A stretch of 64,000 nucleotides of DNA from Halichondria panicea (taxonomy: Eukaryota > Porifera > Demospongiae > Suberitida > Halichondriidae), in the NCBI RefSeq assembly GCF_963675165.1, contig NC_087377.1:13884198-13948197 (forward strand). Direction: 5' to 3'. Positions 1 to 64,000 of the stretch are shown piece after piece. Positions within the stretch are counted from its first letter, which is position 1; each line of letters starts with the position of its first letter. Below the pieces are notes generated by a model. That model made no database searches and was not told where the DNA came from. It saw nothing but the letters and a program-made list of their open reading frames with translations. A program made the translations under genes and the position numbers.

Positions 1-785
1 TCCATTGCTCCCAGGTTGTTCAACTATACGTTTACTCAAATTAATTTGGGATCCTTGGACCTTGATAAAGGTTTAACCTTTCGAGAGGCAGAGTTTGTGA
101 ATGATGCATACAGTGATAATTTCATTGTTTAGTTCCTTGCAGATTGAAAGGTGAGTAGAGGAAGGACAGCATTGCATGGATGCTTTCTGGAAGTACAGGG
201 GTAATATTGGTAGTCCTATAGCTACTGCCTTAATTGTTAGATTCCAATTAACTTTGGGCCCGCAGTACTGAGTCATGGTCTCGGACAGGTGATCTATACT
301 TTAAGTATAATTATATACCATCGAGTTTGGAAGATGGTCAGAGAAATTCAGTTCATGATAGTCGTGGACTGTTTGATTTATTTGAAGCGATTTCTTCCAG
401 ATCACATGCATGCACTAACACCACCACAACTTGTGACCACGGGTTTGATTCCTCAATTTATTCTGTTATCAGAAACACCGTACGCCTGATAGTTTAATAA
501 TGTTTGTAGAAAGGCCAGAGCCAGTGCTTATATTGATGTTTCTCAGCATTAGGAGAAAAGTGCACGGGCGGTGTATTTCGTATCGAGGCGATGTTTGCTT
601 TTGGGTACGTACTTTCTCTTTTAGAGATGTTGAGATGAGAGCTGGAAAAGTCTGAACTCAAGGTAGCTGACTAAGCTGAGTTTATAGTTAATTAGTTCCA
701 ATTATTGACAAATTTATTCTCTTCGTAATTTTTTCAACATTCAGTTCTCTTTATTACTTCCAATACAGAGGCGCGATTCCGCTGC
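1..785. other. intergenic, no gene seen
   Basis: I see no coding exon with splice signals or a protein domain here. The open frames are short and low-complexity. The stretch lies downstream of receptor gene A, which runs on the minus strand. Confidence 0.5.
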
Positions 786-990
786 ATAGTATCAGGAGTA
801 CATAAAGGGAAGGAGCACTACGGTAGTTGTGAAATATGTGAATATCATTACCATGCAGCACTTGTAAGAGAAATGTTGCTGTGTTGTGGTTTTGTCAGCT
901 TGTACTATATACACTGCTTAGACAACAGCTATGAGTAACTGTATATAGGGAGTTAGATGCTCCTTCCCTTTATGTGCTCCTGATAGTATA
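786..990. mobile_element. hairpin MITE-like element with ~32-bp inverted ends
   Basis: The left end (TATCAGGAGTACATAAAGGG, then AAGGAGCA) is mirrored at the right end (TGCTCCTTCCCTTTATGTGC, then TCCTGATA) about 205 bp later. The interior has no coding potential. The structure fits a miniature inverted-repeat element; I could not define a target-site duplication or a superfamily. Confidence 0.6.
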
Positions 991-1538
991 TATACTCTTT
1001 TTGTGTGCAAGTTATATGTATAGTTTCTGGCCCTGTCCGTTTTGCTAGCCGTTGCGTGCTAAATCGTTTGAAAATCCATGTTGCTTGAAATTCCATAAGA
1101 ACATTATCACAAGTTTGAAATGCCATACTCTGGGGAAAATCATCACAAAAAATACATGTGAATGATTTGTAAGCCCAAGTTTTTGTTTCAGCATTTTTGG
1201 TGTTTCCCCCAATTCTACCAATTTCTCACATTGCAAATACCTTGTGGCCTGATTACTACACCATACACTTTTCCTATCTGCTATGCAATTAGACCATGGT
1301 TCAATTAGTTTTAGTTCATGGCTTCCAATTATTTAATAATATCAAGAGTTCACTACAACTCTTGATAATATCTATAGATATACCACAAAACACGTGCTGG
1401 TTTTTCTAATGACCAGAGTTTCCAATGCTGCATGCATGTTCTATTGCTTGTAATAATTATTATTCTCAAAATAACTGCAGCGAATAGCAATTAATGCACA
1501 GTTATAGCTACCTTAAGTCACATGATCAAACTGACTGT
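991..1538. other. 3' flank of receptor gene A, no further gene
   Basis: This AT-rich stretch follows the stop codon of gene A (minus strand). It probably includes that gene's 3' UTR. No other supported feature was seen. Confidence 0.4.
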
Positions 1539-1754
1539 TCACAGTCCCACTGGTCCATATGCTTGATTAGAGTTCAGTTTAATCTCCTCTTTGGGTAACA
1601 CCTCCTCATAAATAGGACCAGCTGGTACAGTGGGTCCAACGTTAGTTTGCTTCTTAGCTAGGAGATACACAATTTTCTTCCGCATGAACAAATACATTAT
1701 CAGGAGTCCAAGACCAAATCCAATGATCGTGAACAGAGCTGTCGTGACAACCAC
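1539..1754 (-). other. membrane helix and tyrosine tail of receptor A
   Basis: This part of the last exon encodes a hydrophobic helix (TALFTIIGFGLGLLIMYLF), then RKKIVY and a proline-rich tail ending IYEEVLPKEEIKLNSNQAYG. The tail is nearly identical in genes B and C, while the extracellular domains differ more. That pattern argues for a conserved signalling role. Confidence 0.7.
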
Positions 1755-3169
1755 ACTAACGGAAACAGCAGTACCAAGGTCAGTACGAGTGAATAAGGTG
1801 AGAGGTTGAGCTGTGTAAGTGGATCCAGATCAATGTAGATACATGAATACAAGTGATGAATATAAACTTGCCTCTGCAGATAATCTCCCCCGGATTCTTG
1901 TCCCATTCTCCTGTAGCTAGACAGGTGGCAGTCAGTATCCCTTCAGGGAACAGTCCATTGTCACACTGGAATGTAACTTGTGTAGCGGGAACAGCTGGTA
2001 CAGAATGATCACTAATGGTACCGTTCTGTGGTGGGCCTAGTTGAACAGTGCACCTCATTGGAGGACCTGCATGAAATTATAAGCGAAGAGAGAGCTAGCT
2101 AGATTAGCTTCTTAGAAGATTCTTATAACTCACGAGTTGAAGGAGGAGGCTGGATTATTGGTGAACACACAATAGCTTCAGGGTCAGGACTCCACATCAG
2201 TGTTTGACCATTACATGTCACCATAGTATTAGGAGACCCAAACCCAGCATCACATTGGACAATTACTTCAGATCCTGGCAATCTGCTAGTGACTGTTTCA
2301 AAGGCTCCGTTCATGGGGTCAGTAGTTAACACAGGACAGATTTCTGAGAGGAAAATGGTGCGTACTAATTGATAGGGAAAAGATTACATTATATAGTACC
2401 AATCCTGAAGTTGTACTCAACAGTTGTACTGTTCCCAGCACAATTGATAGCCATTAAACTGACAGTGTAGTCCACATTGTATTGAGCAGTCACAGTAACA
2501 GAGGTGGATGTGAGGACAGTAGCAGAGAGTTGGGCCGGAGGTGAGACGGTCACTGTGTAGGTGAGGTCATCTCTATCACCAGTATCAGTAGGGTCCCACT
2601 GTACAGGAACACTAACTTCATTGGCTGAGCTGCTCAGAGTGGAGTGTCTTATGGTGGAAGGTGGTACTGGAAAATCTATAAGGGGGATGACCCATTGCGC
2701 AAAGACCTCCGGGCTAAAGTGCGGCCAATTCATTATTTATAACTACATGTATGCATGCAACTCACCAACCAAATTAATTGTTGAAGATCCTATGGTAGTT
2801 AGAGTAGGCACAAACCCCACACAGGACACAGTGATCCCATTCTTTGCTGTTCTTGACAGATTAGATGTTAATATAGTGTCATCAGCTGCAATCAGTGTCA
2901 CAGTGTAACCTGATACACCGATGGGTACATTGAGATCAGAGGTGGAGAGGATAGTGATGCTAGTCACATCTGACGGCTCCCATCTCAAGGCATCTCCAGC
3001 AGCAGTGCAGGTGAAAGTGACTGTATCCATTGGACATGGTCTCTCCACACTCACTGAATATTGGGCTTTACAAAGCATTCAATGCGGACATTCTAATGAT
3101 GGAGTCGTTCTTACCAGTGGCACTGGCAGTGCTAAAGCCAGCCAGGAGGAGAACTCTAACCAAGTTCAT
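1539..3169 (-). CDS. Ig-FN3-sushi-sushi transmembrane receptor A (intact, 6 exons)
   Basis: Predicted type I cell-surface receptor of 435 residues. Exons on the minus strand: 3169-3115, 3065-2766, 2675-2400, 2343-2134, 2066-1872, 1810-1539. All joints are phase 1 and the frame closes exactly. Exon 1 is a signal peptide (MNLVRVLLLAGFSTASA). Exon 2 is an Ig-like domain (residues ~19-118), exon 3 an FN3 domain (~119-210). Exons 4 and 5 are sushi/CCP domains with four cysteines each and a terminal W...P...C pattern. Exon 6 holds a membrane helix, a basic stop-transfer (RKK) and a tail with YEEV (Y413) and AYGPV (Y430). Intron 5 begins with GC rather than GT (AG|GCAAGT). Paralogous to genes B and C. 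The ligand is unknown; adhesion, self-recognition or immune sensing are inferences. YEEV resembles the Src-family SH2 ligand pYEEI. Confidence 0.85.
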
Positions 3170-5435
3170 CTGGGACTAGATATTCTATGATAGTTATTAA
3201 TGCACCTTTGCAAGTTAGCTATTAACTCTCATGCACTGTCAACATCCTGTGAAATTGAGTGGGCTATAGTGATGTCTTGCCTCGATTCCAGGCTGCCCTC
3301 GAAAATATAAATCCTGCCAAATATCAGATTTGGAGCTGATTGCATGCCAATGCATGGGAAGGAGTATACGGGAAAAATAATCGCAATTTCCACTTAATTG
3401 TCACTTGCTGTTATGGTGGATCAGTATGCTTCTTTTCCTTCATTCCTTAGTGGGATGCGTGAGACAAGAAACCCAATACACCCCCTATAGATTCTTATCA
3501 AGGCAGAGTTCATAAAGAGGAGTACACCAACTCCCACGCACATTCCATTCTACTAAAAACGTCACTAGCACTAGTTGTGCACTGTTATAGGTATCAGTAC
3601 AAACCACAACACATGCTGTGTCAGTGTGTGCTAATAGCATAATTGACCACTACACCTATGCACCCACTTAAAATGTGATGTAGTATGACATAATTATACT
3701 TGTATCAAAACATGGTTTATACTACAACTATATACGGTTATTATAGTCATTCAAATAACCAGTATGTTACATTTACTCCACTTCAGGGTACTATTATATT
3801 AATGCAGCTACTATAAATTATAGACACAACCTCCGGACACAGAAATTCTTTCTCGGAAATTATTATCTCAGATCATTGTGATCCATCCTCTGGTTCTAGT
3901 TGTTCGCCTAACCGTTATAAAAGCGAAAACTCGGCCTGGGATCGAGGCTATGCATGGATATGCTACTAGACCTAAACATCAGTAGCTTGTAGGTGTCTTT
4001 CTGCGGACTGGAAAAAAATGGGCTCATGGAGTGCTCCGTGTTTAATGGACCTGGCCCACCTGATCGCCAAGATGGTGGATCTTAACAGAGAGAACTTAGC
4101 TTACATCTTAATAACGCTTTGCATGTAGGGGGTGTCCTGCTAATCACTTGTAGAAGGTATAGTAGCCGATCTTCCCTTTCCTCCCGAGACTGATAATACC
4201 AGGGGACCGCCGGAGTGAATGTTGAGTGTTCAATTTCTTTCATTCTCTGGTCGTATTATTCCCGTTCTTTTGTTTGTGGCGCCTGTATAGGTTGCTTGCA
4301 GAGTGGCCTGTATTTGATCGAGCGCATGGGTTGAAAACCCTTACATTAAAAAATGCTCTTTCAAATCGACCACCCCAAAAAACATTGGCCGCAACATCAA
4401 ATCTTGAGTTGCATTCAGTGCATGCAGGCGAAGTCATTACCTCCCTAGAAAGGGGCTAATGAATCAGCAGTTATAGTATGTTAGTAAATTGTCTATCTAC
4501 CTAAACTGAAGCGAACATTGGCTGAAAAAACTTATTGAAGAAGTCGACGGCACTGACGAAATCGATAGAGCTGACAAAATAATTGTGCTGCAGAAGGCCC
4601 CCCAATATTCCCTGTATTCTCCGCCAGTGAAAGACTTGCATTTGAGACAGACTCTGAAGTCAATATGTTCCTTCACCACGCATCACCTAATCCAATGCCG
4701 GAGCAAGCCGCAGGTGAGCCATTATACCGTCTAATGCTTTGTCTTATCATCCGGATCATAACCAAAGCAGCCTTCCACAATTCAAAAGGATTCTGAATTT
4801 GGAGAGGAATTTTTAAAGTCGGCTGATTCAGGTTGCGTTCTAAGTAACGATAACAAAACAGGGTTTGGAATGGAAGCCATGTAAGTTATGCCGGAATTTT
4901 TTTGTGATATTAGATCCTCATCAGGCTTCACATCTTGGGGGATGACGTTTTTGTTTGACAATATCAAAAGGGAGTGTGCCCAATTGCAATTAAGCCCTGG
5001 CAATATGAAGGTTATTACTTGTGAGTCAGCAACTTTAACATTATAATTATACAGTTCAACGTGAAAAAATTAACTTGATTGGATAAAATCAAAGTCCTAT
5101 ATAGCTACTCAATGCTTGCTGACGATTCACTTGTCGGCAGTTTGTCGGTAGGAGATCTACCAAGCATTTTTTTTAAGTGCCCTCAGCTATACCATTTACA
5201 TGGCACAGCCATACGTATACGTACCAAACGAATCGTTCAGTTTGATCATAATATCTGCTCTCCTGGTCATCTCAGATCAGCTTCTAATAGGCTCTTTTCG
5301 ACGAAAACATCTCCATTTTCTGTTCTTAGGGTCTGCACTCTCTTAGACAAAGCCCTGGGTGGGTACCATGGACAGCATACAGGATAGAACGGTTCAGAAT
5401 AGGTCTTCTTTATCTATATTTTATCTGTCATCTCC
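3170..5435. other. intergenic, mostly unassigned
   Basis: No confirmed gene. A plus-strand open stretch at about 4520-4710 (reading WLKKLIEEVDGTDEIDRADK before a possible donor CAG|GTGAGC) could be an isolated exon, but I found no partner exon or domain. At 3904-3951 there is one arm of the AACTCGGCCTGGGATCGAGG repeat that forms the palindrome at 24562-24655. Confidence 0.35.
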
Positions 5436-6090
5436 ATTTCAAGCTGCAGTGGCTGACACCAGTAATGGTACTCGTATATATACCTCCACCTTCACCACCA
5501 TCACTGAGGTGCCCTTTCTGAATGGCAGTGTTGTCACCTTTTCTAGCAGAGGAACATTAGCAGCCTGAGTCACAATCAATCACAGTTGCTGGTGAGTGAG
5601 CCAAAACAAAATTAATAATGCTGTATAATAGAGTCTCCAACTTCTCCATCAACTCCGATAGTGGCTTCACAAGACTAAGTTTATAGTATAGTGTTTCTAT
5701 CAGCTATAGCTATGTCATTATTTACCATCTATATATATCTCCAAGTTATTGTCCCTGTGGAACCTGATTACCTTGGCAGAGATAATTATCTCCTATATAT
5801 ACAACACTCTCTGCAATGAATGTGACTATCAGAGCTGACATCCGTGCTAATTGAAAGATGATGCAAATTTTGTATCGGGTAAGACAACATAATTATAAAT
5901 GTATTCCTCCTCCTAATGCTGTTGTGTGCATGCCCCACACAATCGATCTATAATATACTGCTGCCGGTGTTACCATCACTATGCAATTATACATCTCCTG
6001 TATCGGACCCAAGCTCAGTCCCCTGACCCTAGCTGGGACCTTTGATTCACTACTACATCTACAGACTACTGTATAGGTAGCAGGTACTGC
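5435..6090 (+). pseudogene. receptor-family pseudogene fragment (Ig, FN3 and sushi remnants)
   Basis: At 5447-5591 the sequence matches the 3' half of an Ig exon of genes B/C, with an internal stop and the family donor (GTTGCTG|GTGAGTG). At 5750-5860 it matches the end of an FN3 exon (ATAATTATCTCCTATA, then ACTATCAGAGCTGACA). At 5905-6050 there is a decayed sushi exon (CCCCTGACCCTAGCTGGGAC). The order matches the intact genes, but the pieces are truncated and carry stops. No signal peptide or membrane exon was found, so I call it a dead copy. Confidence 0.65.
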
Positions 6091-6106
6091 TGGTTTTGGA
6101 CCTATA

Positions 6107-6351
6107 TACCGTATAGCGAGAAATTTTCGCGGGTGCAAATTTTCGTTATTTGGCTCCAGAGCCCTCAGCAGAAATGTGTGTGGGTTCTAATATTCGCGTT
6201 TCAATGCCAGGAAACCACACCCACCAATAGCTTTGCATGTGAAATACCGGTGCGTGGGAGTTTATCCTAGTTTTAATTTTCGCATTAACTACTCTGCCCT
6301 CGAAAAACGCAAAATTTTGCACCCCACAAAAATTTTCCGCTATATACGGTA
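6107..6351. mobile_element. MITE, TACCGTATAGCG family, copy 1
   Basis: Ends are inverted repeats: TACCGTATAGCGAGAAATTT on the left and AATTTTCCGCTATATACGGT on the right. Inside are CG-containing ATTTTCG motifs typical of the other copies in this window. Non-coding. It lies inside or next to the receptor pseudogene. Confidence 0.7.
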
Positions 6352-7225
6352 TATAGCTGAAACTTTTGTTGGCAGTCTGTTTATGGTGACACTGATTTGT
6401 CGTATAGAGTCATAGTTTATAGTGTTATAATATATCACCAAAAAGAAAAAGTGCATGAACAACTTAAATAATTCCTTGAATTTTGTCACATTAATTAATT
6501 TTGGCTTATGGACACAACTGAGAAAATCAAGGTGATTAAATGACTATCATAATTATCTTAGAGGCCAAAACATGAGTAGCTATATTGAATTGATTGCACT
6601 GAATTAAGTGTTTGTTTGTTTATCAAAATGGTTACGATTGTATTAATTGCTTTCAATTCCTTTATGCATGATCACAGCAGCTGGCTAAACAAACACCCAC
6701 ACTCATTAAAAGACAAGACAGTGTGTTTCCAAGCACATTTCATTTCCAGACATGCTTCTACTCCATTTGCATTCTCTTTACTACATGCATAATTATGCTA
6801 GGAGAGGTACATAAAAGTATAATGTACAATTATAACATTATGTACTCAACATATAGCAATTTAGCAACTGTTTCATTAATGATCTTTACATACACTAGCT
6901 TCCTACCACACTAATGAGAACTGGCTGGTGGTATCACGAGACTAGAAGGCGATTGCTTGCGAGTCCATATTAGCTCATGATTAGCTCTATCTGAAACTAG
7001 ATATCTAGATCTATACACAAGACAATACATTTTGCTTTTGGGCTTTATAAAAAAAAGTGGTGAACTTTATGGTGGTAACAAAGGATTTATAGAGAAAGTG
7101 ATGCTGAGAGACACACTGATGTCAATTTTCTTCATACACAATTCAATTCAGATCAAGTATCTTCTGTTAATAGCATTTATGATTAACTCTCAGACAGGAG
7201 GTATAAAATGAGAGTAAGGATTGTG
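6352..7225. repeat. segmental duplication block, left copy
   Basis: This non-coding stretch matches 16620-17130 in order and orientation. Shared landmarks are GGCAGTCTGTTT (6370, 16640), GATCACAGCAGCTGGCTAAA (6670, 16863), CACACTCATTAAAAGACA and TTTCATTTCCAGACATGCTT. Both copies follow sushi-exon remnants, so receptor fragments and flank were copied together. Confidence 0.65.
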
Positions 7226-7254
7226 CTACATGTGTGATTGAACCTGTACCATTT

Positions 7255-7475
7255 AAACAGAGGCTCTTTAGTGTCCAACACGAGTGTGGCGTGTCCTGGA
7301 GAGGCAGTTCTGTTCACATGCTCTGTGTCTGGTACTATAGTGAGATGGCAAGTGGATCATCCAGCAGAGTCTGGGTTGATGTCAGTACAAAGTACAATCT
7401 TCCTTGGTTTTCAAGTTGGTCGAAGGGACACATTTGGATCAGGAGTGATCATGTTTGAGGCTGTTTCTAAAAGTA
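7255..7475 (+). pseudogene. isolated 5' half of a receptor Ig exon
   Basis: The translation (SNTSVACPGEAVLFTC, ...GVIMFEAVS) is very close to the Ig exon of gene B (SNTSVACPGEAVLFTC, GVIMFEAVL). The copy stops after the first half, before the second Ig cysteine, and runs into unrelated repeat sequence. No signal-peptide exon precedes it. A truncated duplicate is the simplest reading. Confidence 0.7.
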
Positions 7476-7539
7476 GCCATGCACAGCTAGCTATATCATA
7501 GCATGTACATAAAATAAAAAAATAGCAAAAAAAATGGCT

Positions 7540-8230
7540 ACTGTATATCATGCATGGGACACTCTTTTGGTAATTTTCGTTGTTCTAATACAGCGGACAC
7601 TCCAGTGCTCTAAATATCCGGACAATACCTTGAAAAGTTGAGTTACATTCATAGACGGCAAGCAAAACTTTGAGTGCTGTAGCTTTGAGTAGCTAGTTTT
7701 AAATAGCTATAGTGTTGCATGTAGCTGCTTGCTTGTTCTAATGATTCCGGACACTACGGCATGCATGCTCTGTTCTAGACAATTTCCAAAATAAGTATTT
7801 TTTTGCTGTCCGATAAATAGAACATAATTACCGTATATCTTCTAATTTATCGGACACTTCTAATTACCCCGAACACTCTTTTGGGAAATTTTCGTTGTTC
7901 TAATACAACGGACACTCCACTACTTTAATATTACATTTGTTCTAAATATCCGGACATCTACCTTGAAAAGTTGAGTTACCATTCATAGACGGCAAGTAAG
8001 ACTTAGAGTGCTGCAGTTAGATAGCTTTGAGTAGCTAGTTTTAGATAGCTAGTGCAACTATTCAGTCCTATATATACCCTGTTCTATTAAACTTAGCTAG
8101 CTCGCATGCAGCTGCTTGCTTGTTCTAATTATTCCGGACACTTCGCATGCATGCTCTATAAAAATCTGTTCCAATTATACCCGGACGATATTTCCAAAAT
8201 GATTATTTTTTGCTATCCGATAAATTAATA
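7540..8230. repeat. imperfect direct repeat (~330-bp unit, two copies)
   Basis: Unit 1 (about 7556-7870) and unit 2 (about 7880-8225) share ordered blocks: TTTTCGTTGTTCTAATAC, AAATATCCGGACA, CCTTGAAAAGTTGAGTTAC, ATTCATAGACGGCAAG, TAGCTTTGAGTAGCTAGTTT and a CCGGACACT block. No coding potential. The many CGGACACT motifs suggest a decayed element. Confidence 0.6.
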
Positions 8231-8429
8231 CAGTATACGGTATTTCAATCAATCACGTGATATTTTCCATTTTTATCTTATTGAACATGACATTTTCCGT
8301 TTTTTTCTTATTGAACATAAGCCACGTGATAATTCTGCCTGGTCAATTTGTGACCGAACATTGGAGTCTCTGGTCTGTCATCTAGCTATATACTGATCAG
8401 TTTTGACCGATGTCCGACCGTTATAATCC

Positions 8430-8710
8430 TCACTGAAGTAGCACGTGGACCCAGTTGCAAGCATGGCAGCACCTGATAATAGTTAAGAGAGAGATACCAA
8501 CACAGAGGGAAAACACTCCTACGACTTAAGATTTAAGCTGAGAGCTGTGGCAGCAGCCAAGAATAGCATAATAATTGCTTGAAGTTTGAAGTAGACATAA
8601 CAATAAATGCCCGTTTCGAATAAACGCCCATCTCGTTTAAACGAGATGGGATGTTGATACAGATGTTGCTAGGAAATAAACGCCCGGGCGTTTAATCAAG
8701 TAAATACAGT
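8430..8710 (-). mobile_element. MITE with GGGCGTTTAATCAAGTAAAT end, copy 1
   Basis: Reverse-complement relative of 57356-57770. Shared blocks include AAACGAGATGGG, CGTTTAATCAAGTAAATAC, TTAAGCTGAGAGCTGT and CACGTGGA. Non-coding; the left end is worn. Confidence 0.55.
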
Positions 8711-8734
8711 ACTTATACATGTGGTATACAACTT

Positions 8735-9256
8735 ACCAGAACGGATCAATGTTTCTTCATTAAGAGAGCCAGGGACATCAGTTTGGCACGTCACATTCAC
8801 CTCAGAGATATCAATTTCTAAGTAAGAAGGGGAGGAGTACCTGATCACAATAGAATGATCCAGGAGGTGGCGTTAGTGTGACTAACTGACCTGCAGTTGA
8901 ACCAGAAGTGTTGCTTGAATAATAATGTATACTGTATGCACTCTTACCATCACTGTTTGTTACCAAGTTAGCGATTGCAGAAATCTGTAGAAACTCATAA
9001 AGACTATAGGCACATACCGTAATTGGTGTAATTACAGCGCAAGAAAAAATTATTATAATTGCGAAACATGATTATAAATTTAAATGGTGCTATGATTATG
9101 GCCGAATTTTGAGTGGCGCTGTAATTGCAGTATAAACACATTTACTGTCATGCCATGTATATAATGTGTAATTAATTTCAATTTCACCATTCATCTCATA
9201 AAGAGCAGTGGTCATTAGATATATTGACTTACACAAAAGATGAAGAACACAGCCAT
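8735..9256 (-). pseudogene. minus-strand receptor fragment (signal start and Ig-exon end)
   Basis: At about 8738-8835 the minus strand reads LEIDISEVNVTC followed by a donor (TCTG|GTAAGT), matching the C-terminal end of the family's Ig exon (INLSEVSV...VTC). At about 9256-9233 a possible signal-peptide start (ATG, MAVFFIFC) is followed by GTAAGT. The exon between them is not open in one frame. This is either a decayed receptor or the start of a diverged one; support is moderate. Confidence 0.4.
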
Positions 9257-9315
9257 GCTAAACGTAACAGACCACGCAGCAGATAATTATTTAATCCAGG
9301 AATCCAGTATCCAGT

Positions 9316-9717
9316 CAGTGGCGGATCAAGGAAAAATGAAAGGGGGGGTTCCAAACTAACTAGCTCGCAGCGCGAGTAGTGAAAGTCGCGCGCAGCACGA
9401 ATTTGTTAGGGTTACGCCCACTTCCGGTCACACGTGACTAGGGAAATCCCATACTCAGCCAGGGGAAGTCCCATAATAGACTTGCATAGAGCTAGCTAGC
9501 TAGCTAGCTGCCACAAACAGTCAACTAGCTAGCCTAGGCTAACCTGAACACTCATTTGGAAGTTGATACATCAAAACAACAGGTACAATCATTGAATCAA
9601 ATTACAATAGCTACAAAAAACTGATAAATAGCTAGCTGGTGTCATTAAGCCTTCTAAAGTTAACTTCAAAAGGGGGGGTCAAGGGACCCCATGGACCCTC
9701 CTCTGGATCCGCCACTG
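9316..9717. mobile_element. TIR element CAGTGGCGGATC..., 5-bp TSD CCAGT
   Basis: The ends are inverted (CAGTGGCGGATC and GATCCGCCACTG) and the element is flanked on both sides by CCAGT (9311-9315 and 9718-9722). G-runs sit just inside each end. There is no internal coding potential, so it is non-autonomous. The GCTAGCTAGCTAGCTAGCTG run near 9490 is a simple repeat inside it. Confidence 0.75.
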
Positions 9718-9760
9718 CCAGTATACGTACGTACGGCGTACGGAATGGATCCACGGAGTA

Positions 9761-10059
9761 GAGTAAGCAACCAATTTCCGAACGACACCAGTTTTCGTGT
9801 GCCCGTTTGAAGAGACAGTAAGAGCTATCTTCTAGTTTTTTGCATGCACTAATAGACAATGATCAGATCTCGTGCCTACCACAATTAGAAGTAATCCGGT
9901 TACTTTACTCTTGCACAGCAGCAGCTCAAAGTCGGTGGTTCGAACATTCAATAAGCGACGTTTGCAACCTATTGGCGACTATAGACTCTTGCGATAGTTT
10001 CAAAGCTATGCTACGACTTCTAGAACGACAGAGAGACTTCTGGTACCTGCCAGGCCTCG
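9761..10059 (+). repeat. left terminal inverted repeat
   Basis: Inverted match to 13174-13469. It contains the landmarks CAATGATCAGATCTCGTGCC and TTCAATAAGCGACGTTTGCA. It is open in one frame in both copies, but without a usable ATG, so I do not call it coding. Just inside its inner edge, CTC|GTAAGG could serve as a splice donor for a 5' non-coding exon of the internal gene. Confidence 0.85.
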
Positions 10060-10320
10060 TAAGGACTAGTATAGTGCTGAGTCAGCATGCCTGCACATGA
10101 GATCCAGCCACGTGCTCACAGGAAGAAGAAGCTCACCTTCACTGCACTTGAGATGCTTGAGAATGGAAACTAATAGCCTAAATAGGTCAGTGACTGTGAG
10201 ATATCAAGATCTGCAAGGGTGCATACATTTTTCCTTTATATATCTAGGTTCTGTTTACCTGGCCTCGGAAAGAGATGTTCCCCTCTCCGCGATAGAGTGT
10301 TTTCGTTTGATTCTGATCCC

Positions 10321-13005
10321 ATGCGTACGCCTCAGTATAAGAAAGTACGAGCATGCAGGCCGGAAAAATATCGCCCCTGGAGCAAGCGAAGCATGGAACG
10401 AGCTCTCGATGCGGTTATTCACAAAGGGGTTGCTGTCTCCAGAGCTGCCGCTGACTATGGTATACCAAAGACAACTCTATATGACAATGCCACAGGAAGA
10501 GTTTTGCCAGGGAGCAGGAGTGGACCAAAGACATATTTCACGGTCGAAGAAGAGGCTCTGTTAGTGTGTTTCCTCATCAAGTCAGCCGAAATTGGGTATC
10601 CTTTCACCAGATTACAGGTTTTGTCTCTAGTTGAAACAATGTTGATCCGAAAAAACAAAGAAAAGACTGGTGCCTCTTCTGTTACGCATGGTTGGTGGGC
10701 TAGATTTTGTAAGCGACATCCTGAAGTCTCTTTAAAGACATCCTCTTGTCTGTCAGTGGCTAGAGTCAAGGCATCTTCCGCTGAGACACTCTCCGAATAT
10801 TTTTGTACTTTTGGTAACGTCACACACTATGCAAAAAACGTACTACATGTCACAATATTGTATAGGTGGTGCTACAAACAAGGCCCTCAGAAATAAGACA
10901 GGTTCTTCCCGCGGCAGAGTGAAACGTGGTGGTGGTAGTGGTGTGAACACAAGAGGTACACATTTTGAGCGCTATAATTTTTATTTGCATGGATCTGTTA
11001 ATCGTTGTGGTGTTTCCTTATTTAGCTCGTGTGACAAACCCACCGGACCTAAACACTAGGGATGGTCATGAGGCCTACACAGTTTCCTCCCCAGGTCAGT
11101 TGAAATGTATGTATGTGTGGTTGTGTGCTTGTGTGCTTACTACATGTATTATCTTTACACCACAGCTGATTCAGCAAGCACGGATGTTGAAGGGGATAAG
11201 GGTAATGTCACACAGTATGCCCCAAAAAATAATTTACCTGTAAACAACGATATTGTACAGGTGGTGCTACAAACAAGGCCCTCAGGAATAAGGCAGGTTC
11301 TTTCTGCGGCAGAGCGAAACGTGGACGTGGTAGTGGTGCGACCACAAGAGGTATATATTTTGAGTGCTATTTGCATGGATCTGTTAATTATGGTAATGAA
11401 TGTAATTATGTGAGTGGATATTTCCTTATTTAGCTCGTGTGACAAACCCATCGGACCTAAACACTAGGGATGGTCTTGAGGCCTACACAGTTTCCTTCCC
11501 AGGTCAGTTGAAACGTCTGCACATGTACATGTATGTGTGATTGTGTTCCGTATGTGCTCACTAGTATTATCTTTACCCCACAGCTGATTTAGCAAGCATG
11601 GATGTTGAACAGAATAAAGGTAACGTCGTACAGTATGCAAAAAACGTACTACATATCACTATTGTACAGGTGGTGCTACAAACAAGGCCCTCAGGAATAA
11701 GACAGGTTCTTCCCGCGGCAAAGCGAAACGTGGACGTGGACGTAGTAGTGGTGTAAACACAAGAGGTACACATTTTGAGCGCTATAATTTTTATTTGCAT
11801 GGATCTGTTAATCGTTGTGGTGTTTCCTTATTTAGCTCGTGTGACAAACCCACCCGACCTAAACACTAGGGATGGTCTTGAGGCCTACACAGTTTCCTCC
11901 CCAGGTCAGTTGAAATGTATGTATGTGTGGTTGTGTGCTCACTACATGTATTATCTTTACACCACAGCTGATTCAGCAAGTTCAGCAAGCACGGATGTTG
12001 AAGACGATAAGGGTAATGTCGCACAGTATGCCCCAAAAAATAATACTAAATTTATCCGTAAACAACGATATTGTACAGGTGGTGCTACAAACAAGGCCCT
12101 CAGGAATAAGACAGGTTCTTCCCGCGGCAGAGCAAAACGTAGACGTGGACGTAGTAGTGGTGCGACCACAAGAGGTACACATTTTGAGCGCTATTTGCAT
12201 GGATCTGTTAATTATGATAATGAATATTTGTGTTGTAATTATGTGAGTGGATATTTCCTTATTTAGCTCGTGTGACAAACCCACCGGACCTAAACACTAG
12301 GGATGGTCTTGAGGCCTACACAGTTTCCTCCCCAGGTCAGTTGAAACGTCTGCACATGTACATGTATGTGTGATTGTGTTCCGTATGTGCTCACCAGTAT
12401 TATCTTTACCCCACAGCTGATTCAGCAAGCATGGATGTTGAACAGAATAAAGGTAACGTCGCACAGTATGCAAAAAACGTACTGCATGTCATAATATTGT
12501 ACAGGTGGTGTTACAAACAAGGCCCTCAGGAATAAGACAGGTTCTTCCCGCGGCAGAGCGAAGCGTGGACGTGGACGTGGTGGTAGTAGTGGTGCGACCA
12601 CAAGAGGTATATATTTTGAGCGCGATTTGCATGGATCTGTTAATTATGGTAATGAATGTAATTATGTGAGTGGATATTTCCTTATTTAGCTCGTGTGACA
12701 AACCCACCGGACCTAAACACTAGGGATGGTCATGAGGCCTACACAGTTTCCTCCCCAGGTCAGTTGAAATGTATGTATGTGTGGTTGTGTGCTTGTGTGC
12801 TTACTACACCACAGCTGATTCAGCAAGTTCAGCAAGCACGGATGTTGAAGAGGATAAAGGTAATGTCGCACAGTATGCCAAAAAAGAACAGACATACATA
12901 TTATACTAAATTTATTCACGATGTACAGGTGTTACAAACAAGGTCTTCAGGAATAAGACAGGTTCTTCCCGCGGCAGAACAAAACGTGGATGTGGAAAAT
13001 TATAA
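10321..13005 (+). CDS. HTH (pipsqueak/CENP-B-like) protein with tandem RG-rich exon array, 17 exons
   Basis: Predicted 528-residue nuclear DNA-binding protein. Exon 1 (10321-10813) encodes a pipsqueak-type helix-turn-helix (residues ~22-60, AVSRAAADYGIPKTTLYD) and a CENP-B/Tc5-type domain (~72-137, WWARFCKRHP), as in pogo transposases. It splices into five copies of a cassette. Exon a: 10866-10955, 11261-11350, 11670-11765, 12079-12174, 12505-12606. Exon b: 11026-11094, 11434-11502, 11836-11904, 12267-12335, 12690-12758. Exon c: 11166-11201, 11584-11619, 11968-12012, 12417-12452, 12815-12859. The last exon is 12929-13005 with a TAA stop. Every cassette exon is phase 1-1 and a multiple of 3. 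Exon a is basic with RGR motifs (SSRGRAKRGRGR), b is NPPDLNTRDG-like, c is acidic. No DDE domain. The start is the first ATG before the domain; an upstream exon is possible. Confidence 0.75.
10814..12928 (+). repeat. tandem array of the three-exon cassette (period ~395-426 bp)
   Basis: Exon a recurs at spacings of 395, 409, 409, 426 and 424 bp. Introns are copied too: the intron after exon 1 (GTAACGTCACACACTATGCA) is nearly the same as the c-to-a introns at 11620 and 12453. Units alternate between two subtypes. Units 1, 3 and 5 have a 'GATAAGG/AAAGGTAATGTC' c-a junction; units 2 and 4 have AATAAAGGTAACGTC. Growth by a two-unit step is therefore likely. Confidence 0.85.
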
Positions 13006-13173
13006 AGTGTTGATGATTATTTTTATGTGTTGATTATTATTTTGGCTGTAATATTACCCTATCACGCGCATGCGCAAGTAAACTATAATTATGCTGACTC
13101 AGCCTTAAAAGGGTTTTTTTGCCCTTGCCATGCACGGTTTTATCAGTTCTGATCGAGTTTTGATCGTTTGTAT

Positions 13174-13469
13174 GAGGCCTGGCAGGTACCAGAAGTCTCT
13201 GTCGTTCTTGAAGTCGTAGCATAGCTTTGAAACTATCGCAAGAGTCTATAGTCGCCAATAGGTTGCAAACGTCGCTTATTGAATGTTCGAACCACCGACT
13301 TTGAGCTGCTGCTGTGCAAGAGTAAAGTAACCGGATTACTTCTAATTGTGGTAGGCACGAGATCTGATCATTGTCTATTAGTGCATGCAAAAAACTAGAA
13401 GATAGCTCTTACTGTCTCTTCAAACGGGCACACGAAAACTGGTGTCGTTCGGAAATTGGTTGCTTACTC
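13174..13469 (-). repeat. right terminal inverted repeat
   Basis: Reverse complement of 9761-10059. The outer end is followed by TA. The inner end lacks the GTAAGG donor-like sequence present in the left copy. Confidence 0.85.
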
Positions 13470-13621
13470 TACCACCCACCATAGGCGTGGTATTTTCGAG
13501 GCACTAAATCTACCACTTTATAGCAACAGTAGTCGAGTCGTCAGTTCCACTATAATACATCCTATGTAAAAGGCATTACTGAATGACTATGGTATTCACT
13601 CCACCATATAGGCGATAGGCC

Positions 13622-15359
13622 ATGTCGTCTAGTCTATGGATGAAATTTCCTGCCCAAAGACGTCTCCTGCTTTGTCTCTCCACAATATCAGCTCTAGTTG
13701 TTGCAGGTAAAGTTAACGCATCATTTTTATGTGGGGATAGTACTGCTATACATTAGCTATTAAATTTAATTTGCTGTCATTTTCTCTACCAAAAAAAGAG
13801 GCGTCTCTAATGTCCAACACGAGTGTAGCGTGTCCTGGTGAGGCTGTTTTGTTCACATGCTCTTCGCCTGGTACATTGATATGGCAAGTGGATCTACGAT
13901 CACCAGCAGGGACGTCACTGCAAAGTTTCTTCCTTCCCTCACAAGTTGTTGGTGTTCCAAGGACACTTGAATTTGGAGTGATCATGTTTGAGGCTGTTCT
14001 TGTAAGCAATGATGGTGGAACTCTGACGTCCACTCTCATCAACCTCAGTGAAGTGTCTGTACTGGATGATAGCAATGTCACCTGTACTATTACTAACAAT
14101 AGTTCTGCGTCACAGCAACAGCAAACCATCATGGTTGCTGGTGAGTATTTATACTTCATAGCTAAGCCTGTTGATATTTTATATATTGAACTTTCAGTTA
14201 TCCCAACACGTCCACTCAATCCAAGCATATCCTTCATTCAAAACCAACTCAGCTCCTCCATTATCACTCTGGACTGGGACCCTCCCTCCTCTACTGGTGG
14301 TGTGTCTGTCAGCTATGTCCTCATCATCTCCCCAACACCTCTCTCCGGATCACCAGTCACTGTGGAGACCACCTCGGCACAGATAATCATCTCCTATAAC
14401 ACTCCCTACAATGTGACCATCAGAGCTGTCAACTGTGCTGGATCGAGCAGTGATGTCATGCCAATGATTCATGCTATTGGTATATAATTCTTTGTACTAA
14501 CCTTAACCCTAACTTTTGTCTACTGCAGTTACATGCCCCTCTAACCCACCACCTGCCAACCGAGTGACCATCAATGGTGCTCCTCCACTGCCTGCACTAG
14601 TAGGATCAACTCTTAGTTTCACTTGCAATGGACAGACGCTACTAGCAACCTGTGAGAGTGATGGACGATGGTCACATGACCCCACCACATATGACTGTCC
14701 CTCAGGTAAGGTGCATGTATATCATGCATGAGACTATAGTCTCCTTCCACGATTCCTATAGTATTCAGTAGCCAATTAGTTGAATGCTCGTGCATGTGCA
14801 GCGCTGATTGAGATCGTACTTTTTGGCCTTCCATATTTTATAGTGCACTGCTCTCTTCCTCCTGAGCTGTGCAATGGTGCTATAGTGGACTATGATAGGT
14901 TGAACGAGACAGTGGTGGAGGGAACAGTGCTGACTTACCAGTGTGACAATGAATTCTCATTGACTGGACCCAACAACATCAATTGTACTAATGCTGGACT
15001 CTGGAGCATTGAGCCTGAGGCAATCAAGTGTGTACTTAGGACTGAAGGTTTAGGAGTTATTTATTCCATAATGAATAATTATGACTATCTGTTTTACAGG
15101 TTCTACAGTCGCCATCCTATCTACTGGTGAAGCTATCGCTATAAGTTTTGTCATAACTTTCATTGTGGCTGCAATTCTTGGACTCCTAGTGATGCACTTG
15201 TGCTCAGGCTCTTGTAAGAAGGCAGTATACTCTCCAGCAACTAAAGAACAAGCTAATATAGGACCCACTGCACCAGTTGGTCCTGTTTATGAGGAGGTGT
15301 CACCCAAAGATGAGATTGAACTGAATACTAACCAGGCGTACGGACCTGTTGCACTATAA
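13622..15359 (+). CDS. Ig-FN3-sushi-sushi transmembrane receptor B (intact, 6 exons)
   Basis: Predicted 449-residue type I receptor. Exons: 13622-13706 (signal peptide, residues 1-28, RLLLCLSTISALVVA), 13799-14140 (Ig-like, ~29-142, cysteines in SVACPGE, VLFTC and NVTC), 14198-14479 (FN3, ~143-236, LDWDPPSSTGG and YNVTIRAVNCAG), 14529-14705 (sushi 1), 14844-15047 (sushi 2), 15100-15359 (membrane helix ~374-397 and tail). All introns are phase 1 and the frame closes exactly. Several NxS/T sites lie in the extracellular part. Tail tyrosines are Y407 (VYSP), Y427 (VYEEV) and Y444 (AYGPV); the YEEV-to-YGPV gap is 13 residues, longer than a classical ITAM (6-8). Neighbours are the exon-array transposon upstream and receptor C downstream on the same strand. 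Confidence 0.88.
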
Positions 15360-15760
15360 CTATGTATACGTTCCAGCCAGTATTATATTATCAGTTATAG
15401 CTGCATGGAGTACATGCATGTTTTACCTTGTATACCAAACAACAAAGATTATGATGAATGTTCTGGTGAAGTTTTCCATGCATGGAGATATATACCTGTA
15501 GTAAAATACGTTAAGTCATTTATATAATGATAATAGTGTGTGTGGGATGATGTTCTAAGTAATATGGAAAGTGACACAAAAATCAGAAACGCCTTGTGTA
15601 TTCTACGGAAATATGGCCTTTCCACATGCAGGCTTCTCTTAACAAAATTTCACTGATTTGAGAGGAGGTATAATTATATTATAGTTTTATTTGATGTGGT
15701 ATACATTATTGAAGTAAAAGGACTTAGTGGTCTACTATACTATATAGATCTACGTACACA
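15360..15760. other. 3' flank of receptor B
   Basis: AT-rich sequence after the stop, with TGCATGCATG-type simple motifs. No gene or clear element was recognised. Confidence 0.4.
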
Positions 15761-16085
15761 GGTTAGTTTGTGAGCCTCACCTCTGAGAGGCTGAGCTGCT
15801 AGAAACAGTCTCCTTGATCACCACAAAATGCTCTCTCCGAGCTTGATGGGGCACATTGAGATGGGGAGTAGAGTGTATACACAGGTAAAATCTGCTTACT
15901 GTTATTGTATGGGTATAGATAAGACAAGGAATGCATGCATAATATTATAGTGCACATCTATATAATTATACAAAAACAAAATCAGTCTGTATATAATTAC
16001 ATTCTCTCACCAGACCTTGATGACGCTAGTGAGAGCAGTAGTTGCCCCTTGTCTAACAGCAGTGAACAGTGGGAACAGTCTATTA
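15761..16085 (-). pseudogene. stray copy of two HEAT-gene exons with intron
   Basis: 15775-15835 matches the HEAT-gene exon at 53722-53800 plus its donor (CTCACCTCTGAGAGGCTG); the downstream GATGGGGCACA block matches that gene's intron. 16015-16080 matches the exon at 54710-54819 (GTGAGAGCAGTAGTTGCCCC compared with the intact GTGAGAGCAGCAGCCGCCCC). Order and strand are kept, but the 0.9-kb intron is reduced to ~0.2 kb and there are indels. Intronic sequence is included, so this is a genomic copy, not a retrocopy. Confidence 0.7.
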
Positions 16086-16149
16086 GGCCTGTCTTTTTGT
16101 TTCTTGGCCTATATAGCCATGCATACTCTGCATAACTTCTACATGTATA

Positions 16150-16620
16150 ATTATTTGACTCCACACTCTATATACTCAGTCTGGTGGTGTGTGTCACCTA
16201 GCTATGTCCTTACCATCTGTCCCCAACACCTCTCTCCGGGTCACCAGTCACCGTGGAGACTACCTCGGTACAGATAACCATCTCCTACAACACTCCCTAC
16301 AACATAATTACTATCGATATCAGAGCTCAATTGTGCTGGAATGATGGAAGCAAATTTTGGATCTGAGTAAGCCATTTTATACAACATAATTATATACAGT
16401 ATTCTTCCTCTTTAATGCTGTTGTGTGCCTCACACCATCTATACTGATGCCAGTGTTACCATCAACATGCAATATACATCTCCTCTATACATATCTACTA
16501 ATCGATCCAGGCTCACTGAGCCTGACAGGAAGTATGTAGCAGTAGCAAGTGGTCCCCTGACCCTGGGACCTTGATTCACTATACTGTTAGGTGGCATGCA
16601 GGTGCTGCTGCTTTTGTGCC
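16150..16620 (+). pseudogene. receptor pseudogene fragment (FN3 and sushi remnants)
   Basis: 16170-16345 matches the FN3 exon of genes B and C (CCAACACCTCTCTCCGGGTC, CCGTGGAGACTACCTCGGTA, ATCTCCTACAACACTCCCTA), with frame-breaking indels such as an insertion before ATCAGAGCT. 16415-16590 is a decayed sushi exon (CCCCTGACCCTGGGACCTT). It corresponds to the fragment at 5750-6050. Confidence 0.7.
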
Positions 16621-17130
16621 TATAGCTGATGTTTTTTGGTGGCAGTCTGTTTGTTGTGACACTTCATATCTTGCATTTTGTCACTTAATGGATAACCGAG
16701 AAAATGAAGGTGCATGATCATACCCTATAGAGGTCAAAACAAACGTTGAGTTACAGTCGAAACTGCATGGTTGAGAATTGATTACACTGAAATGTTTGTT
16801 TGCTTTTCATAATGGTTCTGAAATATTCAATTTTATTCATCACTTTCAATTCCTTTATGCATGATCACAGCAGCTGGCTAAACAAACACCCACACTCATT
16901 AAAAGACAATAAGACAATGACCATGCAAGTGTGTGTTTCCAAGCACATTTCATTTCCAGACATGCTTCTACTTTCATTTGCATTCTCCTTGCACATGCAA
17001 ATTATATGTGAGGAGAGGTATATAGTATAGCAATTTAGTAACTATTTCACGATCTTTACATGCACACGTGCACTTTAATGAGAACCGGCTGGTATTATTA
17101 TATACGTAAGGTGATAATATATCCACTGTC
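16620..17130. repeat. segmental duplication block, right copy
   Basis: Non-coding partner of 6352-7225, described there. The two copies differ by many small indels, so the duplication is not recent. Confidence 0.65.
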
Positions 17131-17613
17131 CTAATTGGCTTGAGATTCCATTATAATATAACTTATGATTAGCTCTATTTGCAGCTATAATTATGTATAG
17201 GATATACTACACCTCCTTCACTAGCTTCCCCTGAAGAGCGGCCTGGAATCGAGGCTACACCTTACTATGATACTGGGTTTTCAGCAATATCCCACAAAAA
17301 GCGTCGAGCGTTGGGCGTTCCTTATATGGTTATCTGTGGTCAACCATAAAGTGTAGATCTAGACAGCATCATGTCAACCGGTTGATGGGTCAATTTGAAG
17401 ATTCTCGGCAACACTTTGATAAGACAGTCCAAACAGCTCTGTCAGAATTATAATCACAAATGTGTAAACATTAGATATCCTTTATAATTATCGTCAACAC
17501 TTTACTTTCACCATTAAGTATAATGTAGATCCATAATTATTATCACACATAAATGTGTTTTTTTCTGACTTCCTGTATGGATTGACCTTTGTTTGAGCAA
17601 AACTCCTCCAGCA
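17131..17613. other. upstream region of receptor C
   Basis: No gene seen. It contains a short match (CGGCCTGGAATCGAGGCTA, 17241-17259) to one arm of the palindrome repeat at 24562. It presumably includes the promoter of gene C, but I could not place one. Confidence 0.35.
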
Positions 17614-19767
17614 ATGCAAATACAAGCAGTTATTATCATCATTCAGTTGTTTACTCTTGCTGCAGGTAAGGTCTATCAGTGTTCACTGGAACCATCACTA
17701 TAGCCTAAAATATCTAGCTATAATTATGTACTCCTATAGGTCTAGATCAATCAATATTATATTTGTTTCAGCCACTCTGACATCCACTCCCACTGTGGCC
17801 TGTCCTGATGAAACTGTTACCTTCACCTGCACTCTGCCTGGTACTATGGGTGTATCCATTCGCTGGACAGTAACTCCACCACCTGGACTGAATGTGGGTA
17901 GTGCATCTGGATTAGTGAGTAACAATGTTGGAACATTTACTATTGGCTCTGATGGGTTTATGTTCCGGGCTGATTACTCCGGATTCAATGGAGGTATGGT
18001 AACATCTACCCTTACCACTCTCACCATGGTGACAGCGCTGGCTGGAGCTATGGTAGGCTGTAGAGTGTTAGGAGGAGCAGGGGAAGATCAAATACCCATC
18101 AGCGTGGCTGGTGAGTAATACAGAATTGTCAGAACAAAACTAATACTAACAGGGGTAGTATTTCTCAAAAAACAGATCCACCCTCCCCTCCACTGAACCC
18201 AAGAGTATCCTCCACTCTAACCAACTCAGCTCCTCTAATATCACTCTGGACTGGGACCCTCCCTCCTCTACTGGTGGTGTGTCTGTTAGCTATGTCCTCA
18301 CCATCTCCCCAACACCTCTCTCCGGGTCACCAGCCACCGTGGAGACCACCTCAGTACAGATAACTGTCTCCTATAACACTCCCTACAATGTGACCATCAG
18401 AGCTGACAACTGTATTGGAATGAGTCAAGAAAGTCAAATTGTACATTTGAGTAAGCTATTTTGTGGTTGTACATACAACACACAGATAGTCATGTCCTTC
18501 TCTTTAACACAGTGGTGTGCCCCACACCATCTACTGCTGCTATGGTGACCATCACCAACACACCTTCAGTCACTATTGGTAGATCCGTGCTCACCTTCAC
18601 TTGTAGTGGAGACAATGAAGTGAGGACCTCAACCTGTGGCAGTAGTGGGTGGTCTCCTGACCCTGGGACCTTTGACTGTGGCAGTCTGATTACAAGTGAG
18701 TTAATTATAATTATTGTTTCTATAATTTTATGGCTGACCTCCCCAAGTCGCTTGTGGTTCTCCTGCTGCACCGTCTAGAGGCAGTGTGGACGTCCGTGTT
18801 GGGACACCACCCTTCTCACTGGGTTCAGAGGTCACCTACCGTTGTGATGAGGCACTGTTCCCCCTTGATGTGAGGACCAGCACATGCACTGATGTGCGGG
18901 GTAGGGGAGAGTGGGTGGAGAATCCTGGGAGCTTGGTGTGCAGGGAGAGGCCAGGTGAAATGTAGCTGTTGATTATTTTCTGTGAATGTACGCAAAATGA
19001 AGGACTTCTTGTATACACAATTCTATTGCATGGATTATCAAGGATTTACTTTTCACTGGGTGCAAAAATAATTGTTATATATACAGTCGTGTACACTGAA
19101 TCACTGTCTGACCGTTCCTATATATATATTATTAGTTAACTGCGCTCTACCTGTTGAGCCCTGCAATGGTGCTATAGTGGACTATGAGTTGTTGAATGAG
19201 ACAGTGTTGGAGGGAACAGTGCTGACTTACCAGTGTGACAATAGACTCTCACTGACTGGACCCAACAACATCACTTGCACTAATGCTGGAGTCTGGAGCA
19301 CTGAGCCTGACACCATCATGTGTGTACTTAGAATGAATGAAGGTGAAGGGCTTTACCATAGTATGACACACCAAATGCACTATGATCGATCCCACATTTC
19401 TAAAGCTAGCAACATTACATCAGTATAATCAAGCAATCAGTTTGCAGCTGATAGTTCCTTGCTCGAATGGGATCTAATGCATATACTCTTCCATCTCATA
19501 GTGTCTCCTGCCGTCCCCCTATCTACTGGTGCAGCAATATCTATCAGCGTGGTCATCACTTTCATTGTGACTATCGTCATTGAATTCCTCGCTCGGCTCC
19601 TAGTGACCCACTTTTGCTGTCGTAAGAAGGCAGTGTACTCCCCGGCAGCTGAAGGACAAGCTAACTTAACACCCACTGTACCAGCTGGTCCAGTTTATGA
19701 GGAGGTGTCACCCAAAGAGGAGATTGAGCTAAACACTAACAAGGCATATGGACCATTAGCATTGTGA
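17614..19767 (+). pseudogene. Ig-FN3-three-sushi receptor C, frameshifted in FN3 exon
   Basis: Seven exons: 17614-17665 (signal peptide MQIQAVIIIIQLFTLAA), 17772-18110 (Ig-like), 18176-18450 (FN3), 18513-18695, 18748-18954 and 19136-19342 (sushi), 19502-19767 (membrane helix and tail ending in VYEEVSPKEEIELNTNKAYG). All junctions fit phase 1 except that the FN3 exon is 275 nt, one short of the 276 that phase 1-1 requires. Alignment with gene B places the missing base at about 18210-18216. The reading frame then meets a TAA near 18360. No alternative acceptor restores the frame. Either a recent pseudogene, a polymorphism or a sequencing error; everything else is intact. It has one more sushi domain than A and B. 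Confidence 0.75.
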
Positions 19768-20011
19768 AACTCGTTAACATTATCCATTATTATTAAACAA
19801 GTAAGTGGCAAGACAAATGAAATCATTATAGCTTTTAAAGACCTATATTGAACCTATATCGCTTAGTGTTTTAATTTTATAGTTTGAGTGACCTATATAT
19901 AGATATGCTTAAGCTTGACTTCTACATTAATAGTATTATAATTATAACTATAATTATAGAGGCGTATAGGAAGATTCCAGGCAGCCTTCGAAACTCGGAA
20001 AAGTAACCTGG
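19768..20011. other. 3' flank of receptor C
   Basis: AT-rich sequence with no recognised element. It likely includes the gene's 3' UTR. Confidence 0.3.
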
Positions 20012-20105
20012 TACCGTATATAGAGGGTAATTTTCGTGGGGTATAAATTTCGTTATTTTCGTGAGCTATAGCTGACCTCCACGAAAATTTACCCCCACAA
20101 AAAAT
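20012..20105. mobile_element. MITE, TACCGTATA family, truncated copy 2
   Basis: Starts with TACCGTATATAGAGGGTAAT, followed by TTTTCGTGGGGTATAAATTT. The inner inverted part (CACGAAAATTTACCCCCACA) is present, but the far terminus is missing. Confidence 0.5.
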
Positions 20106-20275
20106 CAGCCTCAGTGGGCGTGGTTTCCCAAAACGCATGCGCGATATACGCAGCGCTACTATTAAAGTACAGAGAGACCAGAACAGCTGTGCCATTGCTC
20201 GAGTAACAGCTAACTAGGGCTAGAGACTGCTACTGCTGACATGGAACGTTATTTTAAACCTCTCAACCATACCAT

Positions 20276-20978
20276 CTCTGCGCACTTAAGGCCCGGGTCC
20301 AGATTTCAACACCAAAATTTACACTATGTTTATACTGATGTATTATTTGCAATATACAGTGTATGCTGCATCAAAATGATCCAAAATGAAGCTCAATGTT
20401 TTCTTTTTCCAAAAAACTAATTAGCTTAATTCAATTATGCTAATTAGTCCCATAAATGGTGATGACGTCATGCCACTTTCAGAAAGAGAACTGCAAATAC
20501 GGCGTTGAAGATGCCAAGATTAAGCTTCAAAAACAAGGCTAGATGAACATCTCATAGCTAGGTACTAGTATCCTTGATGGGAAGAGTAAGAGTTATTGTA
20601 TTCTTGAGATACACAAAATAGCCTACCTCTAGGTTGGCTGTCAGAGCTAAAGAAGCTAGCATAGCTAAGAAAGTTTTGGACATTTTTACTTCCCATCAAG
20701 GAAACATAATCATAACAACATACTCTATCTTTTGAGGGCCTAAACAGCTACTCTTACCTTGTTTAAGTCCGCCGTATTTGTTGCCAAAGATAATCTATAA
20801 TAGTTCTAGTAGCTAGCTAAGCAAATACATTGACCTTATGACGTCATGTGCAATGAATAACATTAATAAACATTATGAATCTCATTAACACTACACGATC
20901 TACATCATCTACATAAAATGTAGGCAATGAATAAAATTAATCTTATCAGTGCCTGACCCAGGCCTTAACTGCACAGAG
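20276..20978. mobile_element. 703-bp TIR element, CTCTGCGCA... family, copy 1
   Basis: Ends are inverted: CTCTGCGCACTTAAGGCCCG on the left, and the right end read in reverse starts CTCTGTGCAGTTAAGGCCTG. It is flanked by AT on both sides. The interior contains the paired block CTTCCCATCAAGGA/TCCTTGATGGGAAG, so it can fold back on itself. A second copy in opposite orientation (32135-34629) has been split by another insertion. No coding potential. Confidence 0.75.
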
Positions 20979-21057
20979 ATGGTCCATGGAATCAAAGATG
21001 GAATAGATCTACCTGACCCACATGGAGACCTGACGAAGGTAGTGCTATACATCTTCC

Positions 21058-22268
21058 ATTAAAGAGGCTAACGATGCTGTAAGTAAAGTTATTGCAAAAC
21101 AAAACGCTAAGAGAATTATGGTGGAGATGACGACTAAAATATTGAAATTTGCTGTTGAAAATGGGATAAAAGCCGCAGTTAACAAATTTCAAGATATGGT
21201 TTCAAAAGCTTCCGAAAACTGGAACAACACTATATGCGACTGGAAAGATTTGTATTTGAGAGAAATAAGCAAGAAAAGAAAGGCCACTGTTGATTGGAGA
21301 CGACCTCGATAAAGGTACAAGCATATATAAAAGATTTAAGGAAAAGCCATGCTGCCGTTAACACAGCAATAGTTATTTCTGCTGGAGAAGGCATAGCTAG
21401 GGTCATGATGCTAGTCTTTTGTCGAGTAATGGTGGTTCTCTTGACATAACAAAAGATTGGGCTAAATACTTGATGAAACGAATGGGTTTTAGTAAGCGTA
21501 AGGCCACTACAAAATCTACTTTTGATAAAGTTCAGGAAATTTACGTTTCGTCCATTGTTGTTATGGAAGAAATCTCTCTTCATTGATAATCAACTGGGAC
21601 CAAACTGCGACTCACTTTGTTCCAGTTTCTCAACGGACAATGGATGTGAAAGGAGCTCGTAGGGTAGAAATAGCTGGTTTGAATGATAAGGGTCAAATGA
21701 CAATGGTATTGGCAGGAACTGCTAGTGGAGAATTTCTTCCCCCTCAATTAATTTACTCTGGCTTAACGTCAAAAAGCCTACCCAAAAATGTGAAATTTCC
21801 AAGTGATTGGCATCTAACAACAGCATCTACCCATTGGTCAAACGAAGAGACAATGAAACATTATATCGATAAAGTGATTGTTCCATTTATTGATACTAAA
21901 AGAAAAAAATTGAATATTCCCTCTGATTATCCGGCCGTAGTCCTATTTGATCAACTTCGATTTGCTGGAGAAACATCACATTTTCTACGTCCAGGACATG
22001 CACAGATAGGTTTCAACCAATGGATTTGTCAGTGAATAAGCCTGTGAAAGATCACCTTAAGCGTTTGTTTCAAACGTGGTATGCTCATCAGGTTGAAAAC
22101 CAGATTCGACAAAATCCTAGTAAATCCATCTCTCCTATTGATCTTCGTCTCAGTATTATCAAACCTATACATGCACAGTGGCTTATTGAAGCCTATGATT
22201 ACATTAAAAGTAGGCCAGATATTGTAATAAATGGTTTAAAGCAGCTGGTATTTTACTTTGTATTCTAA
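21058..22268 (+). pseudogene. decayed Tigger/pogo-like DDE transposase
   Basis: The N-terminal part reads WAKYLMKRMGFSKRKATTKS (about 21455-21525), the end of a CENP-B-type HTH as in Tigger elements. The DDE_1 catalytic region follows: NWDQTATHFVPVS with the first Asp (about 21589), GEFLPPQLIYSG, then VVLFDQL with the second Asp (about 21946). The third-Asp block reads TDRFQPMDLSVNKPVKDH only in another frame (about 22003-22055), so a deletion and frameshift lie between. Upstream HTH sequence is split over several frames. It cannot make a full-length enzyme. It shows that this family, which uses TA targets, was active in the genome. Confidence 0.8.
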
Positions 22269-24160
22269 AGTTGTAATAAAATTAATAAGTACTCCGCATG
22301 TTCTAAGTATTGTGCAAAGACGACTCAGTCCTGCTTTGGCTTACGCCCTTTCTTGTGTCAAGCCAAGTCATTAATATAGATCATGCAGATAAGTCTATCT
22401 GCTACCAAATCTATCCTTTTAGTATGATTATCCTACCCAGTCGAACAAGAAATCAAACACATGCATAAGTTGATAGCTGCTTTTATACTGCTGTTTGCTT
22501 TATCAATAGGCATTGACAAATTATGCTTTTTTTTGCCTATTATTCCAGTTTGGTGTATACCCAGGCCATTATTCCAGTTTAAAGACATCACTCTCATTCT
22601 GAAAGTTGTAATACGTAGCATTACAGAAAGCTAAAATCCCACAAATGGCCACAAAACCAACAAAAGATACTAAGAGCTATTCTGTTTAACAGGTCATGCA
22701 GAGGGCAAAGTGCATGCCTGCCTATAGTGGCAGTGCTTACAGTACAGTACAGATCTACAGTTACTGTAATACCGTCATGTCTATAGCTACAATGTACATT
22801 CAGATATAGGAACACGCGAAATTACCTCTGCATGAGGGTCAAGTTTAGTGCCCTAATTATTCTCAATTATGCTATTTGTCAAGCCCTTATGATGGTATAT
22901 ACGATTGACATGTGTATTTATAAATGCCAACAGTTTGCTTTCAAACAATGTAGCTATATCCTATATGATCACAGCAGCTGCATGGCTAAACAAGCAACAC
23001 ATTAATAATAATAAATATTGCTATTATACTCGCCACATTAGTCAATACAAAGTATAATTATAAGCAATTTAGCTTCACTTTACTTATATAATTGTAGTAC
23101 TAACTGCACCATAATGAAATGGATTGTTGCAGGCAAAGTTTAATTGTAGCAATTATATAAAATGTAATGCTTGATCTCTTAATTCTTTTAGCTCATGTAT
23201 CATAATTTGAGTTTTTGTGTTTGTTTACGATTGTAGAATGTGCTTATTTCTTCTATCAATTTTTTCAAAGTTATGTCCGCAATTAATCCTCATGTCTGCA
23301 ATTAATTCAACCACATTTCCAAAAATTAATGCATTTTCAAGCAGCCATTCTTTCCAGCACAAACTTTATATTGATAGACATGCACACTGCTTGATTTGTG
23401 CACAGTTTTGTTGCATGGGGCATATAGGTGCTCCTGCATGGCTGTACTATACAGATATAATAATACCGTGATCGATCTGTCACAACGAGGTGAACAGTTA
23501 TAATTATGGTATATATATAAAAAAAATTATGTTCTACTGTATGCTGTAGCTGCATGCATAATGTTATTGGACATTATTATGTTAACCATGCCTGATTACA
23601 AATTTACATCATATCCATCACTTCATGTATTTAAAAAATATATATGCAGTTTATACAAACATTTTCCTATGAAAATTACCGCTATAATTATTACGGTATG
23701 TGAATGGATAAACCACACCTCGATCCAATAAACAGCATGCAGTGTATGTGGGCGTCTGCGCATGCAGAAGATAAACATGCCTGGCACATTGTAATTAAAG
23801 AACACGCCCAATAATTAGGCCCTGATTATAATTATGCTATTTTTTTCACCCATTATTCTTCTAAAAATACGTCATAAAAAGTCCAAAAAATGCTAAATTA
23901 TAGACAAAATTTAGACATAAATATAGCACACAACTGACACACGACATAATAATATAATCAAGATTCTCTCAGTGTTATCTTGCTGACTTGACTGGTCCAA
24001 CTTTAGCATTTTTTTGCCATGAAAACATCTTTATGCAAAACTTAATGTAATGATCTTTACCAAAAATGGACATTGATGCCTATTATTTTATTCTTTAGAC
24101 ACCGTCACCTATTATGCTAAAATTATTCCGAGCATAATTTATCAGGGCCTACCAATAATT
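22269..24160. other. AT-rich intergenic stretch
   Basis: No gene with support. A piece at 22965-23010 (GATCACAGCAGCTG, GGCTAAACAA) resembles the duplicated block at 6670 and 16863. The sequence around 23920-24080 (CACACAACTGACACACGACA, TTAATGTAATGATCTTTACC) recurs at about 39995-40125, marking an unnamed dispersed repeat. Confidence 0.4.
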
Positions 24161-24164
24161 ATGT

Positions 24165-24350
24165 TCAAGGCACTAAATTTTCGCGGTTTTTGCGGATTAA
24201 CCCTCGAATCTCGAAAATTTGGGGATCATGGTTTACTTCCAGTAGTGAAAGACTTCTCTATTGTAGGGATGTGGTAATTTTGAAAATAAAATCCGCAGAA
24301 ATTTTGTGCCTCAAAATAACCCACTGCTATTATACGGTAATTAGAAGGCC
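24165..24350. mobile_element. decayed MITE related to the TACCGTATAGCG family
   Basis: The left side reads CACTAAATTTTCGCGG and the right side CGCAGAAATTTTGTGCCTCA, ending in TATACGGTAAT. Only part of the inverted terminus survives. Confidence 0.35.
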
Positions 24351-24561
24351 GGATATTTGATGGATCGAGGCTCATGCAGGATAGCTATAGGGGAAGACAC
24401 ATCATACATGCAAACAAAACATATGGAATAAGCAAATCTACTTAACTATAAATGTTGGTATATAGCACTGCATATAATAATTATAGTGCTAACTCTATAT
24501 AGACAAGGAACAAAAAGGTGACAGGTAATACACTTTTGGGGGGTTCTCAGTGTGTTCACAC

Positions 24562-24655
24562 TAGCCTCGATCCCAGGCCGAGTTTTCGCTTTTATAACGG
24601 TTAGGCGAAGTACTAACCGTTATAAAAGCGAAAACTCGGCCTGGGATCGAGGCTA
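24562..24655. repeat. perfect palindrome, 43-bp arms, 8-bp loop
   Basis: Arm 1 (24562-24604) starts TAGCCTCGATCCCAGGCCGA and ends AACGGTTAG. Arm 2 (24613-24655) is its exact reverse complement. The loop is GCGAAGTA. Single arms or diverged versions are at 3904-3951, 17241-17259 and 37748-37833, so this is a dispersed fold-back family. Confidence 0.9.
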
Positions 24656-24869
24656 TTTTCACATAATTATGCAGTTGATAAGTAATCTTAGAGTACCAGC
24701 ATGAAGAGGGAAATGAGCAGGAACAGTAGCAAGCTAGCTTTAAATATCTTGGAACTTGAGTCCGTCGGCATACACGGATATCTTTGGGCAAAAGGGAGCA
24801 ATTTTGATACTTCTTGGTTATCAAATCGAATCGAGTGCATTGATTCGCAGCAGTGCATATATATTTGTA

Positions 24870-25560
24870 GGTAAGAATAATAGGCTGTTAACTTGAGCAT
24901 AAAAGAATAGCATATAGGCTTCTAGTCATGTTTTCTTGGATTTTAATTCGTAGATTTGCAAAAATAATGCTTCGTTTTCGACACAGTTTTGCTTACTTGT
25001 CGAATGCCATTGGAATCGATCGTTTTTAACAACAATTAATCATGGTCGATGATTACCCACTCTTCGAGTGAATGCATTAATGTTGTTCACCATGATAATT
25101 ATGCCTCGGTGCGCATGCGCAAGCGAGGTATACGGTAGTGTGTTTGTGTGTGTCTGTCTGTCTGTGTGTGTAGACTGCTACAGCTGCTCAAGGATGAATC
25201 AAGTGCAAGTAAGAGTTTCTATAAGCTTCTAGTCATGTTTTCTTGGATTTTAATTCGTGGATTTGCAAAATAATGCTTCGTTCTCGAGTTATGCCTAGTT
25301 TTGCTTACTTGGAATGCCATTGCAGCCTTTTCAGAAGAGCACGTAGCCAAACTTGTTTACCGAGTGTTACTACTTAGTAGTTAGCTCTGCACTAGAACGC
25401 TAACTATTGGTAGCTGCAAGAGTGAGAAAAGAGCTGCAAGGCTCTGCTGATGGCAGCCATTAATTTTAGACTTGAATTTTTGGCATCGATCGTTTGTAAC
25501 AACAATCATGGTCGATCATTACCCACTCTTTGAGTTTGCATGCAGCAAAATAATTATTGC
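24870..25560. repeat. dispersed repeat, TCTTGGATTTTAATTCGT family
   Basis: Two partial copies lie in tandem: the block TAGTCATGTTTTCTTGGATT occurs at 24925 and 25231, and CGATCGTTT...AACAACAAT at 25017 and 25486. Between them is a CTGTCTGTCTG microsatellite (25148). Related longer copies begin at 30330 and 38240. Confidence 0.55.
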
Positions 25561-25564
25561 AGTT

Positions 25565-25735
25565 ATTAGTAGCTTTATGTTATGTAGCTTTGGCATCTCC
25601 ACCGAGGCATCAGCACCTGCGGTGCTTTCATTAATAATGTGTGTATAAAAGCTATTATAGTAGCTTTATGTTATGTAGCCTTGGCACCTCCACCGAGGCA
25701 TCAGCATGCACCCGCGGTGCTTTCATAATAGCTAG
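25565..25735. repeat. two-copy tandem repeat (~100 bp)
   Basis: TAGTAGCTTTATGTTATGTA followed by CTCCACCGAGGCATCAGCA and GCGGTGCTTTCAT occurs at 25567-25637 and 25658-25735, with small differences. Non-coding. Confidence 0.65.
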
Positions 25736-25790
25736 CAATCTGTGCCAAACCAAATGGCCGGTATATCGAGGTGGTCGTACTTCAGAGAGC

Positions 25791-26107
25791 CGGTGTCATA
25801 AAATTTTAGGCCCCCCATGAGATTGGGCCCCCCCGGGCCTAGAATTTTAACATTTTAGGCCCCCTCTTAAAATTTTTGGCCCCCCATTAACAGCGCAACA
25901 GCGCTAACATTATGTGACAGTGCATTCTCAAAATACACCAATACAGTCTTCTATGGTCTTCACAGTCTATGCAGTGCCAGTTACTGAATGCAGCTCTCCT
26001 CACACCACACATTTCATGCATGCATGTACAGTAGTATACCACTGGCCATCACACTGCACCATGTCATTCTATGAATCATAGGGGGGGCCCAAAATTTTAT
26101 GACACCG
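25791..26107. mobile_element. non-autonomous CGGTGTCATAAAATTTT element
   Basis: Inverted ends CGGTGTCATAAAATTTTAGG and CCAAAATTTTATGACACCG, with GGCCCCCC runs inside both ends. The 317-bp body has no gene. Its ends match those of the gene-carrying element at 32818-34611, of which it looks like a short relative. I found no clear target duplication here. Confidence 0.75.
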
Positions 26108-26284
26108 GAATAGCGAGAGTATACATGCAGAGATTGAAATGCAAGATCACAAATTAATATATAATTATACACTACTAAAGTTTCACAGGTTCTATATAAT
26201 AATATTATTATTCAATTGCAAGCTATATTGACGTATTGTTCTTCATAATTATAGTTTCATGAACAGTACAGTTGTTCACTGTTT

Positions 26285-26494
26285 CTACAGGACAGCAACT
26301 AGTGCTAGGAACAGAGACATCACAACAGCCAGAGGCATGGCAATTATTAGGGCAGCTCCTCCCACTGTGGTATCACACACTGCAGACGTACATCCGGAGG
26401 GCAACACTACACCGCCATAGTTTAATTCAAAATCAAAATAATCAACAAACTCAGAGACTAGTGACAGGCCATTGAGACAGCACGATATCTGCAT
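26285..26494 (-). CDS. possible last exon with hydrophobic C-terminus
   Basis: The minus strand is open with cysteine-containing sequence (SGCTSAVCDTT), then a strongly hydrophobic end (ALIIAMPLAVVMSLFLALVA) directly before the stop. That would fit a GPI-anchor signal or a terminal membrane helix of a small surface protein. No upstream exon or domain was found, so this may be chance. Confidence 0.25.
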   Translation of the reverse strand: MQISCCLNGLSLVSEFVDYFDFELNYGGVVLPSGCTSAVCDTTVGGAALIIAMPLAVVMSLFLALVAVL

Positions 26495-26659
26495 TAAATG
26501 AATGAGTTATTAATAAAAGACTGTTCGAGGCATTTATATAATTGTGGAATGGCCTCTAACAGTATTTTGTTGTCGTTTGGTCAAATGACGTTATGTCTTC
26601 TGTTAGCCCATGGAGGACTGCGTGCTAATTATACCCTCGAAGACAGTGAAATTTCATGC

Positions 26660-26879
26660 TACCGTACGGGTAGAAAATTTCGAGGGTGTAAATTTTCGTA
26701 CAATTCAATATTTTGTCTTATTTGGAAAATTTCGCAGGTAGTAAATTTCGTGGATTAGGGTGTGTCACTATCTCGCATGCGTAAACAAAGCCTTTCGCGG
26801 GTTTTAATTTTCGTGTTCTGCAGCCACCCACGAAAAACGCGAAATTAAAAACACCTCAAAATTTTTTACCCGTACGGTA
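26660..26879. mobile_element. MITE, TACCGTA family, copy 3
   Basis: Ends TACCGTACGGGTAGAAAATT and AATTTTTTACCCGTACGGTA are inverted. The interior has the usual TTTTCG motifs. Non-coding. Confidence 0.7.
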
Positions 26880-26939
26880 TACAGGTATACAAACCTATAA
26901 TTATACAATGCAAGCACTAGGTTTCAAAGGCCGGTGACG

Positions 26940-27345
26940 GAGGCTAGACATAGGCTTGAAACCCTACCTCCTGCCAGGGACGGTCGGGCTCCGCCCAACT
27001 AAGGAGGTACGACAGGCGCGGTACAGCTCTAGTCTCGAGGCCAGACTCCTCCCGGGGAGAGGGTCAGAGTCATTTTCTTGGTTTTCAGACAGTCAAAAGT
27101 GGGCGTGTCGGAAATGGGCGTGGTGACGATGCTAAAACTGGCTGGCTATTATCTCTACTCCTATACAGATTTAGTGAGATTTTAAAGATTCTCTGTACTT
27201 GAAATAACATTTTTAGTTGATGTATACAGGAATTTAAGTTAGCCATTGCCTACTGGCATAGTTTTGCCAACTGTGTGCTATTGAACTTTGACCTGGATAT
27301 AATAAGGAATGTGGGGGGGGGCCTCTACCTCCTGGGACCAAATTC
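26940..27345. repeat. dispersed repeat, partner at 53310-53450
   Basis: The block GAACTTTGACCTGGATATAA + TAAGGAATGTG (27284-27315) recurs inverted at 53355-53387, and GGAGGTACGACA occurs at 27002 and 53312. GC-rich for this window. No RNA-gene cloverleaf could be formed. Confidence 0.45.
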
Positions 27346-27439
27346 TTTAACGACACAATTCAAAACTATTTAACTGCTCTGACTTCTAGGTTGTGAATCA
27401 GTTTTATCCTGTAAATTTTATTTTACATGCAAATTTAAG

Positions 27440-27783
27440 ATGAAGGTGATTGGAATTGTTCTCGCCCTGGGACTATGCTTGGCAGGTGCTATGGGTCAGC
27501 CTGCATCCCAATTCTCTTGTTTCTTATTCGAGGTGCGGGGCCAATTCACCGAGGCCTGTAGGCAGAACTTCAGTGACGTCCTCCCGGTGAGTCACACAGC
27601 ATATAATTATAGCTAGAATATATAGCATTAACCTTTTACATTTATATTACCATGCATTAGCTACGAGCTCGAGAACAAAGAGTCTACAATGATATACAAC
27701 TTCAGAGTTTTTGCTCAGGCAGTTGTGCCAGTGAAATTAACTTACTATACTCCTACTTATACTCCCCAATTTATTGTCCAGAG
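27440..27783 (+). CDS. small Cys-containing secreted protein, first two exons (partial)
   Basis: Exon 1 (27440-27586) starts at ATG and encodes a clear signal peptide (MKVIGIVLALGLCLAGAMG), then a mature part with FSCFLFEVRGQFTEACRQ and a donor CCG|GTGAGT. Exon 2 (27706-27783) follows an acceptor (TTCAG) in phase 0 and reads SFCSGSCASEINLLYSYLYS, then PIYCPE, before a weaker GTTATT donor. Cysteine spacing continues across the junction, which supports the splice. No family is recognised. Downstream is the large inverted-repeat cluster, so remaining exons are displaced beyond it or lost. Confidence 0.5.
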
Positions 27784-27899
27784 GTTATTTGGCTCTATAC
27801 TGAAACACGCCGAGCCACTTTTCTGACTTTCTGAGAGCCATGATTATAGAACGGGAACTGGAATAATTATGTTCAATCCTGGTCTATATACAAGCAATT

Positions 27900-28772
27900 A
27901 AGTATATCAGCCAATAAGTTATGTTGATATACTCAATCGACTGGAACTTGCTGAGAAACTTTTCTGACTTTCCGAGAGCAGTGGTTCGTTAACGGGAATC
28001 CAGAAAAATAATATATTCAGTGCTGGTCTAGACATGCATGCAGATATATCAGCCAGTATATGTTGATATATACTCAAGTTTACAATTCTGAGGTTACTTT
28101 AATCGACTGGAACTTGCTGAGAAACTTTTCTGACTTTCCGAGAGCAGTGGTTCGTTAACGGGAACCCAGAAAAATAATATATTCAGTGCTGGTCTAGACA
28201 TGCATGCAGATATCAGCCAGTATGTTGATATAATTATACTCAAGTTTACAATTCTGAGGTTACTTTAATCGACTGGAACTTGCTGAGAAACTTTTCTGAC
28301 TTTCCGAGAGCAGTGGTTCGTTAACGGGAACCCAGAAAAATAACATATTCAGTGCTGGTCTAGACATGCAAGTTCCAGTCGATTAAAGTAACCTCAGAAT
28401 TGTAAACTTGAGTATATATATCAACATACTGGCTGATATCTGCATGCATGTCTAGACCAGCACTGAATATGTTATTTTTCTGGGTTCCCGTTAACGAACC
28501 ACTGCTCTCGAAAAGTCAGAAAAGTTTCTCAGCAAGTTCCAGTCGATTAAAGTAACCTCAGAATTGTAAACTTGAGTATATATCAACATACTGGCTGATA
28601 TCTGCATGCATGTCTAGACCAGCACTGAATATATTATTTTTCTGGGTTCCCGTTAACGAACCACTGCTCTCAGAAATTCAGAAAAGTTTCTCAGATATCA
28701 GCCAGTATGTTGATATATACTCAAGTTTACAATTCTGAGGTTACTTTAATCGACTGGAACTTGCTGAGAAAC
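27900..28772. repeat. inverted/direct repeat cluster (large palindrome)
   Basis: A ~150-bp unit (landmarks CGACTGGAACTTGCTGAGAA, GTGGTTCGTTAACGGGAA, GTGCTGGTCTAGACATGCA) occurs about three times directly (to ~28370). It then occurs about twice in inverted orientation (28371-28690), and once more in part as a direct copy. Copies are nearly identical, so the array is young or is kept uniform by gene conversion. The structure can form long hairpins. Confidence 0.85.
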
Positions 28773-28773
28773 T

Positions 28774-30305
28774 GATGTAGGAGAGAGGGATTGGAAACGG
28801 AAGTGGGCCTCGGAAAACATCCGCGCCTCGCTTTCTTGTCTTCTTTTCTTGCCTCAAATGAGGAAAACTCATTGTAAGCGGTGAAAGAAGAGGGAAAGAG
28901 ACACAATCAACAGTGCATTGGTACATGGTAATAGTAAGGAGAATGTGCAGAGCTATAGTGGTATTGGATACTTGTTTCACAGTAGATATAAAATCATCAG
29001 AGGATGCTTAGTTCCCTGAAATTGTGAATGTATTTGTGACTGTCAGAGGCTTCTCTTTTGCTGCCAACTTAAAATTAAATGAAAAAGAAAACCATCAAGA
29101 AGTCCACTAGTTTGAGGCAATAACCATGATCATTCACACGACAAGATACATAATACACCATGTAACTTTCTTAATTGTTTTCACTTTTGATGAATCAGTT
29201 GTACGAAGTTTCTATATATACTAGGCTGGTGAGCGTGTATACATTTCAATTTCCAATTCATTAAGTATAATTACATACACTTGGAGACAGCAAAACACTC
29301 CACAGCACTGCCAGTTGCTTTCTAAGTGTAAAACGAGTGGGATCAAACCGAACAACATTAACAAAAACTTACACGATAAAAATGATTATTACAGCTATAA
29401 TTATGATTAGTTTAGCACTCTAATCAGACAGTCTTAGATGGAGAGAAGCTGGTGAGGCATACAAGAGTGTATATATAGCCGGAACAGCCAATAACATTTA
29501 CGAGGGCGGTGACGTGTAGGGGTGTAGAGAGGAGGGGTATTCTTCGGTATTCTTCTGTCTTCTTTTCTTCAGCGTACTCAGTAAGTTTTGGCTTGCGAGG
29601 TATTGCTATATAAAATATAGATGAAACAGCATTTGTAGTAGTTAAATACAGGCCCTTCACCACAATCTACTACCGGGCCAATAACAATTGTGAGGTAAAA
29701 ATAGGTGACTACACATTCATGCACACAAAAGCTATACATCCACCTGATCCAAAACTAATGCTCTTGGGGTGATCACCAATCATAAGGGAATGTATGCCTA
29801 AAATTAAAATTTCTGTAACGCTTAGCATATTCCCAAAAAAGGGATCTTTAGTGGTGCTCTTTAATTCAACTTTTTTCTAGCACTAAATTCTACCAGCTGA
29901 TGTATGACTAATTTTCTTTGGCTTGGGGTGATACCACATGATTTACCAACAAGCATATTGAAGTATATGACCTAAACATTAATCATTTCAGAGAAAAAGG
30001 GATAAATGTGTACAATACAAGATTAAACTTACCTAAATTCAATGAAGAAGATAGTTGCAACGGTAAATAGAGCTTGAATAATGGTTATTCACTATCTATA
30101 TAAAGCACAGTTGCACTGGATACTGGAAAACTTGACAGAATACTAGTGACAACTCATAAAATCCAAGATTTGCAATAATCTCAGTTACCCGCGAGGTTAC
30201 TGGGGAATAAATTAGCCCTCATTAAGCGAGGCAAGGATGTTTATCGAGGTCATATGTGAAGTACATTGAAATCTACTTCCGTTTCCAATCCCTCTCTCCT
30301 ACATC
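28774..30305. mobile_element. 1.53-kb element with perfect 31-bp TIRs
   Basis: The left end starts GATGTAGGAGAGAGGGATTG and continues GAAACGGAAGT; the right end (30275-30305) is its exact reverse complement. The minus strand has two short open stretches (about 28800-28870 and 29500-29600), each with a KKT-rich segment and a LP/PLS motif, but no recognisable transposase. It is inserted next to the palindrome cluster. Superfamily not assigned. Confidence 0.7.
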
Positions 30306-30324
30306 TATGGCCTAACCGTATAAT

Positions 30325-31140
30325 TTATAATAATAATTATGCCTTGAGGCGTAGCCGCAGGAGGGATATGGTAAAGCTGACTGGTGTGTATTCCAGCAGT
30401 AACTGCTCAACGGTTGCAATGCGACGAAAACTAACAGCTTCTAGCCACGTTCTCTTGGATTTTGATTCGTGGATTAGCAAACTAAAGCTTCTTTCTCGAG
30501 TTATGGCTAGTTTGACTCACATTGAAGGCTGTTGCAGTCTCTTCAGAATCTTTCATAGCATCATCTGTTCGCACAAACTTTCTATTCAACATATGAGTTA
30601 GCCTTGCACTAAAGCGCTAGCTTTTTGTTAGCTACAAGACTCAGAAAATATCTGTTAAAACAGCTATAGCTAGCTAGCTAGCAGTACAGTAGCCATTTGT
30701 GAAATTGATCTCTTTGGACACACCCTTTAATTATTCCTGTGGATGTAATGCGCATGCGCGCTCATTCCCCATGTGTGAGAAAATAATATCCAAGATCCAG
30801 ATCCTCCTGGCCGGCAGAATCATCTTTGTCTTGGAGGGCCTGGTAAGCCACAAAACACTACCATAATTATAGATAACAATATGCATGTACACAGGTCTTT
30901 TCTTCTTAGATATTATATACACTGGACTACAGATTCTGGAAGAATCAATTTTCTTCTTTCTTGAGGTCCTGGTAAGCCACATAATACAATAAATAACAAC
31001 AATAGATGCATGTAAATAAGTCTTTTCTTCTCAGTGAATTTATATAGATAAGCTAACTTTAATATAAAATTCATTATAGATAACACTCTAATACTTTTGA
31101 GCGAAAGCAAAAATATGGCGAGAGGCATTAGCACAGCGCC
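30325..31140. repeat. ~0.85-kb dispersed repeat, copy 1
   Basis: It matches 38236-39190 in the same orientation. Shared landmarks are AGGCGTAGCCGCA, ACTGCTCAACGGTTGCAATG, GATTCGTGGATTAGCAAACT and GAGGCATTAGCACAGCGCCA. It includes tandem donor-like motifs (CCTGGTAAGCCACA). Neither copy has a convincing reading frame. Confidence 0.7.
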
Positions 31141-31166
31141 AGCTTGAACACTATATAGTTATATTA

Positions 31167-31734
31167 CAGTAGAACCTCGCTAATCCGAATAAAGCCAAAC
31201 CAGACCCCATCCGAATACCGTATAATATTATGCTTAATCAGGAGCCGCGGCTATACTAAATGTTTCGAAGATGAAATTTCCGTAATTGATTATGATCATT
31301 AACGAAGACACTTTTGTACATGTATTATGATATTACTGTGGCCAGAAGGGAAGCTGCTAGATCTAGCTAGAATAGTCTTTTATCTCAACTTTCTCCAATA
31401 CAGTGAGTCTTGTGAGCTCTCTCTTCGTTTTCTTTGAAGTGGCCATTGTGTTAATGTTTTGGGCGATAAAATTATTGCTGATTCAGCAAAGCAAGTTTTT
31501 TTTTGAAACAAGTGATGACAAAGTGAGTGAGGGCAAAGTGGGGGCAGAATAAAAATTACATGTAGATAAAAATAAATTAAGAATTAAAAATGACTAAGTG
31601 AGTCCATCTATAGAGCAGGAGGCATGCGCAGTATAGTCTATTCTACTGACTGCCCCTCCTCTTTTCAGTTTGCAATTTTATCCGAATTTGCGAGGTTTCG
31701 GATTAAAGGGGTCCGGATTAGCCAGGTTCTACTG
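31167..31734. mobile_element. pogo/Tigger-type MITE, TA-flanked
   Basis: Ends CAGTAGAACCTCGCTAATCC and GGATTAGCCAGGTTCTACTG are inverted and flanked by TA on both sides, as for Tc1/mariner/pogo elements. The CAGT(A/G)GAACCTC start is shared with elements at 50482 and 58621. No transposase inside. A truncated reverse copy is at 52231. Confidence 0.75.
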
Positions 31735-32964
31735 TATCTTAACTATGGTTTTATAATATTATTATGCATGGTTCTATAATTACTAGAGCACTAAAGTGCA
31801 AACCCTCGGCTGGTGACATGATTAAAAAGAAACCAAAAATATAATGCAGTGCATATAGTGATGTTGTACGTATGACTTGCACAGCAACTCAGGAGCAATA
31901 AAACTAAACCAGACTGGAGGCATGCTGAAACATTTGAGAACAGGTAGTGGTACTATAGATATATGCACTGTGGATTAGTGGATTAGGATCACAGTAAAGA
32001 AGCCTGGAGTCTCAGAGAAGTATGGCTCCAGGTTCTGCATGGAGTAGGATCCCAGTCAGCAGCAGGAGCTATAATTCAAGCTTCTACTTTAGTGACCCTG
32101 TTCCATTGTTCCTGGTATATACAGCTTTCTACTTCTCTGCGCAGTTAAGGCCTGGGTCAGGCACTGATAAGATTAATTTTATTCATTGCCAACATTTTAT
32201 GTAGATCATGTAGATCATGTAGTGTTAATGAGATTCATAATGTTTATTAATGTTATTCATTGCATGTGACGTCATAAGGTCAATGTATTTGCTTAGCTAG
32301 CTGCTAGAACTATTATAGATTATCTTTGGCAACAAATACGGCGGACTTAAACAAGGTAAGAGTAGCTGTTTAGGCTCTCAAAAGATAGAGTATGTTGTTA
32401 TGATTATGTTTCCTTGATGGGAAGTAAAAATGTCCAAAACTTTCTTAGCTATGCTAGCTTCTTTAGCTCTGACAGCCACCCTAGAGGTAGGCTATTTTGT
32501 GTATATCAAGAATACAATAACTCCTACTCTTCCCATCAAGGATACTAGTACCTAGCTATGAGATGTTCATCTAGCCTTGTTTTTGAAGCTTGATCTTGGC
32601 ATCTTCAACGCCGTATTTGCACTTCTCTTTCTGAAAGTGGCATGACGTCATCACCATTTATGGGACTAATTAGCATAATTGAATTAAGCTAATTAGTTTT
32701 TTGGAAAAAGAAAACATTGAGCTTCATTTTGGATCATTTTGATGCAGCATACACTGTATATTGCAAATAATACAGCAGTATGAACATAGTGTACATTTTG
32801 GTGTTGAAATCTGGACCCGGTGTCATAAAATTTTGGGCCCCCCCATGTTTAGGCCCCCCCCGGGCCTAGAATTTTAAAATTTTGGGCCCCCCGGGCCTAG
32901 AATGTTAACAGTTTAGGCCCCCCAGGGGTCCAAACTTTTAACATTCTAGGCCCCCCACTGTGAG

Positions 32965-33165
32965 ATTAGGCCCCCCTCTTTTCTGCAGGAACAAAAAGCG
33001 CTTATTAGCTGACTTATCTATGCTGCATGATACTAATGGACAAAGCAAAGGGAGTGCTATGACACTAGGACTTCTGGCTATTAGCTGACTTATCTATGCA
33101 TGATACTAATGGACAAAGCAAAGGGAGTGTTATGACACTATGACTTCTAGCTATTAGTTATCTGT
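32965..33165. repeat. short tandem duplication inside the cargo element
   Basis: GACTTATCTATG...ATACTAATGGACAAAGCAAA followed by GGGAGTG(C/T)TATGACACTA occurs twice (33010-33080 and 33087-33155). It lies upstream of the cargo gene's first ATG. Confidence 0.65.
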
Positions 33166-33239
33166 GAACCCTCACCTCAGATCCTGTCAGAGAGTGTATA
33201 AAAGTAGCAAATATGTTAGCAGGCATGTTACTAAATCTA

Positions 33240-34424
33240 CCATGGAATCCAAAAGTGAAGGAAGATTTACCTTTGAAGTTATTCATGCTCTCATAAGCAG
33301 GAACGAGTACCCTTCATCCTTTAGTAAAGAAGACAAGCGTTCCCTGAGGCGGAGAGTTAAATGCTTTGATGCAGTGGATGGAGAATTGTACTATGTTGGA
33401 TCTACCCATAAGAGACAGTTGCCAGCCATAAATTACCTAGATATTATACATATAGTTATCACTATATATTTGTGTCTACATACTGTTACATGCAGTATTA
33501 CATTTTCAAAAAAGGTGATGAGAAGAGGCTTGTTGTGGAAGACAAGGAGCAGAGGAAAAGGATTATAGGAGCAATCCATGATCCAAGTCATATGGGAGTC
33601 AACAGAACATTGGGCATGATCACAGCCAAGTATTACTGGCCTGGTCAAACAAATACTACTCGCCCCAACAGGCATGCTGTCTGACAAGCATGTGGATGCT
33701 GCAATGATGCTTTTAAGTGGCCAATTCTTCAAAACATCTGGGTTGCAATCGTCACTTAAAGTGCAGTTTCGTCTTGGTTTTCGCCCAATTGATTTGGACA
33801 AGCGCACGAGGGTTCAAGGTGAGTTATGTAACTGTCTCAAGATTATGAAACAATTCTTTTTATTATATATTAGGAGTGCAGATACTGTTTGTGCCAGAAC
33901 GTCATCACTGGATCCTGACAAGTTGTATTGAAGGCAGTGTCTATGTGTATGACAGCCTGCAGACAGGCACCTAAGGAATTTCCTAGATCTGTAGAAAATC
34001 AACTACTACAGCTCTACCATCCCACACTTAGTCCACCACAACGTCAAGAAATTGGTTTACTGGCAGAGTGTCCGCCTGTCCAACAACAACAAAGTCATAT
34101 GACTGTGGCTTATTTGCTATTGCATGGGCATACCACCTCTTAGTTGGAGACTCTTTAAACACGCTGACACTGTACCAGCAAAAACTCAGACGGCATTTGG
34201 TAAGGTGCTTTGAAAAGAAGAAACTATCAAGGTTCCCAAAATCAAGGCAGGAGACCCCTCGAAGTGAGATAGTGTGGGTATCTGTAGTAGCTTCGTGCTA
34301 CCAGTGCATAAGGCCTGACTCGTGGAACGACATGGTGCAGTGTGATGGCTGCGACAGGTGGTACCACATGAAGTGTGCACGTATAAAGAAAGCTCCATTC
34401 AGTGACTGGCACTGTAAAGACTGA
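33240..34424 (+). pseudogene. transposon-borne H2C2 zinc-binding, Ulp1-like protease and PHD-finger gene, decayed
   Basis: First part (from ATG 33242, MESKSEGRFTFEVIHALISR) leads, probably through a small intron ending TGCAG at 33492, into YIFKKGDEKRLVV and HDPSHMGVNRTLGMITAKYY, an integrase-type H2C2 zinc-binding motif. Next, 33671-33820 (MLSDKHVDAAMMLL) ends at a donor (CAAG|GTGAGT); the exon after 33878 reads VPERHHWILTSCIEGSVYVY with D in YDSL, the His and Asp blocks of a C48/Ulp1-like protease. The Cys block SYDCGLFAIAWA (about 34098) is in another frame. The C-terminus is a PHD finger (CYQC...CDGCDRWYHMKC...WHC) that stops before the last cysteine. At least two frame breaks (about 33975 and 34090) make the gene non-functional as read. 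Confidence 0.7.
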
Positions 34425-34619
34425 AAATAGACTGCAAATAGATAGCTAGTTTTTCTGTTGTTGTACTTGTTCAAGTTTTGAGATGCATCATAATAACCGC
34501 TGAGATACTTTTAATAGGGGGGCCTAAACTTTTAAGAGGGGGCCCAGAATTTTAAAATTCTAGGCCCGGGGGGGCCCAATCTCATGGGGGGCCTAAAATT
34601 TTATGACACCGGACCTTAA

Positions 34620-37450
34620 GTGCGCAGAGTTTAGTGACCCTGTTCCATCGTTCTTGGTACAGGATCACTTCAGTTATAAGTAACACATGTGCAAGTTCTG
34701 TTCAAGCTACATTTTGCTCGCTTTTATTAGACAAAGGAGCTTTAACACCGAAAGCTGCCACTATCAAAAGTACTAACTTGTTGTGTGGAGGCTACTCATG
34801 CTGTAAACGCAGTGCTAGAGCATCCAGGTAAGCAGACCTAGTCACAAGCTTATTCAAGCTTCTTAGCTTTTGCTCAACAAAGAAGCTTTAACAGCAAAAT
34901 CTGCCACTAACAAACAGACAAACTAGAGCACTAAAGTGCAAACCCTCGGCTGGTACATGGTAACATGATTAAAAAGAAACCAGAAATATAATGCAGTGCA
35001 TATAGTGATGTTGTTATCATGTATGACTTGCACAGCAACTCAGGAGCAATAAAACTAAACCAGACTGGAGGCATGCTGAAACATTTGAGAACAGGTAGTG
35101 GTACTATAGATATATGCACTGTGGATTAGGATCACAGTAAAGAAGCCTGGAGTCTCAGAGAAGTATGGCTCCACAGGTTCTGCATGGAGTAGGATCCCAG
35201 TCAGCAGCAGGAGCTATAATTCAAGCTTCTACTTTAGTGACCCTGTTCCATTGTTCCTGGTATAATACAGCTTTCTACTTTAGTGACCCTGTTCCATCGT
35301 TCTTGGTACAGGATCACTTCAGTTATAAGTAACACATGTGCAAGTTCTGTTCAAGCTACATTTTGCTCGCTTTTATTAGACAAAGGAGCTTTAACACCAA
35401 AAGCTGCCACTTTCAAAAGTACTAACTTGTTGTGTGGAGGCTACTCATGCTGTAAACGCAGTGCTAGAGCATCCAGGTAAGCAGACCTAGTCACAAGCTT
35501 ATTCAAGCTTCTTAGCTTTTGCTCGACAAAGAAGCTTTAACAGCAAAATCTGCCACTATTTAAATCAAGATATTGTTCTGTGAAGGCTATCCATGCTGTA
35601 AACGCAGTGCTGTGACATCCAGGTGAGTAGATATACCTGTGACAAACAAACAAACAGACAAACAAACTAGAGCACTAAAGTGCAAACCCTCGGCTGGTGA
35701 CATGATTATAAAGAAACCAGAAATATAATGCAGTGCATATAGTGATGTTGTTATCACGTATGACTTGCACAGCAACTAAGGAACAAACCAGACTGGAGGC
35801 ATGCTGAAACATTTGAGAACAGGTAGTGGTACTATATGCACTGTGGATTAGGATCACAGTAAAGAAGCCTGGAGTCTCAGAGAAGTATGGCTCCAGGTCC
35901 TAGATCCCAGAGCTAAAAGCAGGAGCTATAATTCAAGCTTTCTGCTTTAGTGACCCTGTTCCATTGTTCTTGGTACATTCAGCTTTCTACTTTATTGACC
36001 CTGTTCCATCGTTCTTGGTACAGGATCACTTCAGTTATAAGTAACGCATGTGCAAGTTCTGTTCAAGCTACATTTTGCTCGCTTTTATTAGACAACGAAG
36101 CTTTAACACCGAAAGCTGCCACTATCCAAAGTACTAACTTGTTGTGTGGAGGCTACTCATGCTGTAAACGCAGTGCTAGAACATCCAGGTAAGCAGACCT
36201 AGTCACAAGCTTGTTCAAGCTTCTTAGCTTTTTCTCGACAAAGAAGCTTTAACATCAAAATCTGCCACTACTTAATTAAATCAAGATACTGTTGTGTGAA
36301 GGCTATCCATGCTGTAAACGCAGTGCTGTGGCATCCAGGTGAGTAGATATACCTGTGACAAACAAACAGACAAACAAACAAACTAGAGCACTAAAGTGCA
36401 AACCCTCGGCTGGTGACGTGATAATAAAGAAACCAGAAGAGTAATAATGCAGTGCATGTACAATGCGCTAGCACAGCAACTCAAGAGCAATAAAACTAAA
36501 CTAACAACATACATGCATGAGACATGCACTATGGACTGGGATCACAGCAAAGAAGCCTGGAGTCTTAAACTAAGAGAAGTATGGCTCCTTCCAGGCTGGA
36601 GTAAGTATAGGATCCAGAGTCAGCCACCAGTCACAATTCTACTTTCTTGACAATTGTTCCTGGTACGGGATCACTTCAGCTGAAAATACATAATCAAGCC
36701 TTGACTACGTATTTTCAGCTGAAGCGATCCCGTACCTTGACTCAATGCCACATGGCAAGTTTAAGCTTCTTAGCTTTTGCTCGCTTTTACTCGACAAAGA
36801 AGCTTTAACATCAAAATCTGCCACTATTTAAACCAAGATATTGTTGTGTGAAGACTACCTATGCTGCAAACGCAGTGCTATGGCATCCAGGTGAGTAGAT
36901 ATACTCGTTACAAACAAACAAACAAACTAGAGCACTGAAGTGCAAACCCTCGGCTGGTGACATGAAACCAAAAGAGTGATAATTATAATGCAGTGCATGT
37001 AGTGATGTATCAGACTGAGCTGTCTAGCACAGCAACTCAGGAGCAATAAAACTAAACCAGACTGGAGACATGCTGAAACATTGAGAACAGAGTTTTAGTG
37101 GTACATGAGGTGAACTAGGTCTCCTAGTATAGTCTAGGCTAACAGAAGAGCAACAAACGAGTCACAATTCTAGCTTTCTATTGTAGTGACCCTTTTCCAC
37201 TGTTTTTGGTACGGGATCACTTCAGCTGTAAATAAGGAGGGTGCCTCGAATAAAGGCCGCGTGTATAGTGTTAGCTAGCTAGCTGCAAACGTGCAAGTTC
37301 AAGCTTCTTAGTTTATGCTCGCTTTTATTCGACAACAAAGCTCTAACATAGAAATCTACCATTGTTAAAACTAATAACTTACTGTGTGAAGGCTATCCAT
37401 GCTATAAACGCAGTGCTGTGGCAGCCAGGTGAGCAGACCCAGAAATTGCA
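34620..37450. repeat. satellite block 1 (~0.55-0.75-kb units)
   Basis: Units begin CTAGAGCACTAAAGTGCAAA at 34923, 35667, 36383 and 36927. Each contains a conserved open 65-codon stretch (copies at 34634, 35283 and about 35995), ending at a donor-like CCAGGTAAGC. A weaker internal duplicate of the same stretch ends CCAGGTGAGT. CAAACAAACA runs separate the units. Units near 36400-37450 are more diverged. Confidence 0.85.
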
Positions 37451-37747
37451 AACAGACAAACAGACAAACCAAACGACTACAACTGAAGCTACCGTACCGG
37501 ATGTACTAACACACTACTCATACATGTTCATAGTTCATAGTTTATTGATTACGGAACGCCCCTCCAATACACTACACCAACCACCACCCCTCAAACCATT
37601 GTATACACTAACTCGACAGTTAGATCCCACGCACAATGTGGGTGCTTCTTGCCCTTGAAACAAATGCAATTAAGTGCACTCCACTCCATCTGCAAATTAA
37701 AGCAATCTGTGCGTTAATATAATCAGCACAGCCAGTTAAAAAACATG

Positions 37748-37833
37748 CTAGCCTCATTCCCAGGCCGATTTTTCTTTAAAGAATTAACGAAGGCGACCTA
37801 TCGTTATTAGAGACAACTCGGCCTGGGAACAAG
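37748..37833. repeat. diverged palindrome related to 24562
   Basis: TAGCCTCATTCCCAGGCCGA on the left is mirrored by AACTCGGCCTGGGAACAAGG on the right with an imperfect interior. It is an old copy of the fold-back family. Confidence 0.55.
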
Positions 37834-38235
37834 GCTACAAAATTAATGCTCGCCATTTTGGTCTATAATTATAGACACATTTCCTAACTGATCTTCTTTT
37901 GCCTTTGTCTCCGCCATTTTCATGAGCAACTCTGCAGAGTCTGCACTCCGTATTGGTCGATCTATATATAGAAGGATTATATGATGAACGTATACGCCTT
38001 TTTGCACCAAGTGTAATAATGTAATAATGGATGTTGTTTATTATTATGTTAGCACATTATTGTTACTCTTAGTAGAACACACACATAGACCTGGCAAGAT
38101 GAGCATGCCTCTCATCATGCATCTTCAAGATCATCATGCATCTTCAAGATCGAGCATGCCTCTTCAAGATCCACCAAGACTCATCAGGACTAACCATAGA
38201 ATGCAATTAGTGCAGGCATTAGTATATAAACTGGT
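37834..38235. other. spacer with short CATCTTCAAGAT repeats
   Basis: Contains CATGCATCTTCAAGATCATC-type short tandem repeats (38115-38172). No gene recognised. Confidence 0.4.
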
Positions 38236-39190
38236 TGTTAATTATGCCTCGAGGCGTAGCCGCACGAGGGATACGGTAAAGCTGACTGTGTGTGTGTGTG
38301 TGTCTGTGTGTCTGTTCCAGCTGTAACTGCTCAACGGTTGCAATGCGACGAAAACTAACAGCTTCTATAGGCTTCTAGCCACGTTCTCTTGGATTTTGAT
38401 TCGTGGATTAGCAAACTAAAGCTTCTTTCTCGAGTTATGGCTAGTTTGACTCACATTGAAGGCTGTTGCAGTCTCTTCAGAATCTTTCATAGCATCATCT
38501 GTCCGCACAAACTTTCTATTCAACATATGAGTTAGCCTTGCACTAAAGCGCTAGCTTTTTGTTAGCTACAAGACTCAGAAAATACCTGTTAAAACAGCTA
38601 GCTAGCAGTAGCCATTTGTGAAATTGATCTCTTTGGACACACCCTTTAATTATTCCTATGGATGTAATGCGCATGCGCGCTCATTCCCCAGATCCAGATC
38701 CTCCTGGCAGAATCATATTTTTCTTGAGGGCCTGGTAAGCCACAAAACACTACTATAGATAACAATATGCATGTACACAAGTCTTTTCTTCTTAAATATT
38801 ATAATTATACACTGCATGAACTACAGATCCAATTTTCTTCTTTCTTGAGGTCCTGGTATTAAAGCCACATAATACAACAATAGATGCATGTAATAAGTCT
38901 TTTCTTCTCAGTGACTTTATATAGATAAGCTAACTTTATGAAATAATTATGCACTTCCGCTTATAATTAATTGAAAACAAAATCTTCTTCTTTGTTGCTT
39001 CCTAGATCCTTGAGGTCCTGGTATAAGCAGCCACAAAACACAACAATGATACCATAATTATACAATTGCAAGTCAGTTTTAGACAGATTATTTTATACAC
39101 TTTTTCCTCTTCTATACTTTTTCTTCTATACTTTTGAGCGAAAGCAAATCATGGCGAGAGGCATTAGCACAGCGCCAGCTTGAACACTAG
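38236..39190. repeat. ~0.85-kb dispersed repeat, copy 2
   Basis: Direct-orientation partner of 30325-31140 with the same landmarks in order. It has an extra ~130-bp segment (38935-39060) that repeats the CTTGAGGTCCTGGTA motif. A TG microsatellite lies at 38287-38312. Confidence 0.7.
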
Positions 39191-40892
39191 TTGTGCATAG
39201 CAGTCTTGTATTCCAATATCATTTATCTACAACTATCAAGTGAACCTGTTCACACAAGTAAGTTTCAACCTATATAAAACAAGTTAAACAACCCTCGTGG
39301 GCATGCCATCAAAAACTAGCTCTCTATATAATTATAGCAATGACTCACTTCATTGACCAACATCTTTGCAACATAACATTTACCTGAATTAGTTACAGGT
39401 GTTGCCATTATTGCCACAGCAACCACGATATTTGTGTGTATATTTGTAAATATAATAAGCAATGTGATTGTCAATTTGTTGTGATTTGAACTGAGCATTA
39501 TTGAGCACAAACTAATCATATTATGCACTTTTTATTCAATGACCCTTCAATATATTACCTTGAACGGTTTGGGTACAGTATGTGTCTGAAATATTGTTAC
39601 CACAGGAACCCGGAGCTGTATATATGCACTAAGTGCTTTAATGTGTGCCTCTATTACAGAATTAAAACACATTAGCTAGCTAAGTGTGTTATAAAGGTTT
39701 TATTGCTGATCATGAAGCTGAAAACCCTGTTCAAGCCAGATTAGAAAAAAGCACCAGCTTCAATACACTTTGAGATCGCTGGATAACTTCATACTGAAGT
39801 GTGATAAAATGAAAACGTGTTGGCGGCATGTACTGCTGTGACAACGTGCTATAGGTCTACATGTATAGGCTATACCGTATACAGCAGGTTATTTTTGTAT
39901 GGTGGAATTTGTTCTGAATTCACTATTCTAATTCTTTGAAAAATTATATTATTCTCGTTTCCCCCAAAATGTGACATAACAGACAATAATTATTTAAAGC
40001 ACACAACTGACACAAGACATGTACATAATCATGATTCTCTTGCTGACTTGAACTGATCACCATGCAGGAACACATGTTATGCATAACTTAATGTAATGAT
40101 CTTTACCAAAAATTGACATTACATATCTATTGGTTACATGGAGAAACAACAGAACTCTGATGCTAAACTTCAATGGCCTACTAAGTTTCCACCATGTATA
40201 ACCTTAATTAATTGTTTTCTGTAGTTCTAGTTTGCAGTTCTTTAATTTGCTGAATGTATTGTATACTATCCATATCCCTCGGTACTATCGAAGTAATTGT
40301 CAATCATTCTGAGTTTATATAATAATTGTAGTCAGTCTAGCCTTGTTGCAAGAAGAATCCAACATTTACTTGGCTGAGTTGTTACCACAGGGACCTGGAG
40401 CTGGGTATATACATGTATTGGAAATTTTTGTATAATTATTTCGTATTGTAGAGCGCGAGCATCATATGAAAATTCTATCGCAATAGGTTCAACGTCGTCA
40501 GCTGTACGAATATATACAGAACTCTGTGCATGAAGACATGCCAGGTTATATAAGGGCAATAAAATGCATTTGAAAAACAGAAGGCCAAATATTATAAAGT
40601 TGCTACTCATTCGGAAGAGGCAGTAAGGGTGTTCAGAAAGATGGTAGAATCTACATAACTATATATAGCTATCATTAATTTACCGTATACATAGCGTACA
40701 ATGTGAATAAAAGTTTTAAAATTTGTTGGGAATAATTACAACATGGCGTACATTACATGATTGCACGACTATATACACAATAATGATCAACTAATTTGAA
40801 TGTTCAACTATACTTAGCTTCAGTATATATACATAATGATCACACTAATGGAATGTTCAACTACTCAGTTGCAGTATACGTACTACTCCAGT
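39191..40892. other. AT-rich stretch with weak Reeler-stalk-like pieces
   Basis: No complete gene. On the minus strand, 39560-39625 and 40335-40410 share CAGCTCC(A/G)GGT(T/C)CCTGTGGTAACAA-type sequence. A piece at about 39385-39440 (AATGGCAACACCTGTAACTA + ATTCAG|GTAAAT) resembles the Thr/Ala stalk exon of the neighbouring Reeler gene. These may be duplicated exon remnants. 39995-40125 repeats sequence from 23920-24080. Confidence 0.3.
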
Positions 40893-43405
40893 TCAGAACG
40901 GCTTGAGTGCAGCAATGAGTGCGAGTCCAATGGCCCAGATGGTCACTGAAGCAGTGAGGCCAGCTGTGTGTGGGTGTGGGTGTGGGGAGGTAAAAACTCG
41001 CGGTTCACGATTAAACGTCCAGTCCCCTAATAAGCCTAAACTTCTCTTCTTGCAGAAAAGGGTGAGCGTATTTTCGCGAGGGTACGGTATTGGATTTGTA
41101 CTACCGAGGGCAGTTCTATGTATTCCCCGAGGAAATACATAGAACTGCCCTCGGTAGTACAATAACAAGGACACACGCAGATATCCACGGTACATGAACA
41201 CCTAGAAGCAATTAGAAGCTGTTATCCAACCCATTTACAACTGAGACCAGAGTAGTAAATACCGTATAGCGCGAAATTTTCGAGGCACTTATATTTCGTG
41301 GATTGGCCTCTAAAAGTATTTTCGTTGCACAATGTTCGCGGAATGACTGCTTACCGGAAGCCACGCCTTTAAATCTTGCACGTTATAGCAGGTAAAGAAC
41401 GATTTTCGTGGACTTAATTTTCGTGTAGGATTGCTAACCCACGAAATCCACGAAAATTAAGCCCCTCGAAAATTTCGCGCTATACGGTACTCTTTGCTCC
41501 CTGCCGTGCATGCTGTGCACATTTTGTGTGCGTGTGCTCGCACTTGACAAACCACATATCTCTTTCCAGGTGTAGTACTTAATTGAGAGCAAAATATCTA
41601 CTGTCAAGAGTTCATTAGGAAGAGTACGCAACTCCAATAGACTGTGCACAAAAGGCATTCCTCCAGACCCACAGATACTAGCTGTTGTAACCGCAACGCA
41701 GGAAAGGCAATGATAACTATGTTATTCATTGCCTTTCCTACTGGCATTGTAAACGAACAACATTAGCGATAATTATCACAATCGTCACTATGTTCATTCA
41801 TTGCAAATTGGATTTCACAGTTTATACAACAGCACGTGGTTGTGACTGGTAAGTGGAGTTGCATACTCTTCCTAATGAACTCTTGCTACCGTATATGTTA
41901 ACATTTTTATGAGTGATTGTCTTGGAGTAAATGCACTATAAATTAACTATAGGCACATCATGCAGCCATGCAAGAGTAGATAAGAGTTACCGTATAGCGG
42001 GTAATTCTCGTGAGGTAAAAAATTCGTTCAAGTCGAACACACACGGTGATTTTCTCGAAACAAATGTTCGTTTGACTGCATTGCAAGCATTCCAGTATAC
42101 CACGCCTACGTTTTCGTGGAGGTCAGCTTGCGCCACGAAATTAACGAATATTTACCCCACGAAATTACCTGCTATACGGTTCTATCTACTCCTACCATAG
42201 TACAAGTAAGAAGTATCTCACCTGAACTATTTCCAGTAGTAGCAGCAGCAGTAGTAGTAACTATTGTACTTGGAGCCTGCTGAACTACTCCCGTTCGCTG
42301 ATTGGCCCAGTAGTTATTCTGTGTTTGAACTATAGCAAATCTGCAGTGTGTAAACAATGTGACATAATAAATAACAGATAACAGCTACTGAAAACTAACA
42401 CACTATATTGAAGGTGTTTTAGGTGTAGGGGGACTATAGCCATAATTATAGCGAGGGTAGAGGTTCAAATGACCACACCCCTACAGTAGAGAAGTTTTTC
42501 AACCGGAAGTAAACCAATTTTCGAGGTTTGAGGTCAAACCTTAGTGCCTCAAAAATAATCAGCTGCTGTACGGTACTATGCATATTTAAAGTTTTCTCAA
42601 GCGTAATAGGTTCCAAACTCACCCAAATCTGATATCTCCAGTGTAACCCATAGGAGCTGTCCAAGTGAAATACATGGCGTCTTTATCAACAGGTGAGTTG
42701 TGGGTGATTCCATCCTGAAGAGTGCAAAATACATTTGGTCTCAGATCCAAGGATCATAATAATGAAACTTACAGCTTATTAGAACAAAGCTCCTACCGAT
42801 ATAAGCTAGGCCATGCATCAGCGGTTAGCTAAACTGCTGATCCACTTACCGTCACAATAGGACAGCTGCTGAGTCTGCTTAGGTTTGCCACTGGCCCTGT
42901 TGGACCGAAGATTCCAACACGAGTGGTATCATCGCTCACCAGCCTTGCTTGCACAAAAAATCCTCTGAAAGCGGCTGTTCCATTAGTAGCGTTAGCGATC
43001 CCCACTACAAAAAAAAGCAAAAGTGGAAGCTTTTTCCAGGTACCTAACAAGAGCCTACAGGCAGAATTGATTAAGCAGAACATGCAGCGTTGCACAATAC
43101 TGCAATACAAACTTATTTAATACATGCACTTCACAAGTAGAACAAAACTTTCAGTGCATATATATAATTCTCAACTTACAGGTGTAGGTCCTTCCAGGGT
43201 AGAACGTAAAAGAGCTGTCACTAGCATTATAGAAGGGCATGAGACTAATGGTGTAGGGGACATCACTGGTCTGTGGCTGGGCTCCATGTGCAGTTGGGTT
43301 GGGGGAGAGGGTATCACAGGCACCAGCAGGTGCACCAATCATGTTACCCTCCACAAGCAGTCCTATGGAGGACATCACCAAGGAGACACAGATAAGCAGC
43401 TTCAT
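40893..43405 (-). CDS. secreted/GPI-type Reeler-domain protein (5 exons)
   Basis: Complete 220-residue gene. Exons: 43405-43180, 43004-42850, 42714-42623, 42340-42222, 40963-40893; the frame closes exactly. Signal peptide MKLLICVSLVMSSIGLLVEG. The Reeler domain covers residues ~21-157: GAPAGACDTLSPNP near the start, FRGFFVQARL, then YFTWTAPMGYTGDIRF. A Thr/Ala-rich stalk (IVTTTAAATTGNSS) follows. The last exon ends in a hydrophobic stretch (SVTIWAIGLALIAALKPF) right at the stop, as for GPI-anchor signals. Family knowledge: Reeler domains occur in reelin, ferric-chelate-reductase-like proteins and insect defence proteins. With no redox domains here, it is closest to the stand-alone type. The last intron (1.26 kb) carries two MITEs and a palindrome. 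Confidence 0.85.
41096..41162. repeat. perfect palindrome, 29-bp arms, 9-bp loop
   Basis: Arm 1 (41096-41124, starting TTGTACTACCGAGGGCAGTT) and arm 2 (41134-41162) are exact reverse complements. The loop is CCCCGAGGA. It lies in the last intron of the Reeler gene. Confidence 0.9.
41260..41489. mobile_element. MITE, TACCGTATAGCG family, copy 4
   Basis: Inverted ends TACCGTATAGCGCGAAATTT and AAATTTCGCGCTATACGGTA. Located in the last intron of the Reeler gene. Confidence 0.8.
41988..42180. mobile_element. MITE, TACCGTATAGCG family, copy 5
   Basis: Inverted ends TACCGTATAGCGGGTAATTC and AATTACCTGCTATACGGT. It lies about 40 bp from an exon of the Reeler gene. Confidence 0.75.
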
Positions 43406-43808
43406 TCTCACAACAGGCTATTGAGATCAATCTGCAAAGGAAAGAGCAAAGATAGGAACATTTTTCACCAAAACACATTTAAATTGAGAGAGCTAGATCT
43501 ACACTTCCTACTGTAAATACAGTAACTTATACATGTGGCTATAATTATGCTTTGTCTATGCATGTATACTCACCTAAAATGCAATACAACAGAAGCTCTT
43601 TACTCGCTAGAACTCAGTCTGGTTTGCACAGAAGTAATGAAGATTTGCAGGTGGCCCTTCCTTATAAGGCCACTCCAAGTGACACTCTGGTTTCTGGTCC
43701 TGAAGTTTTTCTAATTACATGCGGGCGGGCGGTTTTTCTCATTATGTCATTATCAATTTCACCTTATGAATCTCATTATTTTGCAAATAATGAGATAGAA
43801 TCCAAGAA
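43406..43808. other. 5' flank of the Reeler gene
   Basis: Likely promoter and 5' UTR of the minus-strand Reeler gene, ending where satellite block 2 begins. No TATA box could be assigned with confidence. Confidence 0.35.
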
Positions 43809-46800
43809 CTAGAGCACTAAAGTGCAAACCCTCGGCTGGTGACATGATTATAAAGAAACCAGAAATATAATGCAGTGCATATAGTGATGTTGTTATCATG
43901 TATGACTTGCACAGCAACTCAGGAGCAATAAAACTAAACCAGACTGGAGGCATGCTGAAACATTTGAGAACAGGTAGTGGTACTATAGATATATGCACTG
44001 TGGATTAGGATCACAGTAAAGAAGCCTGGAGTCTCAGAGAAGTATGGCTCCAGGTTCTGCATGGAGCAGGATCCCAGTCAGCAGCAGCTATATTCAAGCT
44101 TCTACTTTAGTGACCCTGTTCCATTGTTCCTGGTATATACAGCTTTCTACTGTAGTGACCCTGTTCCATCGTTCTTGGTACAGGATCACTTCAGTTATAA
44201 GTAACGCATGTGCAAGTTCTGTTCAAGCTACATTTTGCTCGCTTTTATTAGACAAAGAAGCTTTAACACCGAAAGCTGCCACTATCAAAAGTACTAACTT
44301 GTTGTGTGGAGGCTACTCATGCTGTAAACGCAGTGCTAGAACATCCAGGTAAGCAGACCTAGTCACAAGCTTATTCAAGCTTCTTAGCTTTTGCTCGACA
44401 AAGAAGCTTTAACATCAAAATCTGCCACTATTTAAACCAAGATATCAGGGGCGGATCCAGGGGTGATTTTGAGGGGCTGAAGCCCCCCCCTTTTGAAAAA
44501 ACTACCATGTGTTGTAGTCTGACTCTACAACAATTTTGCCACCAATTATGCATCTGTAGACTCACTTGAAATCACTTGAGAGATGCTAGACAACAGCTAC
44601 TAGGAGTATAAAGGATCTAGGGTAGCTAGCTGGACGTACCTAGCTAGCTAGCTAGCTGTACGTACGTACATCTGATCAGTACAGTATCACCATAGTATTA
44701 AAAGTAAGTGCAGAGGTCAACGTATTAATATAAAAGTTCAAAGGTCAAATCTTGCAAAAAAATTCGCCTCTGGCGAGGCTGCCCTCGTACGGGGCTTCGC
44801 CACTTTCTAGCTAGCCCCCCCCTTTTGTTTTTCCTGGATCCGCCCCTGGATATTGTTATGTGAAGGCTACCTATGCTGCAAACGCAGCGCTATGGCATCC
44901 AGGTGAGTAGATATACTAGTGACAAACAGACAAACAAACAAACAAACAAACTAGAGCACTAAAGTGCAAACCCTCGGCTGGTGACATGATTATAAAGAAA
45001 CCAGAAATATAATGCAGTGCATGTAGTGATGTTGTTATCATGTATGACTTGCACAGCAACTCAGGAGCAATAAAACTAAACCAGACTGGAGGCATGCTGA
45101 AACATTTGAGATATATGCACTGTGGATTAGGATCACAGTAAAGAAGCCTGGAGTCTCAGAGAAGTATGGCTCCAGGTTCTGCATGGAGTAGGATCCTAGT
45201 CAGCAGCAGGAGCTATAATTCAAGCTTCATGTTCCTGGTATATACAGTTTTCTACTTTAGTGACCCTGTTCCATCGTTCTTGGTACAGGATCACTTCAGT
45301 TATAAGTAACGCATGTGCAAGTTCTGTTCAAGCTACATTTTGCTCGCTTTTATTAGACAAAGGAGCTTTAACACCGAAAGCTGCCACTATCAAAAGTACT
45401 AACTTGTTGTGTGGAGGCTACTCATGCTGTAAACGCAGTGCTAGAACATCCAGGTAAGCAGACCTAGTCACAAGCTTATTCAAGCTTCTTAGCTTTTGCT
45501 CGACAAAGAAGCTTTAACATCAAAATCTGCCACTATTTAAATCAAGATATTGTTCTGTGAAGGCTACCTATGCTGCAAACGCAGCGCTATGGCATCAAGG
45601 TGAGTAGATATACTCGTGACAAACAGACAAACAAACAAACAAACAAACTAGAGCACTAAAGTGCAAACCCTCGGCTGGTGACATGATTATAAAGAAACTA
45701 AAAATATAATGCAGTGCATAATTATAGTGATGTTGTTATCATGTATTACTTGCACAGCAACTCAGGAGCAATAAAACTAAACCAGACTGGAGGCATGCTG
45801 AAACATTTGAGAACAGGTAGTGGTACTATAGATATATTCACTGTGGAGTAGGATCCCAGTCAGCAGCAGGAGCTATAATTTAAGCTTCTACTTTAGTGAC
45901 CCTGTTCCATTGTTCCTGGTATAATACAGCTTTCTACTTTAGTGACCCTGTTCCATCGTTCTTGGTACAGGATCACTTCAGTTATAAGTAACGCATGTGC
46001 AAGTTCTGTTCAAGCTACATTTTGCTCGCTTTTATTAGACAAAGAAGCTTTAACACCGAAAGCTGCCACTATCAAAAGTACTAACTTGTTGTGTGGAGGC
46101 TACTCATGCTGTAAACGCAGTGCTAGAACATCCAGGTAAGCAGACCTAGTCACAAGCTTATTTAAGCTTCTTAGCTTTTGCTCGACAAAGAAGCTTTAAC
46201 ATCAAAATCTGCCACTATTTAAACCAAGATATTGTTATGTGAAGGCTACCTATGCTGCAAACGCAGCGCTATGGCATCCAGGTGAGTAGATATACTCGTG
46301 ACAAACAGACAAACAAACAAACAAACAAACAAACAAACCTAGAGCACTAAAGTGCAAACCCTCGGCTGGTGACATGATTATAAAGAAACCAGAAATATAA
46401 TGCAGTGCATATAGTGATGTTGTTATCACATATGACTTGCACAGCAACTAAGGAACAATAAAACTAAACCAGACTGGAGGCATGCTGAAACATTTGAGAA
46501 CAGGTAGTGGTACTATATGCACTGTGGATTAGGATCACAGCAAAGAAGCCTAGAGTCTCAGAGAAGTATGGCTCCAGGTCCTAGATCCCAGAGCTAAAAG
46601 CAGGAGCTATAATTCAAGCTTTCTGCTTTAGTGACCCTGTTCCATTGTTCTTGGTATATACAGCTTTCTACTTTAGTGACCCTGTTCCATCGTTCTTGGT
46701 ACAGGATCACTTCAGTTATAAGTAACGCATGTGCAAGTTCTGTTCAAGCTACATTTTGCTCGCTTTTATTAGACAACGAAGCTTTAGCACCGAAAGCTGC

Positions 46801-49370
46801 CACTATCCAAAGTACTAACTTGTTGTGTGGAGGCTACTCATGCTGTAAACGCAGTGCTAGAACATCCAGGTAAGCAGACCTAGTCACAAGCTTGTTCAAG
46901 CTTCTTAGCTTTTGCTCGACAAAGAAGCTTTAACATCAAAATCTGCCACTATTTAAATCAAGATACTGTTGTGTGAAGGCTATCCATGCTGTAAACGCAG
47001 TGCTGTGGCATCCAGGTGAGTAGAAAATCCCATCACAAACAGACAAACAAACAAACTAGAGCACTAAAGTGCAAACCCTCGGCTGGTACATGGTGACATG
47101 ATTAAAAAGAAACCAGAAATATAATGCAGTGCATATAGTGATGTTGTTATCATGTATGACTTGCACAGCAACTCAGGAGCAATAAAACTAAACCAGACTG
47201 GAGGCATGCTGAAACATTTGAGAACAGGTAGTGGTACTATAGATATATGCACTGTGGATTAGGATCACAGTAAAGAAGCCTGGAGTCTCAGAGAAGTATG
47301 GCTCCAGGTTCTGCATGGAGTAGGATCCCAGTCAGCAGCAGGAGAAGCTTCTCTACTTTAGTGACCCTGTTCCATTGTTCCTGGTATATACAGCTTTCTA
47401 CTTTAGTGACCCTGTTCCATCGTTCTTGGTACAGGATCACTTCAGTTATAAGTAACGCATGTGCAAGTTCTGTTCAAGCTACATTTTGCTCGCTTTTATT
47501 AGACAAAGAAGCTTTAACACCGAAAGCTGCCACTATCAAAAGTACTAACTTGTTGTGTGGAGGCTACTTATGCTGTAAACGCAGTGCTAGAACATCCAGG
47601 TAAGCAGACCTAGTCACAAGCTTATTCAAGCTTCTTAGCTTTTGCTCGACAAAGAAGCTTTAACATCAAAATCTGCCACTATTTAAATCAAGATATTGTT
47701 CTGTGAAGGCTATCTATGCTGTAAACGCAGCGCTGTGGCATCCAGGTGAGTAGATATACCTGTGACAAACAAACAAACAAACAAACAAACAGACCAACAT
47801 ACTACTATACCCGTGGCCGCCCACGCGCGCCTCGGGTAACAAACTAGAGCACTAAAGTGCAAACCCTCGGCTGGTGACATGATTATAAAGAAACCAGAAG
47901 ACTGATATAATGCAGTGCATATAGTGATGTTGTTATCATCATCATGCATGACTTGCACAGCAACTCAAATAGCAATAAAACTAAACCAGACTGGAGGCAT
48001 GCTGAAACATTTGAGAACAGGTAGTAGTACTATAAATATATGCACTGTGGATTAGGATCACAGCAAAGAAGCATGAAGTCTCAGAGAAGTATGGCTCCAG
48101 GTCCTGCATGGATCCCAGTCAGCTAAAGCAAGCTTTCTGGTTTAGTGACCCTGTTCCAATATTGTTCCTGGTATATACAGCTTTCTACTTTAGTGACCCT
48201 GTTCCATTGTTTCTGGACCTGGTACAGGATCACTTCAGTTATAAGTAACGCATGTGCAAGTTCTGTTCAAGCTACATTTTGCTCGCTTTTATTAGACAAC
48301 GAAGCTTTAACACCGAAAGCTGCCACTATTAGAAGTACGGACTTGTTGTGTGGAGGCTACCCATGCAGTAAACGCAGTGCTAGAGCATCCAGGTAAGCAG
48401 ACCCAGTCACAAGCTTCTTAGCTTTTGCTCGTTTTTATTTGACAACGAAGGTTTAACATGAAATTCTGCCACTATTAAAATTAATAACTTGTTGTATGAA
48501 GGCTATCCATGCTGTAAACGCAGTGCCATGGCATGCAGGTGAGTAGACTCACACATTACAAACAAACAAACAAACAGACCAACGGACTACTATACCCGTG
48601 GCCGCCCACGCGCGCCTAGGGTAACTAGAGCACTAAAGTGCAAACCCTCGGCTGGTACATGGTGACATGATTAAAAAGAAACCAGAAATATAATGCAGTG
48701 CATATAGTGATGTTGTATTCATGTATGACTTGCACAGCAACTCAGGAGCAATAAAACTAAACCAGACTGGAGGCATGCTGAAACATTTGAGAACAGGTAG
48801 TGGTACTGGTACTATAGATATATGCACTATGGATTAGGATCACAGTAAAGAAGCCTAGAGTCTCAGAGAAGTATGGCTCCAGGTTCTGCATGGAGTAGGA
48901 TCCCAGTCAGCAGCAGGAGCTATATTTCAAGCTTCTACTTTAGTGACCCTGTTCCATTGTTCCTGGTATAATACAGCTTTCTACTTTAGTGACCCTGTTC
49001 CATCGTTTTCTTGGTACAGGATCACTTCAGTTATAAGTAACGCATGTGCAAGTTCTGTTCAAGCTACATTTTGCTCGCTTTTATTAGACAAAGGAGCTTT
49101 AACACCGAAAGATGTCACTATCAAAAGTACTAACTTGTTGTGTGGAGGCTACTCATGCTGTAAACGCAGTGCTAGAGCATCCAGGTAAGCAGACCTAGTC
49201 ACAAGCTTATTCAAGCTTCTTAGCTTTTGCTCGACAAAGAAGCTTTAACAGCAAAATCTGCCACTATTTAAATCAAGATATTGTTGTGTGAAGGCTATCC
49301 ATGCTGTAAACGCAGTGATGTGGCATCCAGGTGAGTAGATATACCTGTGACAAACAAACAAACAAACAGA
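43809..49370. repeat. satellite block 2 (~0.7-kb units, seven or more)
   Basis: Units start CTAGAGCACTAAAGTGCAAA at 43809, 44951, 45648, 46339, 47056, 47844 and 48625. Typical spacing is 690-787 bp; the first is 1142 because of a transposon insertion. Each unit keeps an open 65-codon stretch (plus strand; C-terminal part LLCGGYSCCKRSAR), just before CCAGGTAAGC, at about 44155, 45260, 45942, 46675, 47405, 48190 and 48990. Units are nearly identical, so recent amplification or homogenisation is likely. The same unit forms block 1 and, much diverged, 58888-59940. Confidence 0.9.
44446..44848. mobile_element. TIR element CAGGGGCGGATCCAGG, TSD GATAT
   Basis: Perfect 16-bp ends CAGGGGCGGATCCAGG and CCTGGATCCGCCCCTG. 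Flanked by GATAT on both sides (44441-44445 and 44849-44853). The empty site is visible in the other satellite units (AAGATATTGTT). Runs of CCCCCCC lie inside both ends. Non-coding, 403 bp; related to the element at 9316. Confidence 0.9.
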
Positions 49371-49371
49371 C

Positions 49372-49762
49372 CAACATACTACTATACCCGTGGCCGCCCA
49401 CGCGCGCCTCGGGTAACAAACCAACAGACTACTATACCCGTGGCCGCCCACGCGCCTCGGGTAACAACAGACTACTATACCCGTGGCCGCCCACGCGCCT
49501 CGGGTAACAAACCAACAGACTACTATACCCGTGGCCGCCCACACGCCTCGGGTAACAAACCAACAGACTACTATACCCGTGGCCGCCCACGCGCGCCTCG
49601 GGTAACAAACAGACAAACAGACAGACTACTATAGCCCGTGGCCGCCCACGCGCCTCGGGTTAACAAACCAACAGACTACTATACCCGTGGCCGCCCACGC
49701 GCGCCTCGGGTAACAAACCAACAGACTACTATACCCGTGGCCGCCCACGCGCCTCGGGTAAT
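49372..49762. repeat. GC-rich minisatellite (~48-bp unit, eight copies)
   Basis: The unit ACTACTATACCCGTGGCCGC + CCACGCGC(GC)CTCGGGTAAC + AAACCAACAG repeats about eight times. Single copies occur at about 47805-47840 and 48587-48622 at the ends of satellite units, so the minisatellite grew from the satellite's edge. Each unit has an internal inverted pair (CCCG/CGGG and GTGGCCGCCCAC). Both strands stay open because the unit is often a multiple of 3; this is not evidence of coding. Confidence 0.9.
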
Positions 49763-50481
49763 ACGATTACAGTAACTTGCTATGGTGGATCGACCAGTAG
49801 GCCTTTCCCATAGAACAATTATTATTTTATGCTAAGAGAGTCTACTAGTATTCTTTTGTTGTCACCCATTTTTCCCGAAATTACCAGGCCTGGCTATTTT
49901 ACTAATTTACTTTGCCTGGCCGCCAAGCCCAGCTAGGTACCAAGCTACTGTAAGTCAGGAAACCAGCCGTGGTTAGCTCTGGCGGCAGTATAGCTAGATG
50001 ATAATGATGTGCTGATGATATTAGTTTATCGTGTCTGTGGTATCTATGCATGCACGTACTTGTAAATTCATCGAGTTGTACGTACTAACGATTAACACTG
50101 CCTGGCTATTTATAAGAAGCAAAATATATATAGGTACAATAATTATAGGAAGCAAAATAGGTAACAAAAAGCAAATTTGGTCAATGCTTAGCGATATAGC
50201 AACATTACGTTATTTGTATCCTCAAGCAATCTATATTAGTTATTCATGGGAACAGCTTATAGTTCTCTGCTAAACACACTGAAGTGGAATCTATATATAT
50301 ATATATATTGAGTTATAATTATTATATTGAAATACAATGTAGCGAATTTTATATATCCGCTACAAAATAACCATTAAGAGCTAGAAGCTATGCAACAGTT
50401 ACTGTTCTGTCAAACTTGTCCAGATACCTGCAACCATAAAGGTAATACATTCACAGCATGTAAAATTATGAAAGCATCATA
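49763..50481. other. AT-rich spacer
   Basis: No gene seen. It includes a TATATATATATATATA run at about 50295. It separates the satellite block from the HEAT gene's 3' end. Confidence 0.4.
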
Positions 50482-50947
50482 CAGTGGAACCTCCATTAAC
50501 GACCACCTCTATATAAGAGCAACCACACGCTATATAAAACGGCAGGTTCGGATTGAAACTATATACAGTCAATCTGAACGACTTTAATGTAAAGCAATTT
50601 CTTAGGAACGGCCAGTCACCTGTCTATACTCCACATAATCAGCAGCTTTCTAGTCCCCAATCAGCTTTAGCAATGGAAAATAACTTCCCAAAACAAACAG
50701 CCACACCTAGAACTAGCAGAACACTATTGCTGAGATAGCATTTGTTGCACTATCGAGAAACCTAACTGTAGCTCGTGAGCTAGAGAAGCAGTTAGCAAAG
50801 CTCCAAGATTCATTTGCAGCAGGGATTGACTCCTATATAGAGCATACATGATTGTGATTGGGAAATCGAAACCTCTCAACGAAGACCACCTCTCTATAAC
50901 GGCCAAAAAGCTATTCCCCAATAGTGTCGGTTTATGGAGGTTCATGA
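50482..50947. mobile_element. pogo/Tigger-type MITE, CAGTGGAACCTCC start
   Basis: The left end CAGTGGAACCTCCATTAACG is preceded by TA. The right end reads TCGGTTTATGGAGGTTCATG, a worn inverted match. The interior has GACCACCTCTCTATAA blocks near both ends. Family relatives are at 31167 and 58621. Confidence 0.6.
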
Positions 50948-50958
50948 CTTTACAATTA

Positions 50959-53900
50959 TTATGGGGCTACATATAATTGTAACGAGTGATAAAGTGACAC
51001 AATGGGTACAGTCGTCCTAAGGAAGCTTGGCCTAAATTTAAAATGGGTTTGGCTGCGAGTTTATGTGTATGGTAATATAATTATATAGTTTATGCAATGC
51101 TAGAAACAGAAACTAGACATTACACACTGACTCACGTTGGATTGTGTTGTTCTATTCTCCCTCTGAGGATCATTCTCCCCAGCAGCTGACAGAGTGAGGT
51201 GAGACAGTCCACTCCAGCAGACTGCACCAGGGCATTGTCACTGCTCTGAGAGATGGGGGTATACATGTACATGTAATTAACTAACTGCATGGAGTGTGCA
51301 CAATCATTATAGGGTATGATCCCAGTCACTGTCCTCTCAATTACACGTACATGCAGTGTATATACCTATACTTAATGGGTAAATATTGATCAAGTGTTTT
51401 GAAGCAAACACTCCATTAATTATTATAAAGAATGGCATTCCCACTGATAACTCACCAGTCCATAGAAGATGGAGTCTAGGAACAGCTCGAGGTGCCTCTT
51501 GAACACTCTTTTACCCAGAGACTTGGCAAACACTGGCAACTGTAGACACAGAGAGAGAGAGAACATTCAACACCTTCAAGATAGCGTAGTATAGTATACA
51601 TGTACACGTACCACACTGTGTGTAATCTCTACTTTCAAAATGTCTTGAAAGTTAAACATTATAATTTTCAGTTGACCTGTACTGTATACCTAACTACCAA
51701 ATTATAATATGTATACATGTACAGTCGTATATACATAACATGTACTAATAATTATACTGGTACTTTCATACCTCGATCATGCCATTACCCATCTCACCAG
51801 TTTGAGCAGTGTCTCCAGGAGGTTGAGGTGTTGAGGGTAGTGTCTGTGTCGTAGTGTCTCAGCACAGAGGGGGAGGAGGGAGGACACTCGGTCACCACAC
51901 CCACTCACACCACTCAGCTCTCCGAGCAGGAGAAGGGCACTGGAGGGAAGGCAGCAGGATTAAAATGTACTGTGTCTATACAATTTTACACACCACAACC
52001 ATTAAAGACTACATGTAGAAGGACTTTTCAAAACCGTTAATTTTGCAATTTCAAAATGCAATGTGAAAATTTGTTAGGATTGGCTGGGAATTCCAAAAAA
52101 GCAAACAGAAGAGAGCCATACGTAATCTGTTACAACAGCATTACAACTTAGCTGTTAGATGGACCCGGAACACAACACGATCAATAATTATAATTATAGT
52201 TATTAATCCAACCATCATTAATGGCTTACACAGTAGACCTAATCCGAACCCCTTGAGTCTGAAACATCGCAAATCTGGACAAAGTGGTAAAATGAAAAGA
52301 GGAGGCCGGGGCATGTCAGTAGAATAGGAGGCAATAAAAAAGAAGATGACTACTGGTGCATGCGCGCACTCAATATATTAAACGTGCTGTCAGTACAATG
52401 GCCATGCACTGAAAAGAAAACTAAGAGAGCTCACAAGACCCACTCTATTGGAGAGAAAGTTAATACTAGAATGGAATGAAAGGTTGGCCGGGAAAAACAC
52501 CAAAAAGCGTGAAAACAAGGAATCCGGCGAGAGCATAACTCCAATCCGCTACAACGTCATACACATGTACATTTTCACGAATGTTTTATTTACTGGTAGT
52601 TTTCCACACAATAATTCAATAATTAGCACATGCGCAAGCGAGGTAATCAGTATAGTACGTGTGTGCATGAAGTAAGAGTTTCTACATGTATATCAGGGTG
52701 TCATACAGGATCTGGAAGTAGAGGGGGGAAATAAAGTAAAAACATTTTGCTAAAAAGGTCAACTGTTATATCAATACCCTGTTAGTACTAGTACTTACAT
52801 GTAAATGCAAATTTTAGGGGGGGAAACAATTTTACTAAAAAAGGGGGTCAACTGTTTTCAATGCCCTGTTAGTATATGTAACATTGCCAGCTACATTTAT
52901 GGGTACTCACTAGTACCTGAATGCATGTTTTTGGTCCCCTTTCCCCCCTTGTATGACACCCTGGTATATACCTTTATCCCATACCCCATGCCACTACACC
53001 CTCAATCACATAGCATATCCATGCACACACCCTCACCCCTCACTCTTCTCCCACGGCTCTCCTGGCTTGTGATAGTGTGAGTCCATACATCCTCCCCTCC
53101 TCATTTTGGGAGCCAGTGAACCACATGAGTACATCTGCTGGTCTGTGTGAGTCGGGTCGTCATGGATACGATGCACCACCCCAAATACAGCCGGTCTTGG
53201 ATCAATACCAGAGGAACTGAGGAAAGAGGAAAGAATTAACATTAACAGCAAACGGATTGTGTTGTATGTAATGCACTTTGATGTATCAAAAAGTGCATTA
53301 CATCACCAGAGGAGGTACGACATCCGCGAGTCGTAGGAAGTGTTTGAGACTCACATTCCTTATTATATCCAGGTCAAAGTTCAATTGCGTGTTACCTGCC
53401 ATACACAAGCACTGGGCTATTTTATAGCTGCCTGTGCTATTGAACATTGACTGATCCAATGTTCGTGATTACGTATATGCTGGTGAAAAACCTTTGCGAA
53501 TCAGCAAAATCAGCAAAAAATATGACCCTTTGTGATCTAACTACATGTACATGTATTGCGTTCTGGCAAGGATTTACTAGTAATAATTATTTAGGTTTTG
53601 CGATTTTATTGTTGCGAATTGATCAACCCTCGCACACAGTTTGAATATAACATACAAATTGAATATTGCAGCCTGGTAATAGAAAGGTCTACTACTACAC
53701 AGGTTAGTTGGTGAGTCTCACCTCTGAGAGGCTGGTTGTTGAGCTGCTAGAGGCAGTCTCTCTTTGATCACAACAAACACCCTCTCCTCGACCTCTGAGC
53801 CTGGAGGAAAATTGATGGGGCACACATTGGATGAATAGTAGGGAACAAGTATATAGTGTACATAGGATCTGCTTTGGTTGTGTGGGCATGAGGCATTTGA

Positions 53901-56900
53901 AGCTTGAACTGGGTGGGCTACCTCGCTAATCCACTTATGGGGTACAGTTTTGTACTTAAACTATCAGTCTAGATCTGTCAGTCACACAACATAACCTGTG
54001 ATCTCACCTGGGGCATTTTGAAGTTTGGACAAGTACAAGTGGAACTGTGGGCTACCTTGCTAATCCACTTATGAGGTACATTTTTGTACTTACTATCAGT
54101 CTACTCTAGACCTATCAGTCATGCAACATCACCTGTGATCTCATCTGCTGGCATTTTGAAGTTTGGACAAGTACAAGTGGAACTGTGGGCTACCTTGCTA
54201 ATCCACTTATGAGGTACATTTTTGTACTTACAGTACTATCAGTCTAGACCTATCAGTCACCAACATCAACTGTGATCTCATCTGAAGCATTTTGAAGTTT
54301 GGACTAGTGGAACTGTGGGCTACCTTGATAATCCACTTATAATTATGGGGTACTTAAACTATCAGTTTACATCTGTGGTGCATGTACATGTATGGTACAG
54401 CAGAACGTCCTTTTTATGGACCCCTTGGTTCCAGAGGCTGAATATATGCAACAGACAAACCATAGATTAAGGCAGAGAAAGGATTGGAAACAATAGGCGT
54501 GGTTGAATCCAGGCGCGTTACGGTGTAATCATTATTTAGTGAGACATTGCACGCGAGATTAACGCCCTGCTGTGGCAGTGAATCAAAGAAAGGCTAATGT
54601 GGCAAGATATCCTGCACAGGTCAGATTAAAAGTCATAATAGGTTACTACTACGCTCTACTGTACAATGTATATGATGTATGTACATGTATGTGTATCCCA
54701 CGGTCTCACCATAGGCCTTGGTGACGCTGGTGAGAGCAGCAGCCGCCCCTTGTCTAACTGAGGGTATGCTGTCCTCAAGATTGGTAAGGAACAGTAGGAA
54801 CAGTTCATCCAGCCACGATCTGAGGAGAGGGGAAGCAAAGTACAACTGATCAGAATTCAGAAAATTCCATTTGTAAACAGAGGGAGTGAGAGGGAGTGCT
54901 TATAATCCAATTACAACTGATGGTACATGTAGTTGTCACAACTTATGTCCAGTTCATTGATAACATGTACTTAACAAACTATGCAATAGTGACCTGTAAA
55001 CACGGGAGTGCCTAATCCAATTACCATATTCTAGCCAGATTGTCACAATTTATGTACACTTCCGAATCATTGAATATGTACGTACTTATAAAACAAACAT
55101 TCTAATGGGTACTTGCAGAGGAGGGCTAAGTACTTAATCCAATTAAAACAGATGATATTGTATATGCTCACTGTCACTGTACTTAATGAAACTGCAAATT
55201 AGTTAAGGTACGTAATTCTCACCTGCACTCATCTGGGAAGCATCCCAAGAAGTTACCACAGGCCAGGCAAGCGGCTAAAGGAGTGAGTAGATTAGATGAT
55301 TAAGTAGACTAACACTCACCATCTCTCACGGGCCAGCTATCGTCATGGAAACACTCCAACAGTACACTCACCAGTCGCCCAACATACGGTCTCAGACAAT
55401 CCTTGTTCACCTGTGTGTGTGAGGGGGAAGGGGGGTTTTGAATATGTGTATAATTAAGTGAAGAAATAATTTATGATGAGGTAGTTCGAGTTCAGGGGAT
55501 ATCAGGGTTTCATCGAATGGGAGGGGGGGCCTTCCCCGACAAAATGTTTGACATCATCACATTAGTACTGTCTATGATGTGCAATATGTAACTAGATGCA
55601 CTAGCATGTAATAGGGAGTGTGATCAAACATTTTGCAACGTGTTTACGTGCGCCCAAACCTTCCCTCCCCCCTAAAACACTTAATCCTATGAAACCCTGG
55701 ATATGCAAATCTCCAATCAATCAAACAGCTTGTTATCCAGCCAGTAGGTTACCCACCTTAGTGCCCAGCTCTGCCGTACAGATGCAGGCTGCCTCTCTCA
55801 CTGCATGGTTGGCCGCCTGGCTCTGGGAGATGTAGAAGTCCACCTGCACACACACACACATCACAACAATTGAGTCTGCTAATAATAGGTTACGAAACTG
55901 TAAATTACATGTATCGCATTACTAGAATGTTTTGCGAGCATCAAACATAATAAATTAATTATGCGAACTTTGCGAGGGTTGATCAATTTGCAACAATAAA
56001 ATCGCAAAACCTACACTGTAAGTAATACACACGATGCTTGCCAGAACGCACTAGGTAGATCGCAAAAAAAAATGTTCTGCTGATTTGGCTCATTTGCAAA
56101 GGGTTTTCACACGCAAAATATTCTAGTAATACGGTATATATACATGTGCATCACACTGTACATGTGCATCACACTATCTACAGGAAATATACATTCTTAT
56201 AGATAAAATTATAGGCACTCAAAAGTAGCTAAAGAATTGCATATTTATCCTGAAGTGTCACTGCACATGTACTGTACTAGGGAGACAGCACCCACTCACC
56301 ACTTTATCAATGTGCTGCTCGACCAGCTGCACTCCTCTGGTCTGTGTGACCACCCTCCAGGTCTCCTGAGAGTATATCCTCACACCCTCAGCCACATAGT
56401 ACCTGGGAGAGAGAGAAGGAGAAATAGTGAAGCTTCCACAACGAATGAATAAAGGCTTCCACCACCAAATGTATTCTAACTCTCCACAAAAGGACAAACA
56501 TCACAGAGTTATATACACAGGATCCCTATTTACTGTGGCCACACATACAATATAAACATAATTTTAGCTCCAAATAATCCATAGCGGAAAAATAAACCGA
56601 AAACACGTGACCTAACTAACCTAGATCCTAACTTTCACTGACCAATATTACGTCATTTGTATCCTCAATATAATTAAGAATTAAGAGTTGGTCAATAATC
56701 TTCCCATTGTATAAATCTGTATAATTATATGGCTCATAATTCACGTCAAGTGATATCTAACAACACCTACATGTAATTTAAAAGAGTATGTGGTAAAGAT
56801 CAATACTTTCTGAAGCAAAAAACATACAATGGCTGGTAGATGGTAAGCATCAGCCAACCAATACACTCAACTTACACTGGGGTGGGAAAGTTGGTAAAGA

Positions 56901-59900
56901 CCTTCTAATAGATAAGTAATAATCACACTCAGCTAAAACACAGCCGGTAAAGATCCACTACACAATAAACATTAAGTGAGGTGGGTACTAATGTACATGT
57001 AACAGACACCATTATTACCGGTTAAGACACATGGCTGGCAGCAGTGTGGGTAGGTGTGGTTGTCTCTCCTCTGGGGGGAGGTGGACCAGGAACTCCCTCG
57101 TAGCCACGGAGGCTGACATACGCACCTGGAGGGGAGGAGTTAAGACAGATATCGAGTTCATGAACATGCTTATAGCAGTGTCCATTGGGCAGACCAACAA
57201 TGGTTATATAAAGAGGTGGCCTACTAACACAAGTGAAAAATAATTGTGCTCTACAGGTTACGGTAGAATTAAATATAGAGGGTTATAAATATTATAGAGG
57301 GTGACTTGCTCACTTTGTGTGATAGGCAGATACTAGCTAGGATAAAGGAGAGACATACCGTATTTACTTCATTAAACACCCGGGTGTTTATTTCATATCG
57401 AAATCTGTAAAGGGGGCATTTAAACGAGATGGGTGCTTTATTTGAAACAGGCGTTTATTGGTCATGTCTACTCCAAACTCTTGCACAGCAGCAGTTGTCA
57501 TGCTCTTTTTGGCTGCTGCAACAGCTCTCAGCTTCAATCTTAAGTCATAGGAGTGGTGCTTCTCCCCCTGTGCTGGTATCTCTCTCTCTATAGCTCTCTG
57601 CCATCATAAAAAGTATCTATATTCTATGCTACCGTGCTTGCAACTGGTTCCACGTGCTAGTTCAGCTCCACCCACAGTGCCACGCCCATACATGGGCGAT
57701 TATTTAAGATGGGCGTTTATTGATAAAGACAGAGCTTTTACCATGGGCGTTTAATCAAGTAAATACGGTACATGTTGTAGCTGACCTGACTCCAATTGTC
57801 TGCCAGTCCACTTGCCAGAGCTTGGGCCACCATTGGCCAGTGAGTTGCAGTAGTGGAGGGAGAGAGATCTGAAGAAATACGCTCACAATAATACTGTACA
57901 CATAAGTATACAGGTGTGCTATTGAATTTGGTCAACATGGACGGACTGTATCTCATTGAAATGAAAATATTGCAAATCTGCACGGAAAATTATTTAGTTA
58001 AAATTGTTGTCGAGATATTCGTTCAATGGAGAAGGATTCTTGAGGACTTAAAGTTTAACAATGGAAAAGTTACTTAAGATATTTAGGATACAACATTTCC
58101 GTGATTTCTACTAACCTGGTACTTTGACGATGGCTGCTATGAGTTTGAAGGCAGTCTCCCTCACAAACCTGTTGGTGTGTTCCAGTGTGGTGAAGATGAG
58201 CTCCAGAAGCTCGCTGGTGATGAACGGTTGGAACGATGGACCACACCCACGCACTGCATGCTTCAGCGCCCTGGAGTAAGAGGGAATGTCAGACTACATA
58301 TTAAGGTCATTACAAAAAAAAACGGTACGGTAAAGGTCATCATTTTCAACGCACTTCAGGTTTCAGTTTAGTTCACAGAAATTCAACTAGCACCTAAGGA
58401 GCATTGTTCTCTGTATAATTGAACTCACAGCATGTAAGTCTCGAGGGCCTTCCATCCAGCAGTGTCATGGAAGATCTGAGCAGCACTGGGGGAGCTCGGC
58501 TGTGTGTGTGTGTGTGGGTTGGGGATATTTCAACAACACCATCACAATTCATTGAACAAGTCTTATTGCCTTACTGACTAGTACATGTAACATCACTCAC
58601 ACATTTACAATTTGTTATTACAGTGGAACCTCTGTTAACAACAACCTCCGAATAAAGGCCATAACGGCCAGGCACCCAGGTCCCAAATGAACAGTTTGTG
58701 TACAAAACAACCTCTCAACAAAAGCCATAACGGTCAGGAACCCAGGTCCCAAATGAACAGTTTGTGTACAAAGCAACTTGGCCACCTCTGTATAAAGGCC
58801 AAAACATTGTTCCCCAAAGTTGTCTGTTATAGAGGGGTTCCACTGTATACTACACCACCATACTTCACACCAATCCTGAATCTACTTACAACTAGAGCAC
58901 TGAAGTGCTAAAAACCCGGCCGACTGTTGACATGATATACACGTAGATCTATAGAAACCATGGGAGTGTATACAGCAATATTAACGAAGTAGCACATGTA
59001 TATACGCATGAGCATGGAAGCTGGCTAAGCAGCCAGTGACAGCTAGGAGCAGTGAAAGACTAGATCGAGGATTGCTGAAACTCGTGACAACAGAGTTTTA
59101 GTAGTGTATGAGACATGCACTGTGCCTAGGATCACAGCAAAAAAAGTCGGGAGTCTTAGAAATATGGCTCCTGATATGTTCTGGGGCTAGGATCAGCAAA
59201 GAAGCAACAAACCCGATTCATACAGTAATTCTAGCTGCAAATACGTATCGAATAAAGGATGCATATAGCTAGCTAGCCAGGCAACGTATCTTTTGCAAAG
59301 AAGCTTTAACGTGAACATCTGTCACATTGTGTGGAGGCTACATTGTACCTGTATCTATGCTGTAAATACAGTAATACATACATATGGCAGCCAGGTGAGC
59401 AGATTCCTAAATACACAGACAACACACAAACTAGAGCACTGAAGTACTAACCCTCGGCTGTTGACATGAATTAAATATAGACTATAGATCTATACTATAA
59501 TTATCTCAAATGCAGTATGTCATGGCTACAATGATTTATAGCAGGAGCTAAACATTAACTTTAGTGGTGTATGAGACGTGCACTGTCCATGTAGGATCAC
59601 AGCAAAAAATACTTCCAAGACAACTAAGAGTCTACACTCTTCGTTGTTTGTTGACATCATTAATAGACATGCATGTGGGATATCACAGCAAAAAACTTGA
59701 CTGTCTGGGAGGGATCAACAACAAACTACAATCACAATTATAGCTTTCTACTTTAGTGACCCTTTTCCATTCTTCTTGGTATGGGATCACTTCAGCTGCA
59801 AATAAGTTTTGTGTGAGGTCCTAGCCAACTTAAGAATGTGTACAAAGTAAGGCCACAAGTACATCCTTAATAACTACAAGTCCGACTACAAAACTCTTTC

Positions 59901-61447
59901 CCCACTAAAGCAAAGGTTAGTGGCTACTGACAAATTATTGTGCACGATGTGTTAGAGTTATGCAGACGCTATAGGTACCAGCATATGCGCATTGAGCTGC
60001 TCTTTCACGTGGTATATTTATTGTGCTGCCTTGAGGTACGCTTCGTACAGTATTGTCGAAATAAAAGTGACCGTTTGATAATGCTTGAAGATATTCGTAC
60101 GATAATCTTAGCAAGGTTCTAGTGCAGCTCGACAGTGAGGATATCGATGCCTATGGCCTTGTTGAGTCAGAGGATAGTGACTGGGATCATAGCCAGATAG
60201 AAAGCTACCATTCAGAGTTCAAGCTAAAATATAAAGAGCCTGAAGAACCAGAGGAAGAAGCTGTTGAGATGGACCAAGTTCCTAGACCTGGTAAGTAGCT
60301 ATAGAGTAGCATCTGTAGTCTTTACATTTGTAGCTTCAGTATCAGTTTTTTTAGGCTACTTACTTCAGCAGTGGGCATCATAAGCCACCGTTGACTTGTA
60401 AACCGTGTGTAGGTCAAGAACAAATTTCCTGGGAAAATAGTGTCTGCCGATACGAATAATTAATTAAACCAGCACTCCTCTCCTCCATTTAGTGGACTAC
60501 TCTCTTACTCCATGCACAACACTTACTCTGCTGCCCTCGGTGAAGGCTGGTGGAGAGCTTAGTCGTCCATCACCACCGACCATCTCTGTCTGCTGCTCAT
60601 TGACCACCTCTCTGTCTCTGTCCAGATTCACCCTCACCCCCGTCACTAGGATACCCTCCAGCTCACGGTACACACTCACACCACACACCTCACACAGCTT
60701 GCCGATAACCTCTCCTGTGTGTGTGTGAGGGAGAGGTACATGTACAATACTGTGGTGATACGGTACATTAATTAATTGTACTGGAGGATACAATACACTG
60801 TATTCACATTGAGTTCAATCGAATATGTGGTGGGGGGGGGGGATAACAGTATTGAGGAAAAGAAGAAGTCATTGAAACAAATCCACAAACCAATGGCAAG
60901 TGAGGATCAATTTCAATAAATAAATTGATACTACTATTACCTGGACATATTAAATAGCTTCATACTATACTGTATCTTATTTTGCCACAGAAACGCTATC
61001 TATTATCAATGACTATACATTCCCTCCCCCACATGTACAATGTTAGTACATGTACATACCAGTGGCAATGCGCACCCTCGACTCTGTCTCCTCCAGCAGT
61101 AGCGGTACGGAACTTGTCACCTGTCGACTGAAACTACTCGTAGCCACTCCACTCTCTAGTATAAGCCCAGTCGCCATTAGTCCACCGTGTCTGTCCTCCC
61201 ATGGCCCCACAAGGGAGGTGATGAGTGTGAGAACATGTGCTTCTATCTTTTCCTTGTCTTCTGGCTGGAGGTTTGAAGAAGCTAGTAGAGTCTTTAGGGC
61301 TGTTAGGCCTTTCTCTCTGTCTAGTCTTCTCTTGCTGGACAGAAGGACGGTCCATTCTTGCCTGCTCTCCTCTGAGCTTGAGGTAGCCATGCTGCTTTTG
61401 AGAGCTGACAATGCACACCGCGGCTTGTGAATGAGCTCTGCAGACAA
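50959..61447 (-). CDS. HEAT/armadillo-repeat protein, at least 16 exons
   Basis: Helical-repeat scaffold protein; I do not recognise the orthologue. Exons: 61447-61060, 60714-60527, 58499-58429, 58270-58116, 57868-57786, 57125-57019, 56402-56300, 55843-55757, 55410-55320, 55274-55223, 54819-54710, 53800-53722, 53216-53037, 51939-51798, 51539-51456, 51245-51136. All phases match over 676 codons. A possible last exon, 51016-50959, would add a stop (695 residues) but is weak. Repeat-like segments: WEDRHGGLMATGLI (N-terminus), TNRFVRETAFKLIAAIV, QAANHAVREAACICTAELG, HDDSWPVRDAACLACGNFLG, SIPSVRQGAAAALTSVTKAY. The xWxVRxAA pattern is classic HEAT. Start: first ATG at 61447; MATSSSEESRQEW at 61390 is an alternative. 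Introns hold MITEs and a decayed satellite. A partial copy lies at 15761-16085. Confidence 0.8.
52231..52455 (-). mobile_element. truncated reverse copy of the 31167 pogo-type MITE
   Basis: Starts CAGTAGACCTAATCCGAACC and then matches the reverse complement of the right end of the 31167 element. The block AAACTAAGAGAGCTCACAAG mirrors CTTGTGAGCTCTCTCTTCGT at 31410. It lies in a HEAT-gene intron. Confidence 0.55.
52694..52963. mobile_element. TIR element CAGGGTGTCATACA, TSD GTATAT
   Basis: Ends CAGGGTGTCATACA and TGTATGACACCCTG are inverted. GTATAT flanks both sides (52688-52693 and 52964-52969). G/C runs lie inside. 270 bp, non-coding, in a HEAT-gene intron. Confidence 0.8.
53267..53302. repeat. 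short hairpin in HEAT-gene intron
   Basis: TGTAATGCACTTTGATG is followed by an inverted match ending AAAAAGTGCATTACA. Arms of about 13-15 bp. No terminator role is implied. Confidence 0.5.
53310..53450. repeat. dispersed repeat, inverted partner of 26990-27345
   Basis: GGAGGTACGACA and TTATATCCAGGTCAAAGTTC occur here; the latter is the reverse complement of sequence at 27284-27303. In a HEAT-gene intron. Confidence 0.45.
53905..54385. repeat. four-copy tandem repeat (~130 bp) in HEAT-gene intron
   Basis: GGGCTACC...AATCCACTTATG recurs at about 53917, 54047, 54187 and 54317, with the in-between blocks TTTTGTACTT, ACTATCAGTCTA and ATTTTGAAGTTTGGAC. Units differ by small indels. Confidence 0.75.
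55503..55699. mobile_element. TIR element CAGGGTTTCAT, TSD GATAT
   Basis: Left end CAGGGTTTCATCGAATGGGA; right end AATCCTATGAAACCCTG. GATAT lies on both sides (55498-55502 and 55700-55704). 197 bp, non-coding, in a HEAT-gene intron. Confidence 0.75.
57356..57770. mobile_element. MITE with TACCGTATTTACTT ends, copy 2
   Basis: Left TACCGTATTTACTTCATTAA, then ACACCCGGGTG; right GGGCGTTTAATCAAGTAAAT, then ACGGTA. The ends are inverted. A worn reverse copy is at 8430-8710. In a HEAT-gene intron. Confidence 0.75.
58621..58845. mobile_element. pogo-type MITE CAGTGGAACCTC, TA-flanked
   Basis: Ends CAGTGGAACCTCTGTTAACA and GTTATAGAGGGGTTCCACTG are inverted and flanked by TA. An internal direct repeat (CCCAGGTCCCAAATGAACAG) occurs twice. 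225 bp, in a HEAT-gene intron. Confidence 0.8.
58888..59940. repeat. old, diverged satellite units in HEAT-gene intron
   Basis: ACTAGAGCACTGAAGTGCTA (58890) and CTAGAGCACTGAAGTACTAA (59430) begin two units related to the 34.6-49 kb satellite. GCTTTCTACTTTAGTGACCC recurs at 59742. The open 65-codon stretch is not preserved here, unlike in the homogeneous blocks. Confidence 0.7.
60091..60290 (+). CDS. possible lone plus-strand acidic exon inside HEAT-gene intron
   Basis: Open from about 60091 to a good donor (CCTG|GTAAGT). It reads LDSEDIDAYGLVESEDSDWD, then KEPEEPEEEAVEMDQVPRP. Highly acidic sequence of this kind is common at the N-terminus of cut-and-paste transposases, but no catalytic domain follows. 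Probably a transposon fragment; not assignable. Confidence 0.3.
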
Positions 61448-61705
61448 TGCAATTTTAAGCCTAGCCCCTCCCCTTTTTCTAACACATGACCGAAAAGAGC
61501 TAAAGAGTGTTTTGATTTTGGCATCTTCATCTAGGTAACGTAACTACTGTGTGTTTCAATGTAGAATATATATACCCTCCCCTCACACACCACATACAGT
61601 ATGTTTTCTCGGTGACTGCTAGACTTGTAGACCTGTAGACAAGCTCGACTATGCGGCCTGGTTTGACTCCACTAGATCTAGATCTCTGTTGAACAAGAAG
61701 CCATA
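61448..61705. promoter_or_regulatory. 258-bp head-to-head intergenic region (putative bidirectional promoter)
   Basis: Separates the start codons of the HEAT gene (minus) and the PQ-loop gene (plus). It contains an E-box-like CACATG (61483-61488). No TATA box at a convincing distance from either start. A shared promoter is inferred only from spacing. Confidence 0.45.
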
Positions 61706-63705
61706 ATGAGCAGTAACACGACAAACAATGAGCTCGAATGGTTGGAGGTTAATTGCTGGGTGTCCTGGCCTGTGTGGGAGTGTGTTATAGCCAACATTGC
61801 CGGTCTTGTCAGCACAGTTCTCTGGTTTACGGTACTCCTTCCACAAGTACTCAAAAACTTTGTCCGTCGCTCTGTGTCGGGTCTGAGCTTTCTTTGGGCA
61901 GTCGCTAACTTCACCGCTTCTCTTGTGAACATATTCTTTGCTTTCTCCATTGAGCTGCCTCTCTATGTCAGGGTGTCTGCTGTGTACATGCCTGTACTAG
62001 AGTTGATTATCCTCGGGCAGTTCATGATGTATTCCCAGAAACCTTTCACGACGAGGTTGCTTGCATTGTTGGTGTGTTTATTGATATGGGGAGGGATTAT
62101 CGAGCTGGAGTTGAACCTACCTGAGTCTAAAGAAAAGATTCAATGGATAGCTATCTCCCTGTGGTCTATTGAGACGTTTCCTCAGGTACATATGTATACA
62201 TAAAGATTCTGTGGTTCTGCCTCATTTGATCACTAAAAGCTTTTGAATACCTCGGTTTGGAAAGCTTTTAGAATTGACTGCATGTGATTAGAGCATGCAT
62301 GTGGGTTGGCTGAAACCTCAGACCATCACTACTCCAAACAGCTGTTCCCACATTGTGGTGTACATTTTATGGAGGTTCCACTGTAACAGTAATAATTATT
62401 ACTTGTAACATTGAATGTTGATAAGGATGTTGATTCCCAATATAAGATGGGAATTGAGTGAACCAACTATACACTCACCTAGTAGGTAATCACTACTCAC
62501 TATGACACTGCATGTATACTAGCTGTCATCCAATCTATAGGTGATACTGAACATGAAATTGCAGTCAACCGAAGGCCAGTCGACGATTTCGGTCATTATC
62601 ACAGTTTTTGGGAAGACGACAGACTTTCTGGTTACGTATGGACTCAACATGCCTCTTCCTTACGTTGTCATGCGCTACTATTCTAGCTCTGTTGCTTTCA
62701 TTAACGGATTCCAAGTAAGCAAATGAGCCGTAAAATTGAATCAGTGATTTGAGTACTGGAGCATTTTCTACATTTTAATCGGGATAATCTCACCAGAACT
62801 TTACAAAAGGAGTGGCTCTAAGATATGTGAAGATGTGTACATGTGCCTCACCTTATGTTTGCTACCTTAATGGTTTGCCATGGTAATCTATAGCTAGACC
62901 TTTGGTGACTATCTTTTGATAACGTTGCCTAGGAAAACACAAGGTAAAGTTGTTTACGTAAAAATCATACCGTATAGCGGGTAATTTTCGGGGACAAAAT
63001 ATTCGTGGTTCAGCAATATTGAGACATTTCGTGGGTAATATTTTCGTGGTTGTTGCTTGGATTGTAGGTAAAGGTATGGCAAGGTCGCTTCATTCGTGGG
63101 TAAAATATTCGTGGTCAGACCTCCAACCACGAAAACCACGAATATTTTGCCCCACGAAAATTACCCGCTATACGGTATCTGGTTAGATGTATGATTTCAC
63201 CGTGGGTAGCTATGAAAGCTTTCATGGTGTGTACATGTACTGGGGTATGTACTGTGCACTGTACTCATTAGCCTGTGGTCAACTACACATGTTTTGATGC
63301 CACCATGGTAACGTTTCATAATATTTACAGGTGGTATGGTACGGTCAAGACAGCTGGTTTTCCAATCACCCACTCACCTCTGTTAAAACGAGTGGTGAAT
63401 CGTCCACCGATGAAAGCACCAAACTTCTCAAAGACAGAGTATCGGATATGATGCTTGACCACCAAATCAACGCCAGTAAGAGAGAACTAAGTGAGACAAA
63501 CAGAACATGCAGATCCTGTTGTGTTAGCGTAACTCGTTTTATTAGTCTAAGCTATATTGTATTGGGGCTATTTGTATTCGCAGTGGGATTTTTCTTGAGG
63601 ACAATATCATTTTTTTCTCTGTTAGGACCTCTGTCCTGTTTCTGTGTGGTGTTTTGTGCAAACGAGTACTTTCGTCTTAGGCAAAGTAAAAAATGCTTTC
63701 AATAA
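61706..63705 (+). CDS. PQ-loop repeat multi-pass membrane protein (3 exons)
   Basis: Complete 342-residue gene. Exons 61706-62185, 62541-62714 and 63331-63705, all phase 0. Two PQ-loop motifs are visible: LPQVLKNFVRRSVSGLS (residues ~50-66), and FPQ at the end of exon 1 joined to VILNMKLQSTEGQST in exon 2. Hydrophobic helices surround them. A last hydrophobic pair (SLSYIVLGLFVFAVGFFL and LLGPLSCFCVVFC) is in exon 3 before a basic tail. PQ-loop proteins (SLC66/cystinosin, MPDU1 and related) are usually 7-helix carriers or lectin-like chaperones of endomembranes. I infer endolysosomal or ER membrane location. Which subfamily is unclear: the ~60-residue hydrophilic loop in exon 3 is unusual. Introns contain a complete MITE (62968-63177). 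Confidence 0.82.
62968..63177. mobile_element. MITE, TACCGTATAGCG family, copy 6
   Basis: Inverted ends TACCGTATAGCGGGTAATTT and AAATTACCCGCTATACGGTA. The interior has repeated ATATTCGTGG blocks. It lies in intron 2 of the PQ-loop gene. Confidence 0.85.
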
Positions 63706-63706
63706 A
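63701..63706 (+). promoter_or_regulatory. AATAAA overlapping the stop codon of the PQ-loop gene
   Basis: The codons CAA TAA plus the next bases form AATAAA. If used as the poly(A) signal, the 3' UTR would be only ~10-30 nt. Other, later signals are possible. Confidence 0.35.
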
Positions 63707-64000
63707 ACTTGTGATAATAATTAATGTGATGATATAATGAAAGTATACGTATACATGCACAAATAGAAAACTACTGGGAAAAATTGGTACTGTGATACAC
63801 TTCGAGATTTTACGCTGATACTAAGTTTTTTTGTAAACTGCAGTCCCTAAGGGATTAATTGTTACGTGATAAGTTTATAATTTTTGAGTGTCGACGTAGT
63901 CATATTCGTGTAGTGGTTCTTGTGCCCCTAGCTGACCCATACTAGCCGTTAGCTGACCATACGACTGGTTAGACTCTAGCAGTACTTTATCATGGTCGAT
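63707..64000. other. 3' flank, no gene seen
   Basis: AT-rich sequence to the window's edge with no recognised element. Confidence 0.4.

Follow-up and report, generated by a model that had tools for sequence, protein, structure and literature searches.

The window analysed here is a stretch of 64,000 nucleotides of Halichondria panicea DNA, and on its forward strand an earlier note, made from the letters alone, had proposed a gene in which a DNA-binding exon is followed by an array of repeated exons. Five tandem cassettes, each composed of the exons a, b and c, indeed lie at 10866-12859, within the coordinates given in that note. Cassette 1 (10866-11201) consists of a at 10866-10955, b at 11026-11094 and c at 11166-11201; cassette 2 (11261-11619) of a at 11261-11350, b at 11434-11502 and c at 11584-11619; cassette 3 (11670-12012) of a at 11670-11765, b at 11836-11904 and c at 11968-12012; cassette 4 (12079-12452) of a at 12079-12174, b at 12267-12335 and c at 12417-12452; and cassette 5 (12505-12859) of a at 12505-12606, b at 12690-12758 and c at 12815-12859, with only 56 nt of intron between b5 and c5. 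The a exons measure 90, 90, 96, 96 and 102 nt, the b exons 69 nt in all five cassettes and the c exons 36, 36, 45, 36 and 45 nt. As had been claimed, all 15 exons have AG/GT borders, lengths that are multiples of three and phase 1-1 boundaries. They are open in phase 1 in 15/15 cases, in phase 0 in 7/15 and in phase 2 in none (0/15). The 16 introns of the same gene model served as a control, and 5/16 of them are multiples of three. Since these introns are themselves open in phase 0 (6/16), phase 1 (10/16) and phase 2 (5/16), openness of pieces this short says little, and the length rule (15/15 exons vs 5/16 introns) is the stronger evidence. As the cassettes arose from each other by duplication, their 15 exons do not amount to 15 independent observations.

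Upstream of the array lies a DNA-binding exon (exon 1, 10248-10813, forward strand), within which the earlier note had placed its start codon at 10321. The exon matches the Pfam domain HTH_psq with an E value of 1.5e-8, above the cut-off of that model, and HTH_Tnp_Tc5 with 0.0015, below its curated cut-off. Judged by these matches, which agree with the helix-turn-helix assignment of the note, exon 1 is the HTH_psq/HTH_Tnp_Tc5 DNA-binding domain of a pogo-type transposase. Downstream, a truncated a-type exon with a stop codon (12929-13005, forward strand) closes the coding model of 1587 nt, which is open and, at 529 codons as computed before, encodes 528 residues plus the stop. The alternation of basic modules with acidic linkers also holds: between modules with net charges of +8 to +11 lie others that range from slightly to clearly acidic (−1 to −4).

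When proteins were searched with the tail, seven RefSeq proteins of Halichondria panicea were found (7990 candidates scored), and exon 1 is joined to the array in all seven models. The locus in the window, LOC135348079, accounts for six clusters with 24 member sequences, of which the six representatives were examined, and a second copy on another contig (C2), LOC135332145, for one cluster with five members. As a check on the animal nature of the host, Wnt was sought and gave ten matches on C3, C6 and C12, with none in 14 control genomes. The models of the window locus start upstream of the previously proposed ATG. Their N-terminus (P0130-P0135) begins at an ATG at 10097 in a coding exon at 10097-10185 on the forward strand, followed by an extra intron at 10186-10247; these coordinates, including the 3′ border of the exon, were placed by hand. 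Isoform X3 appears to use an alternative 5′ splice site after 10804, as inferred by hand from P0130. The b5-c5 intron is retained in 6/6 of the listed window proteins (cluster representatives), so that the C-terminal frame is shifted and ends at a stop codon at 13031-13033. The last exon proposed earlier is open in the 1587-nt model, and its exact 3′ end is absent from the six listed proteins; the RefSeq model of the sister copy (P0136) finishes on a last exon of that type.

The whole arrangement is enclosed by the ends of a transposon. A left terminal inverted repeat (TIR) at 9761-10061 on the forward strand (277 nt at 100% and 30 nt at 97% identity) pairs with a right arm at 13171-13469 on the reverse strand, and a TA target-site duplication lies directly outside each arm, at 9759-9760 and 13470-13471. 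The repeats are about 300 bp long and their arms differ at 2/302 aligned columns, from which a recent insertion follows. TA likewise stands outside both repeats of the sister copy on C2 (L007); the right end of a longer relative described below (L009) is short by 2 nt and is then followed by TA. Likeness to the Tigger and Passer branches of the pogo superfamily lies in several parts: HTH_psq and HTH_Tnp_Tc5 in the DNA-binding exon, a DDE_1 domain with DD35D spacing in the relative L012, and inverted repeats with a TA duplication. The suggestion that the array represents an undescribed kind of gene is not supported. Very probably a pogo-type DNA transposon of Halichondria panicea is present here as a non-autonomous copy of 3.7 kb (9761-13469), derived by internal deletion, and an apparently unprecedented gene would thereby be resolved as a transposon derivative. 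Our confidence on this point covers identity and origin only, both of which are shared by the view that the copy has no function.

Three further sites in the same genome carry exon 1 at 99% DNA identity. One of them, L009 on contig C16, measures 5.4 kb, shares its inverted repeats with the window copy and encodes, in this order, the DNA-binding domain, a DDE nuclease (DDE_1, E 4e-13 in Pfam), a Ulp1-like stretch, a PHD finger (E 3.4e-8) and a single cassette. It is damaged, with its DDE and protease frames split into separate ORFs. Two other relatives, L011 and L012, lack a block of it (4736-5296, about 560 nt) in which there is a fragment of a hAT dimerisation domain. This pair on contig C6 is 99% identical, and its match to L009 ends at L009 position 5786. 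An open frame of 649 aa in L012 contains HTH_psq and DDE_1 (E 5.1e-23) with catalytic residues D268, D375 and D411. Their last spacing of 35, i.e. DD35D, falls within the DD29-36D range given for Tigger in the available part of a pogo survey (PMC7386202) and thus fits pogo. Among the longer elements seen (L009, L011 and L012), all damaged or partial, no intact source of transposase was found. Relatives of the DNA-binding and DDE part of L012 comprise 754 proteins among 7995 candidates scored, of which the best 120 of 754 were inspected.

Alignment of the window copy to L009 breaks within the exon, at window 10809-10813 and L009 3489, and resumes at about 6755 in L009, which is the 5′ splice site following a c-type tail exon. 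The internal deletion therefore set the DNA-binding exon directly on a splice donor of the tail in phase 1, with the junction at 10813-10814 (forward strand), where L009 continues into the DDE region. According to this comparison, the window array comes from a longer element with DDE, Ulp1-like and PHD parts, in which it was the C-terminal tail and from which the middle was lost. The sister copy L007 has the same type of junction, 9 nt shorter and still in phase, and its coding model of 1191 nt is open. Evidence for the phase that is independent of the cassettes comes from L009, in which, on manual reading, the last cysteine codon of the PHD finger is split T|GT by a phase-1 splice site and restored by the exon that follows.

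The window copy has five cassettes with an a exon, L007 has three and L009 has one, the truncated last exon closing every array, and a DNA search with one unit located the array in three elements with at least 12 matches. Tail units would multiply when near-identical repeats undergo unequal exchange or slippage, and since every tail exon is phase 1-1, gain and loss of units would be tolerated. The earlier statement that exon skipping or a change in unit number still yields a protein is supported to this extent: predicted isoforms differ by whole cassettes, and the copies carry 5, 3 or 1 units. The window copy itself would have been moved in trans by the transposase of longer relatives.

The middle stretch of L009 has, weakly, the look of a Ulp1-like fold, an assignment based on modelling. 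Foldseek returned no match at E 0.001 or better for the model, which has a mean pLDDT of 74; among the first rows a de-sumoylating protease (E 1.9e-3) stood together with chains of Ulp1, for which TM scores reached 0.39, and of PHD. The match to Ulp1 2hl9 (probability 1.00, E 2.9e-3, TM 0.38) is weak. In Pfam the stretch does not match C48, and its YopJ-type match (E 0.022) is below the cut-off of that family. H49, Q105 and C111 are invariant in eight sequences, the residue preceding the cysteine varies, and the candidate Asp is replaced by Asn in P0007. H49, the candidate Asp, Q105 and C111 may correspond to the His-Asp-Gln-Cys active site of the Ulp1/C48 type. The Ulp1-PHD part has nine relative proteins among 51 candidates. 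In P0005, DDE_1 and PHD occur in one chain according to precomputed Pfam annotation. For P0002 (Ulp1-PHD) and P0011 (DDE) the largest contig is 4411 in both cases, which suggests that they lie on one contig. A scan of viral contigs with P0002 gave two stretches that matched a pattern, neither of which was confirmed.

Tail arrays are not restricted to this element. Relatives of the Ulp1-PHD part in the genome amount to 150 scored matches of 239 candidates. Direct repeats lie 3′ of the PHD finger in five of ten loci inspected (L009, L050, L051, L054 and L055), beginning 54 to 350 nt after it. L056 and L057 lack such repeats. In L049, a broken relative of L009 with 77% identity, longer repeats are found only upstream of its PHD finger; in L052 they occur only past the right inverted repeat, and in L053 no nearer than about 1.9 kb. 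A stop codon follows within two codons of the PHD finger in L052, L053 and L056. Grouped by reading their identities, the ten loci fall into about seven groups, five of which have arrays. Upstream of the PHD finger, L050 and L051 encode HTH_psq and DDE_1 (Pfam) and share 47% identity with the DNA-binding and DDE region of L009, and L054 and L055 have pogo matches on the same strand in a sequence search. At three further Ulp-PHD loci (L058-L060) PHD was present in 3/3, and none of the six ORFs searched with Pfam showed a transposase domain.

Tail exons of L050, L051, L054 and L055 were chosen by motif patterns written after reading the sequences, and exons missed by these patterns are uncounted; that 22/25 have lengths divisible by three and an open phase 1 is consequently no blind count, although the three failures were kept in. 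In L009, L050, L051 and L055 a 5′ splice site (T|GTRAGT) lies within the last cysteine codon of the PHD finger, and on manual reading the following exon restores the codon in all four, that of L050 being one of the three failures. Net charges, computed over 22 exons, alternate clearly in L051 (4, 2, 6, 1, 5, 1, 5, −1) and L055 (−2, 5, −2). As L054 alternates weakly and L050 not at all, alternation is no general rule. Between groups the tail sequences have little in common, so that each group would seem to have built its array anew and not to have inherited the individual units. The findings suggest that phase-matched exon arrays evolved repeatedly within mobile elements. Tentatively, and with more doubt than conviction, we propose that in Ulp1-PHD pogo elements of sponges the transposase C-terminus might be a fast-turnover array of phase-1 cassettes, largely unrelated in sequence from family to family and in some cases with strongly basic modules that take turns with neutral or acidic ones, that in-register skipping together with gain and loss of units might tune tail length, and that deletion derivatives might give rise to a multi-isoform regulator of transposition.

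Selection on the coding array, which the earlier note had considered likely, was not detected at the level of residues. We compared nine cassettes (five of the window copy, three of L007 and one of L009) in 36 pairs, which are not independent. Divergence in these pairs is 0.057 in exons and 0.123 in introns. Pooled pN is 0.056 and pS 0.060, a ratio of ~0.93, i.e. near 1, the outcome that the note itself had set against its claim when it proposed dN/dS between cassette copies as a check. As pS is half the intron divergence, pN/pS is no clean neutral test here, and the cassettes may be subject to gene conversion or to an exonic constraint that does not concern residues. Indels are multiples of three in 57/57 pairwise counts in exons and 80/170 in introns (pairs again not independent), and from these sequences only the frame of the array looks preserved. 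Five copies of exon 1 differ by one to six changes per pair, too few to test, with replacements never fewer than synonymous changes; the window copy and L007, for instance, differ by one synonymous and two non-synonymous changes. Residue-level constraint, sought in the cassettes and in exon 1, was detected in neither.

The window models contain predicted skips from exon 1 to a2, a2 to b3, a1 to b2, b1 to c2 and a1 to b3, and that of L007 one from b2 to c3. All six are in register, each removing a multiple of three exons. RefSeq models of this sort usually rest on RNA-seq. Skips in register would fit true cassette skipping and equally template switching, misplaced short reads or alleles that have fewer units; because this register holds in 6/6 skips, the predicted isoforms are compatible with artefacts or copy-number alleles. 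If they are real, this would be an unusual mobile element that varies its DNA-binding protein by modular splicing.

What the window copy does is a separate matter from what it is. We give about an even chance to the view that it is an inert passenger, which inherited its frame from the tail of its parent, has no function of its own and owes its isoforms to mapping artefacts or background splicing. This view differs from the best functional explanation in function alone. The cassette pN/pS of ~0.93 agrees with it, as do the young inverted repeats and the six distinct skip junctions, all in register as misplaced short reads would give. Selection for a protein product was not detected, the cassette ratio being ~0.93 and the changes in exon 1 too few, and with arms differing at 2/302 columns the open frame could reflect youth alone. 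Less easily accommodated is that the frames of the window copy and L007 are both open despite the 9-nt difference at their junctions and their different unit numbers. Moreover, a second DDE-less type exists, represented by L052 (with like copies on C8, C10 and C5), and the DNA-binding ORF, inspected in L052, is open.

Among specific functions, that of a DNA-binding competitor of the KP type is the best candidate and a realistic possibility, even if overall a functionless passenger is more likely. Such a role is proposed because the DNA-binding domain and the TIRs are kept and the nuclease is absent, as in P-element repressors such as KP, in which, according to the available part of the source, an interrupted transposase retains its DNA-binding domain (PMC12393704). 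A protein of this kind would occupy the element's own ends, and the basic and acidic repeats may add loose, non-specific contacts to nucleic acid or chromatin. The likeness to KP of Drosophila P elements is structural, an internal deletion having removed the catalytic part and left the TIRs and the DNA-binding domain in both (PMC12393704, as far as the available text goes). They differ in that the sponge element belongs to another superfamily and repression by the window copy is putative. The DNA-binding domain of KP is a THAP domain, and we know of no KP elements with an amplified tail.

Domestication as a host gene, in which the DNA-binding domain and tail would act as a host regulator with splicing tuning the length of the tail, we consider improbable. 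It could draw on a frame open across 17 exons, on the large number of RefSeq isoforms (six clusters with 24 members) and on the exon indels (57/57 multiples of three vs 80/170 in introns, in pairs that are not independent). Against these stand TIRs and a TA duplication that are still present on both sides, arms so nearly identical (2/302) that the insertion must be recent, a sister copy at C2 and the lack of detectable residue constraint, with a pN/pS of ~0.93 where purifying selection and loss of the TIRs and target-site duplication would mark a domesticated gene; for these reasons it was rejected as first choice. That the array is no more than a satellite-like repeat, lying in tandem in an intergenic region or a 3′ UTR and with exons by chance, was rejected as extremely unlikely: tandem repeats are common in the window (23 rows) and 10/16 introns of the model are open in phase 1, but the length rule (15/15 exons vs 5/16 introns), the match of the array phase to the parental PHD exon with its split and re-formed cysteine codon (T|GT), the splicing of the array in RefSeq models and a similar design after PHD in four other groups all oppose it.

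In the available part of the pogo survey, families are 1.2-5.2 kb long, TIRs measure 40 bp or less in most families and 40-60 or about 100 bp in others, lengths of 392-856 bp being confined to some insect elements, and the catalytic spacing is DD29-36D in Tigger and DD35D in Passer (PMC7386202). TIRs of about 300 bp and the 5.4-kb relative L009 depart from these values, and that relative adds a Ulp1-like stretch, a PHD finger and an exon-array tail; PHD, protease and ULP as terms were not found in the main text of the survey. The Ulp1-like stretch and the PHD finger of L009 recall Ginger1 elements, such as Hydra Ginger1-9 (Ginger1-9_HM), in which a Ulp1 protease and a PHD finger are attached at the C-terminus of an integrase-like transposase (PMC2836005, available part). 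In Ginger1, however, the transposase is Gypsy-integrase-like with an H2C2 zinc finger, whereas Pfam finds pogo domains (DDE_1) and no integrase in the ORFs of L012 and L009, and the available text describes no array tail (PMC2836005).

In mostly open-access literature, the titles and abstract beginnings of the matches listed held no description of a pogo DDE joined to a Ulp1-like stretch, a PHD finger and an exon-array tail, which makes this a transposase architecture that we have not found described. Likewise, no publication was found there for LOC135348079 or LOC135332145 by name, and papers on the genome of the species, by title and abstract start among the matches listed, contained none on these elements. 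RefSeq entries now named 'uncharacterized protein' would be corrected to transposon derivative. Genes with tandem symmetric exons, such as the PEVK region of titin and fibronectin-type arrays, gain, lose and skip phase-matched exons in frame. The window array differs from these in residing within a transposable element and in amplification of the whole a-b-c unit.

A second type of derivative without DDE nuclease is present in L052, a fetched stretch carrying a Ulp1-PHD relative. In this element (L052 1-2504, contig C3:980900 onward), a DNA-binding ORF is followed by a Ulp1-PHD ORF, and the two lie between inverted repeats that are 97% identical and span at least 178 bp, the left arm running to the edge of the fetched stretch. 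A stop follows the PHD finger, and the tail array is absent after the PHD finger of L052. Similar copies were found on contigs C8, C10 and C5. Within the window itself, the region at 33412-34424 contains an Integrase_H2C2 match (E 9.6e-9), after which come Ulp-like sequence and a PHD finger (E 5.5e-8). This region looks like the remnant of an integrase-type Ginger1 element, suggesting that one genome is home to both pogo-type and integrase-type elements bearing a similar Ulp1-PHD module.

The 5′ part of the transposon that occurs in L011 (C6:1361000-1370900) is also the one found in L012 (C6:1449800-1459700), about 89 kb away. As these stretches are 98-99% identical across about 9 kb, each including this 5′ part, their sequences probably reflect a segmental duplication rather than two separate insertions.

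About 150 nt beyond the right end of the transposon begins an apparent host gene (window 13622-14484), with a first exon resembling a signal peptide by eye and then an fn3 domain (E 1.2e-5). Hence, the young insertion may occupy its promoter region.

The intron between exons b and c of cassette 5 (window 12759-12814) is kept unspliced in all six listed RefSeq models of the locus. At 56 nt it falls below the corresponding introns of cassettes 1 to 4, which measure 71, 81, 63 and 81 nt. Other tandem arrays in the window comprise an adjoining pair in opposite orientation (27935-28694; units of 166 and 162 bp) and about eight copies of a 48-bp unit (49365-49761).
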